This document shows, in pieces, positions 1 to 64,000 of a DNA stretch of 64,000 nt. The stretch lies in the NCBI RefSeq assembly GCF_030540765.1, contig NZ_JAUOEL010000008.1, positions 62,001-126,000 on the forward strand, in the 5' to 3' direction. Source of the DNA: Flavivirga jejuensis (lineage in GTDB: Bacteria > Bacteroidota > Bacteroidia > Flavobacteriales > Flavobacteriaceae). Position 1 is the first letter of the stretch; each line of letters opens with the position of its first letter. The notes under the pieces are model-generated. The model was not told where the DNA came from. It did not search any database and saw nothing but the letters and a program-made list of their open reading frames with translations. The translations under genes and the position numbers were made by a program.

Positions 1-456
1 AATTTTAGGCTTTATTTTACTACCGCCTGAATTAATGATACTTGTATAAAATTTCATTTTTTTAGAAGCATCCCCTGCTGCATTATTAAATAATAAAACA
101 TTACTTATTTTATTAATTAATAAATTGGTTTCTAAAAAAAAAAACGTTTTTGGATTCGCTTCATACCCTACAACTTTTTCACAATATTTAGAAAGCGGTA
201 TAAGTAAAGTACCCCAATGTACTCCAACTATATAAATGGTATCCGTTGGCTTTATATAATCTTTTATGGTATTAATCTCAGACATATTATACTCCCCTTT
301 GGAGCCAAGTTTTTTACCTACCATAAGGTCTTCTATAGGTGCAGCAATATTTCCATTCTTCGTTTCATATAACACTCCAATAGCATATTCACCTAGAATT
401 TTTTTCCTTAAAAAAGATTTTAACTTTAAAAACATGTACTTTAGTTTCTTCCCCAT
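1..456 (-). CDS. FkbM-family SAM-dependent methyltransferase (partial, C-terminus outside window)
   Basis: The reading frame stays open from an ATG at 456 to the window edge, giving the first 152 residues. A Rossmann motif I-like stretch (TIYIVGVHWGTLLIPLSK, about residues 73-90) is followed by an acidic strand YEANPKTF (about 98-105) and an L..N..LN pattern. This is the layout of FkbM-type methyltransferases, which O-methylate sugars or polyketides; the substrate here is unknown. The usual motif I begins D-x-G-A-N, and here it is degenerate (VGVHWG). An 11-base homopolymer lies inside the gene (134-144 on the + strand) and could slip. The gene is transcribed away from the next methyltransferase, with only 87 bp between the two starts. 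The family call rests on pattern recognition of the N-terminal half only. Confidence 0.72.
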   Translation of the reverse strand, partial: MGKKLKYMFLKLKSFLRKKILGEYAIGVLYETKNGNIAAPIEDLMVGKKLGSKGEYNMSEINTIKDYIKPTDTIYIVGVHWGTLLIPLSKYCEKVVGYEANPKTFFFLETNLLINKISNVLLFNNAAGDASKKMKFYTSIINSGGSKIKPKI

Positions 457-543
457 TTATATTTTTTGATTAGTTTTGGCTAAAATATAAAAATTAATTT
501 ATAAACAACTGATAACTAACATTTTACGTAAAAAACTTACAAT

Positions 544-1203
544 ATGGTATTTAAAATACTCACAATCGTTCTACTTTTGCCTCCAGCAATACACTTTACA
601 TTAAAATTTATAAAACATAAATCGCTATACCCTTTTATGCCCTTTAAATATAATTTTAGAAGGCGAAGAATAACATTTGCTAAAACATTAAAATTACTTG
701 ACGAAAGGCATGTTAAAATGATTATTGAAACTGGTACTTCGAGAGAAGGATTAAAAAATACTAAAGGAGATGGGGCAGCAACGTTTGTTTTTGGCAAATG
801 GGCGCAACAAAATAATGCCAAAATGCATTCTGTTGATATAAATGAAGACTCTGTAAAAGGGGCTCAAAATGAAATCAATAAACAAAACTTAAACGATACA
901 ATAACGGTACATTTAAGTGATTCTTTAGAATTTCTTAAAACGTTTGAAAACACTGTGGACTTCTTATACTTAGATAGTTATGACTATTCGAAAACAGATG
1001 TCGATATTCAAATTAAAAGCCAAGAACATCATCTTAAAGAATTTAAACTTATTGAAAATAAATTACATGATAATTCCATAGTATTAATAGATGATTGTGG
1101 ATTACCAGGTGGTGGAAAAGGGAAAACAGTCGTAGAATACATGCTAAAAAAAGACTGGAAAGTTTTGATTGATGCGTATCAAATTCTACTAGTAAAAAAA
1201 TGA
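544..1203 (+). CDS. class I SAM-dependent methyltransferase, membrane-anchored N-terminus
   Basis: This 219-residue protein starts with a hydrophobic stretch (about residues 3-20) that may anchor it to the membrane. It then shows a class I methyltransferase core: glycine motif IIETGTSREG (60-69), acidic loop SVDIN with D98, a SDSLEF strand near 126, and FLYLDSYDY (140-148) and LIDDC (181-185) strands typical of the Methyltransf_24 group. The methyl acceptor is not evident. The neighbouring divergent FkbM-like gene suggests surface glycan or small-molecule modification, which is inference only. The next gene begins 11 bp downstream, so the two probably share a transcript. Confidence 0.7.
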   Translation: MVFKILTIVLLLPPAIHFTLKFIKHKSLYPFMPFKYNFRRRRITFAKTLKLLDERHVKMIIETGTSREGLKNTKGDGAATFVFGKWAQQNNAKMHSVDINEDSVKGAQNEINKQNLNDTITVHLSDSLEFLKTFENTVDFLYLDSYDYSKTDVDIQIKSQEHHLKEFKLIENKLHDNSIVLIDDCGLPGGGKGKTVVEYMLKKDWKVLIDAYQILLVKK

Positions 1204-1214
1204 AACGTTTATAA

Positions 1215-1775
1215 GTGCAAACTGAAATAAAGAATACCTTAGAAATACTAAAAAGAGGAGGGCTTATACTCTACCCTACAGATACCGTTTGGGGCATTGG
1301 TTGTGATGCAACAAACCCAGAAGCTGTAAAAAAAATTTATAAACTAAAACAACGTGAAGACAGTAAAGCGTTAATATGTTTAGTGGCAGACGATAGAATG
1401 CTAAAAAAGTATATAAAAAGAATCCCTGAAGGGGCTTTAAATATCATTGATATTTCTGAAAAGCCTACAACAATTATTTATGATGATGCTCAAAATTTAG
1501 CCACAAACTTAATTGCTGATGATGGCACCATAGCTATTAGAATACCAGATGATGAATTCTGTTATCAACTCTCAAGAAAACTTAACACAGCTATAGTTTC
1601 AACATCAGCGAATATAAGCGGACAACCAACCCCAAAATCATTCAAAGAAATTACTCCAGAGGTTTTAAAAGGTGTAGACTATGTTGTAAATTTGCATCGC
1701 GAAAAAACCTGTAATAAACCATCTTCAATTATTAAATTGAGCAACAGTGGTATTGTTAAGATTATAAGAGTGTAA
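1215..1775 (+). CDS. tsaC: L-threonylcarbamoyladenylate synthase (TsaC/Sua5/YwlC family)
   Basis: This enzyme makes threonylcarbamoyl-AMP from threonine, bicarbonate and ATP for the t6A37 modification of tRNAs that read ANN codons. The 186 residues match the short TsaC form, a single YrdC domain without the Sua5 C-terminal extension. The conserved start LILYPTDTVWGIGCD lies at about 17-31. KQR and SKAL (45-53) supply substrate-binding residues, and STSANISG lies at 129-136. The start is a GTG at 1215, 11 bp after the previous stop; no in-frame ATG precedes the YPTDTVWG motif. The gene stands just before the IR-flanked repeat cassette at 1781. Confidence 0.9.
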   Translation: MQTEIKNTLEILKRGGLILYPTDTVWGIGCDATNPEAVKKIYKLKQREDSKALICLVADDRMLKKYIKRIPEGALNIIDISEKPTTIIYDDAQNLATNLIADDGTIAIRIPDDEFCYQLSRKLNTAIVSTSANISGQPTPKSFKEITPEVLKGVDYVVNLHREKTCNKPSSIIKLSNSGIVKIIRV

Positions 1776-1780
1776 AATTA

Positions 1781-1943
1781 GCCACGAATTCACGAATATT
1801 GATGTCTAACATTATTTATAAAGACGAGAGCATCAATATGGTTGGAGTACTATTCGAAGTTTATAACAATTTAGGCAGTGGTTTTTTAGAAATTTATTAG
1901 ACCACAAAAGAATCGTATTATAAAATATTCGTGAATTCGTGGC
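1781..1943. repeat. 163-bp cassette bounded by a perfect 20-bp inverted repeat
   Basis: The left arm GCCACGAATTCACGAATATT (1781-1800) and right arm AATATTCGTGAATTCGTGGC (1924-1943) are exact reverse complements. Between them lies a relic of a GxxExxY protein gene. Related ATTCGTG-type motifs occur at 33855, 56169 and 59289. The right arm runs into the 5' end of the cca gene, creating a spurious in-frame GTG at 1939. No obvious target-site duplication was seen. The size and symmetry resemble a MITE or REP-type element. Confidence 0.85.
1802..1900 (+). pseudogene. truncated relic of a GxxExxY (PDDEXK_3-like) protein gene
   Basis: The ATG at 1802 opens 32 codons ending at TAG 1900. They read like the conserved start of GxxExxY proteins: an I-I-Y-K-D-E-S opening, then FEVYNNLGSGFLE. 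The diagnostic motif G-x-x-E-x-x-Y is damaged: GFLE is followed by IY and a stop, as if one codon and the rest of the gene (normally about 120-130 residues) were lost. The family is assigned to the PD-(D/E)XK nuclease superfamily (PDDEXK_3), but its role is not established. Being nested inside the 20-bp inverted repeat suggests the gene and the repeat moved or decayed together (inference). Confidence 0.68.
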
Positions 1944-1953
1944 AACAAAAAAA

Positions 1954-3378
1954 ATGAACTACAAAAAAGCATTACAACATCCCGTTTTCAAAATTATATC
2001 TCAATCTGCTAAAGAATTACATTTAGACAGTTACGTTATTGGTGGTTTTGTACGTGATTTTATATTAAAACGAGGCAGTGCAAAAGATATAGACATTGTA
2101 GCTGTTGGTGATGGTATTAAACTAGCCAGACAAGTTGCAAAAAACCTTCCAAACAAACCCAAGGTACAGGTTTTTAAGACCTATGGTACAGCCATGCTTA
2201 AATACGATGATATTGAAATTGAATTTGTTGGAGCTCGTAAAGAATCTTATAATGAAAACAGTAGAAACCCCATTGTAGAAAATGGCTCTTTAGAAGACGA
2301 CCAAAACCGTCGTGATTTTACGATAAATGCCTTGGCCTTAAATTTAAATACATCAAATTTTGGTGAGTTACTAGATCCTTTTGATGGTATTAAAGATTTA
2401 GAAAAACAAATTATTCGCACGCCTTTAGCACCAGATATTACATACAGTGATGACCCGCTACGCATGATGCGTGCCATACGTTTTGCTTCTCAATTAAATT
2501 TTACGATAGAAAATGAATCATTACATGCTATTAGTAAAAATAGCCATCGCATTAAAATCATAACAAAAGAACGTATTGTAACAGAATTAAATAAAATTCT
2601 TGAAAGCAAAAAACCCTCTATTGGATTTCTTTTACTGGAAAAAACGGGGTTATTAAATTATATAATGCCAGAGCTTACAGCATTAAAAGGTATAGATGAA
2701 GTTGAAGGACAACGCCATAAAGATAATTTTTATCATACTTTAGAGGTTGTTGATAACATCGCAAAAAACACCGATAACCTATGGCTACGCTGGGCTGCTT
2801 TATTACATGATATTGGTAAAGCTCCAACAAAAAAGTTTAGCAAAAAAGTGGGTTGGACATTTCATAGCCATGAATTTGAAGGGTCTAAAATGGTATATCA
2901 CTTATTTAAAAGACTGAAAATGCCTTTAAATGAGAAAATGAAATTTGTACAGAAAATGGTATTTATGAGTTCGCGCCCTATTGTGTTAGCACAAGATATT
3001 GTAACAGATGCTGCTGTACGTCGTTTGGTTTTTGATGCTGGCGATTATGTTGACGATTTAATGACGCTTTGTGAAGCAGATATTACTACCAAAAACCCAA
3101 AAAAGTTCAATAAATATCATAACAACTTTAAAATAGTTCGAGAAAAAATTATTGAAGTCGAAGCACGCGACCATGTTAGAAATTTTCAACCACCAATTTC
3201 TGGAGAAGATATTATGACCACGTTTAATATAAAACCATCACGTGAAATTGGTTTAATAAAAGATAGTATAAAAGAAGCCATTTTAGAAGGTGAGATTCCT
3301 AACGAATACGAAGCAGCATACCAACTAATGATAAAAGAAGGCAAGCGACTAGGACTAAAAAACGACGCTTTGGAATGA
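1954..3378 (+). CDS. cca: tRNA nucleotidyltransferase (CCA-adding/poly(A) polymerase family) with HD domain
   Basis: This enzyme adds or repairs the 3' CCA end of tRNAs, using CTP and ATP. The 474 residues begin with the nucleotidyltransferase signature YVIGGFVRD (27-35) and metal-binding DIDIVAVG (45-52). [13 protein letters not shown] follows near residue 118, and an HD hydrolase-like domain has [12 protein letters not shown] near 285. I chose the ATG at 1954. The upstream in-frame GTG at 1939 adds only MATKK and lies inside the 20-bp inverted-repeat arm, so it is probably an artefact of repeat insertion. The stop overlaps the next start (ATGA), implying translational coupling with the GNAT gene. 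Confidence 0.93.
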
Positions 3379-3836
3379 TTAAATTAATTAGGACAAATTC
3401 TAACAATAACGACTTTATCAATTTAGTTAAATTATTAAACGACTATTTGAAAATAACAGATGGAGATGATCATGAATTTTATAATCAATATAACAATATC
3501 GATGTCTTAAAAAACATAGTAGTCGCCTATATCGATAACACTCCTGTTGGCTGTGGTGCTTTTAAAAAATACGCCGAAAATACAGTTGAGATTAAGCGCA
3601 TGTTTACACTTCCTGAAACCAGAGGAAAAGGAATTGCTTCTAAAATTCTAAAAGAGTTGGAAGACTGGTCTAAAGAATTAAACTTTGAAGCATGTATATT
3701 AGAAACAGGAAAGAGACAAATTGAAGCTGTTCAATTTTATAAAAAAAATGACTATTTAATAACACCAAATTACGGACAGTATAAAAATGCAACTAATAGT
3801 ATTTGTTTTAAAAAAATTATAAACCAAACACAATAG
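3375..3836 (+). CDS. GNAT family N-acetyltransferase
   Basis: This 153-residue protein has the GNAT acetyl-CoA pyrophosphate loop [10 protein letters not shown] (about 82-91), preceded by a beta strand carrying [12 protein letters not shown]. It also has the later strand F-E-A-C-I-L-E-T-G followed by a helix [10 protein letters not shown], as in small-molecule or protein acetyltransferases. The acceptor is unknown. It overlaps the cca stop by 4 bp, so the two are cotranscribed. About 95 bp without recognisable signals separate it from ctaA. Confidence 0.85.
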
Positions 3837-3932
3837 TCGTTTCGACCCCTTCATATTTGCGTAATACAAGCTAAAACCGAAAGCAAATCACGTTAAAAAA
3901 GAGGTCTCGATTCCGACCCATCAGACAAAAAG

Positions 3933-4949
3933 ATGAATAAGAACAACAAAAAGGTTATATATTGGTTATTTACAGGATGCTTTCTTATTTTTATTATGGT
4001 AGTTGTTGGAGGCATTACAAGATTAACGCATTCGGGACTGTCTATATCTAACTACAAGCTCATTTCTGGAACAATTCCGCCAATGAATGATGTAGAATGG
4101 CAAGAAGCCTTTAATCTCTATAAACAATACCCAGAATATCAAAAACTAAACAACCAATTCACGCTTCAGGATTTTAAAGATATTTACTTCTGGGAATGGC
4201 TCCATCGCGTTATAGGACGATTTATAGGACTCGTATTTTTTATTCCTTTTTTATACTTTTTAATAAAAAAACAACTCTCAAAAACAACCATACAAAAATC
4301 TATCATTTTACTCTGTCTTGGCGCATTTCAAGGCTTTTTAGGGTGGTACATGGTTAAAAGTGGCTTAGTAGACAATCCAGATGTAAGCCATTATCGCTTA
4401 GCCGCACATTTAACAACCGCTTTTATAACATTCGCATATACCTTTTGGGTCGCCTTAGATTTAATATTTCCACATAAAAAAGAAATAAACAAAGCATTTA
4501 GAAATTTAATACGATTAGGACTCGCCTTTTTATTACTTCAAATTATTTATGGGGCTTTTGTAGCTGGACTAGATGCTGGTTTTATACATAACCATTGGCC
4601 CATGATGAGCGAAGGTAAGTTTATGCACCAAACCGTTTATATTGAACAAAACCCATGGTACAAAAACTTTATTGAAGGTAAAAGTGGCGTGCAATTTGTT
4701 CATAGAATTTTAGCATATATCGTTGTTGGATTCATTCTATTGATTTGGCAAAAGTCAAAAAAAATAAACCTAACAACCTATCAATCAAAAGGGATAAACA
4801 TATTACTAATAATATTAGGCATTCAGTTTCTATTAGGCGTATTCACCATATTATTACAAGTCCCCGTTTGGTTAGGTGTAGCACACCAAATAGGCGCTTT
4901 CTTTTTATTAAGTGCTATGACATTTACTATGCATCGTTTTTCCAAATAG
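3933..4949 (+). CDS. ctaA: haem A synthase (COX15/CtaA family)
   Basis: This enzyme oxidises the methyl group of haem O to a formyl group, yielding haem A for cytochrome c oxidase in the inner membrane. The 338-residue protein has about eight hydrophobic segments. It carries the conserved histidines of the two haem-binding four-helix halves: EWLHRVIGR (H near 90), HYRLAAHL (near 153), FVHRILAYI (near 256) and VAHQIGAFF (near 318). VVGGITRLTHSGLS near the N-terminus is a strong family signature. Its length and the interval of about 60 residues between TM1 and TM2 match the Cox15-like (type 2) branch rather than short Bacillus CtaA. Confidence 0.93.
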   Translation: MNKNNKKVIYWLFTGCFLIFIMVVVGGITRLTHSGLSISNYKLISGTIPPMNDVEWQEAFNLYKQYPEYQKLNNQFTLQDFKDIYFWEWLHRVIGRFIGLVFFIPFLYFLIKKQLSKTTIQKSIILLCLGAFQGFLGWYMVKSGLVDNPDVSHYRLAAHLTTAFITFAYTFWVALDLIFPHKKEINKAFRNLIRLGLAFLLLQIIYGAFVAGLDAGFIHNHWPMMSEGKFMHQTVYIEQNPWYKNFIEGKSGVQFVHRILAYIVVGFILLIWQKSKKINLTTYQSKGINILLIILGIQFLLGVFTILLQVPVWLGVAHQIGAFFLLSAMTFTMHRFSK

Positions 4950-4961
4950 TTCAAAAAAGTA

Positions 4962-4969
4962 TACCTTTG
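4962..4969 (+). promoter_or_regulatory. TAnnTTTG -7 promoter element
   Basis: TACCTTTG matches the Bacteroidota housekeeping -7 consensus TAnnTTTG exactly and lies 18 bp before the ATG at 4988. No clean TTG -33 box is visible at the expected 18-20 bp spacing, so strength is uncertain. Confidence 0.6.
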
Positions 4970-4987
4970 TAATATAATTTTTTAATT

Positions 4988-5503
4988 ATGATTTACAGAT
5001 TTAGAGTTATTTTAGACAATGATACCGAAGATGATATTTTTCGCGATTTAGAAATTCGTGAAACAGATACTCTTGAAGATTTGCATAATATTATCACACA
5101 ATCCTTTGGGTTTGATGGTACAGAAATGGCTTCTTTTTATTTAAGTAACGACCAATGGGATCAAGGTGAAGAAATTTCGTTATTTGATTTAAGTGAAAAT
5201 AATGCGTCCCGTTTAATGAACGAAACCGAAATTAGTAGTGTAGTGCACGAAGTACAAACAAAACTAATTTACGTATACGACTTTTTAAGTATGTGGACAT
5301 TTTACGTTGAATTAGCCGAAATTGTTGAAGAAGCTGAAGGCGCAAATTATCCTAATTTAATGTTTGTTAAAGGGCAAGTACCAGACGAAGCTCCCGATAA
5401 GCTATTTGAAGCAGATAAAGATGACGATTTTGATGAATTCGAAGAGGAGAGTATCGATGTTAACGATTATGAGGATTTAGATTTTGATGAAAACTGGAAT
5501 TAA
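4988..5503 (+). CDS. plasmid pRiA4b ORF-3-like / IS1096 TnpR-like family protein
   Basis: This 171-residue protein begins MIYRFRVILD and contains the two-part pattern of the pRiA4b ORF-3 domain: an F-R-D-L-E-I strand, a helix LEDLHNIITQSFGFDG, ASFYLSND, then YVYDFLSMWTFYVELAEI. The C-terminus is highly acidic (about residues 138-171). Despite database names that mention IS1096 TnpR, no mobile element surrounds it and the function is unknown. It has its own -7 element upstream. Confidence 0.75.
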   Translation: MIYRFRVILDNDTEDDIFRDLEIRETDTLEDLHNIITQSFGFDGTEMASFYLSNDQWDQGEEISLFDLSENNASRLMNETEISSVVHEVQTKLIYVYDFLSMWTFYVELAEIVEEAEGANYPNLMFVKGQVPDEAPDKLFEADKDDDFDEFEEESIDVNDYEDLDFDENWN

Positions 5504-5673
5504 GAGTCTGTTTAAAAATTTATGATTATTTTTCCTGTCTGCCAACAACAGGAATGCAATGCTGTATAAGGCAAAATGTTTTAAACATAGCTTAGTAACG
5601 GTTCAAAATTTCAACAAAATAATACGCAAAAAGAGGTCTAAAAAAATAATTGATGAAACCTTAAACAAACTCT
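5503..5673. repeat. imperfect 13-bp inverted repeat spanning the spacer
   Basis: AGAGTCTGTTTAA (5503-5515) and TTAAACAAACTCT (5661-5673) are inverted copies with one mismatch, separated by 145 bp of AT-rich DNA. They bound almost the whole spacer between two convergent genes and may mark a small decayed MITE-like insertion. Weak evidence. Confidence 0.4.
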
Positions 5674-5683
5674 AAGTCTTATA

Positions 5684-6763
5684 TTATCTTAAACTATCCA
5701 GTTTTACATTTTCATAATTACGCGTTAAGAACTCTAACGAGTACTTAAGTATTTCCCCCATATTTTTACTACGTTTAAAATTCACATCGTGAGTATAATT
5801 AAAAATTGTGGTCTTTAATAAGTTTATATTTTCTTCTTTAGAAATAACATCATGCTCCATACAATCTAACAATTTAGCAATTCTTACTGTAAAACTTTTT
5901 AATCGTTTTACCAAAATAGAACGCTCCTCTGTTTTGTATTGGTCTATAGATAATTTCTGTATACTCTTAGAAACCAATTCCACCATTTTTAAATTTTCTT
6001 TAAAAAACTGAGGCCTATAAATATTAAACTTCCCTTCATAACTCTGTTGGTCAAAATCTATAGCTCTAATCCGATATACCACATGATCAAAATCATGAGT
6101 AGGAACAATAACATAATTATACGATCGCATATCTCCTAAAAGTCTAATCATACAACGTTCATTAAACTTCACAAATTCCTTTGCTATTTGCGCTTTTTCA
6201 GATTTACTGCAATTAGGTAACATATCCTTAATAAACACATCTCCAGGGATACCAGCAATATGCTCCTCAATTAACGTGTTCTTATAAACCAAAAAGTTAA
6301 GATTATGAGGTGACAACATATGCTCCAATTCTAAGCCATAAACACGAGACGCATCTGTGGTCTTCACATAGAAATGAGTAAAGTTATCATTTAAAACATT
6401 TCTAATCTTTATCCTAAAAGGTTTGGAATTCCCAAAAGTACAGAAATCAATAGCATCAACATTTAAAAAAGGAAGTATGTTATCATTTCCATCAGAATGT
6501 AAAATAGTATAAACCTTCTTTAATGATGAGTCTATTTCCTCCCTTTCATATTCATTATAATAAACCCGAATCCAAAGCGTGTCATTATCCTCTTTATCAT
6601 ATACAACAACAGAGCCTTGAAAACGTAATAAATCATCGTAAAAAATTGGGATTTTTGTATTCCTATCATACCTAGCTAAATAATCATGTAATTTAGTAGT
6701 TACAGGATACGATGGTTTTTTTTTAGATATCTTTAAATCTTGCATAATAGTATAATTATTCAA
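5684..6763 (-). CDS. conserved hypothetical protein with a kinase-fold-like catalytic loop
   Basis: I do not recognise this 359-residue protein as a named family. It has no signal peptide or membrane segment. The middle resembles a divergent protein-kinase or aminoglycoside-phosphotransferase fold: NTLIEEHIAGIPGDVF looks like a hinge strand, LLGDMRSYNYVIVP is like the HGDxxxxN catalytic loop, and IRAIDFDQQSYEG is like a DFD/DFG metal-binding motif. A canonical glycine loop is not seen in the N-terminal 100 residues. The final 100 residues are helical and lysine-rich. The start is MNNYTIMQDL; a second Met at 6745 is possible. It is divergently transcribed from the ABC operon across about 105 bp. 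Confidence 0.6.
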   Translation of the reverse strand: MNNYTIMQDLKISKKKPSYPVTTKLHDYLARYDRNTKIPIFYDDLLRFQGSVVVYDKEDNDTLWIRVYYNEYEREEIDSSLKKVYTILHSDGNDNILPFLNVDAIDFCTFGNSKPFRIKIRNVLNDNFTHFYVKTTDASRVYGLELEHMLSPHNLNFLVYKNTLIEEHIAGIPGDVFIKDMLPNCSKSEKAQIAKEFVKFNERCMIRLLGDMRSYNYVIVPTHDFDHVVYRIRAIDFDQQSYEGKFNIYRPQFFKENLKMVELVSKSIQKLSIDQYKTEERSILVKRLKSFTVRIAKLLDCMEHDVISKEENINLLKTTIFNYTHDVNFKRSKNMGEILKYSLEFLTRNYENVKLDSLR

Positions 6764-6868
6764 ATTTAAAACTTTTATTTAACACCCTTGTAACAAAAGA
6801 ATCATACTATCGTCTTACTTTAATAAATAACCCATGCTATTTTATACCAGCATTAAAAATCTAATAAC

Positions 6869-7765
6869 TTGGAGTCTATACTAACAATTAACAACCTCAC
6901 TAAAAAATTTGGCTATTTAACAGCAGTAAAAGATTTATCATTCACCATAAAAAAAGGTAACGTTTATGGTATTTTAGGACCAAATGGAAGTGGAAAATCG
7001 ACCACCTTAGGTATTGTTTTAAATGTTGTAAATCAAACACAAGGTAATTTTCATTGGTTTGATGGAAATATAACGACTCATAATGCTCTTAAAAAAGTAG
7101 GAGCTATTATTGAGCGTCCAAATTTTTATCCATATATGACGGCAACTCAAAACTTAAGATTAGTATGCAAAATTAAAGGAGTTGATTATAGTAAAGTTGA
7201 AGAGAAATTAGAAGTTGTTGGGCTTTTAGAACGAAAAGACAGTAAATTTAGAACCTACTCCCTGGGAATGAAACAGCGTTTAGCGATAGCATCTGCCCTA
7301 TTAAACGATCCCGAAATCTTAATTTTAGATGAACCTACTAACGGATTAGATCCCCAAGGAATACATCAAATTAGAGAAATTATAAAACAAATTGCGGCAA
7401 AAGGCACAACCATTCTTTTAGCCTCCCACCTATTAGACGAAGTTGAAAAAGTCTGCTCCCATGTTGTTGTGCTTCGTAAAGGCGTAAAATTGTATTCTGG
7501 TCGAGTTGATGAAATGATTTCTAGCCATGGTTTTTTTGAATTAAAAGCGAACAAACAAAATGAATTAATAACGCTATTAGAAAATCATGCATCCTTTAAA
7601 AACATTAAAGTTGAAGAGGGTTTAGTTACTGCCTTTTTAAATACCCCAATGCAATCTGAAGATTTTAACAAATACCTATTCGAAAAAGGCATTATACTCA
7701 CACATCTGGTACAACGTAAAGAAAGTTTAGAAGAACAATTCTTGCAATTAACAGATAACAACTAA
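6869..7765 (+). CDS. ABC transporter ATP-binding protein
   Basis: This 298-residue ATPase has Walker A GPNGSGKST, signature YSLGMKQRLAIA, Walker B LILDEPTNGLDP and H-loop LLASHLLDEVE, in the usual order. It is of the NatA/BcrA type that pairs with ABC-2 permeases. The start is a TTG at 6869, giving MESILTINNLTKKFG; no in-frame ATG lies at the position expected from the family. The permease gene begins 19 bp downstream, so the pair forms an exporter operon. The substrate is unknown. Confidence 0.9.
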   Translation: MESILTINNLTKKFGYLTAVKDLSFTIKKGNVYGILGPNGSGKSTTLGIVLNVVNQTQGNFHWFDGNITTHNALKKVGAIIERPNFYPYMTATQNLRLVCKIKGVDYSKVEEKLEVVGLLERKDSKFRTYSLGMKQRLAIASALLNDPEILILDEPTNGLDPQGIHQIREIIKQIAAKGTTILLASHLLDEVEKVCSHVVVLRKGVKLYSGRVDEMISSHGFFELKANKQNELITLLENHASFKNIKVEEGLVTAFLNTPMQSEDFNKYLFEKGIILTHLVQRKESLEEQFLQLTDNN

Positions 7766-7784
7766 TACATCCAAAATACACCAC

Positions 7785-8609
7785 ATGTTACGACTTTTAA
7801 ATTTAGAATTACAAAAACTACTTCTTAATAGAACTAGTAAAATACTCATATTTGTTTCGTTTATTTTACCATTTTTTATTATCCTATTATCATCATTAAA
7901 AATTAATGTATTTGGTTTTTTCACTTTAGAACTAGGTGAATTAGGTATTTTTAATTTTCCGATAATCTGGCATTTAACTACTTTTTTTGCATCTCAATTT
8001 AAATTCTTTTTTGCGATTGTAGTAGTAAGTATGATTGGTAATGAGTACAGTAATAAAACGATAAAACAAAACCTTATTGATGGATTAAGTAAAAAAGAAT
8101 TCATCCTTTCAAAATTCTATACTCTTGTTTTCTTTTCTCTGGTTTCAACACTACTAATAAGCCTTATTTCTATTTCTATCGGACTCTATTATTCAAGTTA
8201 TACCGAGGCTTCTATAATTTTTAGAGAAACCGAATTCTTATTAGCCTATTTTGTAAAACTTATTGGTTTCTTTAGTTTATGTTTATTTTTCGGGATGCTT
8301 GTAAAACGCTCTGCATTTGCTTTAGCTTTTCTATTTATACTTTTTATAGTAGAATGGATCCTATTTGGACTAATGGCTTGGAAATTAGATACTGGTTTAG
8401 CTGAAAAAATACAAAATTTCTTCCCTTTAAAATCTATGTATAAATTAATTGATCAACCTTTCCAAAGAATAGCTATGACTAAATTCCCCGACAAGATCGA
8501 CTTATCATACGACTATACAGTACACTGGTATCAAATTGCCATTGTTTTGGGTTGGACAGCGTTATTTGTTTTTTTATCGTATAGATTATTAAAAAAGCGA
8601 GATTTGTAA
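7785..8609 (+). CDS. ABC-2 type transporter permease
   Basis: This 274-residue protein has about six transmembrane segments and the central motif MIGNEYSNKTIKQNLIDGLS, typical of ABC-2/BcrB-like permeases. It follows its ATPase by 19 bp. The pair probably exports a hydrophobic compound or peptide. The gene ends 33 bp before the first T9SS surface-protein gene on the same strand, so read-through into that gene is possible. Confidence 0.87.
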   Translation: MLRLLNLELQKLLLNRTSKILIFVSFILPFFIILLSSLKINVFGFFTLELGELGIFNFPIIWHLTTFFASQFKFFFAIVVVSMIGNEYSNKTIKQNLIDGLSKKEFILSKFYTLVFFSLVSTLLISLISISIGLYYSSYTEASIIFRETEFLLAYFVKLIGFFSLCLFFGMLVKRSAFALAFLFILFIVEWILFGLMAWKLDTGLAEKIQNFFPLKSMYKLIDQPFQRIAMTKFPDKIDLSYDYTVHWYQIAIVLGWTALFVFLSYRLLKKRDL

Positions 8610-8642
8610 TATATTTGAGAGACACGTACATGCTCCAAAAAT

Positions 8643-11399
8643 ATGAGAAAAATCATCATATTATCTCTATGCTTTATTACAAGCTATTATGCTTTTTCTC
8701 AAAATGAAGCTTCAAACTGGTATTTTGGTGAGAATGCAGGCATTCGTTTTAACCCGAATGGTAGTATTACAGAACTAACAAACGGGCAATTAAGCACAGA
8801 TGAAGGATGTACTACTATTTCAGACACAGATGGTAATTTATTATTTTACACAGATGGCATAACAGTATGGGATAGATTACACAGACCCATGCCAAATGCA
8901 AACGGGCTTACTGGAAATGGTTTATTTGGAGACCCCTCAAGTACACAATCGGCGATAGTAATTCCTAAGCCAAAAGACCCTAATATATATTATATCTTTA
9001 CTGTTGACACATCGCTTAATGATGATCCAGACTTCGGGTTTCACTATTCTGAGGTTGACATGAGATTAAATGGCACCTATGGGGATGTCACATCAAAAAA
9101 TATTAATCTACTCCCAAATAGTACCGAAAAAATTAGCGCTGTAGCAAAAGATTGTAAAACAGAGGCGCTTTGGGTAATCACCTTCTCTTCTCCTAATGGA
9201 GCTACGACTGATACAATTTTTAATACATTTCATGCTTACGAAATAACAGATACAGGTATCAATCTAACCCCAAAATCGACCACTTTTACAGATCTCTTTG
9301 TGGCTGACCAAAGAGGGTATTTAAAACTTTCTCCTGATGGCACAAAACTAGTGTGCGCAAATTCAACAGATGGCTTATTTCTTTATGATTTTGATGTCAA
9401 TTCTGGAACAGTTAGTAATCAAAGACCCATAAATATTAATTTTTCTCCCATTGGGAAACCCCAATCTCCTTATGGTGTTGAGTTTTCTCAAAACAATGAT
9501 ATTCTATATGTCTCTACCTATTATAATCCTGGAACAAATGAAGAATTTGTGGATCCTTCAGCACAATACGGTTCTCTTTTACAGTATGATTTAACTGCCA
9601 CAAATATAAGTGCTACAGAAATTGTTATTGATGACAGACAAATGTATAGAGGCAGCTTACAGTTAGGACCCGATGGTAGAATTTATAGAGCAATGAGTAT
9701 TACATATCCAATAGGTGCTCCATATTTATCTATTATTAATAATCCCAATGTTTTAGGAGCTTCATGTGATTACGAACATAATGCTATTCCTTTAAGTCGT
9801 AACTCAAGACAAGGCTTACCCCCTTTTATAACCTCCTTCTTTTCTGAAAAAATAGATATTATAAGAAACAGTTCTACATCTACCACAAGATTAGAACTAT
9901 GCGACGGAGATACATACACCTTAGAAGCCGATAATATCCCTGGAGCCACTTACACATGGACTTTAGATGGAAATCCTTCACCAGAATCCAGTTTTAAACA
10001 TGATGTCACAGCCCCTGGTGGATTATATAAAGTATTCATAGATTTGAATACAGGCATATGTGATGACACTTTTGAAGGCATTGCTAATGTTACTTTCTCT
10101 CCAAACCCAATAGCCTATGATGCTACTCTTACACAATGTGATGAAGACGGTATTTTAGGTGGTTTCACAAGATTTGATCTAACCCAAGCCAATGACGATT
10201 TAACGGGAGGAGTTCCAGAGACAGCAACCAGATTTTTTACCGATAGCAGTAGAAATAATGAAATTCCAAATAGTAGCGATTATATATATAATGCAGATAC
10301 TCCAAGCCCTGTATATGTTGAAGTTTATAATATAAATACAGATTGTTACGACACCTCTATATTAACCTTAGATTTAAGCATTCAAAATATGCAACCCTAT
10401 ACTTATGATGCTTGTGATGAATTAGGGTCTGAAGACGGTATTAATACGTTCAATCTAGATGATATTACCAGTAATATTCAAAACATTAATAGCTTTAATT
10501 ACCCCGTAACATATTACGAAACCCGCACGAACGCACTTCTGGAAGTAAACGATTTAGATACATCGCATACAAATGAAAACAGCCCATATAATCAAACAAT
10601 CTATGCTCGGGTTGAAAACAACAATGCCTGTTTTGGTATTATTGAAATAAGATTAATTGTTAAAGAATTACCAGATATAAATACCGAAGATGTAACCTAT
10701 TATTATTGCTTAAACACATCCCCTCAAACCATCCCAATTAATGCAGCACTTTTAAACGATTCTCCTAATAATTACACCTATAATTGGTCTACAGGTCAAA
10801 GCTCTTATGAAATCCAAATAAATGAACCAGGCACCTATACCGTAACAGTCACTAATACGAATCAATGTACTAAAGAAAAAACGATTGTTGTAGAACCGTC
10901 TAACATAGCAACCATTCAAGAAATTAATGTGGTTGATGGTACTCAAAACAATACAATAACAGTTATCACCTCTGGAGAAGGTATCTATGAATATAGATTG
11001 CTTGACGAAAACAATGTAATTGTATTTCCGTACCAAGAAAGTCATCTGTTTGAAAATGTCTCCCCTGGTATTTATACAGTAACAGTAAAAGATGTAAAAA
11101 ATGATTGCGGACCACCGAGTAAGGATCAAGTTTCAGTTATCGGTTTCCCTAAATTCTTTACTCCAAACAATGATGGCGCACATGACACCTGGCAAATATA
11201 TGGTGTCTCAAGTATGTTTCAACCAGATACCAAGATCCTCATCTTTAACAGGTACGGTAAATTAATAAAACAGCTCAACCCTATAGGTCCTGGTTGGGAT
11301 GGTACAATTAATGGGAACAAGCTCCCCACCGATGACTACTGGTTTTCCATAACACTACAAGACGGCAGAATCTTTAAAAACCATTTTACTTTAAAATAA
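8643..11399 (+). CDS. T9SS type B sorting domain-containing surface protein (918 aa)
   Basis: A Sec signal peptide (about 1-19, ending YYAFSQ) leads into a beta-propeller-like region (about 20-400) with SPDG-type turns. Next comes an Ig/PKD-like domain with LELCDGDTYTLEADN, then two repeats of about 100 residues opening with a CDE..DG motif (TQCDEDG, DACDELG). An Ig-like WSTGQ...GTYTVTV module follows, and residues from about 834 form the gliding-motility-type (type B) T9SS C-terminal domain: PKFFTPNNDGAHDTW, then IFNRYGKLIKQ, GWDGTING, DDYWF and a final HFTLK. It is exported across the outer membrane and attached or released by T9SS. It is the first of three tandem paralogues, and unlike the other two it lacks a terminal Arg. 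Confidence 0.9.
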   Translation: MRKIIILSLCFITSYYAFSQNEASNWYFGENAGIRFNPNGSITELTNGQLSTDEGCTTISDTDGNLLFYTDGITVWDRLHRPMPNANGLTGNGLFGDPSSTQSAIVIPKPKDPNIYYIFTVDTSLNDDPDFGFHYSEVDMRLNGTYGDVTSKNINLLPNSTEKISAVAKDCKTEALWVITFSSPNGATTDTIFNTFHAYEITDTGINLTPKSTTFTDLFVADQRGYLKLSPDGTKLVCANSTDGLFLYDFDVNSGTVSNQRPININFSPIGKPQSPYGVEFSQNNDILYVSTYYNPGTNEEFVDPSAQYGSLLQYDLTATNISATEIVIDDRQMYRGSLQLGPDGRIYRAMSITYPIGAPYLSIINNPNVLGASCDYEHNAIPLSRNSRQGLPPFITSFFSEKIDIIRNSSTSTTRLELCDGDTYTLEADNIPGATYTWTLDGNPSPESSFKHDVTAPGGLYKVFIDLNTGICDDTFEGIANVTFSPNPIAYDATLTQCDEDGILGGFTRFDLTQANDDLTGGVPETATRFFTDSSRNNEIPNSSDYIYNADTPSPVYVEVYNINTDCYDTSILTLDLSIQNMQPYTYDACDELGSEDGINTFNLDDITSNIQNINSFNYPVTYYETRTNALLEVNDLDTSHTNENSPYNQTIYARVENNNACFGIIEIRLIVKELPDINTEDVTYYYCLNTSPQTIPINAALLNDSPNNYTYNWSTGQSSYEIQINEPGTYTVTVTNTNQCTKEKTIVVEPSNIATIQEINVVDGTQNNTITVITSGEGIYEYRLLDENNVIVFPYQESHLFENVSPGIYTVTVKDVKNDCGPPSKDQVSVIGFPKFFTPNNDGAHDTWQIYGVSSMFQPDTKILIFNRYGKLIKQLNPIGPGWDGTINGNKLPTDDYWFSITLQDGRIFKNHFTLK

Positions 11400-11400
11400 A

Positions 11401-11465
11401 CCACTTCTGGGCTGGAAGTCTATAGATCTCGTTTAAACAGACTAAAAACCTGATTCGTGACAATG
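11401..11465 (+). repeat. dispersed intergenic repeat, copy 1 (about 65 bp)
   Basis: This segment aligns base for base, with some divergence, to 33779-33845. Shared blocks are the opening CCACT, AGTC.ATAG, TCGTTT, CAGACT and TTCGTGA. Both copies lie immediately downstream of, or between, genes and carry no open frame. The 530-bp spacer 11400-11929 otherwise holds the repeat at 11507 and AT-rich DNA with no gene. Confidence 0.7.
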
Positions 11466-11506
11466 TTATTGATAGGAGTGTTTTGTCATGTCGACATAGC
11501 AAAGCA

Positions 11507-11596
11507 TGAGTGACGAGACATCTCATAAAAATGAAATGCCTCCTCAAAAGCTACGCTTCATACCTTCAAACAAAATATATTTTATTTTCGATAACG
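11507..11596 (+). repeat. dispersed repeat of about 90 bp, copy 1 (inverted copy at 36569-36658)
   Basis: The stretch running from GAGTGACGAGACATCTCA through CTCAAAAGCTACGCTTCATA to TTTTCGATAACG is matched by the reverse complement of 36569-36658. About 85-90% of bases agree by eye. The element includes a hairpin (ACATCTCAT, loop, ATGAAATG in this copy; a perfect 9-bp stem in the other). It is non-coding. Confidence 0.8.
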
Positions 11597-11929
11597 TTTG
11601 GAATTGAAATAACCCCTTCATTTATACTCACAAAATACTCATTATCAATATTTAAAATATCAAACCAATGTTAAATTAAGGAGTATTTGTCATTTCAACG
11701 AAGGATAAATATCACAACACCATACAGATCCAAAAGAGCCCTGTAATTGGAAAATCCGACTCAAAAGTTGAAGAATTTTTAGACTAAAAAGACCGTAAAA
11801 CTAATTAAAATGCGTTTCATTGTGTTTTTTTGTGTTTCGTTTTTAAAACTGCTACTTTCCGACCCTAATTAGAAGTGCTTTACATAAGTATTTGCCTAAA
11901 AAAATCAAAAAAAAGAAAACCTATAAGCT

Positions 11930-14900
11930 ATGAGATTTATTTACTATATCTTACCTATACTCATTTGCTGCAATAATTTGGCTTTTTCTCAGCAAATATC
12001 AGTAGATAGTAGTGTTGGTTTACAACAGCTTATAGAAGATAATTTTGAACAAACCTGTGTGGAAATTTCAAATATTTCTTCCTCAGTAAATGGTTCTGGA
12101 TCTGGAATTAATAGTTATGGTGCTTTTAATAGAGCTAGTTCTAATTTTCCGTTTCAAAGCGGTATTGTACTTAGTACAGGTAATGCAAATTCAGCAGGAA
12201 ATGCTACCATAAGTACGCCCTTAAGTGATACCTCAACAACCTGGAATACAGATAATGATATTGAAACAGCTTTAGGTATAACCAATACGACTAATGCAAC
12301 CTCCATAGAGTTTGACCTTATATCTGCTTACAATCAACTTCAATTTAATTATATTTTTGCTTCAGAAGAATATGATGATGATTTTGCCTGTAATTCTGGA
12401 GATAGCTTTGTCATGCTAATTAAAGAAGCTGGTACTGCTGCCCCATATCAAAACATAGCATTAATTCCTGGCACTTCTACACCTATAAGAGTTTTAAATA
12501 TTAGAGAAGAAATAAACCCCATCTCCTGCCCTGCTCAAAACAATCAATACTTTGATGGATTTACCTTGGGAGATACTAATTTTTATGGCAGAACAACAGT
12601 ACTTAACGCCTCTACTAGTATTTTACCAGAAACCACATATCACATTAAATTAATTATTGCAGACCAACCTGATGGCACATTCGATTCTGCGGTATTCATT
12701 CAAAGTAATACCTTTAATGCGGCTGTAGATTTAGGTCCAGACATCAATTCTTGTTCTAATGTAGCTCCTTTAAGCGCAGGTACACACCCTTCTTCGGCTA
12801 ATTATCAATGGTATTTTAATAACAATCTCATATCAGGAGCGATAAATTCATCCTATGACGCTACTCAAGATGGCACCTACAGAGTTGTTGTCACCTTACC
12901 CTTAAATAGCCAACCGTGCTCTGTAGAAGATGAGATTCAAGTAGCACTAAATACAGAAGCGACTATACCCGCAAATTCAGTATCACCTCTTACTTTATGC
13001 GACGATCCTTCCAATGGCATTGGCGAAGAGACATTTACACTAAATCAAAAAGAAGCAGACATACAACTTATAAGTCCTTTTTCTAATACAGTTATTACAT
13101 ATCATGAAACAGATGCAGATGCCAGAAACGTTGGCACCCCAGGAATAATCACTGCAAACAACCTAACAACACCTACCATTTTTGTTAGACTATATGATAT
13201 AGATAATGGGTGTTACGCCTATACAAGTTTTAATTTAACAGTAACTGCATTACCTTCTTTTACATTACCTGGTACTATACCTATTTGTGATGAAGATGGT
13301 TCCATAGACGGTATTACCCTTATAGATTTATCTCAAAATGATGATGATATAAGGGTTGATCAAACTCATTTGGTCACCTATCATTTAACTTCTAACGGTG
13401 CTATAACAGGAGATAATTCTATACCAGATAAAACAGTTTATATTAACACAAATACACCTACTGAGACCATTTACGCTAGAGTTTTAGATATAAATACAAC
13501 CTGTGTTTCGGCTCCCATACCACTTACTCTAGATATATCTCGAGCACCAACAGTAGCCACAGAAAATACGGTATACCTTGATGCCTGCGATAGAGATCTG
13601 GATGGTTTTGCTAATTTTGATTTAGAAGAAGCAATCCCAGATATCGTGGGAACACTTACCAATTACACGCCTTACTTTTACGAAAATGAAAGTGATGCCA
13701 GAGCTGGTAACAACAATTTCATAGCAGACCCTTCAAATTATATAAATACAGATAGAAATGGAGACGATCTGGGAGTTCAGCCCATATATATAAGAATTGA
13801 AGATAATACAACAGGTTGTGCTTCAGTGGTTACATTTGAGATACACACCAACTTACTACAAACAGGTACAGATCTAGGTGAATTCGCTCTTTGTGATGAT
13901 GATATAGATACAACAAACTCCCTAAACTTTAGTCTCTCTGCTGTAGAAGGACAAATCAGACTCCCTCTTGAACATCTACCAAACCCTATAACAGTTACTT
14001 TTTATGAAACTGAAGAAGATAGAAATAATGATAATTTCTTACCCAAAAGTTCTCCATACCCTGTAACTGACTCAACAACCTTATTTGTAAAAATAGAAAA
14101 TGGTATATGTACAGAAAATGGCGAAATAACTTTAAGAATAGACCCCCCTATAATATTTCCAGCCATAGAAGATCCTGTGGCTATTTGTGATACAGATACT
14201 GATGGAATTGTTGATATAGATTTACATAATTTAGATAATTTAGTAACTGGAGGGAATCCTGCTTTTGTTGTTTCTTACTTTCTTACTGCTGCTGCTGCCG
14301 ATACTGGTACTGTTGGAGAAATACAAACATATCCTAACGCATCAGGCACTGTAGAGGTACATGCACGTATAACAAACGTAACGCCTGGGATAACATGTCA
14401 TGCTGTTAGCACCTTCGAGATGACTGTGTTTCCTATTCCTATAATTAGTACTCCTACTCCAGACCCTATTTGTGATACTGTTGATGGTGACCCTAATGGT
14501 TTTTCTGTATTCGATTTAAATACTGTTATTAATGATTTGGTATCCAACCCTACAGGATTGAATATACAATTCTATAAAACCAGCGATGCTGCAGATATTG
14601 GTGATGCTACAAGCACTAACCCAGATTGGATCCCTTCCAATCAATGGAGTACTTTTAATACAGACACACAAGAAATATTTGCACGTGTAGAAGAATCTGG
14701 TTCTAGCCAAGACTGTAACCCGTATGCCGTAACATCTTTTTTTATATATGTAAATACTGAGCCTACTATAGATCCAAATCTTAAATTAAGAGTTTGTAAA
14801 AACAACAACGCAACAGACCCTGATGTTATATTAGAAGATTATGACAGCCTGGTATTAAATGGTCAAACAGGTAAAGAAGTCTTTTATTATTCTGATAATA

Positions 14901-16927
14901 CCTTTACTACTTTGATTCCAAAAACCACCCCAATACCAAGTTTTAATGGTGATATATATATTCGTGTTGAAAATATAACAGACCCTAACGGTTGTTTTGC
15001 AACAGCCACAGTACCATTAGTAATATCCGATAATCCAATGTACGCACCTATAACACCACTTCCTATTTGTGAAGCGAATGTTAATGGTAACTACATCTTT
15101 AACTTAGAAGATAAAGCTGCTGAAATTAAAGCCTCTTCCACAGATATTCTAAATATTACGTTTCACAAACTAGAGAGTAATGCAGAAAATAACATACAAG
15201 ATATTACAGATAATATAAACTATATTGGTACAGCCAACGAAACTTTATACATAAGGATTGAAAGAGACGATACTAAATGTGCGGTGGTTGAACCTTTAAT
15301 TTTATTCGTTTTTACAATACCAGAAACAACCGACGCTTCTCCATATATCCTATGTGATTATGACAGTGTTCCCGATGGCGTAGAAACGGCATTTGATTTA
15401 ACTATAGCAGAAGGTGAAGGTAGCTATTTCGAAATTACAGATAGATTTAACACCTCTTTTGTCACTCACTACTTTAGAAGTACCGATGACATTAATTATG
15501 ATGATGGTTTAGACAACTCTAAAGCCATACCAAATAGTGAGCTTTCTGCATATATATCAGGCTCTACAACCATTCAGGTTAAAATAACCAATACCAATAC
15601 TGGTTGCTTTAAAACGATACCTTTTGAATTACAAGTAATAGCACCACCTGTATTTAATAACAATGTAGAAATACCAGAATGTTATAATAATTCTAATAGT
15701 TATGATTTAACACAAGTCAATACCTCATTAGTAAATGATACCAGTTTGGTTACTATAAGTTACCATTTAACCGAAAACGATGCCAGTACTAATTCAGGCA
15801 TTTATAACGCGAACATTTTTAATTACACCACTACTGGAGACAACATTATAGGTGTTAGAATTGAAGACAACACAACACAATGCGTATCAACAACTAGCTT
15901 TACTCTTAAAATTTTGCCAAACCCTATTGCGAATACAACGCCTGGTTTAGTGAGTTGTGATGATGATTTTGATGGTTTTTTTGAATTTGATTTACCAACA
16001 TTAACAGCAAATACTATTTTAGGAACTCAAAACGCTTCAGACTATACGATTACCTATTACAATGATTCAGCGAATGCCGAAGCTGGTATAGATGCTATAG
16101 ATAATGAAAACTATCCTGCATCTAATGGTGATATAATTTATGCCCGTATCGAAAATAATACTACAGGCTGTTTTGATACCACACAATTTACAACCCGTAT
16201 AAATCCTTTACCAATTATCCCCATAGATGATATCGTTCCGCTATGTATAGATAATCTACCTTTAATAATTAGTGCAGAAACTGGTAATCCTGACGATACG
16301 TACTTATGGTCTACTGGTGCCACTACATCAGAAATACTTTTAGATGATATTAGCGATGTTGGAGATTATACAGTAACAGTTACCCGACCATATTTTACTG
16401 GTGATTGCTCATACCAGCTTCCTTTTACAGTTATAGAATCTGAAGCAGCCACAATAAATTTTACAACTACGATTGATTTTACAGATCCAAATAGCATTAC
16501 AGTAGATATTGATACCAGTAATCTTGGTAATTATGTATTTATATTAGATGATGGAGAACCACAAACATCCAATATCTTCGAGAACGTAACATTTGGGTTA
16601 CATACAGTCACAGTTAGAGATTTAAATGGTTGTATGGATATAACTAGAGAAGTTTTTGTTTTTGATATTCCCAAATTTGTTACACCCAATAATGATGGTG
16701 CTTACGACACCTGGCATATTGTAGGTGCGAATCAACTTCCTGGTACTATCGTATATATTTATAACAGGCATGGCAAACTTATTAAAACTTTGCCATACAC
16801 ATCAATTGGTTGGGATGGCACATATAATGGAGAAAATATGCCTTCTGATGATTATTGGTTTTCAGCCGACGTTATCCAAAATGGCAATGCATTTAATCTT
16901 CAAGGACACTTTACTCTAAAGCGTTAA
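11930..16927 (+). CDS. T9SS type B surface protein with choice-of-anchor L domain (1665 aa)
   Basis: A signal peptide (about 1-20, ending LAFSQ) is followed by a choice-of-anchor L domain (about 25-265; hallmark residues GIVLSTG, FNYIFASEEYDD and FVMLIKE) and an Ig-like domain with YQWYFNN. Then come eleven tandem units of about 92-109 residues. Each opens with a Cys-Asp loop such as CDDP, CDED, CDRD, CDTD or CDYD, followed by DG and an F-D-L strand; the cysteines lie near 355, 451, 551, 653, 751, 846, 954, 1045, 1140, 1249 and 1341. A WSTGA Ig module precedes the type B T9SS domain (about 1579-1665; PKFVTPNNDGAYDTW to HFTLKR). It is a secreted adhesin-like protein, probably calcium-binding (inference). 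Confidence 0.92.
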   Translation: MRFIYYILPILICCNNLAFSQQISVDSSVGLQQLIEDNFEQTCVEISNISSSVNGSGSGINSYGAFNRASSNFPFQSGIVLSTGNANSAGNATISTPLSDTSTTWNTDNDIETALGITNTTNATSIEFDLISAYNQLQFNYIFASEEYDDDFACNSGDSFVMLIKEAGTAAPYQNIALIPGTSTPIRVLNIREEINPISCPAQNNQYFDGFTLGDTNFYGRTTVLNASTSILPETTYHIKLIIADQPDGTFDSAVFIQSNTFNAAVDLGPDINSCSNVAPLSAGTHPSSANYQWYFNNNLISGAINSSYDATQDGTYRVVVTLPLNSQPCSVEDEIQVALNTEATIPANSVSPLTLCDDPSNGIGEETFTLNQKEADIQLISPFSNTVITYHETDADARNVGTPGIITANNLTTPTIFVRLYDIDNGCYAYTSFNLTVTALPSFTLPGTIPICDEDGSIDGITLIDLSQNDDDIRVDQTHLVTYHLTSNGAITGDNSIPDKTVYINTNTPTETIYARVLDINTTCVSAPIPLTLDISRAPTVATENTVYLDACDRDLDGFANFDLEEAIPDIVGTLTNYTPYFYENESDARAGNNNFIADPSNYINTDRNGDDLGVQPIYIRIEDNTTGCASVVTFEIHTNLLQTGTDLGEFALCDDDIDTTNSLNFSLSAVEGQIRLPLEHLPNPITVTFYETEEDRNNDNFLPKSSPYPVTDSTTLFVKIENGICTENGEITLRIDPPIIFPAIEDPVAICDTDTDGIVDIDLHNLDNLVTGGNPAFVVSYFLTAAAADTGTVGEIQTYPNASGTVEVHARITNVTPGITCHAVSTFEMTVFPIPIISTPTPDPICDTVDGDPNGFSVFDLNTVINDLVSNPTGLNIQFYKTSDAADIGDATSTNPDWIPSNQWSTFNTDTQEIFARVEESGSSQDCNPYAVTSFFIYVNTEPTIDPNLKLRVCKNNNATDPDVILEDYDSLVLNGQTGKEVFYYSDNTFTTLIPKTTPIPSFNGDIYIRVENITDPNGCFATATVPLVISDNPMYAPITPLPICEANVNGNYIFNLEDKAAEIKASSTDILNITFHKLESNAENNIQDITDNINYIGTANETLYIRIERDDTKCAVVEPLILFVFTIPETTDASPYILCDYDSVPDGVETAFDLTIAEGEGSYFEITDRFNTSFVTHYFRSTDDINYDDGLDNSKAIPNSELSAYISGSTTIQVKITNTNTGCFKTIPFELQVIAPPVFNNNVEIPECYNNSNSYDLTQVNTSLVNDTSLVTISYHLTENDASTNSGIYNANIFNYTTTGDNIIGVRIEDNTTQCVSTTSFTLKILPNPIANTTPGLVSCDDDFDGFFEFDLPTLTANTILGTQNASDYTITYYNDSANAEAGIDAIDNENYPASNGDIIYARIENNTTGCFDTTQFTTRINPLPIIPIDDIVPLCIDNLPLIISAETGNPDDTYLWSTGATTSEILLDDISDVGDYTVTVTRPYFTGDCSYQLPFTVIESEAATINFTTTIDFTDPNSITVDIDTSNLGNYVFILDDGEPQTSNIFENVTFGLHTVTVRDLNGCMDITREVFVFDIPKFVTPNNDGAYDTWHIVGANQLPGTIVYIYNRHGKLIKTLPYTSIGWDGTYNGENMPSDDYWFSADVIQNGNAFNLQGHFTLKR

Positions 16928-16933
16928 TTTTAT

Positions 16934-17078
16934 TATTGATAATAAACGGAAATAATAATATCTTTATATAAAACAAGGATTAATGATTTTGAATCTAAGT
17001 TCAGTTAATAATGTAATGTTAGGATGAATTAATTTAAATGTATGAAAATATGCTGTTTGTCATTCCTCAAAGGCAGAA
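16934..17078 (+). repeat. dispersed repeat of about 145 bp, copy 1 (second copy at 27103-27250)
   Basis: TATTGATAATAAACGGAAA opens both copies identically. Later blocks GGTTAATGATTTT-like, CTAAGTT and GAATTAATTTAAATGTATG, and the close TGTTTGTCATT, are also shared in the same order. It begins 7 bp after the stop of the preceding T9SS gene. No ORF is present. The remainder of the spacer to 17376 is AT-rich with no recognised gene. Confidence 0.82.
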
Positions 17079-17376
17079 ATCCTCTCGATATCTAAAACAC
17101 ATACAACTCCTATTTCTAAAATAAGAGCTAAGAACTAAACAAATGATATGTTTTCTTTGAGCGATAATTGACACAATACTCGAAACATATTACTACAAAT
17201 CAACAAAATACATGTATCTTTAGTCCTTTTATCTAAAAGTTTTAAACCTTTACTACTTTAGTAGGTCTAAAATAAACGAAATAATTTATTTTTAGTTTCT
17301 AGTAATCTTTAATTTTAATTTACTTTGATTTGATTTTAGACATCTAACCAATTAATAGCAAAACTTTAAACCCATA

Positions 17377-20300
17377 ATGCAGACCTGTTCTTATATAAAG
17401 ATATTATTATTTTTATCTTTATTTTCAATGTCTATTCAAGGCTTTTCTCAATTAAGTAACAAGCATTATATCCCACCATTAACTAACGCCAATTTTAATT
17501 CTGCTTTCCCAGAAGACCAATATATTTATTTATCCACTCCAAGCACCTCAGATATTGCATATACAATAACACCCATAGGCCAAGCTTCAAGTATCACTGG
17601 TATTTTATCAAGCACAAACCCAGCAATAATACCATTAGGTTCGGGAAATGGTCAACTATTCATGCTCTCTAGCCAAACCAGTACGGTAACTAATAATAAA
17701 GGTTATATTATCGAAGCAACAGGATCTGTTTATGCATCTATTAGAGTTAATGCAGGAGCACAAGCAGGAGCATTAGTAAGTAAAGGTTTATCGGCTTTAG
17801 GTACAACATTTAGAATTGGAAGTTTTACCAACGAAAATCCTCAAGATAATTTTTTGAGTTTTGTGTCAGTAATGGCTACTGAGAATAATACTCAAATAAG
17901 ATTTGATGACCTTCCTTCTGGATTAATTATTGAAAATTATTCTGGACCAACCCCAGTTATTACAACTTTAAATGAAGGCGAAAGTTATACCATAGCCATA
18001 AGTAGTGATGCTACTTCTATAAATAGAGATGGTTTAATTGGTTGCTTAGTAAGCTCAGACAAGCCTATAGTTGTTAATTGTGGTTCTGCAAATGGTAGTT
18101 TTCATAATGGTAATGGTAGAGATTATGGTATAGACCAAATCGTTGATGTAACAAAAGTAGGCACCGAATATATTTTTGTTAAAGGAGACGGAAGTAATAA
18201 TTGGGAAAACATTTTAATAGTGGCTCATACAAATAATACAACTATTAGTATTAATGGAAATGCATCTATAGCTACTATAAATGCTGGTGATTACTATGTT
18301 ATTGAAGGTGGTCAATACAGTACATCTGGTAATATGTATGTTCAAACATCCCAACCCGTTTTTGCATACCAAGGTATAGGAGCAGATCCTAACAGTGAAG
18401 CCAATCAAGGCATGTTCTTTGTACCTCCCTTAAGCTGTGAAGCTAGAGGCGATCTAGATAATATTGCAAATATTAATAATATAGGCAGTACAAATTATAC
18501 TGGAGGCATTACCTTAATAACTAAAATTGGTGCTACAGTTACTGTCACATCTTCAACTTCTGGTAATGTTGCTATAGGTTCACCTAGTGCTGTTACAGGA
18601 AAATCTGATTATATAACTTATAAAGTGACTGGACTTTCTGGTAATATTTCAGTTCAAAGTACAGACGAATTATATTGCGCTTATTACAATCAAAATGATA
18701 CCGCTACTTCTGGGAGTTTTTATTCAGGGTTTCCTTCTGCTCCAGAAATAAATTTTGATCTAACATTTACACCACTTGGAATTTGCATTCCTAATGCCAC
18801 TCTTGAGATTTCAAATATGAGTAATTTCTCAAGTATAGAATGGTATCACGATGATGGAACAGGGTTTGTAGGAACAGGCAATAATACATCGCAATTTGTT
18901 CCTAGCGTTTCTGGAACTTATAAAGCCATTGGAATCTTAATCTGTTCAGGAGATCCTTTAGAATCTCTTGAAGTTCCTGTAAGTATTTGTCCTGATGACG
19001 TTGATGTAGATGGTATTATCGATAATATTGATATTGATAACGATAATGATGGGATTTTAAATTGTGTGGAATCTTATGGAGACTATGATATCAATCTATC
19101 AAATACAGCATCTGGAAGTATATCTATTGGAGGAGGATACACCTACAATGGTACTACAACTCCCATTGGAAATGTAGCGGCAACACCTTTTATTGGTGAT
19201 AGTGATGGCACCTTTTTAAGCAATACGCCAAATAAAAATGGAACAGTAGAAACCAGTGTCACTTACGACTTAAATTTTAATACCCCATTAAATTTAATGG
19301 TTGAATATGCAACGGCATCTAGCCTTGGAACCAGTTTACTAACCAACGACCAAGAGTTTATAATTAAAGTTCCCAATACCAGAACCATTACCCTTTTAGA
19401 TCCAAATGACCAGTTGTTAGTTGATACTAATTTTGATGGTATATACGAAACTGGAGTCACTCAATTTTCTGCTTTCGAAATTAGATTTAAATTAAATACT
19501 TTTTCACTCGCTATTGGTTCTGGAACATTTAGTTTTTTAGCAAATAGTGTTGATAATTTTACTTATGTTCATAAAAATAATTCAGATACAAACAGCAATC
19601 AGGCGTCATTTAAAATTTCAGCAACATGTATTGGAAAAGATACAGATTTTGATGGCATTGAAGATGCTTTAGATTTAGATAGTGATAACGACGGTCTACC
19701 AGATTTTGTTGAAAATGATGGCTTCTTAATCCCCCTATCGGGTATAGATGTTGATTTAAACGGACTAGATGATGTTTATGATATAAATGCTACCCTTCTC
19801 GATTCTGATAACGATGCTGTATTTGATTTTTACGATTTAGACAGCGATAATGATGGTATCTACGATTTAATAGAATCGGGACAATTTGGTACCCTGTCTG
19901 ACACCAATTTAGATGGTATTGAAGATGGTCCTAATTATGGTGTAAATGGTTGGGCAGATGCCGCAGAAACGACGCCCGACAGCAATATAATTGGTTATGC
20001 ACCAAATGACTTAGATAATGATTCCATATTTTCTTATATTGATTTAGATAGTGATGGTGATACCTGTAGCGATGTTATTGAAGCGGGTTTTTCTGATGCA
20101 GATAACAATGCCATATTAGGAGATAATGCTATCACAACTAACGCCACTGGGTTAGTTACAAATGCCAACGATGGTTACACCCTTCCAGATAGCAACTATT
20201 TAAATTTTGCACCTATAATTATTACAACCCAACCTCAAGATACTGCCGTTTGCCATTTTTCTAGTACCACACTATCCATAATAACATCAACTATCGGTAC

Positions 20301-22536
20301 CATTCAATGGGAAGTTAGTACCGACGGCATTAATTGGAATGCAATTACGAATAATACCATATACAGTGGATCTCAAACAGTTAATTTAAACATCACAGGT
20401 ACGCCACTATCATACGATTCAAACCAATATAGAGCCTTTTTAAACGTAGCTGGCAATAGTTGTGGTTTGTATTCAGATGAAATTGAACTAACCGTTAACC
20501 CTTTACCTAATGTAAATTCACCAGTAACATTGGTACAGTGCGATGATGAAGATCCTACAACACTTGGCTACAGTCCTTTTAACCTAAAAGAAGTTGAGAA
20601 TGAAATTTCTGCCAACGCCGCTAATGAAACATTTACGTATTTTTTAACACAAATAGCGGCTATTTTTGGAGATCTTACAAGTACAGATTATATTAATAAT
20701 CCAACAACATTTGTTAATAGAACTTCTGGTTCAGATATTGTCTGGGCACGTATAGAATCACCTTTTGGATGTATACAAATCTCCGAAATCCAATTAAACG
20801 TATCAACAACAGTGATTCCGACATCATTTTTACGCACTTTTAATCAATGTGATGACTTTCTGGATCGTGATGGTTTCGATAATGCCAATAATGATAACAG
20901 AGACGGTATTGCATCATTTGATTTTAGCAGTGTATCAAATGAGATTAAAACTATTGTTACCACTGGAGATCCACACTTCTATAGAAATGAAACGGATGCA
21001 TTGGCAGAAATTAATGAAATCACTGATATTTCAAATTACAGAAATATAGGATACCCAGGATCTCAATTTATATATGTAAGAGTCGATAGTGATATTACAA
21101 ATGACTGTTTAGCTTTAGGTGCTCATGTTTTTTTAAATGTAGAAGCATTGCCAATTGCTAATCCCGTAACTCCTTTTATAACATGTGATAATGATACAGA
21201 TTCCAGCAATGGTTTTTCTTTTAATACATCAAATCTAGAAACGGACTTATTAAACGGACAAAGTTTAGCAGACGTTTCAGTTTCTTACTTTGATGCTTTA
21301 GGAACTCAATTAACCGATTTTGACGGAAATTTAATTTCAAGTCCCTTTCCAAATACATTTCTATCAAGCTCTCAAACTATTACGGCTCGGGTTACCAACA
21401 ACAATACAGCTGCACCTGATGGCCCTTGTGATGATGAAACAACTATTGAGTTTAGAGTAGATGTACAACCAATTGCAAATCAAATTTCAACACAAACAGT
21501 GTGTGACGGTGATTCAGGTGACTTGGATAATGATGGTTACTTCCCTTTTGATACGTCTACCTTTACAAATACCATTTTAGGGTCGCAATTAGGCACAATG
21601 GATATCTATTATGATTATATTGATGAAGATGGTATTCCAGTAATTGATGCGACATCCTTACCTAATCCTTTAATTTCAAGAAATCAGTCTATAATTGTAG
21701 AAGTTATAAACCCTAAGAACATATCTTGTACAGCAACTACAAATATTGAACTTATAGTAAATCCATTACCAGAATTTACAGTAGAAACACCACGAATTGT
21801 TTGCACATCAGACCCCTCATTTAACATAACGTTATCTCCAAAAGAAGCGAGTATCACAGAAACATTTACATATACATGGTATTGGGATAGTTTAGATGGA
21901 TCCATAACAAATCAATTTATATCTAACGATCGGGATATCATAGTATCAAATCCAGGAACTTATCACATTACCTTAACTAAAACAGATGGGACAAATTGTC
22001 CAAGAACCAGAGACATATTTGTTGATGCATCAGAACAAGCTACAATAACTCTAGACGATATAGATATCTCGGCTCCATCTTATAATCATACAGTAAGTAT
22101 TAAAGACCCATCACTATTAGGCTTTGGGGAATACGACTATGCTTTACAAGAAGAAGACTCTCCTTTTATAGTATTTCAAGACGAACCTGTTTTCAATAAT
22201 TTAACCCCTGGTTTTTATACATTACATATAAGAGATGTCGTTTGCGCTACCACAATGCTTAATATTCCCGTAATAGGTCATACACAATTTTTTACACCTA
22301 ATGGTGATACAATAAATGATTATTGGAATATCAAGGGCATTAGTGCTACTAATCAATCTGGTAGTGTGGTTTTAATTTTCGATCGCTATGGTAGACTTTT
22401 AAAACAAATAAATCCTTTAGGTCCTGGTTGGGATGGTACTCTTAATGGGACACTATTACCAACAGATGATTATTGGTTTAGAGTTTATTTAGAAGACGGC
22501 AGAGAATTTTCAGGACATTTTACTTTAAAACGATAA
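17377..22536 (+). CDS. T9SS type B surface protein with IgGFc-binding-like domain and TSP3 repeats (1719 aa)
   Basis: A signal peptide (about 1-25, ending QGFSQ) precedes a region of about 420 residues resembling the IgGFc-binding N-terminal domain (FMLSSQTSTVTNNKGYII, PVFAYQGIG). Thrombospondin type 3-like calcium loops follow: DVDVDGIIDNIDIDNDNDG near 538-560, several D.D.DG loops at about 750-835, and more near 870-910. An Ig-like ITTQPQD domain comes next (about 947-1045), then four CDD-type units, then a WYW.S/GTYHITL module. The type B T9SS domain runs from about 1634 to the end (FFTPNGDTINDYW, GWDGTLNG, HFTLKR). It is a secreted adhesin-like protein and the third of three paralogues. 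Confidence 0.9.
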   Translation: MQTCSYIKILLFLSLFSMSIQGFSQLSNKHYIPPLTNANFNSAFPEDQYIYLSTPSTSDIAYTITPIGQASSITGILSSTNPAIIPLGSGNGQLFMLSSQTSTVTNNKGYIIEATGSVYASIRVNAGAQAGALVSKGLSALGTTFRIGSFTNENPQDNFLSFVSVMATENNTQIRFDDLPSGLIIENYSGPTPVITTLNEGESYTIAISSDATSINRDGLIGCLVSSDKPIVVNCGSANGSFHNGNGRDYGIDQIVDVTKVGTEYIFVKGDGSNNWENILIVAHTNNTTISINGNASIATINAGDYYVIEGGQYSTSGNMYVQTSQPVFAYQGIGADPNSEANQGMFFVPPLSCEARGDLDNIANINNIGSTNYTGGITLITKIGATVTVTSSTSGNVAIGSPSAVTGKSDYITYKVTGLSGNISVQSTDELYCAYYNQNDTATSGSFYSGFPSAPEINFDLTFTPLGICIPNATLEISNMSNFSSIEWYHDDGTGFVGTGNNTSQFVPSVSGTYKAIGILICSGDPLESLEVPVSICPDDVDVDGIIDNIDIDNDNDGILNCVESYGDYDINLSNTASGSISIGGGYTYNGTTTPIGNVAATPFIGDSDGTFLSNTPNKNGTVETSVTYDLNFNTPLNLMVEYATASSLGTSLLTNDQEFIIKVPNTRTITLLDPNDQLLVDTNFDGIYETGVTQFSAFEIRFKLNTFSLAIGSGTFSFLANSVDNFTYVHKNNSDTNSNQASFKISATCIGKDTDFDGIEDALDLDSDNDGLPDFVENDGFLIPLSGIDVDLNGLDDVYDINATLLDSDNDAVFDFYDLDSDNDGIYDLIESGQFGTLSDTNLDGIEDGPNYGVNGWADAAETTPDSNIIGYAPNDLDNDSIFSYIDLDSDGDTCSDVIEAGFSDADNNAILGDNAITTNATGLVTNANDGYTLPDSNYLNFAPIIITTQPQDTAVCHFSSTTLSIITSTIGTIQWEVSTDGINWNAITNNTIYSGSQTVNLNITGTPLSYDSNQYRAFLNVAGNSCGLYSDEIELTVNPLPNVNSPVTLVQCDDEDPTTLGYSPFNLKEVENEISANAANETFTYFLTQIAAIFGDLTSTDYINNPTTFVNRTSGSDIVWARIESPFGCIQISEIQLNVSTTVIPTSFLRTFNQCDDFLDRDGFDNANNDNRDGIASFDFSSVSNEIKTIVTTGDPHFYRNETDALAEINEITDISNYRNIGYPGSQFIYVRVDSDITNDCLALGAHVFLNVEALPIANPVTPFITCDNDTDSSNGFSFNTSNLETDLLNGQSLADVSVSYFDALGTQLTDFDGNLISSPFPNTFLSSSQTITARVTNNNTAAPDGPCDDETTIEFRVDVQPIANQISTQTVCDGDSGDLDNDGYFPFDTSTFTNTILGSQLGTMDIYYDYIDEDGIPVIDATSLPNPLISRNQSIIVEVINPKNISCTATTNIELIVNPLPEFTVETPRIVCTSDPSFNITLSPKEASITETFTYTWYWDSLDGSITNQFISNDRDIIVSNPGTYHITLTKTDGTNCPRTRDIFVDASEQATITLDDIDISAPSYNHTVSIKDPSLLGFGEYDYALQEEDSPFIVFQDEPVFNNLTPGFYTLHIRDVVCATTMLNIPVIGHTQFFTPNGDTINDYWNIKGISATNQSGSVVLIFDRYGRLLKQINPLGPGWDGTLNGTLLPTDDYWFRVYLEDGREFSGHFTLKR

Positions 22537-22551
22537 CACGTATATTTTGCG

Positions 22552-22559
22552 TAATTTTG
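22552..22559 (+). promoter_or_regulatory. TAnnTTTG -7 element immediately before uvrB
   Basis: TAATTTTG matches the -7 consensus and ends only 4 bp before the uvrB ATG. If used, transcription would start at or within a few bases of the start codon, giving a leaderless or near-leaderless mRNA. The near-match ATATTTTG just upstream (22543-22550) would give a slightly longer leader. Confidence 0.45.
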
Positions 22560-22563
22560 TAAA

Positions 22564-24567
22564 ATGCAGTTTAAAATTGAATCTGAATTTAGCCCAACAG
22601 GAGATCAGCCACAAGCTATAAAACAGCTTGTTAAAGGTATTGATTCCAATGAAAAATATCAAACATTACTTGGTGTAACAGGTTCTGGAAAAACCTTCAC
22701 CGTTGCTAATGTTATTGAAGAAGTTCAACGTCCTACCCTAGTTTTAGCACATAATAAAACACTAGCAGCTCAATTATACTCAGAATTCAAGCAATTTTTC
22801 CCCAATAATGCCGTCGAGTATTTTGTTTCTTATTATGATTACTACCAACCAGAAGCTTACATTCCTGTTTCTGGAGTATACATAGAAAAAGATTTATCTA
22901 TTAATGAAGAAATTGAGAAGATGCGTTTAAGTGCTACATCTTCCTTACTTTCTGGTCGTCGTGATGTTCTGGTGATTGCATCGGTTTCATGCATTTATGG
23001 TATAGGAAACCCCATTGAATTTCAAAAAAATGTAGTTAGTTTAAAACGAGATCAAGTTATTTCAAGAACAAAATTATTGCATCAATTAGTGCAAAGCCTA
23101 TATTCCAGAACCGAAGCCGATTTTAAACATGGAAACTTCAGAATAAAAGGTGACACAGTTGATATTTTCCCCAGTTATGCCGATGATGCTTTTAGGATTC
23201 ACTTTTTTGGTGATGAAATTGAAGATATAGAATCGTTTAATATTCAAACCAATGAGGTTATTGAGAAGTACGATCAACTGACTATCTATCCTGCAAATAT
23301 GTTTGTTACGTCACCCGATGTATTACAAGGTGCTATTAAGGGAATTCAAGATGATTTGGTAAAACAACATGACTACTTTAAAGAAATTGGCAAACACTTA
23401 GAGGCAAAACGACTTAAAGAACGTACCGAATTTGATTTAGAAATGATTCGCGAGTTAGGCTATTGCTCTGGTATAGAAAATTATTCACGCTATTTGGATG
23501 GTAGGCAACCAGGAACGCGCCCTTTCTGTTTATTAGATTATTTTCCAGATGATTATTTAATGGTTGTAGACGAAAGCCATGTAACTATTTCTCAAGTCCA
23601 TGCCATGTATGGAGGCGATAGAAGTAGAAAAGAAAACTTGGTGGAATACGGTTTTAGACTCCCAGCAGCTATGGACAATCGCCCATTAAAATTTGAAGAA
23701 TTTGAAGCCATTCAAAATCAAGTTATTTATGTAAGTGCAACACCAGCTGATTATGAATTGCGAAAAACAGATGGTGTTTATATTGAGCAAGTAATTCGTC
23801 CAACAGGATTATTAGACCCCACTATTGAAGTACGTCCCAGTTTAAATCAAATCGATGATTTAATAGAAGAAATACAACAAAGAATAGAAAAAGACGAACG
23901 TACTTTGGTTACAACACTAACCAAACGTATGGCAGAAGAACTAACTAAATATTTAGATAGAATACAAATACGTTGTCGGTATATTCATAGTGATGTAGAT
24001 ACTTTAGAACGCGTTGAAATTATGCAAGATTTACGTAAAGGATTATTTGATGTTTTAGTAGGTGTAAACCTTTTAAGAGAAGGTTTGGATTTACCAGAAG
24101 TATCTCTTGTTGCCATTTTAGATGCAGATAAAGAAGGTTTTTTACGCTCAACACGTTCATTAACACAAACAGTTGGTCGGGCTGCAAGAAATTTGAATGG
24201 TAAAGCCATCATGTATGCAGACAGAATTACTAATAGTATGCAAAAGACCATTGATGAAACTAATTACAGACGTGAAAAACAAATAGCTTACAATACAAAA
24301 AACAATGTAACACCTAAAGCGCTCAATAAAAGTTTAGATAATGTTTTGTCTAAAAATTCAGTAAGCACATATAGCTATGAGTTAGAAGCTTTAAAAGCAG
24401 CAGAACCAGAAAGTGAGTATTTAACGAAACCAGAATTAGAAAAGAAAATTCGCGAAAAACGCAAATTAATGGAAGAAGCTGCTAAATCCTTAGATTTTAT
24501 TATAGCAGCAAAATTACGCGACGACATTAAAAGTTATCAAAATAAACTAGAAAAGCTAAAAGTTTGA
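22564..24567 (+). CDS. uvrB: excinuclease ABC subunit B
   Basis: This is the helicase-like damage-verification subunit of UvrABC nucleotide excision repair. The 667 residues are full length for the family. The visible series runs Walker A GVTGSGKTFT (about 38-47), the beta-hairpin region YFVSYYDYYQPEAYIP, VVDESHVTI, YVSATPADYE, helicase motif IHSDVDTLERVEIM and EGLDLPEVSLVAILD. The C-terminal UVR motif LDFIIAAKLRDDIKSYQNKL binds UvrA and UvrC. It follows the last T9SS gene by 27 bp on the same strand. Confidence 0.97.
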   Translation: MQFKIESEFSPTGDQPQAIKQLVKGIDSNEKYQTLLGVTGSGKTFTVANVIEEVQRPTLVLAHNKTLAAQLYSEFKQFFPNNAVEYFVSYYDYYQPEAYIPVSGVYIEKDLSINEEIEKMRLSATSSLLSGRRDVLVIASVSCIYGIGNPIEFQKNVVSLKRDQVISRTKLLHQLVQSLYSRTEADFKHGNFRIKGDTVDIFPSYADDAFRIHFFGDEIEDIESFNIQTNEVIEKYDQLTIYPANMFVTSPDVLQGAIKGIQDDLVKQHDYFKEIGKHLEAKRLKERTEFDLEMIRELGYCSGIENYSRYLDGRQPGTRPFCLLDYFPDDYLMVVDESHVTISQVHAMYGGDRSRKENLVEYGFRLPAAMDNRPLKFEEFEAIQNQVIYVSATPADYELRKTDGVYIEQVIRPTGLLDPTIEVRPSLNQIDDLIEEIQQRIEKDERTLVTTLTKRMAEELTKYLDRIQIRCRYIHSDVDTLERVEIMQDLRKGLFDVLVGVNLLREGLDLPEVSLVAILDADKEGFLRSTRSLTQTVGRAARNLNGKAIMYADRITNSMQKTIDETNYRREKQIAYNTKNNVTPKALNKSLDNVLSKNSVSTYSYELEALKAAEPESEYLTKPELEKKIREKRKLMEEAAKSLDFIIAAKLRDDIKSYQNKLEKLKV

Positions 24568-24580
24568 CCTTTTAGCTTTT
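24551..24580 (+). terminator. hairpin terminator overlapping the uvrB stop codon
   Basis: AAAAGCTAAAAG (24551-24562) and CTTTTAGCTTTT (24569-24580) form a perfect 12-bp stem with a 6-base loop that contains part of the TGA stop (24565-24567). The right arm ends in T residues. The terminator therefore shares sequence with the last codons (EKLKV). Confidence 0.7.
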
Positions 24581-24647
24581 CCATACGCCTCAACGAGGCC
24601 TCAAATAAAACACATTTAATATTAATAAAAACTTAGCAGGATTATTA

Positions 24648-25055
24648 TTAATTATATTGTGTTTTAAATATATCAATCAACACATCTGGTGGTACTATTT
24701 TGTTTGGAAAACTTTCCATTAAATATAACACCTTAGTAATAGACTCATGGCTTAGTCCCATACGTAAACCAAAATTATATAATTTTATAACACCTGCAGA
24801 ATTGTTTTCGTTTTCTTGATCAATATTCATTAATAAAACCAACCTGTGAAACTGTACAATACGCTCACTATGAGATTTCAAATGTGTATAAGAAACAGGA
24901 TGATCTATTAAATATTCAAAATCTTCACGTGCTATATCTAGCTGTTTTGCGACACCTAATAAAAAATTATATTCTATATTCTTTATGTCTTTATCATATT
25001 TAGCAAATGCAATCATTTCGGATAAAAGACTCAATTTTTCTACTCTATTAATCAT
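24648..25055 (-). CDS. TerB-like helical protein
   Basis: This all-helical protein of 135 residues begins MINRVEKLSLLSEMIAFAKYD, then KNIEYNFLLGVAKQLDIAREDFEYLI. Length and pattern resemble the tellurite-resistance TerB-like helical fold, with an acidic Y-D-K-D segment after helix 1. No enzymatic motif or signal peptide is visible. It converges with uvrB; related proteins beside uvrB can carry the wrong label excinuclease subunit B by neighbourhood transfer. The function is unknown. Confidence 0.6.
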   Translation of the reverse strand: MINRVEKLSLLSEMIAFAKYDKDIKNIEYNFLLGVAKQLDIAREDFEYLIDHPVSYTHLKSHSERIVQFHRLVLLMNIDQENENNSAGVIKLYNFGLRMGLSHESITKVLYLMESFPNKIVPPDVLIDIFKTQYN

Positions 25056-25333
25056 TGTTTATGGGGATTAATTAATTATACTATAAAGGTACACACAACA
25101 GTAATTTAATAATCGTCTATATAATGTAACTTATCGAAAAACTGATGGTATTTGGTCGTAACTTTTACTTATTTCGTCAATACTTACCGTTTATTCATCT
25201 AATAAAATGGTATTTTGTCATTTTATAAAATTAATTTAAACAGAAAGACAAATCACACAACTAACTGATTAACAGGTTTTTAATTGTACTTATTTTATAT
25301 TTCATACTTACTAATAAAAATCAATATTTAAGG

Positions 25334-25341
25334 TATCTTTG
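25334..25341 (+). promoter_or_regulatory. TAnnTTTG -7 element upstream of the DUF1456-like gene
   Basis: TATCTTTG is a consensus match 84 bp before the ATG at 25426. The 370-bp divergent spacer 25056-25425 is otherwise AT-rich, with no gene recognised. Confidence 0.55.
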
Positions 25342-25425
25342 CAAAAGCTATGAAAACGCTAGAAAGGCCTATCCTTTTAAATTAATTGATTCATTTTAAA
25401 TATTAAAAAAGTAGAAATTAACCTT

Positions 25426-25686
25426 ATGACAAATAATGATATTTTAAAAAAATTACGTGTTGCTTTAAAACTTCGTGACGATGATATTGTAAAAATTTTA
25501 AGTCTGGTTGATTTTAGAATCTCTAAAAGTGAGCTAGGTGCATTATTTAGAAAAGAGGATCATCCAAAATACATGGAATGTGGTGATCAAATTTTACGTA
25601 ATTTTTTAAATGGGCTTGTGATTCATTTAAGAGGTCCGATGCCAAAAAAAGGAGAAAACAAAACACAAAAAAAGAGTAACAATTAA
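25426..25686 (+). CDS. DUF1456-family protein, single-repeat (half-length) form
   Basis: The 86 residues start MTNNDILKKLRVALKLRDDDIVKIL and contain KSELGALFRKEDHPKYMECGDQ, matching one of the two tandem DUF1456 (YehS-like) units. Family members usually carry two units in about 150 residues; here only one is present, followed by a Lys/Asn-rich tail. The unit ends RNFLNGLVIHLRG in good order, so this may be a natural short form rather than a truncation. The function of the family is unknown. Confidence 0.75.
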   Translation: MTNNDILKKLRVALKLRDDDIVKILSLVDFRISKSELGALFRKEDHPKYMECGDQILRNFLNGLVIHLRGPMPKKGENKTQKKSNN

Positions 25687-25770
25687 TAGTTCTCTTTTTA
25701 TACGCACTTGCAAAATCTGAATTTTCATTAATAGCCTCATTTTTATCATGTTGAACTCAGGTTAATAAAA

Positions 25771-25795
25771 AGAGGTGCTCAAAATGAACACCTCT
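25771..25795. terminator. bidirectional hairpin after the DUF1456 gene
   Basis: AGAGGTGCTC and GAACACCTCT pair with one G-T wobble around a 5-base loop. On the minus strand the stem is followed by a T-run, and on the plus strand by a shorter one. It could end transcription of the DUF1456 gene and of the minus-strand relic at 25878. Confidence 0.6.
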
Positions 25796-25877
25796 TTCCT
25801 AATAAAAAAATTATTGTCGGGACTTCTTATATAAAAAAATAAAGCTAGCATCATCTTTATAAAAGTTACTCGACATG

Positions 25878-26084
25878 TTAGGATAAAGAAGTACAAAATA
25901 CTTCTTCTTCGGTTAGACAACTATTATAAGGAAGTTTAATACAACCTATAAATAGCAGAGTTAAACCATATCACAGAAACCTTTTCTTCTATGCTATAAT
26001 CAGTAGAGTTAAAAGCAAGTGAAACTGTGATAGCTAACATTAATTCAAAAGCTGGTAAAGCATTTTTAAAAAATTTGTTATCAT
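25878..26084 (-). pseudogene. frameshifted DUF6520-like small exported peptide gene
   Basis: The minus-strand ATG at 26084 opens a signal-like start, then NFLKNALPAFELMLAI and TVSLAFNSTD, and stops after 49 residues. Shifting frame near 25945 continues into GCIKLPYNSCLTEEEVFCTSL, ending at TAA 25878. The Cys-rich tail is what short DUF6520/NVEALA-type Bacteroidota peptides show after their LPAF...AFA leader. I infer one frameshift in a gene of about 68 codons. The two halves and the family are judged by eye only. Confidence 0.5.
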
Positions 26085-26280
26085 AACATAAATATTTAAA
26101 TTAGGACCTACTCTTATACAGGTTTTCGGTCTTACCCCTGACTATAGTATTGTTTACTGAGATTTCAGTGTTTGTTTTTTAGATCTTGGGTTTTAGATAC
26201 TTAGGTAGTAGGTTCAAACTTCTTAAAAAGCCCCCAATTAGTAAGTAACAATATGATTTCATAAACCCCATAAAAGGTAT

Positions 26281-26339
26281 TAAACCTCAGGGAAGCCCTG
26301 ACCCCAATCATAGGGATCGACTCAAGGGTCGAGGTTTTA
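26281..26339. other. compact four-way-junction-like structured element
   Basis: AAACCTC (26282-26288) pairs with GAGGTTT (26331-26337). The interval is filled with no leftover bases by three hairpins: AGGG-AAG-CCCT (26289-26299), GACCC...GGGATC with one bulge (26300-26318), and GAC-TCAAGG-GTC (26319-26330). This fold could be a structured RNA, a recombination site or chance. There is no coding support. Confidence 0.4.
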
Positions 26340-27102
26340 ATCCTAGATTGCGCTAAATACTGAAACAAGTTCAGCACAGGAAGCAGGATTAGCCTGCCTG
26401 CTGGCATAACAAGTTTAACTTACAATTTTGAACGTGTCTTATAGACTTTTCAAAATTGAGTTTTCCTGCCACACAATAAGCGTGGACTAATAAATTTATC
26501 ATTAAGCACTAGAAATGCTTTTAGTTTCTTTTCCTCTACATAAACCACATGAAAATTAAAAGTCATAGTTATTTTTATCCATGTCATATATATATATTTA
26601 AGATTCAACTCATGGATTTTCTTAGGAGCATCATGAAGAACTCCACACTTAAAACTCATATCTCGTTATGCCCCTTTATTAACAAAAACCAACAAGAGAC
26701 GTACAAAACCTATACTACCAATCGTACAGGTCTAAAAGTGAGAGATAAAGTTTTTTGCGTCATAGGTAAGTATAATTAGGGGAATTCAATAAACTAACGC
26801 TCTGGAATAATAAATGATGAGAATACGATCAAGGTTTCATAATGATACCTCCCTAGCTAACAAAAGCTCCACTAAAGGGCACTAACATAGGATATCGTTC
26901 TATCAGAATATTAAATTCGTCAAAAGCAAAAAATGGTTCATTTCAATATATTAAATTAAACGTTTTAAGTTATTTAAAATGAATTTATTAACAACACAAA
27001 AGTAGATAATAAAAATTGCCTTAAAAGGAAAAACACTTGCCCTAGAGGGATTTTTTTTAATGAGGAAAAATATTTGACTTAGAGCTATCGTGTGGACACA
27101 AA
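26340..27102. other. gene-poor decayed spacer
   Basis: No intact gene was recognised in these 760 bp. Short open frames at 26450-26659 (minus; includes VYVEEKKLKAFLVLND) and 26549-26779 (plus) overlap each other and resemble no family I can name. The minus one hints at a broken transposase, but I cannot support that. The sequence is rich in stops in other frames and lies between a pseudogene and a dispersed repeat. Confidence 0.5.
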
Positions 27103-27250
27103 TATTGATAATAAACGGAAAAAATAGTAATAATAGAATTAGTTTAAAAAAAAGGTTAATGATTTTCAACCTAAGTTAAATTAATAATGGTTAGGCTGAA
27201 TTAATTTAAATGTATGAAAATATACTGTTTGTCATTTCTACGAAGGCTAT
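27103..27250 (+). repeat. dispersed repeat of about 145 bp, copy 2
   Basis: This is the second copy of the element at 16934-17078, in the same orientation, starting with the identical 19 bases and ending in TGTTTGTCATTTCTACGAAGG. The middle has drifted by small indels (A-rich tracts). Nothing in it codes. Confidence 0.82.
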
Positions 27251-27297
27251 AATCAAATACTAAAAAACAACACAAAAACGAAACTCTAAAAACCAAA

Positions 27298-27330
27298 AAA
27301 TCTCTAAGAGTTGAAAACTCTTAGAGATTT
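27298..27330 (-). terminator. strong hairpin terminator of sucC
   Basis: AAATCTCTAAGAGTT and AACTCTTAGAGATTT form a perfect 15-bp stem around a 3-base loop. On the minus strand the stem is followed by a T-rich run. It lies 54 bp beyond the sucC stop. Confidence 0.85.
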
Positions 27331-27383
27331 AAGTGTGTCTTTTTATAAACCTGTAAAGGTCTACTTAAGAATATAAAAAAGTA

Positions 27384-28574
27384 CTAAGCCAAAACTTGTT
27401 GTACTTTATCAGCTGCTTCTTGAAATTCTGTAGCACTCATAACATCTAAACCAGAATTGTCTATTAATTCTTTAGCGATGTCTGCATTAGTTCCTTGTAA
27501 ACGTACTATAATAGGTACATTTATATTTCCCATATTTTTATACGCATCAATAACACCTTGTGCTACACGATCGCAACGTACAATACCTCCAAAGATATTT
27601 ATTAAAATAGCTTTTACTGCTGGGTCTTTTAATATAATTTTAAATGCCGCTTCTACACGAGCTGCATCAGCAGTACCACCAACATCTAAAAAGTTAGCTG
27701 GCTCTCCTCCTGCTTGTTTTATTAAATCCATAGTAGCCATTGCCAATCCAGCACCATTTACCATACATCCAACATTTCCTTCCAGATCTACATAATTTAA
27801 ACCAAGTTCTCCAGCTTCAACTTCTATAGCACTTTCTTCTCGTACATCCCGTAAATCAATGTAGTTTTTATGTCTGTAAAGTGCATTATCATCAATAGTC
27901 ACTTTAGCATCAACTGCCATTATTTTATTATCACTTGTTTTTAAAACAGGATTAATTTCAAATAAAGATGAATCAGATTTCACATAGGCTGTATATAAAG
28001 CAGTAACAAATTTTGTCATCTCTTTAAATGCCAAACCTGATAATCCAAGATTAAAAGCAACACGTCTAGCTTGAAATGGTAGTAAGCCAACAGCTGGATC
28101 AACCTCTTCTGTAAATATTAATTCTGGTGTTTCTTCTGCAACAGTTTCAATATCCATACCACCTTCGGTAGAATACATAATCATATTACGTCCAGTACCT
28201 CTATTTAATAATACAGATATGTAAAATTCATCCGTTTCACTTTCTCCTGGATAATAAACATCTTCAGCAACTAAAACCTGATGTACTTTTTTACCTTCAG
28301 CAGATGTTTGAGGAGTAATCAAATTCATTCCAATAATCTTTCCTGCAATATCTTCTACCTCTTGTAAGTTTTTAGCTATTTTTACTCCACCGCCTTTACC
28401 ACGTCCTCCAGCATGAACTTGCGCCTTGATAACGTGCCAACTTGTTCCGGTTTCGTTTGTTAATTGTTTTGCAGCTGCAACAGCTTCATTAGCATTTTGA
28501 GCCACAATACCACGTTGTATGCGTACTCCAAAACTACTTAATATTTCTTTACCTTGATATTCGTGTAAGTTCAT
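27384..28574 (-). CDS. sucC: succinate-CoA ligase (ADP-forming) subunit beta
   Basis: This TCA-cycle enzyme subunit converts succinyl-CoA to succinate with ATP synthesis and partners with SucD, which is not in this window. The 396 residues are standard. The ATP-grasp domain shows NLHEYQGKEIL, KAQVHAGGRGKGGG and GLAFKEMTKF. FEINPVLKT is a metal-binding segment, and the C-terminal domain has FLDVGGTADAARVEAAF and NIFGGIVRCD. It is a single-gene unit with a promoter at 28600 and a strong terminator. Confidence 0.97.
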   Translation of the reverse strand: MNLHEYQGKEILSSFGVRIQRGIVAQNANEAVAAAKQLTNETGTSWHVIKAQVHAGGRGKGGGVKIAKNLQEVEDIAGKIIGMNLITPQTSAEGKKVHQVLVAEDVYYPGESETDEFYISVLLNRGTGRNMIMYSTEGGMDIETVAEETPELIFTEEVDPAVGLLPFQARRVAFNLGLSGLAFKEMTKFVTALYTAYVKSDSSLFEINPVLKTSDNKIMAVDAKVTIDDNALYRHKNYIDLRDVREESAIEVEAGELGLNYVDLEGNVGCMVNGAGLAMATMDLIKQAGGEPANFLDVGGTADAARVEAAFKIILKDPAVKAILINIFGGIVRCDRVAQGVIDAYKNMGNINVPIIVRLQGTNADIAKELIDNSGLDVMSATEFQEAADKVQQVLA

Positions 28575-28599
28575 AATTCGCTTAATCTTTTAAGAAAAG

Positions 28600-28607
28600 C
28601 AAATGTA
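28600..28607 (-). promoter_or_regulatory. TAnnTTTG -7 element of sucC
   Basis: On the minus strand TACATTTG matches the consensus and lies 25 bp upstream of the sucC ATG. Confidence 0.55.
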
Positions 28608-28729
28608 AATAATAGCGATTACTTACCCTAATATTTAATAATGAAAACTTACCAACATCAAAGTATAATAAATTTAACTGTTAAATACTTAACATAATGT
28701 TTAATTTGTATAATTTTTTATATTATTTA

Positions 28730-28758
28730 TTGTTTTTTATTCGAATAAAATATCTTTG
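28730..28758 (+). promoter_or_regulatory. lysA promoter with -33 and -7 boxes
   Basis: TTG (28730-28732), an 18-bp spacer and TATCTTTG (28751-28758) form the best full match in the window to the Bacteroidota promoter. The ATG follows 18 bp later. Confidence 0.7.
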
Positions 28759-28776
28759 ACAAAAAATTAGAAAATT

Positions 28777-30012
28777 ATGTTAGAAAATCAATTGCTGAAA
28801 ATAGCACAAGATTTTGGGAGTCCAGTTTATGTATATGATGCTAAAAAAATTGAAAATCAATATAAAAGGCTTACAGGTGCCTTTAAAAATGTAAAAAAAC
28901 TTAAGATTAATTATGCTGTTAAAGCATTATCTAATATATCTATATTAAAACTTTTAAACACACTTGGGTCTGGAATAGATACTGTATCTATTCAAGAAGT
29001 TCAACTTGGCTTAGCTGCTGGTTTTTTACCTGAACAAATTATTTTTACCCCCAATGGTGTGTCTTTATCAGAAATTGAAGAGGCAGCTAAATTAGGTGTT
29101 AAAATTAATATTGATAACCTTTCCATATTAGAACAATTTGGAACAAAGCATCCAAAAACACCAGTATGTATTCGTATTAACCCTCACGTTATGGCTGGTG
29201 GTAATAGTAATATTTCGGTTGGACACATCGATTCTAAATTTGGAATTTCTATTCATCAAATACCACACATATTACGTATTGTAGAAAATACTAAAATGAC
29301 TATCAATGGTATTCATATGCATACGGGTAGTGATATTTTGGATATTGAAGTCTTTTTATATGCTAGTGAAATATTATTTGAAACAGCAAAACAATTCAAA
29401 AATTTAGATTTTATTGATTTTGGATCTGGTTTTAAAGTACCTTACAAACAAGGGGATATTGAGACTAATATTGAAGAATTAGGAAAAAAACTATCGGCAA
29501 GATTCAATGAGTTTTGTAAAAACTACGGAAAGGACTTAACCTTAGCTTTTGAACCTGGTAAATTTTTAGTGAGTGAGTCTGGAAGCTTTTTAACAAAAGT
29601 AAATGCTGTAAAACAAACAACATCAACAGTATTCGCACAAGTAGATTCTGGATTTAATCACCTTATTAGACCTATGTTTTATGGATCTCATCATGATATT
29701 GTAAATATTTCAAACCTTAATGGACGTGAGCGTTTTTACACTGTTGTTGGTTATATTTGTGAAACAGATACCTTTGGAAATAACAGACGCATCAACGAAA
29801 TCAATGAAGGTGATGTTTTATGTTTTAAAAATGCTGGTGCTTATTGTTTCTCTATGGCAAGTAATTACAATTCTCGATTCCGTCCTGCAGAAGTGTTATG
29901 GTATAAAGACAAAGCGCATTTAATAAGAAAAAGAGAAACTTTTGATGATATTATTAAAAATCAAGTTGAAATTGATTTTACTTCAAAAAAAGAAAAGATT
30001 TTAGTTAAATAA
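28777..30012 (+). CDS. lysA: diaminopimelate decarboxylase
   Basis: This enzyme decarboxylates meso-diaminopimelate to lysine using PLP, the last step of lysine synthesis. The 411 residues show the alanine-racemase-like barrel with the PLP lysine in NYAVKALSN (K49), HMHTGSDI, the glycine phosphate loop DFGSGFKVPY and FEPGKFLVSESG. The C-terminal active-site segment is GAYCFSMASNYNSRFRPAEV. It is monocistronic, with its own promoter and a terminator at 30054. Confidence 0.94.
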   Translation: MLENQLLKIAQDFGSPVYVYDAKKIENQYKRLTGAFKNVKKLKINYAVKALSNISILKLLNTLGSGIDTVSIQEVQLGLAAGFLPEQIIFTPNGVSLSEIEEAAKLGVKINIDNLSILEQFGTKHPKTPVCIRINPHVMAGGNSNISVGHIDSKFGISIHQIPHILRIVENTKMTINGIHMHTGSDILDIEVFLYASEILFETAKQFKNLDFIDFGSGFKVPYKQGDIETNIEELGKKLSARFNEFCKNYGKDLTLAFEPGKFLVSESGSFLTKVNAVKQTTSTVFAQVDSGFNHLIRPMFYGSHHDIVNISNLNGRERFYTVVGYICETDTFGNNRRINEINEGDVLCFKNAGAYCFSMASNYNSRFRPAEVLWYKDKAHLIRKRETFDDIIKNQVEIDFTSKKEKILVK

Positions 30013-30053
30013 TCTTTCTTTATTACTTTGAAGTAGTTTAAACTTTTTTATAA

Positions 30054-30086
30054 AAAAATGTCCAATATAAATAATTGGACATTTTT
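30054..30086 (+). terminator. rho-independent terminator of lysA
   Basis: AAAAATGTCCAAT and ATTGGACATTTTT form a 13-bp stem with a 7-base loop ending in T5, 41 bp after the stop. Confidence 0.85.
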
Positions 30087-30593
30087 CATTTTAGAATTTC
30101 GAATAAATAACTATTATAACTCTGAAATTCTACAAATACTCAAATCTCTCTTTAAATACTATTACCAAATAGTAATCACTTTAGTAATACCATAAGCAGA
30201 TTAACCTTCAATAAATTCTTAATACCCAAAAAAACCTCAATTAACGATTCTTCTTCTCTTATAAGATCAGAATCCTGTTGCAGAATAATAAAATGCTATT
30301 AATACACTAAATTAATATCACTTTATTCATTTGGTTAGAATTTAAGCTTAATATTACAAGAACAATAAAATTGTAATATTATACTACAAATATAGTAAAA
30401 AATTACTTAACATCGCTAATAAATGATTTTAATCGATTTTTTAGACACTTAAACTAACAATAATGACATATTAAACTCAACAATATTCAATATAAGTTAC
30501 TAACTATTTTGTTTTATTTAAGTGATTTGTCTATTTTTAAAAATCCCTAAATTTTGTTAGCAAGTCATAAAAACACTTCAACAGATTTATTTT
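30087..30593. other. AT-rich spacer without gene
   Basis: No ORF, RNA gene or repeat copy was recognised. The sequence is very AT-rich. A weak promoter-like TAAATTTTG at 30548-30556, with a TTG about 19 bp upstream, may serve the following membrane-protein gene. Confidence 0.5.
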
Positions 30594-31775
30594 ATGGAAA
30601 TAAAAACCAGTCGGATTGAATCCATAGACATTTTAAGGGGTGTCGTTATGGTGATTATGGTACTAGACCATGTTAGAGACTTCTTTCATTTTGGTGCTTT
30701 TAGTAGCAACCCTACAAACCTCGATACTACAACACCTTTTTTATTTTTCACTAGATTTATAACACATTACTGTGCTCCTGTTTTTGTGTTTTTAGCAGGT
30801 ACTTCTGCTTTTTTATATGGTACAACAAAAAGTAGACCTGAGTTATTTAAATTCTTATTAACCAGAGGATTATGGTTAATACTTCTAGAAATAGTATTGA
30901 ATAATTTTTTGTGGTGGTTTGACATAACTTACAGTTTTATAGTACTTCAAGTAATTTGGGCTATTGGTTTAAGTATGATCTTTCTATCCTTTTTAATTTA
31001 TCTCCCTAAAAGAATCGTATTAATTATCGGTATTATATTAGTTGCTGGTCACAACGCTTTAGATGGAATAACGGTACAAGGAACAAGTTTTAAATCCATA
31101 ATATGGTATATTCTGCACCAACAACAGTTTATACCTGTTAATTCTACTCGTAGTATAGTATTTGCCTATCCAATTATTCCATGGATTGGAGTAATGGCTT
31201 TAGGCTTTTGTTTTGGTTCTTTTTATAAAAAAGATTTTAATGTTGCCGTTCGTAAAAAATGGTTAGCTATAATAGGTATTGGCGCTATAGCACTCTTCTT
31301 TATTTTAAGAGGGCTCAATGTTTATGGAGATTTAGTCCCATGGTCTACTCAAGATACTACAACAAAAACCATATTGTCTTTTTTTAAAGTAAGTAAATAT
31401 CCGCCATCATTAGTTTATATACTAATAACTATCGGTCCATCACTATTATTTTTATATGGTATTGAAACTGTTAAAAATAAAATCTCTGACTTCTTTTTAG
31501 TATTTGGTCGCGTACCCTTATTTTACTATTTCTTACATGTATTCGTTGTGCATACCTTAGCTATTATTGGTCTTTTAATCTTTGGAAGAAATTGGAAAGA
31601 CATGATTCTATCTTCAAATGCTTTCAGCAACTCAAATTTTGCTAATTACGGGTACTCACTATTTATTGTGTATTTAGTATGGATTGGAGTTGTAATACTT
31701 TTATATTTTCCTTCAAAAAAATATATGATTTACAAAGCTAGTAATAAAGATAAATGGTGGTTAAGCTACTTATAG
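30594..31775 (+). CDS. DUF1624 / heparan-alpha-glucosaminide N-acetyltransferase-like membrane protein
   Basis: This 393-residue integral membrane protein has about ten hydrophobic segments. It opens with RIESIDILRGVVMVIMVLDHVRDF, the signature of the DUF1624/HGSNAT-like acyltransferase group, in which a histidine in the LDHVRD segment is thought to take part in acyl transfer. CAPVFVFLAGTSAF is a second typical segment. The substrate is unknown; bacterial relatives are suspected to acylate cell-surface sugars. The downstream permease starts 1 bp after the stop, so they form an operon. Confidence 0.83.
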   Translation: MEIKTSRIESIDILRGVVMVIMVLDHVRDFFHFGAFSSNPTNLDTTTPFLFFTRFITHYCAPVFVFLAGTSAFLYGTTKSRPELFKFLLTRGLWLILLEIVLNNFLWWFDITYSFIVLQVIWAIGLSMIFLSFLIYLPKRIVLIIGIILVAGHNALDGITVQGTSFKSIIWYILHQQQFIPVNSTRSIVFAYPIIPWIGVMALGFCFGSFYKKDFNVAVRKKWLAIIGIGAIALFFILRGLNVYGDLVPWSTQDTTTKTILSFFKVSKYPPSLVYILITIGPSLLFLYGIETVKNKISDFFLVFGRVPLFYYFLHVFVVHTLAIIGLLIFGRNWKDMILSSNAFSNSNFANYGYSLFIVYLVWIGVVILLYFPSKKYMIYKASNKDKWWLSYL

Positions 31776-31776
31776 T

Positions 31777-33078
31777 ATGAATAAAAAAGATGAAGGTTTT
31801 AAAAGAAGTGTTGGTGTTTTAGGATTATCTGCCAATATTGTCAATATCATTATAGGTGCAGGTATTTTTGCTTTACCAGCTGTTATAGCTTCTAAAATGG
31901 GCGCTTCTAGTGTTATAGCTTATGTTTTTTGTGGTATTTTAATAGCGCTTGTTATGCTATGCTTTGCTGAAGCTGGTAGTAAAGTAACTAACACAGGTGG
32001 TCCGTATACTTATATTGAAACGGCTTTTGGTAATTACGCTGGTTTTTTAGGAGGTATTTTTGCAATAACAGGAACCTTGTTTGCAGATGCAGCAGTATCA
32101 AATGCTTTGGTGAATATATTAGCAACAGCTTATCCTGTTTTTGAAAACAATTGGGTTCGGTTACTATTCCTATTTACAATCTTCTTTGGTTTAGCTTACA
32201 TTAACATTATTGGATTAAAACAAGGCATCGGCCTAGTAAAATTTAATACCATTGCCAAATTAATTCCTTTACTGTTACTCGTTCTTATTGGATGGAAAGG
32301 TGTTTCATTTAGCAATTTACATATTGATACCATGCCTAGTATTAGAACACTAGGAGAAACATCTCTCATTCTATTCTTTGCTTTTCAAGGGGCTGAAACT
32401 GGTCTTGTTGTTGGTGGTGAAGTTATAAATCCAAAACGCACCGTTCCCAAAGCTGTTTTTATTAGTATCTTAACGGTAGTATGTATCTATGTTTTAATTC
32501 AAACCGTGTCACAAGGAATTTTAGGTAGTGAGCTACCTGGCTTTAAAGCAGCACCACTTGCCGAAGCAGCTAAAGTTGCTTTTGGACCTATTGGGTTTAC
32601 AATATTGTTTATTGGAGCCGTTATTTCAATGTTTGGTTTCTTAAGTGGTTCTATACTTAACAATCCGAGAATACTATATGCCCTTTCCAGAGATAAGGTT
32701 ATTCCATTAAAAGCATTATCTAAAATTCATAAATCATCTAAAACACCTTATATAGCTATCATCGTATACGCCGTTATTGGTTTTACTGTCTCTGCTTCTG
32801 GTAGTTTCGAAAAGTTAGCAATTATTGCCAGTAGTGCTATGCTAATTATTTATTTAGGGGTAGCACTATCTGTTATGAAATTACGTAAATCACAAAAATA
32901 TAAAGAAGGAGAATTCAAAATTTTTGGAGGACTTATGGTTCCTATACTTTCAATCATTATTATTTTATACTTTTTGTCTAATTTATCTATGAACGAAATT
33001 ATTGCAACAGGTTTGTTTATAGCTGTTTTAAACATTATTTATACTATATTTAGAAAACTTAATAAAGCTTCTCTTTAG
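31777..33078 (+). CDS. APC superfamily amino acid permease
   Basis: This 433-residue protein has about twelve hydrophobic segments. The first unwound helix carries NIIIGAGIFALPAVIASKMG, the substrate-binding G-A-G motif of APC transporters. Other matches are VTNTGGPYTYIETAFG after TM2, FFAFQGAETGLVVGGEVINPKRTVPKA in the TM6 region, and NNPRILYALSRDKVIPLKAL. It probably imports or exchanges amino acids; specificity is unknown. It is coupled to the gene before it. Confidence 0.9.
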   Translation: MNKKDEGFKRSVGVLGLSANIVNIIIGAGIFALPAVIASKMGASSVIAYVFCGILIALVMLCFAEAGSKVTNTGGPYTYIETAFGNYAGFLGGIFAITGTLFADAAVSNALVNILATAYPVFENNWVRLLFLFTIFFGLAYINIIGLKQGIGLVKFNTIAKLIPLLLLVLIGWKGVSFSNLHIDTMPSIRTLGETSLILFFAFQGAETGLVVGGEVINPKRTVPKAVFISILTVVCIYVLIQTVSQGILGSELPGFKAAPLAEAAKVAFGPIGFTILFIGAVISMFGFLSGSILNNPRILYALSRDKVIPLKALSKIHKSSKTPYIAIIVYAVIGFTVSASGSFEKLAIIASSAMLIIYLGVALSVMKLRKSQKYKEGEFKIFGGLMVPILSIIIILYFLSNLSMNEIIATGLFIAVLNIIYTIFRKLNKASL

Positions 33079-33102
33079 CCATACGGTCTTTAATTTAATA
33101 TC

Positions 33103-33137
33103 AAAAAAGGGAGAAGTTTCACAGCTTACTCCTTTTT
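33103..33137 (+). terminator. imperfect hairpin terminator
   Basis: A-rich left arm AAAAAAGGGAGAAG pairs imperfectly with CTTACTCCTTTTT, leaving small bulges, and ends in T5, 25 bp after the permease stop. Confidence 0.55.
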
Positions 33138-33215
33138 CATTGACATATATAATAACGTTGTTTTAAATGACTCTTTTTGTGGTCATGGAGGCTTTCAATA
33201 TGTTCGGAATAATCT

Positions 33216-33223
33216 TATATTTG
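33216..33223 (+). promoter_or_regulatory. TAnnTTTG -7 element of the RadC-like gene
   Basis: TATATTTG matches the consensus 17 bp before the ATG at 33241; no clear -33 box. Confidence 0.5.
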
Positions 33224-33240
33224 ATGAAATCTTAAATGAA

Positions 33241-33663
33241 ATGAACGTGCGCATTCCTAAAAATGAAAATACACACGTAGAAGGTTCTCGTGATATTGCA
33301 CGAATTATGCGTAAAATACTTCTAAGACAAAATAAACTACACAGGAAAAAGGAATACTTTTGGACTATCGGGCTTAGTACTAAAAACGATATAGAATATA
33401 TTGAACTTCTTACCACAGGCCTCTTAAATCAAAATAGTTTAGACCCTGTAGAAGTATTTAATTTTGCAGTGGCTAAAAAATGTAAAAGGATAATTCTTTG
33501 TCATAACCACCCTTCAGGAGATACAACACCTAGCCAAGAAGATAAAAATATTACCAAAAAAATAAAAAAAGGAGCAGAAGTTCTAAATATAGAGTTGTTA
33601 GACCACCTTGTTATATGTGATAGTAAAGAGTTTTACAGTTTTAAAGCTTTTGAGTTGATTTAA
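33241..33663 (+). CDS. short RadC-like JAB/MPN domain protein
   Basis: The 140 residues consist essentially of the JAB (JAMM) domain of RadC. The metal-binding series HxHx7SxxD is complete: H88, H90, S98 and D101 in HNHPSGDTTPSQED. The helix-hairpin-helix UPF0758 N-terminus of full-length RadC (about 220-230 residues) is absent, but a basic N-terminal helix (RDIARIMRKILLRQNKLHRKKE) remains, as in the stand-alone JAB proteins often found near mobile DNA. The role is unproven; an older link of RadC to repair is disputed. Confidence 0.85.
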   Translation: MNVRIPKNENTHVEGSRDIARIMRKILLRQNKLHRKKEYFWTIGLSTKNDIEYIELLTTGLLNQNSLDPVEVFNFAVAKKCKRIILCHNHPSGDTTPSQEDKNITKKIKKGAEVLNIELLDHLVICDSKEFYSFKAFELI

Positions 33664-33778
33664 TTAACTTTTATTAATGAAATTCTCAAAGGATGACTTG
33701 TTTAAAGAAAATTCAGAAAGAAAGTTAAACAGAAACATAACAAATAAGACAGAAGCCAACACTCCTATAAAAACTAAA

Positions 33779-33845
33779 CCACTCCTATGGACTTCCAGTC
33801 CATAGGTTCGTTTTGGCAGACTGAAAGTCTGCTTCGTGAAATTAT
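33779..33845 (+). repeat. dispersed intergenic repeat, copy 2 (about 65 bp)
   Basis: This is the counterpart of 11401-11465. This copy keeps two clear hairpins: CTATGGACT with AGTCCATAG, and CAGACT..AGTCTG. It sits in the 327-bp spacer 33664-33990, which has no gene. Confidence 0.72.
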
Positions 33846-33854
33846 GGTAAAACT

Positions 33855-33884
33855 GAATTCGTGTGAATTCGTGAAATTCGTGTC
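33855..33884 (+). repeat. ATTCGTG triple direct repeat
   Basis: Three ATTCGTG units in 30 bp (GAATTCGTGTGAATTCGTG, then AAATTCGTGTC). It belongs to the motif family of the inverted-repeat arms at 1781/1924 and the array end at 59289. Confidence 0.7.
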
Positions 33885-33990
33885 AAAAGTTTTTAGAAGC
33901 TGAAAGCGACACGCACTAAAGTACATAGTTTTAACTTCATTTGAGACCAATAAACTACCATTATAATCTTAGAGTCTTATCCAAAAACAA

Positions 33991-34548
33991 TTACTCTCTT
34001 ACCGTCCCTGTAAAGACACTTACCTTAGAATTAAAAGAATTTCCAGAAGCGCGACGAAGCATAACTAATTGACCACAATGCCATAAAGCATCTGCTATGG
34101 GGCCATTAAGAATATTCCAAAATGGAAATTTATCATTATCAAATTGAGATACATCATCCATCGTTCTTAAAATATCGGAAACCTTTTTGATATTTAATAA
34201 AGTTAGCTTTCTTTTATCTTCAAAAGAGCTTTCGGTGTCTTTAGTTCTCTTCCCTTGTTCTGATACAGAATTAAGAATAAAATTTGACAACCCTAATATG
34301 TGGTCGACAGTTTCTGCACTGGTACGACCAGATTCGCTAGGTTTATAAGCAAGGTCTTCACTACGCAGACCTTCTGTTGCCCAATAATAACGAAACCCTA
34401 ATCCATCTACCATTCTAGCAGCTACTGTTCCTGCTGTATAGCTTTCTGGGTGATCTGGTATTTCATAATATGGTAATTTTTCTTCTTCAGATTGTGCCAT
34501 GATACATGTTGATACTAATAAGGTAAAAATTAAGGTAAGTTTATTCAT
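33991..34548 (-). CDS. exported DinB-like protein
   Basis: A signal peptide (about 1-19, ending CIMAQ) precedes a four-helix domain resembling DinB/DfsB-type metalloproteins. AETVDHILGLSNFILNSV supplies a histidine in helix 2, and ADALWHCGQLVMLRRASG matches the helix that usually carries the HxxxH pair; here the second histidine is Gln, so metal binding may be altered. 185 residues is normal for the family plus a leader. It follows the TfoX-like gene by one base, and the M28 peptidase gene lies just upstream in the same direction. Confidence 0.7.
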   Translation of the reverse strand: MNKLTLIFTLLVSTCIMAQSEEEKLPYYEIPDHPESYTAGTVAARMVDGLGFRYYWATEGLRSEDLAYKPSESGRTSAETVDHILGLSNFILNSVSEQGKRTKDTESSFEDKRKLTLLNIKKVSDILRTMDDVSQFDNDKFPFWNILNGPIADALWHCGQLVMLRRASGNSFNSKVSVFTGTVRE

Positions 34549-34549
34549 T

Positions 34550-34873
34550 TTATTTTGGTTCTAAAGACATTACATAATCATAACTTTCGTTTAAATAATG
34601 AGAGACATTATCTAAATCTTCTAACATACTTTCGGGAATCAACACATAACCTTTCATTACAGCTCCGTAAGATTTATATATGGATGAATTGAATTCCTTA
34701 ATATATTTTTCTTGTACTTCTTTTGAGAATCGAATTCCTATTTCACAATCTTTATTATAGAGAGAAAACATATAGCCATTAGCAGACGTATATGGCATGG
34801 TTTTTCCTTTTCGCTCAAATCTCTGACATTTGTCTACTAGCTGGTCGTAAATTTTTAGTTTCTCATCCCACAT
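34550..34873 (-). CDS. TfoX/Sxy N-terminal domain-like protein
   Basis: This cytosolic protein of 107 residues fits the stand-alone TfoX N-terminal fold: a strand ANGYMFSLYNKDCEIGIRFS, then MKGYVLIPESML, then an amphipathic helix ending YDYVMSLEPK. TfoX/Sxy activates competence genes in Gammaproteobacteria; stand-alone domains in Bacteroidota have no established role. It lies between M28 peptidase and DinB-like genes in one transcript. Confidence 0.65.
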   Translation of the reverse strand: MWDEKLKIYDQLVDKCQRFERKGKTMPYTSANGYMFSLYNKDCEIGIRFSKEVQEKYIKEFNSSIYKSYGAVMKGYVLIPESMLEDLDNVSHYLNESYDYVMSLEPK

Positions 34874-34888
34874 AATAACTACAAAAAA

Positions 34889-36301
34889 TTATTTTTTTAT
34901 TTGTTTCTCGTTTGTAATTGGGTTAATACCATATTTATCAAACAAGTAAACTAATGCTGTCATAGTAGCAGCTCCTAATTCTAATTCTCGTTTATTAACA
35001 GCATCAAATGTATCGCTACTAGCATGATGATGATCAAAATAGCGTTGCGAATCTGGTCTTAGACCTGCCAATACATTTGTCTCTGTTTTAAGAGGGCCAA
35101 CATCTGCGCCGCTTCCTCCTTTTTCAAAATAATGAATTAAATAAGGTTTAAAAAGCGGTTGCCAACTTAATACCTGATTAAAACTTGCATCGTTACAATC
35201 AAAAGAAAACCCACGTGGTGTGAACCCGCCAGAATCACTTTCTAAAGCAAATACATGATTTTCTCCTTTTTGTTTTGCTACTTCTGCATATTTTTTCCCG
35301 CCTCGTAATCCATTCTCTTCATTCATAAATAATACAACTCTAATACTCCTTTTAGGTGTTATTCCAGATTCTTTTAGTAAGCGTAATACATCCATAGATT
35401 GTACGACCCCTGCCCCATCGTCATGAGAGCCATCTCCTAAATCCCAAGAATCTAAATGCCCGCCAACAATCATATATTCATTTGGAAATTCACTTCCTGT
35501 TATTTGACCAATAACGTTATACGACAAAACATCTTTTAATTGTTTACAGTTTTGTTTAAAATATAATTTTGTTGATTTATCAAGCTTTAACATCGTGCTT
35601 AACAACTCAGCATCGTTAGTGCTTATGGCAGCAGAGGGGATACGATTAGCTACTGGTAAATCATCATACGTCATACTTCCTGTATGTGGCAAATCGTCTA
35701 ATCTCAAATTCATAGATCTAACTATAACGCCAATAGCTCCGTACTTTGAAGCCTCAACTGCTCCTTTATATCGCTGATTAACACATCCGCCATAAGCTTC
35801 AAATGTACTAATTAAATCAGCCTGCATAGGTCTGTTATAGAACACTATTTTACCAGCTATATTTTCTTTACCAAGAGCCTTTAATTCTTCAAAATTTTTA
35901 ACCTCTACTACATTTGCTTTTAAACCAAGTGCTGGAGTAGAAACGGAACCTCCGAGTGCACAAATATTAACTGTTGTTTTTTTTCCTTTCCCAGATTCAA
36001 TAAAGGCGCTTTCTTTATAACCACGCACCCATTTTGGAACCATTACTGGCTGCAACCAAACTTTGTCTAAACCTAGTTTATCTAGTTCTTCCTTGGTATA
36101 TGCTACTGCTCTTTCTGCATTTAAAGACCCAGATAGACGTCCACCAATTTGAGTAGATAAGTAGTTTAACCAATCGTAACTCTTACCATTCGTTAAAGAC
36201 TGTTTGTAGATCTCTTTAATAGCTTCTTCATCTGTTTGAGCATTGACATTAAAAAAGGTCAATAGCAAAAACAAAAGCATTGTAGATTTTAAAATTCTCA
36301 T
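34889..36301 (-). CDS. M28 family metallopeptidase (secreted aminopeptidase/carboxypeptidase Q-like)
   Basis: I chose the ATG at 36301, which gives a proper signal peptide, MRILKSTMLLFLLLTFFNVNAQ without its first residues being diluted by an 18-residue upstream extension. The mature protein has a PA-like insert and the M28 di-zinc site: VGGHLDSWDLGDGSHDDGAG (His and Asp ligands near 280), FMNEENGLRGG (catalytic Glu-Glu), ALESDSGGF and a C-terminal HHHASSDTFD. It would trim peptides in the periplasm or outside. It is the first gene of a three-gene minus-strand unit with the TfoX-like and DinB-like genes. Confidence 0.9.
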   Translation of the reverse strand: MRILKSTMLLFLLLTFFNVNAQTDEEAIKEIYKQSLTNGKSYDWLNYLSTQIGGRLSGSLNAERAVAYTKEELDKLGLDKVWLQPVMVPKWVRGYKESAFIESGKGKKTTVNICALGGSVSTPALGLKANVVEVKNFEELKALGKENIAGKIVFYNRPMQADLISTFEAYGGCVNQRYKGAVEASKYGAIGVIVRSMNLRLDDLPHTGSMTYDDLPVANRIPSAAISTNDAELLSTMLKLDKSTKLYFKQNCKQLKDVLSYNVIGQITGSEFPNEYMIVGGHLDSWDLGDGSHDDGAGVVQSMDVLRLLKESGITPKRSIRVVLFMNEENGLRGGKKYAEVAKQKGENHVFALESDSGGFTPRGFSFDCNDASFNQVLSWQPLFKPYLIHYFEKGGSGADVGPLKTETNVLAGLRPDSQRYFDHHHASSDTFDAVNKRELELGAATMTALVYLFDKYGINPITNEKQIKK

Positions 36302-36568
36302 GAGATTATTTTTGAAGCTAAAGATAATATTTCTATAAAATTTAAAGCATCCCATAAATATAAAGTTAAGTTAAAACTAAATTGTTTCGTTTAACGATAG
36401 CATAGCCTAGTGTTTTATAATCAATTTAAGCTAGCTTTAAAAGTATTAAAACAAACACATTTCTTAAATGACATAGCAAAACATACGTTCTTAAACAACG
36501 TCAGCCCGATATATTAAATACTGATAATAAGCAATTTACGCATACAAAGAAATTGTGTCATTCTGGAC

Positions 36569-36658
36569 GCTATCGAAAACAAAATACATTTTGCTTGAAG
36601 GTATGAAGCGTAGCTTTTGAGGAGACATCTCGTAAAAATGAGATGTCTTATCACTCGT
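36569..36658 (-). repeat. dispersed repeat of about 90 bp, copy 2 (inverted relative to copy 1)
   Basis: The reverse complement aligns to 11507-11596. It contains a perfect hairpin AGACATCTC...GAGATGTCT with an 8-base loop, ending just beyond the PPK2 stop. The rest of the spacer 36302-36664 has no gene; it holds the 5' extension of the M28 frame and AT-rich DNA. Confidence 0.8.
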
Positions 36659-36664
36659 ATATAC

Positions 36665-37516
36665 CTATTCGTTATTAAGTTCTTTAATATATAATTCTAA
36701 GTTTGCTTTTACCTTGTCATCTAGTTCAGGCTCTTGTATATCTGTATATTGACTTAAAGTATCATACATTGTTTTAGCAACAATATAACGTGCTGTTGGT
36801 TTATCATCAGCTGGAATAATGTACCATGGCGCATGAGGCTTAGAGGTCCTATTTATAGCATCTTCATAACATGTTTGGTAGGCGTCCCAAAGTTTGCGCT
36901 CTTTTAAATCTCCAGGAGAAAATTTCCAGTTTTTTTCCTGTTTTTTTAAGCGACGAAGTAATCTGTTTTTTTGTTCTTCTTTTGAAAGGTTTAAGAAAAA
37001 TTTAAAAATGAGAGTGCCACTTTCGGCTATATATTTTTCGAAATTATTAATTTGCTCAAAACGCTTATCCCAAAATGCATCATCAATATCTTCTACAGAA
37101 TTTATTGTTGGAATATTTTCTCCTAAAATATAACTTGGATGTACTCTTGTTACCAATACATTTTCATAATGTGTTCTATTAAAAACACCAAATTTACCAC
37201 GAGTTGGAAGTACTATATAATGTCTCCAAATATAATCATGCTTTAACTCCAATTCTGTGGGTACTTTAAAACTATGCACTTCAACGCCTCTAGCATTAAA
37301 ATCTTTAAAAACTTCTCGTATCAAGCTATCTTTCCCTGAAGTATCCATACCCTGTAAACAAACTAAAACAGCGTATTTACCATGTGCGTAAAGTGTGTCT
37401 TGTAATTTCCCTAACTTTTTTCTAATACTTTTAAGTTCTTTTTCAGCATCATCAATTATAACTTTAGTTTCAGAATTTTTTAATGATATACTTGTAGTTA
37501 CCTTGTAATTGTCCAT
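36665..37516 (-). CDS. ppk2: polyphosphate kinase 2 family protein
   Basis: PPK2 enzymes phosphorylate nucleotides with polyphosphate. The 283 residues form a single PPK2 domain. Walker A is GMDTSGKD (56-63); a lid/loop reads FGVFNRTHYENVLVTRVHP; a later strand carries LIFKFFLNLSKEEQKNRLLRR; and the C-terminus has APWYIIPADDKPTARYIV. The R-rich PGDLKERKLWDAY segment is typical. Class (NMP or NDP kinase) cannot be decided here, although the sequence resembles class III enzymes. It is monocistronic on the minus strand. Confidence 0.92.
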   Translation of the reverse strand: MDNYKVTTSISLKNSETKVIIDDAEKELKSIRKKLGKLQDTLYAHGKYAVLVCLQGMDTSGKDSLIREVFKDFNARGVEVHSFKVPTELELKHDYIWRHYIVLPTRGKFGVFNRTHYENVLVTRVHPSYILGENIPTINSVEDIDDAFWDKRFEQINNFEKYIAESGTLIFKFFLNLSKEEQKNRLLRRLKKQEKNWKFSPGDLKERKLWDAYQTCYEDAINRTSKPHAPWYIIPADDKPTARYIVAKTMYDTLSQYTDIQEPELDDKVKANLELYIKELNNE

Positions 37517-37661
37517 TTAAAAAAATTTAATATGGATTAAATATATAAAAATGCAATCGATTATATAATATTAACTATTAATAGTTTCTATTGAAACTCG
37601 TTAAATGAGTAGCTTTTATATTGTTTCTTTGATTATATGTATAACAAAAATTATTATAATA

Positions 37662-38177
37662 ATGAAAAGGAGTGTAATAATACAAGGAAGTTCGAGAAGT
37701 CAAGGAGATACTGGTAAAATAGTTAATTATATATCTACAAATAACGATTTTGATATTATTGATTTGCACACAAAAAACATTGGTCATTATGATTACGATT
37801 ATAAAAACCAAGATGATGACTTTATAGACTTAATTACCCATATTGTTGACACATACGATTCTATAATTTTTGCTACACCAGTTTACTGGTATAGTATGAG
37901 TGGTATTCTAAAAGTATTTTTTGATAGAATTTCTGATTTAATACGAATACATAAAGATACTGGAAGGAAATTACGTGGTAAAAATATGGCCATGATAAGC
38001 TGTAGTAATCATGATGATTTAATTGAAGGTTTTACCATGCCTTTTGTAGAATCTGCAAATTATCTGGGTATGCATTATTTAGGAGACATTCATACTTATG
38101 TTGAAAATAACACCATCAATAATGAGGTGAAACTTAGAATTGATAAGTTTATAAAGGCTATAAATAATGTTATATAA
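37662..38177 (+). CDS. flavodoxin-fold NAD(P)H-dependent oxidoreductase
   Basis: The start at ATG 37662 gives MKRSVIIQGSSRSQGDTGKI, the phosphate-binding loop of FMN reductases at the N-terminus; the upstream in-frame ATG at 37605 only adds a hydrophobic tail that is probably non-coding. Later motifs are IIFATPVYWYSMSGILKVFFDR (flavin contact) and AMISCSNHDD. At 171 residues it matches small flavodoxin-like quinone or nitro reductases. The electron acceptor is unknown. Confidence 0.85.
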   Translation: MKRSVIIQGSSRSQGDTGKIVNYISTNNDFDIIDLHTKNIGHYDYDYKNQDDDFIDLITHIVDTYDSIIFATPVYWYSMSGILKVFFDRISDLIRIHKDTGRKLRGKNMAMISCSNHDDLIEGFTMPFVESANYLGMHYLGDIHTYVENNTINNEVKLRIDKFIKAINNVI

Positions 38178-38340
38178 AAACTTCTCTATATATTTTAATT
38201 TGAAATCATATTCTTACACAATCGTCTTAAAAATAACAATTTATCGTATTAAATGCACTTTATTTCGCCAAAATGCATTGTAATTTGTGATGTTTTTAAT
38301 ACATTGCCAACCCAAATTTTATGTTATGAAACCAAACACC

Positions 38341-39105
38341 ATGAAAAATTATTACTTTATACTATTTTTAATCGCATCGCTTGCTGTTAATGGACAAAGC
38401 GATTGTGACTATGCTAATTCTTATCTTGTTAGCGCCTATTCCCATGTAAAAGAATCCTATAATTCTAATAACATAAATCATTTACAATATTATGCCAACA
38501 GGTCTCTAGAATCTTTTAAACTTGCTAAAAAGGAATTTACTGATTGTAATTGTGATGCTGCGTTAGAGCTTACAGATAAATGTATCGACTTATTAGCAAA
38601 AGCTGATGTTGCTAAATCTTTTGAAGATGGTCGTTTTTATGTAAAACGTGCCAGAGATTATAGTAAAAATAGTGTTATAGAAATTGACAAATGTTCTGTT
38701 GCTACTCCTTCTAATGAAAATGAAGATATTGCTCAAGCTCAAGGAGGCGATGATGATCTTACTAACTTACAAAACGAGCAATTAAAATTAAAGCAGCAAC
38801 AAGAAGCTTTAAAGCTTAAAGAACAGGAAATCAAAATGAAATTAGCTGAGCAAAAAGAAAAAGAAATACTAATAAAAAAGAAAAAATTAATCGTTACTTA
38901 TGAAAGTGCTATTTCGTCAAATATTAACACTTACAATCAAACTTTAAACGTTTGCGGATGCATCAACTATAAACCTTTTAGAGACAATAAATCACTGGAA
39001 GATATGACAGAAAAAAACATAGAGGATGTAAAATCACATTACAAGACTCGTATTAAATCTATGGCTTCTGAATATGCATCATTAATAAATAATTGTGATA
39101 AGTAA
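38341..39105 (+). CDS. exported hypothetical protein with coiled coil
   Basis: I do not recognise a named family. From ATG 38341 the protein (254 residues) has a signal peptide ending AVNGQ, then a Cys-containing helical domain (DCDYANSYLVSAYSHV, TDCNCDAALELTDKCIDLL). A charged coiled coil (roughly residues 140-190, rich in EQ and K) is followed by a short C-terminal domain with NVCGCINYKPF. Earlier in-frame ATGs at 38287 and 38326 would dilute the leader. The paired cysteines suggest a periplasmic protein with disulfides. Confidence 0.6.
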   Translation: MKNYYFILFLIASLAVNGQSDCDYANSYLVSAYSHVKESYNSNNINHLQYYANRSLESFKLAKKEFTDCNCDAALELTDKCIDLLAKADVAKSFEDGRFYVKRARDYSKNSVIEIDKCSVATPSNENEDIAQAQGGDDDLTNLQNEQLKLKQQQEALKLKEQEIKMKLAEQKEKEILIKKKKLIVTYESAISSNINTYNQTLNVCGCINYKPFRDNKSLEDMTEKNIEDVKSHYKTRIKSMASEYASLINNCDK

Positions 39106-39132
39106 ATCTTAATAATAACCAATCAAAAAAGT

Positions 39133-39200
39133 AAGCTGTCTAAAAAGTGTCATTTCAGAGATTCTTCTCGGTATTCAGAATGACACTTTTTAGACAGCTT
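39133..39200. terminator. 22-bp perfect inverted repeat, bidirectional terminator or MITE-like hairpin
   Basis: The arms at 39133-39154 and 39179-39200 are exact reverse complements containing the core GTCTAAAAAGTGTCATT. They are separated by 24 bp, with T8 following on the plus strand. It lies between convergent genes. The core is shared with the ends of the 49543-49706 element. Confidence 0.75.
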
Positions 39201-39252
39201 TTTTTTATAAATTCTATAGAGAAGTGATTTAAACTTTCTCAATTGGCTTCAT

Positions 39253-40416
39253 TTATTTAGAAGCAAACAGTTTAACATCTTCCACACCAACTTCTTTATT
39301 ACCAAGAATAATTAAGCGTTCCACAACATTACGCAACTCCCTGATGTTTCCTGTCCAATCATAATCTTGAAGTAATTTGATAGCTTCGTTTGAAAATGAT
39401 TTTTTTGCAGTCCCTTGCTCACTAGCAATCTTACTTGTAAAATGGTTTATTAATAAAGGAATATCATTTCTTCTATCATTTAAGGCTGGTACTTTAATTA
39501 ATATAACGGCTAACCTGTGATATAGATCCTCACGAAACCTTCCTTCGGCAATTTCCTTTTTTAAATCTTTATTTGTAGCAGCAACTACACGAACATTTAC
39601 TTTAATGTCTTTATCACTACCCACACGCTGAATACGGCTTTCTTGTAAAGCTCTAAGCACCTTTGCCTGGGCTGGTAAGCTCATATCACCAATTTCATCT
39701 AAAAAAATAGTACCGCCACTAGCTGCTTCAAATTTACCTGCTCTTTCTTTAACAGCGCTTGTAAAAGCACCTTTAACATGACCGAACAGCTCACTTTCTA
39801 TAAGTTCGCTAGGTATTGCGGCACAATTAACCTCAATCATAGGGCCTTTAGCTCTTTCGCTTTTTTGGTGCAACCAGTGCGCTACTAACTCTTTTCCTGT
39901 TCCGTTTGGCCCTGTAATAAGCACACGAGCATCTGTTTGCGCTACCTTTTCAATAATATCTTTTATATGAGAAATAGCATCACTTTCACCAATCATTTCA
40001 AAGTTCTTGCCTACTTTCTTTTTAAGCAATTTATTTTCAACAACTAACTCCTTTTTGTCTAAAGCATTACGAACCGTATTTAATAATCTGTTTAAATCTG
40101 GTGGCTTAGAAATATAATCAAAAGCTCCTAAACGCATCGTGTTTACTGCTGTATCTAAATCACCATGCCCCGAAATCATTACAATAGGTGTTTCTTGTTT
40201 TATCTTTTTCACTGCTTCTAAAACTTCTACCCCATCCATTTTGGGCATTTTTATATCACAAAGTATAAGATCGTAATCATCATTTTTAATTTTTTCAATA
40301 CCTACCAAACCATCTTCAGCTTCTTCTACTTGGTAAGTATCATTTTCTTCCGAAAGAATTTTGACTAGCACACGTCTAATGGCAGCTTCATCTTCTATTA
40401 CTAATATTTTTGGCAT
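39253..40416 (-). CDS. sigma-54-interacting response regulator without DNA-binding domain
   Basis: The 387 residues comprise a receiver domain (D9/E10 pocket, phosphoacceptor D54 in LILCDIKMPKMDG, K104 in YISKPPDL) and a sigma-54 AAA+ domain. The latter has Walker A GPNGTGKE (169-176), an intact GAFTSA loop (216-221), Walker B GGTIFLDEIGDM (233-244) and GNIRELRNVVER (356-367). The protein ends 20 residues later, so the C-terminal Fis-type helix-turn-helix of NtrC-like regulators is missing. It may act from solution or with a partner. No histidine kinase gene is adjacent. It is transcribed downstream of the MscS gene, with 77 bp between them. Confidence 0.92.
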   Translation of the reverse strand: MPKILVIEDEAAIRRVLVKILSEENDTYQVEEAEDGLVGIEKIKNDDYDLILCDIKMPKMDGVEVLEAVKKIKQETPIVMISGHGDLDTAVNTMRLGAFDYISKPPDLNRLLNTVRNALDKKELVVENKLLKKKVGKNFEMIGESDAISHIKDIIEKVAQTDARVLITGPNGTGKELVAHWLHQKSERAKGPMIEVNCAAIPSELIESELFGHVKGAFTSAVKERAGKFEAASGGTIFLDEIGDMSLPAQAKVLRALQESRIQRVGSDKDIKVNVRVVAATNKDLKKEIAEGRFREDLYHRLAVILIKVPALNDRRNDIPLLINHFTSKIASEQGTAKKSFSNEAIKLLQDYDWTGNIRELRNVVERLIILGNKEVGVEDVKLFASK

Positions 40417-40493
40417 CTTTTTCTTTAGATTAATGAATACAGATGCTAATAAAAGACATCCATACTCAAATTATAATTTTATTAAATCTTTTT

Positions 40494-41387
40494 CTATATC
40501 TCTTTATTTTGAGAAATAACGTGTATATCTCTTTGAGGGAATGGAATACTAATATTATTCTCTCTAAATATTTTATCAATCGCAAACCTTAGGTCACTTT
40601 TTGGTATAACCCCTTGAAAACTATCATTTATGGTAACTACTAATTTAAAATTAAGAGAGCTATCTGCAAAATCTGTAAAAAGAACTAATGGCTCAGGATG
40701 CTTTAAAACATCTTTATTTTCTGAGGCTACTTGTAAAAGTAAGCTCTTTACAAGTTCCACATCACTACCGTAAGCAACACCAACCGAGACACTCTCCCTG
40801 GTTTTTGTTCCATTTTGTGTCCAATTATACAAACTATTAGTTAAATATAAATGATTGGGGATAACTAACACCTTATTATCAATAGTCACCGCCCTTGTTG
40901 TACGAAGTTTAATTTCTTCTACACGACCAACTTTATCTTCTATTTCAATGATATCTCCAACATGAACAGATTGATCTACTAAAATAAAAATACCAGAGAT
41001 AATATCTTGAAATAATGTTTGTAATGCAAGACCAACACCAATTAACAAACCTGCTGATGCTGCTAAAATGGCATTTACATTAACACCAGCTGTACTAAAA
41101 GCTATTAACAATACAATGAGATAAATTAGCCAACGTGAAAAAGAAAATACGGTAGTGAACTTAGCCTTATCATCGGCTGGTAATTTACCTGTTATCAATC
41201 GCTTGACAAAAGAAAGCACAATATTTGTTAGTATAAAAAAAACACTAACTAAAAGCACAAAACCCACTGTTATTTTAATAGATCCTGCTTCATTTGTATA
41301 AAGGTCAATTCTTACAAAATTAACAATTGTTTCCCAAATGGAGTTATCTGTAATGGCCTCTTCTATTTTTTCTAAATGTTGATTCAT
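40494..41387 (-). CDS. mechanosensitive channel, MscS family
   Basis: This 297-residue channel has a short N-terminal segment, about three transmembrane helices (roughly 32-60, 75-100, 105-135) with a glycine/alanine-rich pore helix ILAASAGLLIGVGLALQTLFQD, and the MscS beta domain (VHVGDIIEIEDKVGRVEEI, DNKVLVIPNHLYL). The C-terminal alpha/beta domain ends IPFPQRDIHV, as usual. It relieves osmotic down-shock pressure. Its start follows the ABC permease stop by one base. Confidence 0.93.
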   Translation of the reverse strand: MNQHLEKIEEAITDNSIWETIVNFVRIDLYTNEAGSIKITVGFVLLVSVFFILTNIVLSFVKRLITGKLPADDKAKFTTVFSFSRWLIYLIVLLIAFSTAGVNVNAILAASAGLLIGVGLALQTLFQDIISGIFILVDQSVHVGDIIEIEDKVGRVEEIKLRTTRAVTIDNKVLVIPNHLYLTNSLYNWTQNGTKTRESVSVGVAYGSDVELVKSLLLQVASENKDVLKHPEPLVLFTDFADSSLNFKLVVTINDSFQGVIPKSDLRFAIDKIFRENNISIPFPQRDIHVISQNKEI

Positions 41388-41388
41388 A

Positions 41389-42705
41389 TCAATATTTAAT
41401 CCATTTAATTAATTCTTTATAACTCGGTTTTTTACCATACATCAAAATCCCTACGCGATAAATTTTTGCTGCAAACCAAACTGTAAACATAAATGTACCA
41501 ATTAATATCAATAATGATACCAATTGTTGCCATAAAGGTACTCCAAAAGGAATACGCATAAGCATAACCACTGGAGACGTTAATGGTATAAACGAAAATA
41601 CGGTAGACACGGTTCCATGTGGATCTTCAATTACAGTAAAAATACCAATATAAACTGCCAATATTAGAGGCATCATAATTGGCACTAAAAACTGTTGTGT
41701 ATCTGTCTCATTATCTACTGCCGCACCAATGGCTGCGTAAAGGGAACTGTATAACAAGTAACCGCAAATAAAGAACAAAATAAATGCAAAAATAAGATTC
41801 ATTAACGGTAAATTTTGCAACGCCGTTTTAAAGGATTCAAAATAAAAATTAAAATCAGAACCATTGGAAGTTAGTTCCATTAATTCTTGTTGAGGCACCG
41901 ATGTTTCAAATAAATTAATACCTATCACTAATGAAACAATAGTCATTAAAAGGCCTCCAAAAATCATCCAAATAATAAACTGAGTAATACCCGCTAAGGA
42001 GGTTCCTATAATTTTTCCAAGCATTAATTGTACTGGTTTTACTGATGAAATAATAATCTCAATAATTCTACTTGTTTTTTCCTCAATGACACTACGCATA
42101 ATCATATTACCATAAATGATAATGAACATAAATAGCAAATACCCCGCAGCAATTCCAAATCCAAGCTTTGCAAAACTATCTAGTTTGGATGATTTTTCGC
42201 CTTCGAAACTTTCTTGAGCAATATCAATTCTTACTTTCGAGGCATTTATTAAATCAATATCTATATCTTGCTGCTTTAATTTAATGTTTGTAAGTTCCTT
42301 TTCTAATTTACTTTCTAAATTAGAAATTAATGTAAGCGACGGTGATTCTTCTGAATAAAATTTAATATGTTCTTCTGAAACCGCTTCTATCGTATCTAAC
42401 TTATTTATGTGCAACAATCCATAAGAAGCTGCTTCTCTTGATAATGCTTTCGCTTCATCCAAAGACATGTTTTCTAGTATATGATAAGTCGTTTTTTCTG
42501 AGTTTTCAAAAATACCTTGCACTAATCCCGACTCGTCCAAAATAGAAATAGTACGTACTTTATCATTATTTAACTGTGACAAATAAGCAACAATTGCAAT
42601 AAGCGCTATCATTATAATAGGACTTAAAATAGTCATTATTATAAATGATTTGTTCTTAACTTTTGTTAAATATTCGCGTTTTATTATGAGAGGTAAATGG
42701 TTCAT
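41389..42705 (-). CDS. ABC-2 transporter permease (NatB-like)
   Basis: The 438 residues have a first transmembrane helix after IIKREYLTKVKNKSFIIMTILSP, then a soluble extracytoplasmic domain of about 150 residues. Five or six further transmembrane segments surround RSVIEEKTSRIIEIIISSVKPVQLMLGKIIG, the classical NatB/ABC-2 signature. It pairs with the ATPase gene 5 bp upstream; the family extrudes sodium or other solutes. Confidence 0.9.
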   Translation of the reverse strand: MNHLPLIIKREYLTKVKNKSFIIMTILSPIIMIALIAIVAYLSQLNNDKVRTISILDESGLVQGIFENSEKTTYHILENMSLDEAKALSREAASYGLLHINKLDTIEAVSEEHIKFYSEESPSLTLISNLESKLEKELTNIKLKQQDIDIDLINASKVRIDIAQESFEGEKSSKLDSFAKLGFGIAAGYLLFMFIIIYGNMIMRSVIEEKTSRIIEIIISSVKPVQLMLGKIIGTSLAGITQFIIWMIFGGLLMTIVSLVIGINLFETSVPQQELMELTSNGSDFNFYFESFKTALQNLPLMNLIFAFILFFICGYLLYSSLYAAIGAAVDNETDTQQFLVPIMMPLILAVYIGIFTVIEDPHGTVSTVFSFIPLTSPVVMLMRIPFGVPLWQQLVSLLILIGTFMFTVWFAAKIYRVGILMYGKKPSYKELIKWIKY

Positions 42706-42710
42706 AAAAA

Positions 42711-43637
42711 TTAATTATTCTTTACAGTTTGAATAAAAATATCGTTCACACTTGGTATTAATTCAACAAAATGAGACACGGCTCCTTTTGAGGTTAAATA
42801 ATTTAACAAATCATTTGGGTTATCTGTTTCAGAAAGCTTTATGTTTAATTTTAATTCATCTTCTAAAGTTTTAAAATTTGCTGCCGAAATGTCAAATTTA
42901 GCTGCTAAATCTTGCTCTAAAACCGCCTTGTTATTTGCTCGAATACCAACCTCATAAGTATTTATTTTATATTGGCGTTTTACATCAATTAATTTACCAT
43001 CAAGAATTTTATTCGATTTATGTAGTAATGCAATATCATCACAAAGTTCTTCAACAGATTCCATTCTATGTGTTGAAAAAATAACAGTAGCTCCTTCTTC
43101 CCGCAAACGTAAAATTTCGTCTTTAATTAAATTGGCATTTATGGGGTCGAAACCAGAAAAAGGTTCGTCAAAAATTAAAAGTTTAGGTCGGTGCAATACG
43201 GTTACCACAAACTGTATTTTTTGAGCCATCCCTTTAGATAGTTCCTGAATTTTTTTATTCCACCAGCCTCCTATTTCTAAGCGTTCAAACCAGTATTTCA
43301 GTCGTGCTTTAGCCTCTGTTTTACTCAAGCCTTTTAGCTGAGCTAAATATAATGCCTGCTCCCCTACTTTCATAGACTTATAAAGACCGCGTTCTTCTGG
43401 CAAATAACCAATATTTTTAATATGCGTAGGACTCAATATTTCGCCATCTAAATGGACCTTTCCTCCATCTGGCATTGTTATTTGGTTGATAACTCTTATA
43501 AGTGTTGTTTTACCAGCACCATTAGGACCTAACAAACCAAATATACTCCCTTTAGGCACTGTAATCGATACTTTATTAAGCGCTTTAAAATCTCCGAAAT
43601 TTTTAGAAACTTCATTAACTTCTAATAGGTTATTCAT
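42711..43637 (-). CDS. ABC transporter ATP-binding protein (NatA-like)
   Basis: The 308 residues contain Walker A GLLGPNGAGKTTLI, signature LSKGMAQKIQFV, Walker B LLIFDEPFSGFDP and H-loop FSTHRMESVEEL. The signature is divergent (LSKGM for LSGGQ), as in NatA-type ATPases. A C-terminal regulatory domain of about 90 residues follows. It heads a minus-strand cluster: ATPase, permease, MscS, sigma-54 regulator. Confidence 0.92.
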   Translation of the reverse strand: MNNLLEVNEVSKNFGDFKALNKVSITVPKGSIFGLLGPNGAGKTTLIRVINQITMPDGGKVHLDGEILSPTHIKNIGYLPEERGLYKSMKVGEQALYLAQLKGLSKTEAKARLKYWFERLEIGGWWNKKIQELSKGMAQKIQFVVTVLHRPKLLIFDEPFSGFDPINANLIKDEILRLREEGATVIFSTHRMESVEELCDDIALLHKSNKILDGKLIDVKRQYKINTYEVGIRANNKAVLEQDLAAKFDISAANFKTLEDELKLNIKLSETDNPNDLLNYLTSKGAVSHFVELIPSVNDIFIQTVKNN

Positions 43638-44141
43638 TCTTGTTTTTTAATTGACTTGATATTGAAATGATTTATGTTTTTTCAATTGGTTATAACATGT
43701 TCTTTTTCACCCAATCTTCGCGTTTTTTTTTAGTGCTCCATAGAGTTTTTATGAATCGTAAAAAATGCTTTAATTGACCATAAAATAGCTATTTTTCACT
43801 GCAATCAAAAAGCTTAAATCACTTCATTTGTAAATATATTAAATGTGGTTATTAACACGGCGTTTATAATGAACTAAAATGAATCTAATACTCGTATCCT
43901 TATATGTATTAAATAGTTACTAAAATACATTCTGCTTGAAAAAACAAAACCCACCCTTAATAAATTAAGGATGGGAAAAAAATTGCTATGAAAAAGAAAA
44001 ATTATCACTAAAAAAGATTAGTGATACTTCAAATATAGTTATTTTTTACATATTAATAACAAAACCATAGGATAACTTTATCCTATGATTGAAAAAACAC
44101 ATAGTTAAAAAACTAATTATTTTATCAAAAATATTTTCTTA
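43638..44141. other. 504-bp spacer without gene
   Basis: No ORF or RNA gene was seen. It holds the dnaJ terminator hairpin at 43950-43975 and AT-rich DNA that probably includes the ATPase promoter. Confidence 0.5.
43950..43975 (-). terminator. hairpin terminator downstream of dnaJ
   Basis: CCCACCCTTAA and TTAAGGATGGG pair with one G-U wobble around a 4-base loop. On the minus strand the stem is followed by TTTTG and T6. It lies about 165 bp beyond the dnaJ stop. Confidence 0.65.
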
Positions 44142-45260
44142 TTAAGAGAACATATCCTTTACTTTTTCAAAAAATGATTTATCAGAGCTTTCTGGTTTTG
44201 GAGAAAAATGTTCATCATTTTTCATAGATTCAAAAAATTCTCTTTGTTCTTTATTTAAAGTTTTTGGTGTCCATACATTTACGTGTACTAATAAGTCACC
44301 TTTACCATAGCCATTTATACTAGGTATTCCTTTCCCTCGTAAGCGTAAAATTTTGCCAGACTGTACACCTGCTTCAACTTTTATACGCACTTTACCAGTT
44401 ACCGTATCAATTTCTTTAGAGGTGCCTAAAACAGCGTCTGGATAGCTTACATATAAATCGTAATGTAAATTATCACCTTCACGTTGCAATCTATCATGTG
44501 TTTCTTCTTCAATAACAACTATAAGGTCCCCCGAAATACCATTTCCTGGCGCTTCATTACCCTTACCAGACACTTTAAGTTGCATGTCGTCTACAACACC
44601 TGCTGGTATTTTTATAGAAACAGTCTCTTCTGCAACTTTTAAACCTTGTGAGTCTGCATCATTTGGTTTTTTATCTATAGTCTGTCCTGCGCCACCACAA
44701 ACATTACATGGTGCCGATGTTTGCATTCTACCTAAAATCGTATTGGCTATACGTGTTACTTGTCCACTACCATTACATGTAGAACATGTTTTATAGGTTG
44801 TTCCTGGTGCCTGGACTTTACGTTTTACTTTTATTTTTTTCTCTACGCCGTTGGCAATTTCTTCTAAAGTCAATTTTACACGAATACGAAGATTGCTACC
44901 TTTTACACGACGTTGTCCACCACCGCCAAAACCTGAGAATCCGCCACCGCCAAAGCCACCACCGAAAATATCACCAAACTGGCTAAAAATATCATCCATA
45001 TTCATCCCGCCACCGCCAAAGCCGCCGCCGCCATTTTCAAAGGCTTGATGACCAAATTGATCGTAACGTGCTTTTTTATCGGCATCACTCAATACCTCAT
45101 AAGCCTCAGCTGCTTCTTTAAATTTAGCTTCTGCTCCTTTATCATCTGGATTCTTGTCTGGGTGAAATTCAATTGCTTTTTTTCGGTAAGCTTTCTTTAT
45201 TTCAGCAGCAGTAGCTCCTTTATTAATTCCTAATATTTCGTAAAAATCTCTTTTAGCCAT
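44142..45260 (-). CDS. dnaJ: molecular chaperone DnaJ with a reduced zinc domain
   Basis: This co-chaperone stimulates DnaK. The J-domain has the HPD triad (FHPDKNPDD, about 32-40), and a Gly/Phe-rich linker spans about 75-115. The central cysteine domain shows only two CxxCxGxG motifs (CSTCNGSG and CNVCGGAG) instead of four, enough for one zinc site. The C-terminal substrate domain (VKIPAGVDD-like [19 protein letters not shown], then GDLIVVI and [19 protein letters not shown]) is complete at 372 residues. Flavobacterial DnaJ proteins commonly show this. It is in an operon 9 bp after grpE. Confidence 0.95.
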
Positions 45261-45269
45261 ATCTATTTT

Positions 45270-45821
45270 TTATTGCCCAATAACAACTTTTGGAAAACGA
45301 ATTACTTTCTCGCCAAGTTTATACCCTTTTTCAATAACATCAATAACCTTTCCTTTTAAATCATCGCTAGGAGCTGGTATTTGTGTAATAGCTTCATGAT
45401 CATCTGCATTAAAAACATCTCCTTTTTCAACCTTAGCAACTTCTAATCCTTTTTGCTCTAATGTTTTTATTAATTTTTGATAAATTAATAAAACCCCTTT
45501 GCGTAACTCTTCTGCTTCTTTGTCTTCTTCTATGTGAGCTAATGCACGCTCAAAATCGTCAAGAACTGGTAACAGTGTTTTCATAACATCTTCACTAGCT
45601 GTCGAAAATAACTCAATTCGCTCTTTAGAAGTACGTCGTTTATAATTTTCAAATTCAGCAAATAAACGTAGAAACTTATCTTTTTCTTGTTTTAATTCCG
45701 TTTCAAGCTTCTCTTCTACAGTTTGTTCTTCAATAACTTGTTCTTCAACTTCAACGGTTTCATTTTCTACACCGTCTATTTGATCATTTTCTATATCGTT
45801 TGTTTTTTCTTTCTTGCTCAT
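45270..45821 (-). CDS. grpE: nucleotide exchange factor GrpE
   Basis: This protein releases ADP from DnaK. The 183 residues have an acidic disordered N-terminus (about 1-40), a long coiled-coil helix with FAEFENYKRRTSKER, and the beta-wing domain VEKGDVFNADDHEAITQIPAP ending GYKLGEKVIRFPKVVIGQ. It starts the grpE-dnaJ heat-shock operon; a direct repeat lies at 45886 upstream. Confidence 0.96.
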   Translation of the reverse strand: MSKKEKTNDIENDQIDGVENETVEVEEQVIEEQTVEEKLETELKQEKDKFLRLFAEFENYKRRTSKERIELFSTASEDVMKTLLPVLDDFERALAHIEEDKEAEELRKGVLLIYQKLIKTLEQKGLEVAKVEKGDVFNADDHEAITQIPAPSDDLKGKVIDVIEKGYKLGEKVIRFPKVVIGQ

Positions 45822-45885
45822 TACTGCATTTAAATTTTATACAAATACTAAAATTAGTTGGCAAAAGTACTGCCAATATTATAAA

Positions 45886-45902
45886 AATGTCATAATGTCA
45901 TT
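45886..45902 (-). promoter_or_regulatory. direct repeat upstream of grpE
   Basis: On the minus strand AATGACATTATGACATT repeats TGACATT with a period of 8, 65-81 bp upstream of the grpE start. A consensus-like TACTTTTG follows at 45869-45862. The repeat could be a -33-region or regulator site for heat-shock control; this is inferred from position alone. Confidence 0.35.
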
Positions 45903-46105
45903 AAATAATTTTATATTTTTTTAGGTAAAACATATTTCTTCAGCATTTCATAATAATCTGGTTCATTATTATAATTACTTGCTATTATTTATCTAATTCT
46001 ACATAAATAGTCAATAAATGATGAAGTATATTATTAAGGAACTATATAAATGGAGAGTTATAAGTTGTTGTTTTTATTGTATAGCTTAATTTATCTTAAA
46101 GTTTT

Positions 46106-47014
46106 CTACGCTCCAAGTAAATTTTCTAAAGCAGGGCGTAAATAGTAATATTTAAAAATAAAGCCTTTGCCTTCTATCTTCTTCGAGCTGACTCGTTGAC
46201 TTTCAAACAACAACACATGCATCTCACCCAATATTAACTTTATAAAAGATTTAGGAATATTTGGCAGAAACAATGGTTTGCGCATCACACTAGCCATCGT
46301 TTTTGTTAACTCATTATTTGTAACAGTATTTGGAGCGACACCATTGTAAATACCTGTTAAGTTATTTTCTAAAACATATAAAAACATAGTTGCCAAATCT
46401 TGAATATGAATCCAAGATTGCCATTGTTCACCAGTGCCTAAAGCTGCCCCCAAACCAAACTTAATGGGTTTAATCATTTCTTGTAATGCGCCTCCTTTTT
46501 CGGCTAAAACCAAACCTATTCTTATCTTGGAAACAGCTATATTTAATTTAGAAAACGCATCTACTTCTTGTTCCCATACTTGTACAACTTCGCTTAAAAA
46601 AGAATGACTAAAATCTTTAGAGGTTTCATCATAATAATTAGTTAAGGAATTTGAATAAATTCCAATAGCACTTGCAGAAACAATTTGTTTTATAGAGTGA
46701 CTTTCTCCTTTTAAAGCATTAATTAGTAGCTGAGTCGTTACTTTTCTACTAGATAAAATTTCTTTTTTATAAAGCGGTGTCCAACGCTTAGATACTGTCG
46801 CTCCAGCTAAATGTATGATCGCATTCACATTCTCAAAACAATTAGAATCTATATCATGGGTTTTCGGATTCCAATAAAACCCTTTATAATTTTCTGTTTG
46901 AGATATTTTAGATTTATTAGTCGTTAGGTAGTTAACTGCAATATTTCTTTCTTCACAAAGTTTCACAATCTCCTGCCCTATTAAACCTGTCGCACCTGTT
47001 ATTAAAACTCTCAT
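46106..47014 (-). CDS. TIGR01777 family (extended SDR) epimerase-like protein
   Basis: The 302 residues open with the Rossmann loop RVLITGATGLIGQEIV and contain NAIIHLAGATVSKRWT. SASAIGIYSN and a downstream GLGAALGTGEQWQSWIHIQDL are hallmarks of the TIGR01777 (YfcH/SulA-like) group. The C-terminal DUF1731-like part reads LPNIPKSFIKLILGEMHVLL. The reaction is unknown. Confidence 0.9.
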   Translation of the reverse strand: MRVLITGATGLIGQEIVKLCEERNIAVNYLTTNKSKISQTENYKGFYWNPKTHDIDSNCFENVNAIIHLAGATVSKRWTPLYKKEILSSRKVTTQLLINALKGESHSIKQIVSASAIGIYSNSLTNYYDETSKDFSHSFLSEVVQVWEQEVDAFSKLNIAVSKIRIGLVLAEKGGALQEMIKPIKFGLGAALGTGEQWQSWIHIQDLATMFLYVLENNLTGIYNGVAPNTVTNNELTKTMASVMRKPLFLPNIPKSFIKLILGEMHVLLFESQRVSSKKIEGKGFIFKYYYLRPALENLLGA

Positions 47015-47158
47015 TTTCTTTTTTTATAAAGTTACAAAAAGGTCTATCGGTTTACTAAGGTTTTATATAAGGTTTAACAGTCTCTACAAAGCTGTTTTAC
47101 CACATAAAGGAGTAAACCTTCTAACTTTTTGGCAGCATGTAGCCTCTTTTGGAAATCC

Positions 47159-47854
47159 CTATACCCGAAGCCTCTTCGTAGCTCTGAGCATTTCTCTTTT
47201 ACCAGGTGGACCAGGAAGTCGTTCAACTTTAAATCCCACAGTTTCCATAGCACGACGTACACTTCCTTTTGCAGAATACGTTACTAATACACCTCCTTCT
47301 TTTATGGCACTATACATTTTCAAAAATATAGATTCTGTCCATAATTCGGGCTGCACTCTAGCCCCAAAAGCATCAAAATATATGATATTGTACTTGTCTT
47401 TTTCTTCAATTTCCGAAAAGAATCGGTTTTGTTTCTCTATTGAAAAGTTTTTAGAAAGTATATGAGGTTCCTCCCAAGAAACGTCATGAAGCTTTTTAAA
47501 AAGTGAGGCTTCTTTTTCAGCTTTTAATTCTACGGGATAATTTAACTGGTTAATTTCATCCATTAAAACAGGATACCCTTCAACTCCAAAATAATCAATA
47601 TTAATATTTAATTTTTCTGCTTCTAACAAAGTAATAAAAGCATTCAATCCTGTACCAAAACCTATTTCTAAAATAGCTATACTTTTATGAAATCCTGAAA
47701 TAAGTTCGGGACAACAAAAGTGATGCAAACCATGTTTTATAAATACATGATAAGCTTCCTGTATGGCACCATGTTTTGAGTGGTATTGCTCATCCCAATC
47801 GGGTAAATGAATGGTTGATGAACCATCGGCGGTTATTACAACTTCTCGTTTCAA
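47159..47854 (-). CDS. mnmD: tRNA U34 methyltransferase MnmD-like
   Basis: This enzyme completes mnm5s2U34 by SAM-dependent methylation of the wobble uridine. The 231 residues match the MnmC N-terminal or stand-alone MnmD form: TIHLPDWDEQYHSKHGAIQEA at the start, SAM motif ILEIGFGTGLNAFITLLEA, YFDAFGARVQPELWT (about 152-166) and GGVLVTYSAKGSVRRAME near the end, then GPPGKREMLRA. No fused FAD domain is present. It follows the DUF4920 gene by one base. Confidence 0.93.
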   Translation of the reverse strand: MKREVVITADGSSTIHLPDWDEQYHSKHGAIQEAYHVFIKHGLHHFCCPELISGFHKSIAILEIGFGTGLNAFITLLEAEKLNINIDYFGVEGYPVLMDEINQLNYPVELKAEKEASLFKKLHDVSWEEPHILSKNFSIEKQNRFFSEIEEKDKYNIIYFDAFGARVQPELWTESIFLKMYSAIKEGGVLVTYSAKGSVRRAMETVGFKVERLPGPPGKREMLRATKRLRV

Positions 47855-47855
47855 A

Positions 47856-48359
47856 TTATTCTTTTAGTAAAACACCGTCTGCTACAAACGAATATGTTTT
47901 TTTAGGTTCTGTAATAGCTGCAATTTCTTCAACAGGCTTTCCTGCATCTTTGGCATAATGTATCAACTCATCAATTGGAATTTCTTTTATAAAAGCTTTT
48001 CCGTTTACAACAACCTCTTTACCTGTTATATCTTTAGGCATAAAAAAACCGTAATCTTTAAACGTTACCATAACGTCATTTCCATCTTCCAAATTTAAAG
48101 TCATCCAACATCCTTTTACCTGACAAACACTATTCACTTTAGCTATTATTTTAGAATTAATAGAATCACCAAGATTCATAGTTTTATAATGTGACGCCAT
48201 AGAAGTAGCAGCAATAGCACCATCTGCAATAATTCCTTTTCCAAAAGATTTGTATGCAATGTCTTCATTTTCAGGTATTATTTTTGATTGCTCATCATTT
48301 TTATTTTTGCAAGAATTTAACACTAAAACACAGATAATTGCCAATGTAATCGATTTCAT
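47856..48359 (-). CDS. DUF4920 lipoprotein
   Basis: The N-terminus IICVLVLNSCKNKN carries a lipobox with the acylated Cys at about residue 17. The mature part includes SKIIAKVNSVCQVKGCWMTLNLEDG and VVVNGKAFIKEIPIDELIHYAKDAG, the DUF4920 pattern; the paired cysteines with W resemble a metal-binding or redox loop. The protein is anchored in a membrane facing the periplasm. Function unknown. Confidence 0.85.
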   Translation of the reverse strand: MKSITLAIICVLVLNSCKNKNDEQSKIIPENEDIAYKSFGKGIIADGAIAATSMASHYKTMNLGDSINSKIIAKVNSVCQVKGCWMTLNLEDGNDVMVTFKDYGFFMPKDITGKEVVVNGKAFIKEIPIDELIHYAKDAGKPVEEIAAITEPKKTYSFVADGVLLKE

Positions 48360-48423
48360 ACTATGAATATTTCAATTTTAAACGATTTATGTAAATATAC
48401 CGTTTTTTAAAAACGTTTTTACT

Positions 48424-48431
48424 TAAATTTG
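48424..48431 (+). promoter_or_regulatory. TAnnTTTG -7 element of the aminotransferase gene
   Basis: TAAATTTG matches the consensus 21 bp before the ATG at 48453. Confidence 0.55.
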
Positions 48432-48452
48432 TATCAATAAATAACTAGACTT

Positions 48453-49520
48453 ATGAATGCTATAATCAACAATATCGAGATTATAAAAGCCAAAACTACT
48501 AAAATTAATGATGTAGATTTTGACAATTTAAAATTTGGGCATGTATTTTCTGATCACATGCTAGAATGTAATTTTAAAGATGGTAAATGGCAAGCACCTA
48601 AGGTCGTTCCTTACCAAGCGATTGCTTTAGATCCATCTGCTAAGATTTTTCATTACGGTCAATCTGTTTTTGAAGGTATGAAAGCCTACAAAGATGCGAA
48701 CGAAGATGTCTGGTTATTTCGTCCTCTAGATAATTTTAAGCGTTTAAATATTTCATCAAAACGCTTAGCTATTCCAGAGTTACCAGAAAACTATTTTATG
48801 GATGGTCTTAAAACATTATTACAAGTTGATAATGGTTGGATTCCTAAAAAAGATGGAAGTTCTTTATATATAAGGCCTTTTGTTTTTGCCTCTGGAGGTG
48901 GTTTTCATGCTTCTCCTGCCGATGCATACAAGTTCATTATCGCAACAGCTCCTTCTGGCGCTTATTTTTCTGGAAAAGTGAAGGTTTTAATTGAAGAAAA
49001 ATACTCGCGTTCTGCTAATGGCGGTGTTGGTTTTGCCAAAGCTGGTGGAAATTATGCTGGTCAATTTTATCCAACACAATTGGCCATAGACAAAGGCTAC
49101 CATCAGGTTATTTGGACAGATGATAATACGCACGAGTATATTGAAGAAGCTGGTGCCATGAATATTTTTGTTCGTATTAACGATACGCTTATTACTGGAC
49201 CAACTAGTGATAGAATTTTAGATGGTATTACTCGTAAAAGTATTATTGAATTAGCTGAAGCTGAAGGTATTTCTGTAGAAGTTAGAAAAATATCGGTACA
49301 AGAAGTTGTTGCTGCTGCAAAAGATGGCTCTTTAAAGGAAATGTTTGGAGCTGGTACGGCTGCTGTTATTTCGCCAATTGCCGGTTTCGGATATAAAGAC
49401 GCCGATTATGATTTACCAGAGTTAGACGATACATACGCAAGTACATTAAAAAAACGTATTACAGATATACAAACCAATAAGGCAGAAGATCCTTTTGGTT
49501 GGAGGTATAAAGTTGAATAA
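48453..49520 (+). CDS. ilvE: branched-chain amino acid aminotransferase
   Basis: This PLP enzyme transfers amino groups between glutamate and branched-chain keto acids. The 355 residues are the class IV, longer (BCAT-type) form: FHYGQSVFEGMKAY, RPLDNFKRLNISSKRLAIP, then GFAKAGGNYAGQF with the PLP lysine near 195. EAGAMNIFVRIND, GITRKSIIELA and FGAGTAAVISPI follow. It is a stand-alone unit with its own promoter, closed by the repeat at 49543. Confidence 0.95.
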   Translation: MNAIINNIEIIKAKTTKINDVDFDNLKFGHVFSDHMLECNFKDGKWQAPKVVPYQAIALDPSAKIFHYGQSVFEGMKAYKDANEDVWLFRPLDNFKRLNISSKRLAIPELPENYFMDGLKTLLQVDNGWIPKKDGSSLYIRPFVFASGGGFHASPADAYKFIIATAPSGAYFSGKVKVLIEEKYSRSANGGVGFAKAGGNYAGQFYPTQLAIDKGYHQVIWTDDNTHEYIEEAGAMNIFVRINDTLITGPTSDRILDGITRKSIIELAEAEGISVEVRKISVQEVVAAAKDGSLKEMFGAGTAAVISPIAGFGYKDADYDLPELDDTYASTLKKRITDIQTNKAEDPFGWRYKVE

Positions 49521-49542
49521 CTTTTATAACAATTCATTAAAA

Positions 49543-49706
49543 AAAGGTGTCTAAAAAGTCTATAAATTGTCATTTTTGAGAATTATTGAACTACAAAATA
49601 TTTTTTGTAGCGAAAGTATAAGCTTACCGAAAAAGCTAAATATTCAAATATTTAATTTCAACGAGATGCTTTATTTCATTCTGGATGACTCTTTTTAGAC
49701 ACCTTT
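49543..49706. repeat. MITE-like 164-bp element with terminal inverted repeats
   Basis: Left end AAAGGTGTCTAAAAAGTC (49543-49560) and right end GACTCTTTTTAGACACCTTT (49687-49706) are inverted copies differing by a 2-base indel. The interior contains short A/T-rich palindromes and no ORF. The element fills the spacer between two convergent genes, and its end core GTCTAAAAAG recurs in the hairpin at 39133. Confidence 0.7.
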
Positions 49707-49709
49707 CTT

Positions 49710-50096
49710 TTATTTATCTAATATAGATTCAATATTAGGTTTAAAGTAGTTAGATCCTTTAAGCACTTTGCCGTCTTCTCTATAAATAGGTTGTCCATCC
49801 TCTCCTAGCTTACTCATATTACTCCGTTGTATTTCATCGAATACCTCTTCAATTTTGTACTGCATACCATGTTCTATAATAGTACCACATAAAATATAAA
49901 GCATATCTCCTAGAGCATCTGCAACTTCAACTAGGTCATTATTATTCGCAGCCTCAAGATACTCTTCATTTTCTTCTTTCATCAAATTAAAACGCAATGT
50001 ATTCTTATCCGATCCTAAATCTGCTTTTGGCGATTCTCTATGCCCTATTTTAAATGCTGCATGAAATGCTTTTACTGCCTCTATTTTATTTTTCAT
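49710..50096 (-). CDS. MazG-like nucleotide pyrophosphohydrolase family protein
   Basis: From ATG 50096 (MKNKIEAVKAFHAAF) the protein has 128 residues; an in-frame ATG at 50123 is less likely. It carries the all-alpha MazG metal-binding pattern EENEEYLEA, then DLVEVADALGDMLYILCGT, that is E-x-x-E and E-x-x-D helices, as in phosphoribosyl-ATP or dNTP pyrophosphatases. The C-terminal G-x-x-KGSNYFKPN is typical of this HisE-like subgroup. It would hydrolyse nucleoside triphosphates to monophosphates; the substrate is unknown. Confidence 0.87.
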   Translation of the reverse strand: MKNKIEAVKAFHAAFKIGHRESPKADLGSDKNTLRFNLMKEENEEYLEAANNNDLVEVADALGDMLYILCGTIIEHGMQYKIEEVFDEIQRSNMSKLGEDGQPIYREDGKVLKGSNYFKPNIESILDK

Positions 50097-50146
50097 AAAT
50101 AAATAATATTTGGTCCTTCCCATGGAGGTAGGAATCTCAGTTTTCT

Positions 50147-50154
50147 TAAATTTG
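50147..50154 (+). promoter_or_regulatory. TAnnTTTG -7 element of the small membrane protein
   Basis: TAAATTTG lies 15 bp before the ATG at 50170 and supports the choice of that start over upstream in-frame codons. Confidence 0.55.
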
Positions 50155-50169
50155 CATAAAAATAACCAT

Positions 50170-50355
50170 ATGTTTAGTAAAGGTCAAATCATTTTCGGGG
50201 TTTTATTTTTTATTATCTTCGCTATAATAATAGGTTTTACCTATCGAAAAGATTTAAAGCTTCATAAACGTTTTTATTCAGGTAGTATATGGGTATTACT
50301 TGCTTTCATTTCATTTATTTTATTTATAGTAGCTATAAAATACTTCTTTAAATAA
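50170..50355 (+). CDS. small two-helix membrane protein
   Basis: This 61-residue protein has two hydrophobic segments (about 5-23 and 38-58) joined by a basic loop TYRKDLKLHKRFYSGS, which predicts both ends on the same side. A -7 element precedes the start. No family name can be assigned, although short proteins of this look are common in flavobacteria. Confidence 0.65.
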   Translation: MFSKGQIIFGVLFFIIFAIIIGFTYRKDLKLHKRFYSGSIWVLLAFISFILFIVAIKYFFK

Positions 50356-50498
50356 ACACTTAATCCGATTTTAGGATCACTTAATCGATTATTTTTTCCT
50401 ATTTTCATGTAATTTGCTTCAGTTTTTTGCACAATTAAATTAATATCTCTAGTTATGCACAACTCAAATTTATTTTTAACCAATTTATAATCAAACAC

Positions 50499-51584
50499 AT
50501 GAAAATTTTAAAAACCACATTATTATTAGTTATTATTTCTTGCTTGACTTATTCATGCAGCAAAGACTCTACTGCTAATGAAGAAGAAATTTTAGCCGAT
50601 CAACAAAATGAACTAGAAGAAGCAAACATTCCTTTAGAAGATTTAAATTCTGGAATCTCTATTGATGGTGCTACAAAAAACGCAGGTACACCACCACAAC
50701 CTACTGGTGATGTAAATATTGAAATAAGCTCTGATAAAGCTGAAGCTTTTCAAAAAGCTGGTTTTAACCTAAAGTTTTCTACAACAGAAACTGATATTGC
50801 GGGCGCTTACTTATTATTTAAAGATTCAGATAATAATACTGCTTCTGATTATTTTGATATTCCAGTTTCTGAGTTAACCACATATAATAAATCTGGTGAT
50901 ACTAAGGGTAATAATTCTTCAAAAAAGAATCTATTATTTAAGTCTAATAACAGCCTTGTAGATGGTGATTATGAAATCGATGTAAATTTTGGGGACTCTT
51001 TCCCTCCGGGAAAATTTTGTGCCGATTTATGTATTTATGATCAAGAAAATAACATTAGTCAAATTGTTACCGTTTGTGTAGAGGTAGAAGCATGGGGTGG
51101 TAATGCATCTATTGTTGGAGAATGGCTTCTAGAAGAAGAGAGTTTTGATAATGGTGAATATACGATTGTATGCGAAAATGAAGAATCTATCGAAGCTGAT
51201 TATAGTCAAGTTATTAAAGATGAAATCATATTTAATGTTGATAATAACGGTGATTTTTATGTAACTTATTATGAGGAATATAAAGATTTAGATTACGAAG
51301 CTTCAAGGACTAATTGTAGTGCTATTTACTCTGATGATATTGAAAAGTACAATGACAAAGAAACTGGTAAATGGGCTTATAATGAAACTAATAGCACTTT
51401 AACATTAGTTTCATTTAAATATGAAGACTTTATCGAACCTCAATATAGTGAAGATTATCCTAATGGAGAGTTATTATTTGAAGGAGACAAAGTAGAAATT
51501 ATTGATGGAAAACTAGTAATTACTTCTACTTATACAGAAGGTGATGAAACTTACACTGATATATTTACGTTCGTAAGAAAATAA
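50499..51584 (+). CDS. lipoprotein with lipocalin-like C-terminal domain
   Basis: A lipobox LTYSC (Cys at about 20) predicts lipidation. Residues of about 60-200 form a beta-rich domain with paired cysteines (CADLCIYDQENN, TVCVEVEAWGG). From about 203 a lipocalin-like domain starts SIVGEWLLEEESFD and ends in the strands ITSTYTEGDETYTDIFTFVRK. This is typical of the many Bacteroidota lipocalin-family lipoproteins, whose ligand is unknown. Confidence 0.75.
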   Translation: MKILKTTLLLVIISCLTYSCSKDSTANEEEILADQQNELEEANIPLEDLNSGISIDGATKNAGTPPQPTGDVNIEISSDKAEAFQKAGFNLKFSTTETDIAGAYLLFKDSDNNTASDYFDIPVSELTTYNKSGDTKGNNSSKKNLLFKSNNSLVDGDYEIDVNFGDSFPPGKFCADLCIYDQENNISQIVTVCVEVEAWGGNASIVGEWLLEEESFDNGEYTIVCENEESIEADYSQVIKDEIIFNVDNNGDFYVTYYEEYKDLDYEASRTNCSAIYSDDIEKYNDKETGKWAYNETNSTLTLVSFKYEDFIEPQYSEDYPNGELLFEGDKVEIIDGKLVITSTYTEGDETYTDIFTFVRK

Positions 51585-51640
51585 ATAGTTAGAATTAGCT
51601 ATTTTATAATAAGTTGTTTTTATACCAATTTATTATTTAT

Positions 51641-51671
51641 AAAAAAGAGAAGTTAATAGCTTCTCTTTTTT
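51641..51671 (+). terminator. rho-independent terminator
   Basis: AAAAAAGAGAAG and CTTCTCTTTTTT form a perfect 12-bp stem around a 7-base loop, 57 bp after the lipoprotein stop. The rest of the 315-bp spacer to 51899 has no gene. Confidence 0.85.
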
Positions 51672-51899
51672 TATTTATCCATTAATATTTCAACTGGATT
51701 TTCTATAGTCTCTTTTACAGCTATTAAGAACCTAACACTTTTTTTTCTATCAATTTATTCTATGATCACAAATTAATGTATAAATTATACTCTTACCTTT
51801 TTTATATTAGGATTACATAAATATATTATTGCCAATTTTAATTTACAAAATGAGGCTGTTAATTCCCTTTCTAATATCTTTACAAAAAAAACTTAAACG

Positions 51900-52565
51900 A
51901 TGATAAAAGCGGTTATTTTTGATATGGATGGTGTTATTATTGATAGTGAACCTATGCATAATAAAGCGTATCATGATATGTTTGATGAAGTAGGAATTGA
52001 TGTTTCTGATGAATTCTATGAATCGTTTACTGGACAGTCTACTATTAATATTTGTAAGCGTTTATGTGATCATTTTAATCTAACTGAAACTCCAGAATCC
52101 TTAGTGGCACTAAAAAGGAAACATTACAAACGTTTTTTTGAAAGCAACTCAGATCTAACTTTAATTGACGGTGTTTTAGATTTAATAAAAGACTATCATA
52201 GTAACGGACTTACCTTAGTTTTAGCATCGTCTGCTGCTATGTCAAGTATAAATCAAATTTTTGAACGCTTTGATTTAGACCAATATTTTATTGATAAACT
52301 AAGTGGAGGCGATTTAAAAGCTTCTAAACCTCATCCCGAAATTTTTATTAAAGCTGCCAAAGCTTCTGGTTTTAATAATAATGAATGTATTGTTATTGAA
52401 GACTCTACCAACGGTATTAAAGCAGCAAAAGCTGCTCATATTTTTTGTGTAGGTTTTGATAGTTTTCATTCGAAAAATCAAGATTATAGTAAGGCAGATC
52501 TAGTGATTAATGATTTTAAAGACATTGAATTCAGCAAAATAAATGCTTTAATTCATTCAAACTAA
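51900..52565 (+). CDS. HAD-family phosphatase (beta-phosphoglucomutase-like)
   Basis: The 221 residues open with the HAD nucleophile loop VIFDMDGVIIDSEPMHNKAY (Asp nucleophile near 8). VLASSAAMSSI (motif II, Ser), GGDLKASKPHPEIFIKA (motif III, Lys) and CIVIEDSTNGIKAAKAAH (motif IV) follow. The helical cap and length match beta-phosphoglucomutase or sugar-phosphate phosphatases. The substrate is unknown. Its last codons overlap the convergent 52-residue gene by 4 bp. Confidence 0.92.
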   Translation: MIKAVIFDMDGVIIDSEPMHNKAYHDMFDEVGIDVSDEFYESFTGQSTINICKRLCDHFNLTETPESLVALKRKHYKRFFESNSDLTLIDGVLDLIKDYHSNGLTLVLASSAAMSSINQIFERFDLDQYFIDKLSGGDLKASKPHPEIFIKAAKASGFNNNECIVIEDSTNGIKAAKAAHIFCVGFDSFHSKNQDYSKADLVINDFKDIEFSKINALIHSN

Positions 52566-52720
52566 TCATCATTATTTTGCGACTTCGCTTTTTGAATGAT
52601 AGCCTTTAAACGCTCCTTTCTTAATGCTTCCTCAGCTTTCTTTTTATTTTTCTTCTGAGTCATTAACCTTGCATGCTTCGCCTTGTTTTTCGTATTTTTA
52701 CCGCGACCTGTTTTTGCCAT
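52562..52720 (-). CDS. small basic hypothetical protein (52 aa)
   Basis: A minus-strand ATG at 52720 opens 52 codons: MAKTGRGKNTKNKAKHARL, then an alanine/lysine-rich helix, then an acidic NNDD tail. It is very basic and looks like a nucleic-acid-binding or ribosome-associated small protein. It is too short for a routine length cut-off but has good flavobacterial codon pattern and a clear start. It overlaps the HAD gene tail to tail. Confidence 0.6.
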   Translation of the reverse strand: MAKTGRGKNTKNKAKHARLMTQKKNKKKAEEALRKERLKAIIQKAKSQNNDD

Positions 52721-52826
52721 AGTTTTTTAGAGGGGTTCTCTATTTCCTTTACTTTAAATATTTAAAAACTTTTAGCTTATTTAAAATTTTTACTATAACC
52801 TCATTCATAATTGCTGTTAATAGCAA

Positions 52827-55800
52827 CTACTTCTTATAATATTTAGCATATCCTCTATAAGCAAAGCCTGCTAAAACAAAGATTATAACACAAGCAATTG
52901 CAATAAATTTCACGCTCACAATTTGGTCACCACTAGCATAACTATGTAAACCAGCCAAGTAGAAATTAACTCCAAAATACGTCATCAAAATACTAGCGAA
53001 TGCCACGATGGACATTAAGCTAAAAAACCAACGTCCGCGAAGTCCAGGAATTAAACGCATGTGTATAACAAAGGCATAAATCATAATACTAATTAGTGCC
53101 CATGTTTCTTTTGGATCCCAACCCCAGTAACGTCCCCAACTCTCATTGGCCCACATACCGCCTAAAAAGTTACCGATGGTAAGCATAACCAAACCAACAG
53201 TTAAAGCCATTTCATTTATAATGGTAAGCTCTTTAATATTGAGCAACATTTTTTCTTTGTTCTCTTTAGTTGTGAAAATCATCAATAATAGTGATACCAC
53301 ACCTAATATCATTCCTAAAGTAAATGGTCCGTAACTCGCTACAATAACCGCTACATGTATCATAAGCCAATAGCTATTTAATACGGGCTGTAAATTTGCA
53401 ATAGCTGGATCCATCCAATTCCAATGGGCTATCATTAAAATCATGGAAGTTACAAATGCTGAGGCAGCAATTGTTAAATCGGAAGATTTCCTATTAAACA
53501 CCCCTATTATTGGAACTATTATTCTACTCAAAGTAGAAGTTGCACCTTCAGGTGATATTTTTTCCTGTTTTTTACTTAATCCAGTTATAAATCCAAACAA
53601 CATCGTTGACCAAGCTACATAAATCATAGATTCATAGGCATCACTCCATGGGGCATGCCCCGATATATACCATCTCACTATCAATCCTCCTGTATGTAAA
53701 ATAAACAAGCCAAGAATAATCCATTTAAAAACAGTTACGGTAACATTTAGTGTGTCGTTTTTATCTTTAAAAATTTGAATAATTAGTAATATAAAAAATA
53801 AACTTCCTGCGTATAGATACCAACTAAATAGCTTCTTAAAAATATCATATCTATTATATAAAACCTCTGTATGCACTTTATCATCGCTAAGCATAACCTC
53901 AGCACCATATTGATGTTGTGTCTTTTTGAACGCTTTTAATAGCTTGGATGCTTCTGAGAAATCGTTTGTTTGTTTTGCCTGGTTTAATGTATATAAATAC
54001 ACGCCAAATCCATTTTTTATAAAATTCCCGTATAGCGAATCTTTTATTTTAAAATTACCATGTCTGTAATCATAAGTAGAAATCCATTTGTTATTTTCAT
54101 CATCAGGAATCGGAAATATTTTTAAAGACATCCCTTCTACGGTATTATATAATAACGAAACGCGTTGATTGGCTTCTATAAATTCCTTTTGAAATCCATT
54201 AGGGACTTGCGCTTTATACGCTTCATCTAAATAAGGCTCCAGTTTATAATCACCATACTCTGTAAAAAAGTCTGCCAAAGTCGCATATTTAGCATCTTTA
54301 GAAACGCCTATCATTTTTCGAATTGAATCTGCTTTCTTATATTTCAAATAAATGATAGGTACATTGTACCAAAGTGTCGGGCTTTCCTGAATGGATAAGA
54401 ACACTTGATTTGCATCAAAATCTTCGTATGTATCATTTTTACTTAACTTACGAAGCATCTCGGATGCATAGGTATTAACAGGCATCATACGTCCACTAAG
54501 GTCTTGAATCACCAAATGTCCAAATTCATCCGCATGTGCTTTGGGTACTATATTTGCTGTTAGTATAGAATCGATTTGAGATTTGGTTGGTTTGGAATGA
54601 CCGTGACCATCATTTGCAGAATGTTCTTGTGAAAACATATTCAAACCGAAACATAATAACAATACGGTAAGTAATTTGGCTTTTTTAGATTTCACTTTAT
54701 TTAGTTGATTTTTTAAATCTCCAAATCTTGAATGTTTGCTAAATAAAATAGCCATCATCCCAAAATAGAGCATGAAATAACCAATATAGGTTATTAAAGA
54801 GCCCCAATAATCATGGTTTACAGAAAGAATGGTTCCTTTCTCATCGGGATCAAATCCAGATTGGAAGAAACGATATCCACCATGATCTAAGATGTTATTC
54901 ATGAAAATTTTATAATCGAAATCTCCTTCTTTTTCATCTAAAACTGTTACTTGACTAGAATACGCAGAATATCCTTTTTCTGTCCCTGGATAGCGTTCTG
55001 CCTCAAAATCATTTAATTTTATATTAAAAGGCAACTCTAATACTTTAGATCCATATTTTAATGCGAATTCTAAGCCACCTATTTCAACTTCTTTGTAATT
55101 ACCATTAATACCTTTACCTCCCAGTAATCCAACACGTTTTGTTTCTCCATTAGCAGTGACTTTAAATACCGCTCCATCTGCATCATTCTTTAAAAATTGT
55201 GCTTTCTTAACAACATCAAAAACGCCTTTAACAACTGGTTTTGGAAATACCATTTGCATGTTACCTATAATATAACGTGAACGTAATATCAATGGCTGTA
55301 AACTATCTTTTACTAATTTACCTTGTGCTCTGGTAGCCATAGTCATGTACTCTCCTTCAAAAGGAGATTGAATGGTAAGCCCGTCTTTATTGTAAGTAAT
55401 ATTGATGGCTCCAGTTGTAGGTTTATTTAATGCGAATAAAATATTATGTATGCTCTGTACTTCTCCTAGCTTTAAAAAATGATTGTGTGGTCCGCTTCCA
55501 CCTGCTTCAACTATTTTTAAATATGACTCTCCATTTTCATTTGGTACAATATCTTCCTCTGCTCCAAGTATAAACTTTTCTAATTCAATGGTAACGGGTT
55601 GTTTATTATAATCGGTTTCAATTTTAAAATCGTTTTCCAACCGTCCAGAAAAATCAACCTTACTTTCTAAATAACGTTGTTGTAACTGTCCGTTAATTTT
55701 ATAATCACCAACAATTTGTCCTATTACATAAGTATCACTAGATAAGAATGTGTTTTCTGTAGCGCCTTCTCGAATAGCCATCATACCTTCAAAACCCGCA

Positions 55801-56102
55801 TATCTTGTAATGAAAGCTCCTAAAAAAATGAAAATAAAAGCTAAATGCAACGTTAAAGTCGCCCATTTTTCTTTTTTATACAATCGGAATCTAAAAATAT
55901 TACCTGTAAAATTTATTACAAAAAATACCATAATGGCTTCAAACCACCAGGTATTGTAAATTAAATTTCTAGTATATGGCGTTGGTGACATTTCTTGTCC
56001 TACATCTAAAAATGTTCCTGTTGCCATAGCCGCTGCAAAGGCAATAAATAAAAAAGCAGTAAGACGTGTAGAGAATAGGATATTGGCGAGTTTATTTTGC
56101 AT
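52827..56102 (-). CDS. cytochrome c biogenesis protein, ResB-CcsA fusion
   Basis: The 1091 residues join a ResB (Ccs1)-like N-terminal half to a CcsA-like C-terminal half, the single-chain CcsBA haem exporter/synthetase of system II. The N-terminal half has three TM segments near the start (about 10-110), a large periplasmic part (about 115-425), and TM segments at about 430-455. The C-terminal half begins near 735 with a further series of TMs and contains the tryptophan-rich haem-handling motif WGRYWGWDPKETWALI near 1000. A second periplasmic region (about 500-720) has a His-rich start (SANDGHGHS). It attaches haem to apocytochromes. Confidence 0.93.
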   Translation of the reverse strand: MQNKLANILFSTRLTAFLFIAFAAAMATGTFLDVGQEMSPTPYTRNLIYNTWWFEAIMVFFVINFTGNIFRFRLYKKEKWATLTLHLAFIFIFLGAFITRYAGFEGMMAIREGATENTFLSSDTYVIGQIVGDYKINGQLQQRYLESKVDFSGRLENDFKIETDYNKQPVTIELEKFILGAEEDIVPNENGESYLKIVEAGGSGPHNHFLKLGEVQSIHNILFALNKPTTGAINITYNKDGLTIQSPFEGEYMTMATRAQGKLVKDSLQPLILRSRYIIGNMQMVFPKPVVKGVFDVVKKAQFLKNDADGAVFKVTANGETKRVGLLGGKGINGNYKEVEIGGLEFALKYGSKVLELPFNIKLNDFEAERYPGTEKGYSAYSSQVTVLDEKEGDFDYKIFMNNILDHGGYRFFQSGFDPDEKGTILSVNHDYWGSLITYIGYFMLYFGMMAILFSKHSRFGDLKNQLNKVKSKKAKLLTVLLLCFGLNMFSQEHSANDGHGHSKPTKSQIDSILTANIVPKAHADEFGHLVIQDLSGRMMPVNTYASEMLRKLSKNDTYEDFDANQVFLSIQESPTLWYNVPIIYLKYKKADSIRKMIGVSKDAKYATLADFFTEYGDYKLEPYLDEAYKAQVPNGFQKEFIEANQRVSLLYNTVEGMSLKIFPIPDDENNKWISTYDYRHGNFKIKDSLYGNFIKNGFGVYLYTLNQAKQTNDFSEASKLLKAFKKTQHQYGAEVMLSDDKVHTEVLYNRYDIFKKLFSWYLYAGSLFFILLIIQIFKDKNDTLNVTVTVFKWIILGLFILHTGGLIVRWYISGHAPWSDAYESMIYVAWSTMLFGFITGLSKKQEKISPEGATSTLSRIIVPIIGVFNRKSSDLTIAASAFVTSMILMIAHWNWMDPAIANLQPVLNSYWLMIHVAVIVASYGPFTLGMILGVVSLLLMIFTTKENKEKMLLNIKELTIINEMALTVGLVMLTIGNFLGGMWANESWGRYWGWDPKETWALISIMIYAFVIHMRLIPGLRGRWFFSLMSIVAFASILMTYFGVNFYLAGLHSYASGDQIVSVKFIAIACVIIFVLAGFAYRGYAKYYKK

Positions 56103-56168
56103 AATTCGACCCCGTTTTTAAGGTTGTGCAAATTTACGGATTTATACTAATTAAACCTTATATGTATT

Positions 56169-56189
56169 GCCACGAATTTCACTAATATT
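56169..56189. repeat. diverged ATTCGTG-family arm
   Basis: GCCACGAATTTCACTAATATT aligns to the left arm at 1781 with one inserted base and one mismatch. No matching right arm was found in the neighbouring spacer. Confidence 0.65.
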
Positions 56190-56314
56190 ATGTTAATTAA
56201 ATGGAAGCATATAATGGGTTCTGTTTTTTAGGTAATATTATAATGAATTCTGTAACAACTGTATAGTATATGATTATCGAAGCTGTTCTACTCAAACATC
56301 TTATTTATAATTGT

Positions 56315-56440
56315 AAAGACGCGAAGACGCAAAGTTAAATGGCTTCTCTTATTACCATTAACTAAATAGTTTCCATAACAACCAACTTATGTTTACTGAA
56401 TATTGTATATTGGTACGCGCAAAGACGCTAAGGCGCAAAG
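56315..56440. repeat. two period-8 CGCAAAGA microrepeats
   Basis: AAAGACGCGAAGACGCAAAG (56315-56334) and a 25-bp stretch at 56416-56440, CGCAAAGA-CGCTAAGG-CGCAAAG after a CG, are direct repeats with a period of 8. They lie in the 457-bp spacer 56103-56559, which has no gene. Related octamers occur at 56989 and in each unit of the array at 58503. Confidence 0.7.
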
Positions 56441-56496
56441 CTAAATTAATTACTAAATTAAATTACCTCAATATTTATCAAAATAACTAACTGGAG

Positions 56497-56552
56497 ACTG
56501 TCTACTATTTACTGAGCACTGTTTACTGAATACTGTTTACTGAATACCGTTT
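56497..56552. repeat. 14-bp tandem repeat, four units
   Basis: Consensus ACTGAATACTGTTT repeats at 56497, 56511, 56525 and 56539 with few changes, then a partial unit. A related single copy is at about 56392. It ends 8 bp before the haemoglobin stop and is a candidate variable-number locus. Confidence 0.75.
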
Positions 56553-56559
56553 ACTAAAT

Positions 56560-56955
56560 TCATCTTGCTTCAAATATTTTTAAATATAAAAACGTACTCA
56601 TTTTTCTAGCTCTTCTTTTTGCATTATCAGCGTAGTTACCTTCAAAAAGCTCGTCGACAGTTTCAAACCATAAATTCATCCATAGTCCAAAATGTAATTC
56701 TGAAATGCTATGGTTACTTTCTTTATCAACTTTAATATGAGCTTCTAACGGATTCCCTAAATACTTTTGTTCTAGTTTACGTGTCATAAAAAGGCTCGAT
56801 TCCCAAAACGTTGTTAAGCGTTCTAAATGTGTATCCCAATCTTTAATAACATTATTAAAAAAGGGCGCTAATACAGTATCCTTTCTTACTTTATTATAAA
56901 ATGATGATACTAATAAAAACACATCGTCTCTGGTTTTAATATCTTGTTTAGCCAT
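56560..56955 (-). CDS. group III truncated haemoglobin
   Basis: From ATG 56955 the 131 residues show the 2-on-2 globin of group III: LLVSSFYNKVR with Tyr20 (B10), FFNNVIKDWDTHLERLTTFWESSL, NPLEAHIKV with the proximal His at about 73, and HFGLWMNLWFETVDELFEG. An in-frame ATG at 56997 lies in a repeat-derived leader. Group III globins are linked to peroxide or nitric oxide chemistry; the substrate is not known here. It is surrounded on both sides by microrepeats. Confidence 0.87.
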   Translation of the reverse strand: MAKQDIKTRDDVFLLVSSFYNKVRKDTVLAPFFNNVIKDWDTHLERLTTFWESSLFMTRKLEQKYLGNPLEAHIKVDKESNHSISELHFGLWMNLWFETVDELFEGNYADNAKRRARKMSTFLYLKIFEAR

Positions 56956-56988
56956 AGGATACAAATTTAAACTTTTTATTCTCTCATT

Positions 56989-57009
56989 AAGCCGCAAGGT
57001 CGCAAAGAA
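56989..57009. repeat. CGCAAAG microrepeat upstream of the haemoglobin gene
   Basis: AAGCCGCAAGGTCGCAAAGA contains two degenerate units of the period-8 motif, 34 bp upstream of the chosen start. Confidence 0.55.
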
Positions 57010-57165
57010 TTGAAGATAAAAAAATCAATGACAAGGAATAGTCAATAGGTTATAAATAATTTAATTTTTACTAAAATATGTGATTAAAAATACTACTAAA
57101 AACCTTTAAATTAAAAAATCGTAATTCATAATTAATAATTCGTAATTCGTTAGTATTTTAGCGAT

Positions 57166-57933
57166 ATGATTTCAGTAGTAATTCTCGGTTCAGGCAATGT
57201 TGCAACTCATTTATTTAAGGCTTTTAATAAAGCTGAAAATGTTGTTATAAATCAATGGTATAGTAGAAATATAAGCACCATAACTTCTTACAACAAAGAG
57301 GTTGAAATTATTGATGATTTGTCATTAATTAAAGATGCCGATGTTTATATTTTAGCAATAAGCGATGATGCTATTTCTGAGCTTTCGACCCAACTTCCAT
57401 TTGAAGATAAATTAGTACTGCATACTTCTGGAAGTGTTAGTGTTTACGACATAGATAAAAAACATAAGCGTGGGGTGTTCTATCCGCTTCAAACGTTTAG
57501 TAAAGAGGCTGAAATAGATTTTGCTAATGTGCCAATTTGCATTGAAACTATCGATAAAAAATGTGCTCCTATTATAAAGGATTTAGCTTTATCCATTGGT
57601 AGTCCTACAAAAAGAGTCAATAGCGACCAGCGTAAAGTATTGCATTTAGCTGCTGTTTTTGTGAATAATTTCACTAATCAACTTTATAGAATTGGACACG
57701 AGATAACAGAAAGCCAAGGTGCTGAATTCGACCTTTTAAAACCTCTTATTCTGGAAACGGCTAAAAAAGTACAAGATTTATCTCCTTATAAAGCACAAAC
57801 AGGGCCTGCAAAACGTCATGATAAGAAAACAATACGCAAGCATTTAAAGCTTTTAGAAGATCAACACCACAAAGATATTTACCAACTACTAACCACCTCT
57901 ATAAAACATACGCATGGAAGAAAAAAGCTATAA
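57166..57933 (+). CDS. Rossmann-like and DUF2520 domain-containing protein
   Basis: The 255 residues start VVILGSGNVATHLFKAF, an NAD(P)-binding glycine loop. ADVYILAISDDAI and VLHTSGSVSVYDI follow, then GVFYPLQTFSK, as in 6-phosphogluconate-dehydrogenase-like folds. The C-terminal DUF2520 part has AAVFVNNFTNQLYRIG and TGPAKRHDKKTI. It resembles F420-dependent or ketopantoate-type reductases; the substrate is unknown. It overlaps the KdsC-like gene by 20 bp, so the two are translationally coupled. Confidence 0.88.
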   Translation: MISVVILGSGNVATHLFKAFNKAENVVINQWYSRNISTITSYNKEVEIIDDLSLIKDADVYILAISDDAISELSTQLPFEDKLVLHTSGSVSVYDIDKKHKRGVFYPLQTFSKEAEIDFANVPICIETIDKKCAPIIKDLALSIGSPTKRVNSDQRKVLHLAAVFVNNFTNQLYRIGHEITESQGAEFDLLKPLILETAKKVQDLSPYKAQTGPAKRHDKKTIRKHLKLLEDQHHKDIYQLLTTSIKHTHGRKKL

Positions 57934-58444
57934 AGAATACTTAGAACACATCACAACTTTTATATTTGATGTAGATGGTGTTTTAACGGATGGTACTGTA
58001 ACAGTAACGTCTTCTGGTGATATGCTACGAAATATGAACATTAAAGATGGGTATGCCTTAAAAACGGCCGTTGATATGGGGTATCATGTTTGCATTATTT
58101 CTGGAGGGTCTAACGAAGGGGTTCGCATCCGTTTACAAGGGTTGGGTATTTCTAATATCTATTTAGGTGCGCATAATAAAATTGAACAGTTAGATGAATA
58201 CCTTAACACAAACGGTATTAAATCTGAAAACGTGCTTTATATGGGGGATGATATTCCTGATTTCCCTGTTATGAAACGTCTTGGCTTACCTTGCTGTCCT
58301 CAAGATGCTGTTCCTGAAATAAAGAATATATCTAAATATATTTCTCATAAAAAAGGTGGTAAGGGTGCCGCTCGTGATGTTATTGAACAGGTACTGAAAG
58401 TACAGGAGAAATGGCATGGTAATTTTGTGGCTAAGTATGATTAA
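57914..58444 (+). CDS. KdsC-like HAD phosphatase (3-deoxy-manno-octulosonate-8-P phosphatase family)
   Basis: The 176 residues lack a cap domain, as expected for KdsC-type HAD-IIIA phosphatases. The nucleophile loop is FIFDVDGVLTDGTV (D19 and D21); later motifs are IISGGSNEGVRIR and MGDDIPDFPVMKRLGL, ending with GAARDVIEQVL. In Gram-negative lipopolysaccharide synthesis such an enzyme removes the phosphate of Kdo-8-P; direct proof of that substrate is lacking. The 165-bp tandem array starts 59 bp downstream. Confidence 0.87.
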   Translation: MEEKSYKEYLEHITTFIFDVDGVLTDGTVTVTSSGDMLRNMNIKDGYALKTAVDMGYHVCIISGGSNEGVRIRLQGLGISNIYLGAHNKIEQLDEYLNTNGIKSENVLYMGDDIPDFPVMKRLGLPCCPQDAVPEIKNISKYISHKKGGKGAARDVIEQVLKVQEKWHGNFVAKYD

Positions 58445-58502
58445 ATTCTGTTTGCAGTATTTAGAAATTAGTAACTCGTTTATTTGTAATTTTAATCTAT
58501 AA

Positions 58503-59314
58503 TATGTGGTTATTGGTTACCAAAGGCTTGGAGACGCTAAGTTGTTAGGAATAAAAATACATTATATTGTTGTATTGATTTAGGCAAGGAATGATATTGG
58601 GTTAAGTAAATAATATCATATTTGTGGTAATCTTTTTTATTTTAGTTAAATATTGAATTTTTGAAGCTATATGGTTGTTGGCTCGCAAAGGTGCGGAGAC
58701 GCTAAGTTGTTAGGAATGAAAACGCATTATATTGTTGTATTGATTTAGAAAAGGAATGGTATTGGGTTAAGTAAATGATATCATATTTGTGGTAATCTTT
58801 TTTATTTTAGTTAAATATTGAATTTTTGAAGCTATATGGTTGTTGGCTCGCAAAGGTGCGGAGACGCTAAGTTGTTAGGAATAAAAACGCATTATATTGT
58901 TGTATTGATTTAGGAAAGGAATGGTATTGGGTTAAGTAAATAATATCATATTTGTGGTAATCTTTTTTATTTTAGTTAAATATTGAATTTTTGAAGCTAT
59001 GTGGTTATTGGCTCGCTAAGACGCGGAGACGCTAAGTTGTTAGGAATAAAAACGCATTATGTTGTATTGATTTAGACAAGGAATGGTATTGGGTTAAGTA
59101 AATGATATCATATTTGTGGTAATAGTTTTTAATTTCGGCTAAATATTGAATTTTTGAACTATATATAATTGTTTGCTCGCTAAGACGCGGAGACGCTAAG
59201 TTTTTAGGAATAAAAGTGTATTATATTGGGACATATTGTTGTATTTATTTAGACAAGGAATGGTATTGGGTTAAGTAAATAATATCATATTCGTGTATTC
59301 GTGGCAAATCTTTT
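58503..59314. repeat. 165-bp tandem repeat array, about five units
   Basis: The landmark GAGACGCTAAG occurs at 58531, 58696, 58861, 59026 and 59190, so spacings are 165, 165, 165 and 164 bp. Each unit has the CGC.AAGA.CGCGGAGACGC microrepeat, a G-rich GGAATGGTATTGGGTTAAGTA block and an ATATCATATT..GTGG end. The last unit alone keeps the full TTCGTGTATTCGTGGC form. Units 2 and 3 are nearly identical, while the outer units differ more. No open frame runs through the array. It fills the 898-bp gap between the KdsC-like and UbiA genes. Confidence 0.92.
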
Positions 59315-59342
59315 AATTATTCATTTTAATTTTAAATAAACA

Positions 59343-60263
59343 TTGGACTTCTTAAACCTCATCCGCTGGAAAAATTTACTTATGATTGCTCTTGTGCAAT
59401 TACTTATTAAGTATGCTTTTTTAGAGCCTTTTGGGGCTCAAATAAGTTTAACGTCTTTAGGTATTACGCTTTTAATACTCGCTACTGTTTCTATTGCTGC
59501 TGCTGGAAATATTATTAATGACATATATGATGTTGAAACCGATTTTGTGAACAAACCAAATAGGGTCATTATAGGTAAATCCATTTCAGAAAAAATGGCT
59601 TATAATTTATTTATTGCTTTTAATATTATTGGTGTTGGTCTTGGCTTCTATTTATCTCATAGGGTTGGAAAAAGCCCTTTCTTTTCCCTTTTTGTTATTA
59701 TTTCTGCATTACTTTATGTCTATGCAACGTATTTAAAACGAACGCTTTTAATAGGAAATATCATTATTTCTGTATTAGTAGCCCTTAGTATTATTATTGT
59801 TGGTGTATTTGAATTACTTCCTTCTACTACACCTCAAAATCAGCCATTTCAATTAGCTTTTTTTAAGATTATTTTCAATTATGCCATATTTGCTTTTATC
59901 ATCAATTTATTACGAGAAATAGCCAAAGACATTGAAGATATTGATGGTGATCATAAAGCAGGTATGAATACCTTACCTATTGTAATTGGCAGAGAGCGTG
60001 CTAGTAAAGTATTATTCGTTTTATCTCTGGTACCGCTTTTTGTTATTACTTTATATACAATTGAATCTCTGTATAAAAATCAAATAGCTGTTATTTACTT
60101 TTTACTATTGGTAATTGGTCCTTTATTCTATATAAGCATTAAAGCTTTTAGTGCTAAAACAAAAAAAGATTATCACCATATTAGTAACATCCTCAAATTA
60201 GTAATGCTTTTCGGAATGCTTTCCTTACTTTTATACAAGTATATTATTCTAAATTATGCTTAA
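59343..60263 (+). CDS. UbiA-family prenyltransferase (geranylgeranylglycerol-phosphate synthase-like)
   Basis: The 306 residues have about eight hydrophobic segments and both aspartate motifs of UbiA enzymes: NDIYDVETDFVNKPNR (about 60-75) and EIAKDIEDIDGDHKAGMNTL (about 195-215). The enzyme joins an isoprenoid diphosphate to an acceptor. The start is a TTG at 59343; no ATG precedes the conserved FLNLIRWKNLL opening. The array's last ATTCGTG motif ends about 30 bp upstream, so this promoter region may be repeat-derived. It overlaps the maf start by 8 bp. Confidence 0.85.
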   Translation: MDFLNLIRWKNLLMIALVQLLIKYAFLEPFGAQISLTSLGITLLILATVSIAAAGNIINDIYDVETDFVNKPNRVIIGKSISEKMAYNLFIAFNIIGVGLGFYLSHRVGKSPFFSLFVIISALLYVYATYLKRTLLIGNIIISVLVALSIIIVGVFELLPSTTPQNQPFQLAFFKIIFNYAIFAFIINLLREIAKDIEDIDGDHKAGMNTLPIVIGRERASKVLFVLSLVPLFVITLYTIESLYKNQIAVIYFLLLVIGPLFYISIKAFSAKTKKDYHHISNILKLVMLFGMLSLLLYKYIILNYA

Positions 60264-60849
60264 CAAAAGACTAAAAAACCACCATATCATTTTAGCTTCT
60301 GGTTCTCCCAGAAGACAAGAGTTTTTCAAAAATTTAGGTTTAGATTTCGAAATCATTTTAAAACCCGTAAAAGAAGAATATCCGCCACGTTTAATCCATT
60401 TTGAAATTAGTAACTATCTGGCTCAATTAAAAGCACTTCCTTTTAAAAAGGAATTAAAGGACAATGAGATTCTTATTACCAGTGATACTATTGTTTGGCA
60501 CAATAATGAGGCTTTAGGAAAACCTAGAGACAAAGATGAAGCTTTCGCTATTTTAAAATCTTTAAGTAATACGACTCACGAAGTCATTACATCGGTTTGC
60601 TTTACTACTAAAACTTTTGAAAAAACATTACACGCTATTACCAAGGTAACTTTCAAAGCTCTTAGCGATGATGAAATCGAATACTACATAAACACCTGCA
60701 AACCTTATGATAAAGCAGGTGCTTATGGTATTCAAGAATGGATAGGTCAAATAGCCGTGACCAAGTTAGAAGGTTCTTATTTTAATGTTATGGGTCTACC
60801 CACTCATCTTGTTTACAAAACGTTAAATGATATTGTTGACGCATCTTAA
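60256..60849 (+). CDS. maf: Maf-like nucleoside triphosphate pyrophosphatase
   Basis: The 197 residues have the family start IILASGSPRRQEFFKNLGLDF (12-32) and ITSDTIVW with the catalytic Asp near 77. LGKPRDKDEAFAILKSLS and DKAGAYGIQEWIG follow. Maf proteins hydrolyse dTTP, UTP or modified nucleotides as a housecleaning function; which one is not decidable. It overlaps the UbiA gene by 8 bp and probably shares its transcript. Confidence 0.92.
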   Translation: MLNKRLKNHHIILASGSPRRQEFFKNLGLDFEIILKPVKEEYPPRLIHFEISNYLAQLKALPFKKELKDNEILITSDTIVWHNNEALGKPRDKDEAFAILKSLSNTTHEVITSVCFTTKTFEKTLHAITKVTFKALSDDEIEYYINTCKPYDKAGAYGIQEWIGQIAVTKLEGSYFNVMGLPTHLVYKTLNDIVDAS

Positions 60850-60879
60850 GTTTGTAACTTTATATCTTAATTAGTTAAG

Positions 60880-61824
60880 ATGAAAAAAATTATTAAAGCT
60901 GAAATCATTTTTTGGAGCACCATAGGTCTATTAACATTAGTTACATCTTGCAAAAAAGAGACTAAGACTCCAGAATTAGCGCATAATACGGGAACTCATT
61001 CTATAATAAGTCAACCTTTTGAAGTAAAAGAGCCTTCACAAGAGTTTAAAAATTACTGGTATGCAGGTGAAGCAGAAATAACGTCGTATAAATTAGAGCA
61101 AGCACGCTATGGTGAAATAAGAAACGGAAAGGCTGTTTTAATATATGTAACAGAAGATTTCTTACCAAAGGTTCAAGTAAAGGCAGATAAACAAAACGCA
61201 AATAATATTCCTGTTTTAAAACTAAATGCCACCAAAAAATTCAATACAGGTATCTATCCATATTCTATAATGCAAAGTACCTTCTATCCTGTTTCTAATG
61301 ATAAGCATGCTATAAAAATATCCAGTTCTATGCAAGAATGGTGCGGACATGTATACGCTCAACTTAATAATAAAAAGCAATTTGAAATCATGTCACATTC
61401 CTATTTCGAAGGAGAAGCAGATAAACATTTTAATATAGATAAAGCTATCTTAGAAAATGAATTATGGACACAATTACGTATCGATCCTAAATCACTTCCT
61501 ACTGGAGATCTGGAAATAATACCTTCTTTTGAATATACTCGATTAAAACATGTGCCTTTAAAAGCTTATAAAGCACTAGCTAGCATAAAAGAAAACATTT
61601 ATTCAATTTCTTATCCAGAACTTAACAGAACCTTATCAATCACTTTCAATCCAGATTTCCCTCATGATATTTTAAGTTGGGAAGAAAGTTTTAAAAGTGG
61701 TTTTGGAGCAAATGCTAAGGTTTTAAAAACTAAAGCAACCAAGTTAAAAACAATCAAATCTGCTTACTGGAGTAAAAAGAATAATAAGGATGACATTTTA
61801 AGAGATACTCTCCAATTAAATTAA
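60880..61824 (+). CDS. conserved lipoprotein next to maf (often mislabelled as Maf)
   Basis: The lipobox LVTSC (Cys near 24) makes this 314-residue protein a probable lipoprotein, so it is not a Maf enzyme despite names transferred from its neighbour. The mature part contains FKNYWYAGEAEITSYKLEQAR, then YPYSIMQSTFYPV and SSMQEWCGHVYAQL. The middle strand set resembles no family I can name. It starts 30 bp after maf. Function unknown. Confidence 0.65.
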   Translation: MKKIIKAEIIFWSTIGLLTLVTSCKKETKTPELAHNTGTHSIISQPFEVKEPSQEFKNYWYAGEAEITSYKLEQARYGEIRNGKAVLIYVTEDFLPKVQVKADKQNANNIPVLKLNATKKFNTGIYPYSIMQSTFYPVSNDKHAIKISSSMQEWCGHVYAQLNNKKQFEIMSHSYFEGEADKHFNIDKAILENELWTQLRIDPKSLPTGDLEIIPSFEYTRLKHVPLKAYKALASIKENIYSISYPELNRTLSITFNPDFPHDILSWEESFKSGFGANAKVLKTKATKLKTIKSAYWSKKNNKDDILRDTLQLN

Positions 61825-61843
61825 AAAAATACGTTTAGTAACG

Positions 61844-61851
61844 TATCTTTG
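61844..61851 (+). promoter_or_regulatory. TAnnTTTG -7 element
   Basis: TATCTTTG lies 23 bp before the ATG at 61875. Confidence 0.55.
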
Positions 61852-61874
61852 TCATATATTCTAACTGACAAATC

Positions 61875-62405
61875 ATGTTTTTTGAAACTTACCAAAACGA
61901 ATTAAAAATAACGGGGATTATTCTTATTTCATTACTAATCATAAGATTCATTACCAATTTCACTATAACAAAAGTTGCCAGAAGAAATGGTATAAACGAA
62001 GCCAGAATTCGTCTTATGCGTAGGTACATAACTGTGACCTTATTTTTAATTGTTATACTTATTGAAGCCTTTGTTTTTGGTGCACAATTTAAGGATCTTG
62101 CCGTCATTTTTTCTTCAATTTTTGCAATATTGGGTATTGCTTTATTTGCTATTTGGTCAATTCTCAGCAATGTTACATCTGGTATTATCATGTTTTTTAA
62201 TTTCCCTTATAAAGTAGGCGATAAAATAGAAATTCATGATAAAGATTTCCCTATTAAAGCCATCATTGAAGACATTAGAGCGTTTCAATTACACTTAAGA
62301 ATTGATAATGGTGATTTAGTAACCTACCCTAATAATTTAATGCTTCAAAAAGCGGTAACTCTAGTTGAAAAAGATGCTATAGATGAAGGTATTGATGCTA
62401 TTTAA
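61875..62405 (+). CDS. short MscS-like mechanosensitive channel domain protein
   Basis: The 176 residues have about three transmembrane helices (roughly 12-30, 48-65 and 70-100, with the pore-like FAILGIALFAIWSILSNVTSG). The beginning of the MscS beta domain (FNFPYKVGDKIEIHDKDF...VTYPNNLML) follows. The C-terminal alpha/beta domain of full MscS (about 280 residues) is absent, a form common in Bacteroidota. Channel activity is probable but not shown. Confidence 0.85.
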   Translation: MFFETYQNELKITGIILISLLIIRFITNFTITKVARRNGINEARIRLMRRYITVTLFLIVILIEAFVFGAQFKDLAVIFSSIFAILGIALFAIWSILSNVTSGIIMFFNFPYKVGDKIEIHDKDFPIKAIIEDIRAFQLHLRIDNGDLVTYPNNLMLQKAVTLVEKDAIDEGIDAI

Positions 62406-62604
62406 ATATTTAATAGATTTTATTCCAAATGGCAAAAAATAGAAGTAATAATTACAAGAAAAAAGTGGTTACAATTTAATTAACACCTTCATAAATTACT
62501 GATTTTAAACTTATAAACGACTTCTAATCACCACCACTCTACAACCAACAACATTGTAACGTTAAAGAAACATTAAAAGGAACTCAATGCGCTTGTAACT
62601 TTGT

Positions 62605-62612
62605 TATATTTG
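62605..62612 (+). promoter_or_regulatory. TAnnTTTG -7 element of the PIG-L deacetylase gene
   Basis: TATATTTG is a consensus match 22 bp before the ATG at 62635; a second match, TAACTTTG, starts at 62596. Confidence 0.55.
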
Positions 62613-62634
62613 ACCTTTAGCTAACAACTCTATC

Positions 62635-64000
62635 ATGCAAAAACTTATACTTTATCTACTTATAACAGTATTCTCTTTTTCAATTTCAACAGCACAAAAA
62701 CCTAAAACAGCTGCATCCACAAAAATATACGAATCCATTCAAAAACTTAATTTTTTAGGCTCTGTTTTATATATTGCTGCACATCCCGATGATGAAAACA
62801 CCCGTTTAATATCTTATATGTCTAATCATGTGAAAGCAAGAACTGCTTATTTATCACTTACACGAGGTGACGGCGGACAAAACCTTATAGGTACCGAAAT
62901 TAGAGAGTTATTAGGTGTTATAAGAACTCAAGAATTATTAGCTGCTAGACGCATTGATGGTGGTGAGCAGCTTTTTACCAGAGCTAACGATTTTGGCTAC
63001 TCAAAACACCCAGACGAAACACTTGATATTTGGGATAAAGAAACTGTTTTAAGCGATGTGGTTTTGGCTATTAGAAAATTCAAACCAGACATCATAATTA
63101 ATCGCTTCGATCACAGAACACCAGGTTCCACACATGGACATCATACAAGTTCTGCTATGTTAAGTTTTGAAGCTTTTGATATTGCTAACGACGAAACAAA
63201 GTTCCCTTCACAATTAAAAAACACGAGTCTTTGGCAGCCAAAACGTTTATTTTTTAATACAGGCTGGTGGTTTTATGGCAGTAGAGAAAACTTTGAAAAA
63301 GCAGATAAAAGCAACATGATAAATTTCGATATTGGTGTATACTACCCTTTAAAAGGATTGTCCAATAACGAAGTAGCATCTCTGGCTAGTAGTCAGCATT
63401 TATGTCAAGGTTTTGGCCGTTTATCACAACGTGGTTCTCAAAATGAATATATAGAATTCTTAAAAGGTGATGCATTAGTTAATAATGATAATGTGTTTTC
63501 TGGTATTGACACCTCTTGGAATCGTATTGAAGGAGGAAAAGCTATCGGAGACATTTTGTCTGCTGTTGAAAACAATTTTAACTTTAAAAATCCTTCAGAG
63601 CATATTTCGCAACTTGTTGAAGCTTATCAGTTACTTCAAAACATTCATGATGAACAATGGAAAACACAAAAAACAAAGGAATTAAAAGCTATTATTGAAA
63701 TGTGTGCTGGTTTATATCTGGAAGCCTCTGCTCAAACTAATTGGGCAACACAAAACGAATCCATCAATTTAGATATTGAAGTACTAAATAGAAGTAATAC
63801 ATCCATTTCTTTAGTAAGCCTCAGTAATATTGGAGATTTAAACATTTCAAAAAACATACTTTTAGAAAACAATGTAAAATTCACATTTAAAGAAGTTCTT
63901 AAAATCAATAATACATCACCAACAACTCCGTATTGGCTTACCGAAAAAGGATCTTTAGGTATGTATAAAGCTGATGAAAAACATATTGGCTTACCAGAAA
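62635..64000 (+). CDS. secreted PIG-L family deacetylase (partial, C-terminus outside window)
   Basis: The frame is open from ATG 62635 to the window edge, 455 residues so far. A signal peptide (about 1-20, ending FSISTAQ) precedes the PIG-L domain. The zinc motif VLYIAAHPDDENTRL lies at about 43-57; SLTRGDGGQNL and ELLGVIRTQELLAARRIDGG follow, and the C-terminal His motif is THGHHTSSAML. Relatives in Bacteroidota run to about 800 residues with added beta domains. It removes acetyl groups from N-acetylated sugars or similar; the substrate is unknown. Confidence 0.88.
   Translation, partial: MQKLILYLLITVFSFSISTAQKPKTAASTKIYESIQKLNFLGSVLYIAAHPDDENTRLISYMSNHVKARTAYLSLTRGDGGQNLIGTEIRELLGVIRTQELLAARRIDGGEQLFTRANDFGYSKHPDETLDIWDKETVLSDVVLAIRKFKPDIIINRFDHRTPGSTHGHHTSSAMLSFEAFDIANDETKFPSQLKNTSLWQPKRLFFNTGWWFYGSRENFEKADKSNMINFDIGVYYPLKGLSNNEVASLASSQHLCQGFGRLSQRGSQNEYIEFLKGDALVNNDNVFSGIDTSWNRIEGGKAIGDILSAVENNFNFKNPSEHISQLVEAYQLLQNIHDEQWKTQKTKELKAIIEMCAGLYLEASAQTNWATQNESINLDIEVLNRSNTSISLVSLSNIGDLNISKNILLENNVKFTFKEVLKINNTSPTTPYWLTEKGSLGMYKADEKHIGLPE

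Follow-up and report, generated by a model that had tools for sequence, protein, structure and literature searches.

A 165-bp non-coding tandem array in a flavobacterial genome and the short-period repeats that bracket GxxExxY genes

The small dispersed repeats of Nostoc are 21–27 nt long and often lie within heptamer arrays. They are mentioned in passages of a study (PMC3116915) that describe REPINs and RAYTs, a system of REP doublets and a single-copy tyrosine transposase. Bacterial heptanucleotide repeats are represented by TAACTGA (PMC4679880) and GGGAATC (PMC4692102); in the excerpts of both papers the excess of heptamers in bacteria is treated as known, and polymerase slippage is proposed as its origin. 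The intervening sequences of rRNA, according to an excerpt of PMC4990558, are sited in rRNA genes, carry an S23/four-helix-bundle ORF of the PF05635 family, and are excised by RNase III. Prokaryotic satellites (PMC6749651) and Borg tandem repeats (PMC9879509) appear in the passages at hand as tandem sequences, many of them non-coding, with the Borg repeats evolving quickly. Here we compare with these systems a 165-bp tandem array from a 64,000-nt stretch of the Flavivirga jejuensis genome (the window).

The array and its spacer

The window contains one long-period tandem array, which TRF places at 58530–59295 with a period of 165 bp, 4.6 copies, and 90% matches (Table 1). Each unit holds the 25-bp motif CTCGCNRAGNCGCNRAGNCGCNAAG, termed here the A-type repeat, a degenerate octamer with an 8-bp step whose copies in the array are direct rather than inverted. 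The starts of the motif copies reproduce the spacings of 165, 165, 165, and 164 bp given in an earlier, sequence-only reading. The recent amplification or homogenization proposed there is supported by the near-identity of the middle units in the alignment: by eye, three positions distinguish unit 2 from unit 3, and divergence is greatest in units 1 and 5. ORFs of at least 50 aa are lacking within 58445–59342, and the longest of the nine ORFs of at least 20 aa that overlap the array spacer measures 28 aa. A coding repeat is thus ruled out, in agreement with the earlier description of the array as non-coding. The neighboring ORFs on the + strand, at 57914–58444 on the left and 59343–60263 on the right, are presumably KdsC-like and UbiA-like, and we take the ORF at 60256–60849, beyond the latter, to be Maf-like; these gene names had been given before and are consistent with the ORFs. 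The units weakly resemble the start region of ubiA, with alignment scores of 21–26, a likeness too near chance to carry weight. The array is found once in the 6.0-Mb genome; all other matches to it at E ≤ 0.001 are motif-sized, about 40 bp long.

Table 1. Repeat features of the window, with positions counted from its first nucleotide.
Feature	Position	Strand	Remarks
Five-unit 165-bp non-coding tandem array	58503–59314	+	TRF core 58530–59295; unit alignment
A-type repeat, array copy 1	58517–58541	+	Decayed; departs from the 25-bp pattern at 5 positions
A-type repeat CTCGCNRAGNCGCNRAGNCGCNAAG, array copy 2	58682–58706	+	1 mismatch
A-type repeat, array copy 3	58847–58871	+	1 mismatch
A-type repeat, array copy 4	59012–59036	+	Exact
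A-type repeat, array copy 5	59176–59200	+	Exact
C-type repeat ATTCGTGTATTCGTGGC	59289–59305	−	At the end of the last array unit; another GxxExxY subfamily has terminal repeats of this type
C-type inverted repeats around a GxxExxY-like remnant	1781–1943	+	20 bp, perfect; remnant reads ...VGVLFEVYNNLGSGFLEIY, then stop
Single dispersed A-type repeat	56416–56440	+	1 mismatch; 2.1 kb before the array

The copy-number comparison suggested by the sequence-only reading was carried out with TRF at the same locus in 12 genomes of the genus, and the 165-bp array was found in the window genome alone, being absent from the other 11. The kdsC–ubiA spacer varies from 98 to 902 bp across these genomes. Among 80 named Flavobacteriaceae loci, a UbiA match lies downstream in 58, with a gap of at most 152 bp in 42 of the 58. 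A single A-type-like copy is already present in the spacer of three of the 12 genus genomes (L061, L064, and L065), and a more diverged copy was recognized by eye in L066. Heptamer tandem repeats occupy the post-kdsC spacer in eight of the 12 (L059, L060, L062, L063, and L065–L068), no more than 10 bp from the kdsC stop codon in six of these eight; they mostly differ in sequence (TAGATGT, AGTGTTC, GAAGTTT, GATGACT, and others). A small conserved ORF (...RRHSTGFGYIGFGNN...) is present in the spacer of many relatives, for example, L061, L069, and L075; none was seen in that of the window genome. The spacer is therefore a site of turnover, which holds other repeats or the small ORF in many relatives. 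The earlier proposal of an insertion between genes that are adjacent in relatives agrees with the short gaps, but not with a spacer that so often holds other material and, in three genomes, a motif copy. Because single motif copies are already there and the spacer turns over, it is more likely that the array arose by amplification of resident material than as one inserted block.

Repeats that bracket GxxExxY and four-helix-bundle genes

The 25-bp A-type pattern has 48 matches in the window genome at up to two mismatches (two of them overlap), versus none for the pattern read backwards. According to a tally of the match table, 45 of the 48 fall into 12 clusters and three are single. TRF detects tandem arrays at eight of the clusters, with periods of 86, 149 (twice), 165, 167, 185, 207, and 209 bp; the remaining four are two- or three-copy clusters with partly similar flanks. 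All 66 cluster pairs were compared with the motif masked, a procedure that gave one match in total at E 0.01 and none at 1e-5 over ten runs with shuffled queries. The window array and clusters L043, L045, L049, and L054 matched no other cluster, so that in these five the motif is what recurs. L044, L046, L048, L050, and L052 have a unit outside the motif in common, mostly 68–76% alike over 61–119 bp, and a longer dispersed element of roughly 100 bp, not the motif alone, appears to recur there. L046 and L050 are 93% alike, and their two contigs end within a 149-bp array; they are probably one array divided between contigs that are neighbors. L047 and L051 have a 47-bp heptamer stretch in common. 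The window unit itself was rejected as a dispersed element owing to its single genomic occurrence and the lack of a masked match to the other 11 clusters. The guess of the sequence-only reading that comes closest, an expanding mobile repeat, is thus apt for the motif, which is dispersed, and fails for the whole unit.

Beyond this genome, A-type matches number 1 to 30 in each of the other 11 genomes of the genus. The motif was found in 17 of a set of 80 genomes that includes this one and its genus, and in 70 of 296 from across the phylum, this one again among them. Inverted A-type pairs about 8–20 bp apart are found in other Bacteroidota, such as G103, G277, and G246. Close inverted pairs also occur in 5 of 31 viral-contig stretches (L178, L186, L187, L192, and L193), oriented opposite to the gene brackets described below; no A-type GxxExxY relative could be confirmed in a scan of viral contigs.

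The genes of one GxxExxY (TIGR04256/PF13366, PD-(D/E)XK) subfamily have the A-type motif as their terminal inverted repeat. The motif is present at 10 of 30 GxxExxY (PF13366) loci, with 32 matches or 3.2 per 10 kb; where it flanks the gene on both sides, it is in + orientation to the left and in − orientation to the right. Named kdsC loci have it in 4 of 80 cases (0.06 per 10 kb). The motif was found at none of 30 Y1-transposase (PF01797) loci and at one of 30 four-helix-bundle loci, where it is not adjacent to the gene; both a Y1 transposase or RAYT and the four-helix-bundle genes were accordingly rejected as A-type partners. A search made without the motif found inverted short repeats (inverted-repeat score of 30 or more) bracketing 30 of 41 GxxExxY genes in 14 genomes, the sample being 41 of 45 PF13366 rows after four fragments or weak rows were dropped. 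Two control sets were scored as well. The first, taken at other Flavobacteriaceae loci (the named kdsC loci) instead of in the 14 genomes, gave 7 of 439 ORFs; the second and closer one, with ORFs of the same genomes or of others in the genus, gave 0 of 146. Inverted repeats of other, REP-like sequence were present at 8 of the 27 Y1 loci (of 30) with enough flank for the score. Inverted repeats at GxxExxY loci outnumber direct ones by 30 to 8, a ratio unfavorable to the idea that the gene inserted into a pre-existing array.

The bracketing repeats are short-period and vary with the subfamily: type A is a CGCNRAG octamer, type B is CACAGAG, type C CACGAAT, and type D CATATAAG, and there are a few more. 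On the GxxExxY tree the repeat types require 8 label changes, compared with a shuffled mean of 23.8 and 0 of 200 shuffles as low, for labels set by hand from the bracket listing and with near-identical relatives inflating the clustering. Types A to D cluster on the tree, and the three-row type E does not. A label-free test, in which the left flank of one locus was set against the right flank, reversed, of a second for pairs below 75% protein identity, related flank similarity to protein identity with a Mantel r of 0.352 (0/1000). The repeat type follows the GxxExxY protein clade. Sixteen members, of which 10 are A-type, all have the PD-(D/E)XK-like active-site residues D62, E72, and K74 and the G, E, and Y that give the family its name. 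Comparison with the PDB by sequence gave nothing convincing for GxxExxY (best E 0.045).

The A-type gene, an open frame of 133 codons in the window genome, occupies one orthologous place in eight genus genomes. Hopping of the gene within the genus was rejected since all eight loci are orthologous, and in this the gene resembles a RAYT. Gene presence was set against motif numbers in 80 genomes, which were chosen by known motif count and are not a random sample. Among the matches listed, six genus genomes with a full-length A-type gene have 11–48 motif matches (G000 48, G001 17, G003 18, G005 12, G007 11, and G008 12). Likewise among the matches listed, the gene is truncated in G004 (30 motif matches), broken in G009 (21), partial in G011 (3), and a pseudogene in G010 (3), and G006 (9) and G002 (1) have only weak gene matches. 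Outside the genus, the matches listed include a relative of at least 64% identity in seven genomes, all of which, in this selection by motif count, carry the motif (G017 5, G300 12, G052 40, G246 24, G319 18, G131 1, and G250 33). G103 has 83 motif matches, yet its best A-type gene match among those listed is 49% identical. Motif numbers thus do not track the A-type gene one to one. In five genomes (L041, L246, L249, L252, and L264), regularly spaced motif clusters adjoin the A-type gene. Two arrays of the window genome lie beside GxxExxY genes. In L045 (2918–3951), 4.9 units of 207 bp contain A-type inverted pairs, like a miniature bracket without a gene, and adjoin the A-type gene; in L056 (2660–3038), a 146-bp-period array with a CACAGAG-type motif reaches the start of the B-type gene.

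The C-type repeat that closes the array is of the same type as the brackets at 1781–1943, which lie between genes we take to be Sua5/YrdC-like and CCA-adding-enzyme-like. This inverted pair folds strongly (z −7.8). The same site in the 12 genus genomes holds the remnant or shorter bracketed versions (L421–L426), a bare hairpin (L430), the left end only (L427), or a heptamer array instead (L431), and the C-type repeat is absent in L428, L429, and L432. The simplest reading of this apparent decay is a bracketed GxxExxY gene reduced to bare repeats. No target-site duplication was recognized by eye at the site in the 12 genomes, and no dated empty site was found. Further repeats occur in the spacers at 56100–57170, around a gene that is presumably globin-like: besides the A-type copy in Table 1, these are a C-type repeat at 56169, an A-type repeat at about 56318, a heptamer array at 56503–56559 (TRF period 14, that is, two 7-bp units), and a piece of CGCAAGGTCGCAAAG near 56993.

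Four-helix-bundle genes (PF05635) are bracketed as well. Strong inverted repeats are present at 36 of 88 loci versus 6 of 439 controls, and a period of 7 on both sides of the gene at 19 of 88 versus 1 of 439. The sample comprises 90 of 123 matches, mostly the best-scoring, of which 88 had enough flank (L296–L325 and L338–L397). Inverted repeats number 36 and direct ones 6, and the label-free flank test gave a Mantel r of 0.282 (0/1000). Searched against the PDB by sequence, the protein matches 2rld and 2gsc. Comparison of nine post-kdsC heptamers with the four-helix-bundle flanks of the genus gave a mixed result: five rank high against permuted heptamers (0, 3, 1, 0, and 1 of 40 as good), and the other four do not (23, 38, 7, and 16 of 40).

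Candidate origins of the array

We tentatively favor, at a little under even odds, the view that the array is a lineage-specific satellite without coding content, that it grew from the repeat of a system resembling REPIN/RAYT but built on another protein, and that a nuclease drove its amplification. A 165-bp stretch of the kdsC–ubiA spacer would have been duplicated in tandem and then homogenized, with the 25-bp degenerate octamer repeat making this stretch prone to duplication. The A-type repeat, besides forming the inverted ends of its GxxExxY subfamily, is scattered in the genome as orphans, mostly clustered. The GxxExxY protein may recognize and then cut or nick its own repeat type, and the breaks, when repaired through slippage or through unequal exchange with a nearby repeat, could give rise to both orphan copies and arrays. 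The array itself would be a by-product without host function. Recurrence of the motif in the window array and four further clusters counts in favor of such a motif-driven origin. So do the 48 genomic matches with their 12 clusters, the inverted brackets of GxxExxY genes, the agreement of repeat type with protein clade, the invariant residues, the clusters adjoining the A-type gene in five genomes, and the 11–48 matches in the six genus genomes with a full-length gene. Conversely, the longer unit in 5 of the 12 clusters counts against recurrence of the motif alone, and the nuclease-driven account is also weakened by the single orthologous place of the A-type gene, which does not itself hop, and by motif numbers that fail to match the gene in G004, G009, G006, and G103.

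The array could instead be a passive satellite, in which replication slippage and unequal recombination amplified the spacer and the motif is an inert old repeat left by GxxExxY. We consider this a realistic alternative of roughly one chance in three as a whole, and where the array itself is concerned, passive slippage and unequal exchange among inert repeats come close in likelihood to the protein-driven reading. Near-identical middle units and diverged end units are what unequal exchange yields, the A-type gene is inherited vertically, many motif copies persist where the gene is truncated or broken (30 in G004 and 21 in G009), and the longer unit common to five clusters is expected from copies of one old element. 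It accounts less readily for the clustering of 45 of the 48 matches, for the five clusters, including that of the window, that share nothing but the motif with any other, and for the regularly spaced clusters directly adjoining the cognate gene in five genomes. An assembly artefact is extremely improbable: two contigs do end in what is probably one 149-bp array (L046 and L050), so arrays can trouble assembly, but the window array, whose units are not identical, is far from the ends of its 406-kb contig.

A protein-binding or regulatory array affecting kdsC or ubiA would fit the even spacing of the units and the short motif conserved in them; we regard this as improbable, given that the array is missing at the locus in the other 11 genus genomes, the same motif occurs in 11 other clusters, and the spacer has 5 promoter-like sites versus 7.0 in shuffles and no terminator-like sites. 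The non-coding RNA array suggested by the sequence-only reading fares no better. Against dinucleotide shuffles, neither one unit (z 0.87) nor the whole spacer (z 2.97) folds better than chance, no Rfam family reaches the gathering level (best E 4.1), and the units are direct, not inverted, so the window array does not behave as a structured RNA family. The C-type pair at 1781–1943 does fold, and the four-helix-bundle genes, whose family is encoded in rRNA intervening sequences, are likewise bracketed by inverted repeats; even so, a small structured RNA array, or an RNA-level element with inverted repeats cut by RNase III like those intervening sequences, is very unlikely. A REPIN/RAYT of the usual kind or an insertion-sequence MITE seems just as remote. 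It could claim the inverted pairs in other genomes and viral contigs, the longer unit of the five clusters, and the own inverted repeats, of other sequence, at 8 of 27 Y1 loci. However, the bracketed gene, a GxxExxY gene, is PD-(D/E)XK-like, and the motif is absent from all 30 loci of Y1, the transposase family searched.

A broader, more speculative possibility, to which we give distinctly less than even odds, is that GxxExxY and four-helix-bundle proteins each run cognate short-period repeats and spread them in bacterial spacers as RAYTs spread REPINs. The GxxExxY repeats would be octamer or decamer arrays of the form CRCNRA(G/T) and those of the four-helix-bundle proteins heptamer arrays, with the heptamers and satellites of the 165-bp type as their tracks. 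A link of such repeats to either gene family was not found in the titles, abstract beginnings, and passages of the open-access literature searched. In these texts GxxExxY is the name of one gene or domain with no repeat connection, four-helix-bundle genes appear on this question only as entries in one table of phage regions, and the octamer core has no related occurrence as judged by title. The excerpts of PMC4679880 and PMC4692102 likewise contain no tie of heptamers to four-helix-bundle brackets. Short-period intergenic repeats, ascribed in those excerpts to polymerase slippage, would gain candidate proteins. The two families, common, small, and annotated by fold or motif alone, would gain a testable role, and a concrete reason would be offered for why satellites like the 165-bp array may arise repeatedly in one genome.

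Comparison with described repeat systems

The repeats described here are short and dispersed, as are those of Nostoc. With head-to-tail copies, a long period, and no coding content, the window array qualifies as a prokaryotic satellite. Tandem, non-coding arrays are shared with the satellites and Borg repeats of the passages cited (PMC6749651, PMC9879509); what sets the present clusters apart is a common 25-bp motif, found also as the bracket of a gene. The resemblance to heptanucleotide repeats, as excerpted in PMC4679880 and PMC4692102, lies in the short period, the mostly intergenic location, and the varied heptamers of the kdsC–ubiA spacer in 8 of 12 genus genomes, whereas the window motif advances by 8 bp and not by 7-bp units. 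A small PF05635-type gene bordered by inverted repeats recalls the rRNA intervening sequences of the PMC4990558 excerpt; the PF05635 brackets here, in contrast, are short-period arrays, and the window array lies between the presumed kdsC-like and ubiA-like genes rather than in an rRNA gene.

The closest likeness is to REPINs and RAYTs. In the passages of PMC3116915, as here, short repeats are dispersed in spacers and form regularly spaced tandem arrays, repeat clusters lie beside a single-copy gene, the repeat type is specific to the lineage of the gene, and the gene is vertically inherited within a genus. Specificity of the repeat type to a gene clade is found here too, with GxxExxY in the place of the RAYT. 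REPINs are inverted doublets that form hairpins; here, inverted copies stand close together in several other Bacteroidota and in the five viral stretches, and the copies in the window array are direct. The differences are that the bracketed gene is GxxExxY (PF13366/TIGR04256) and not a Y1 (HUH) transposase, and that the A-type repeat is a degenerate octamer array and not a palindromic REP. The system is thus most like REPIN/RAYT without being a member of it, since its protein belongs to another family and the motif was absent from the Y1 loci examined.
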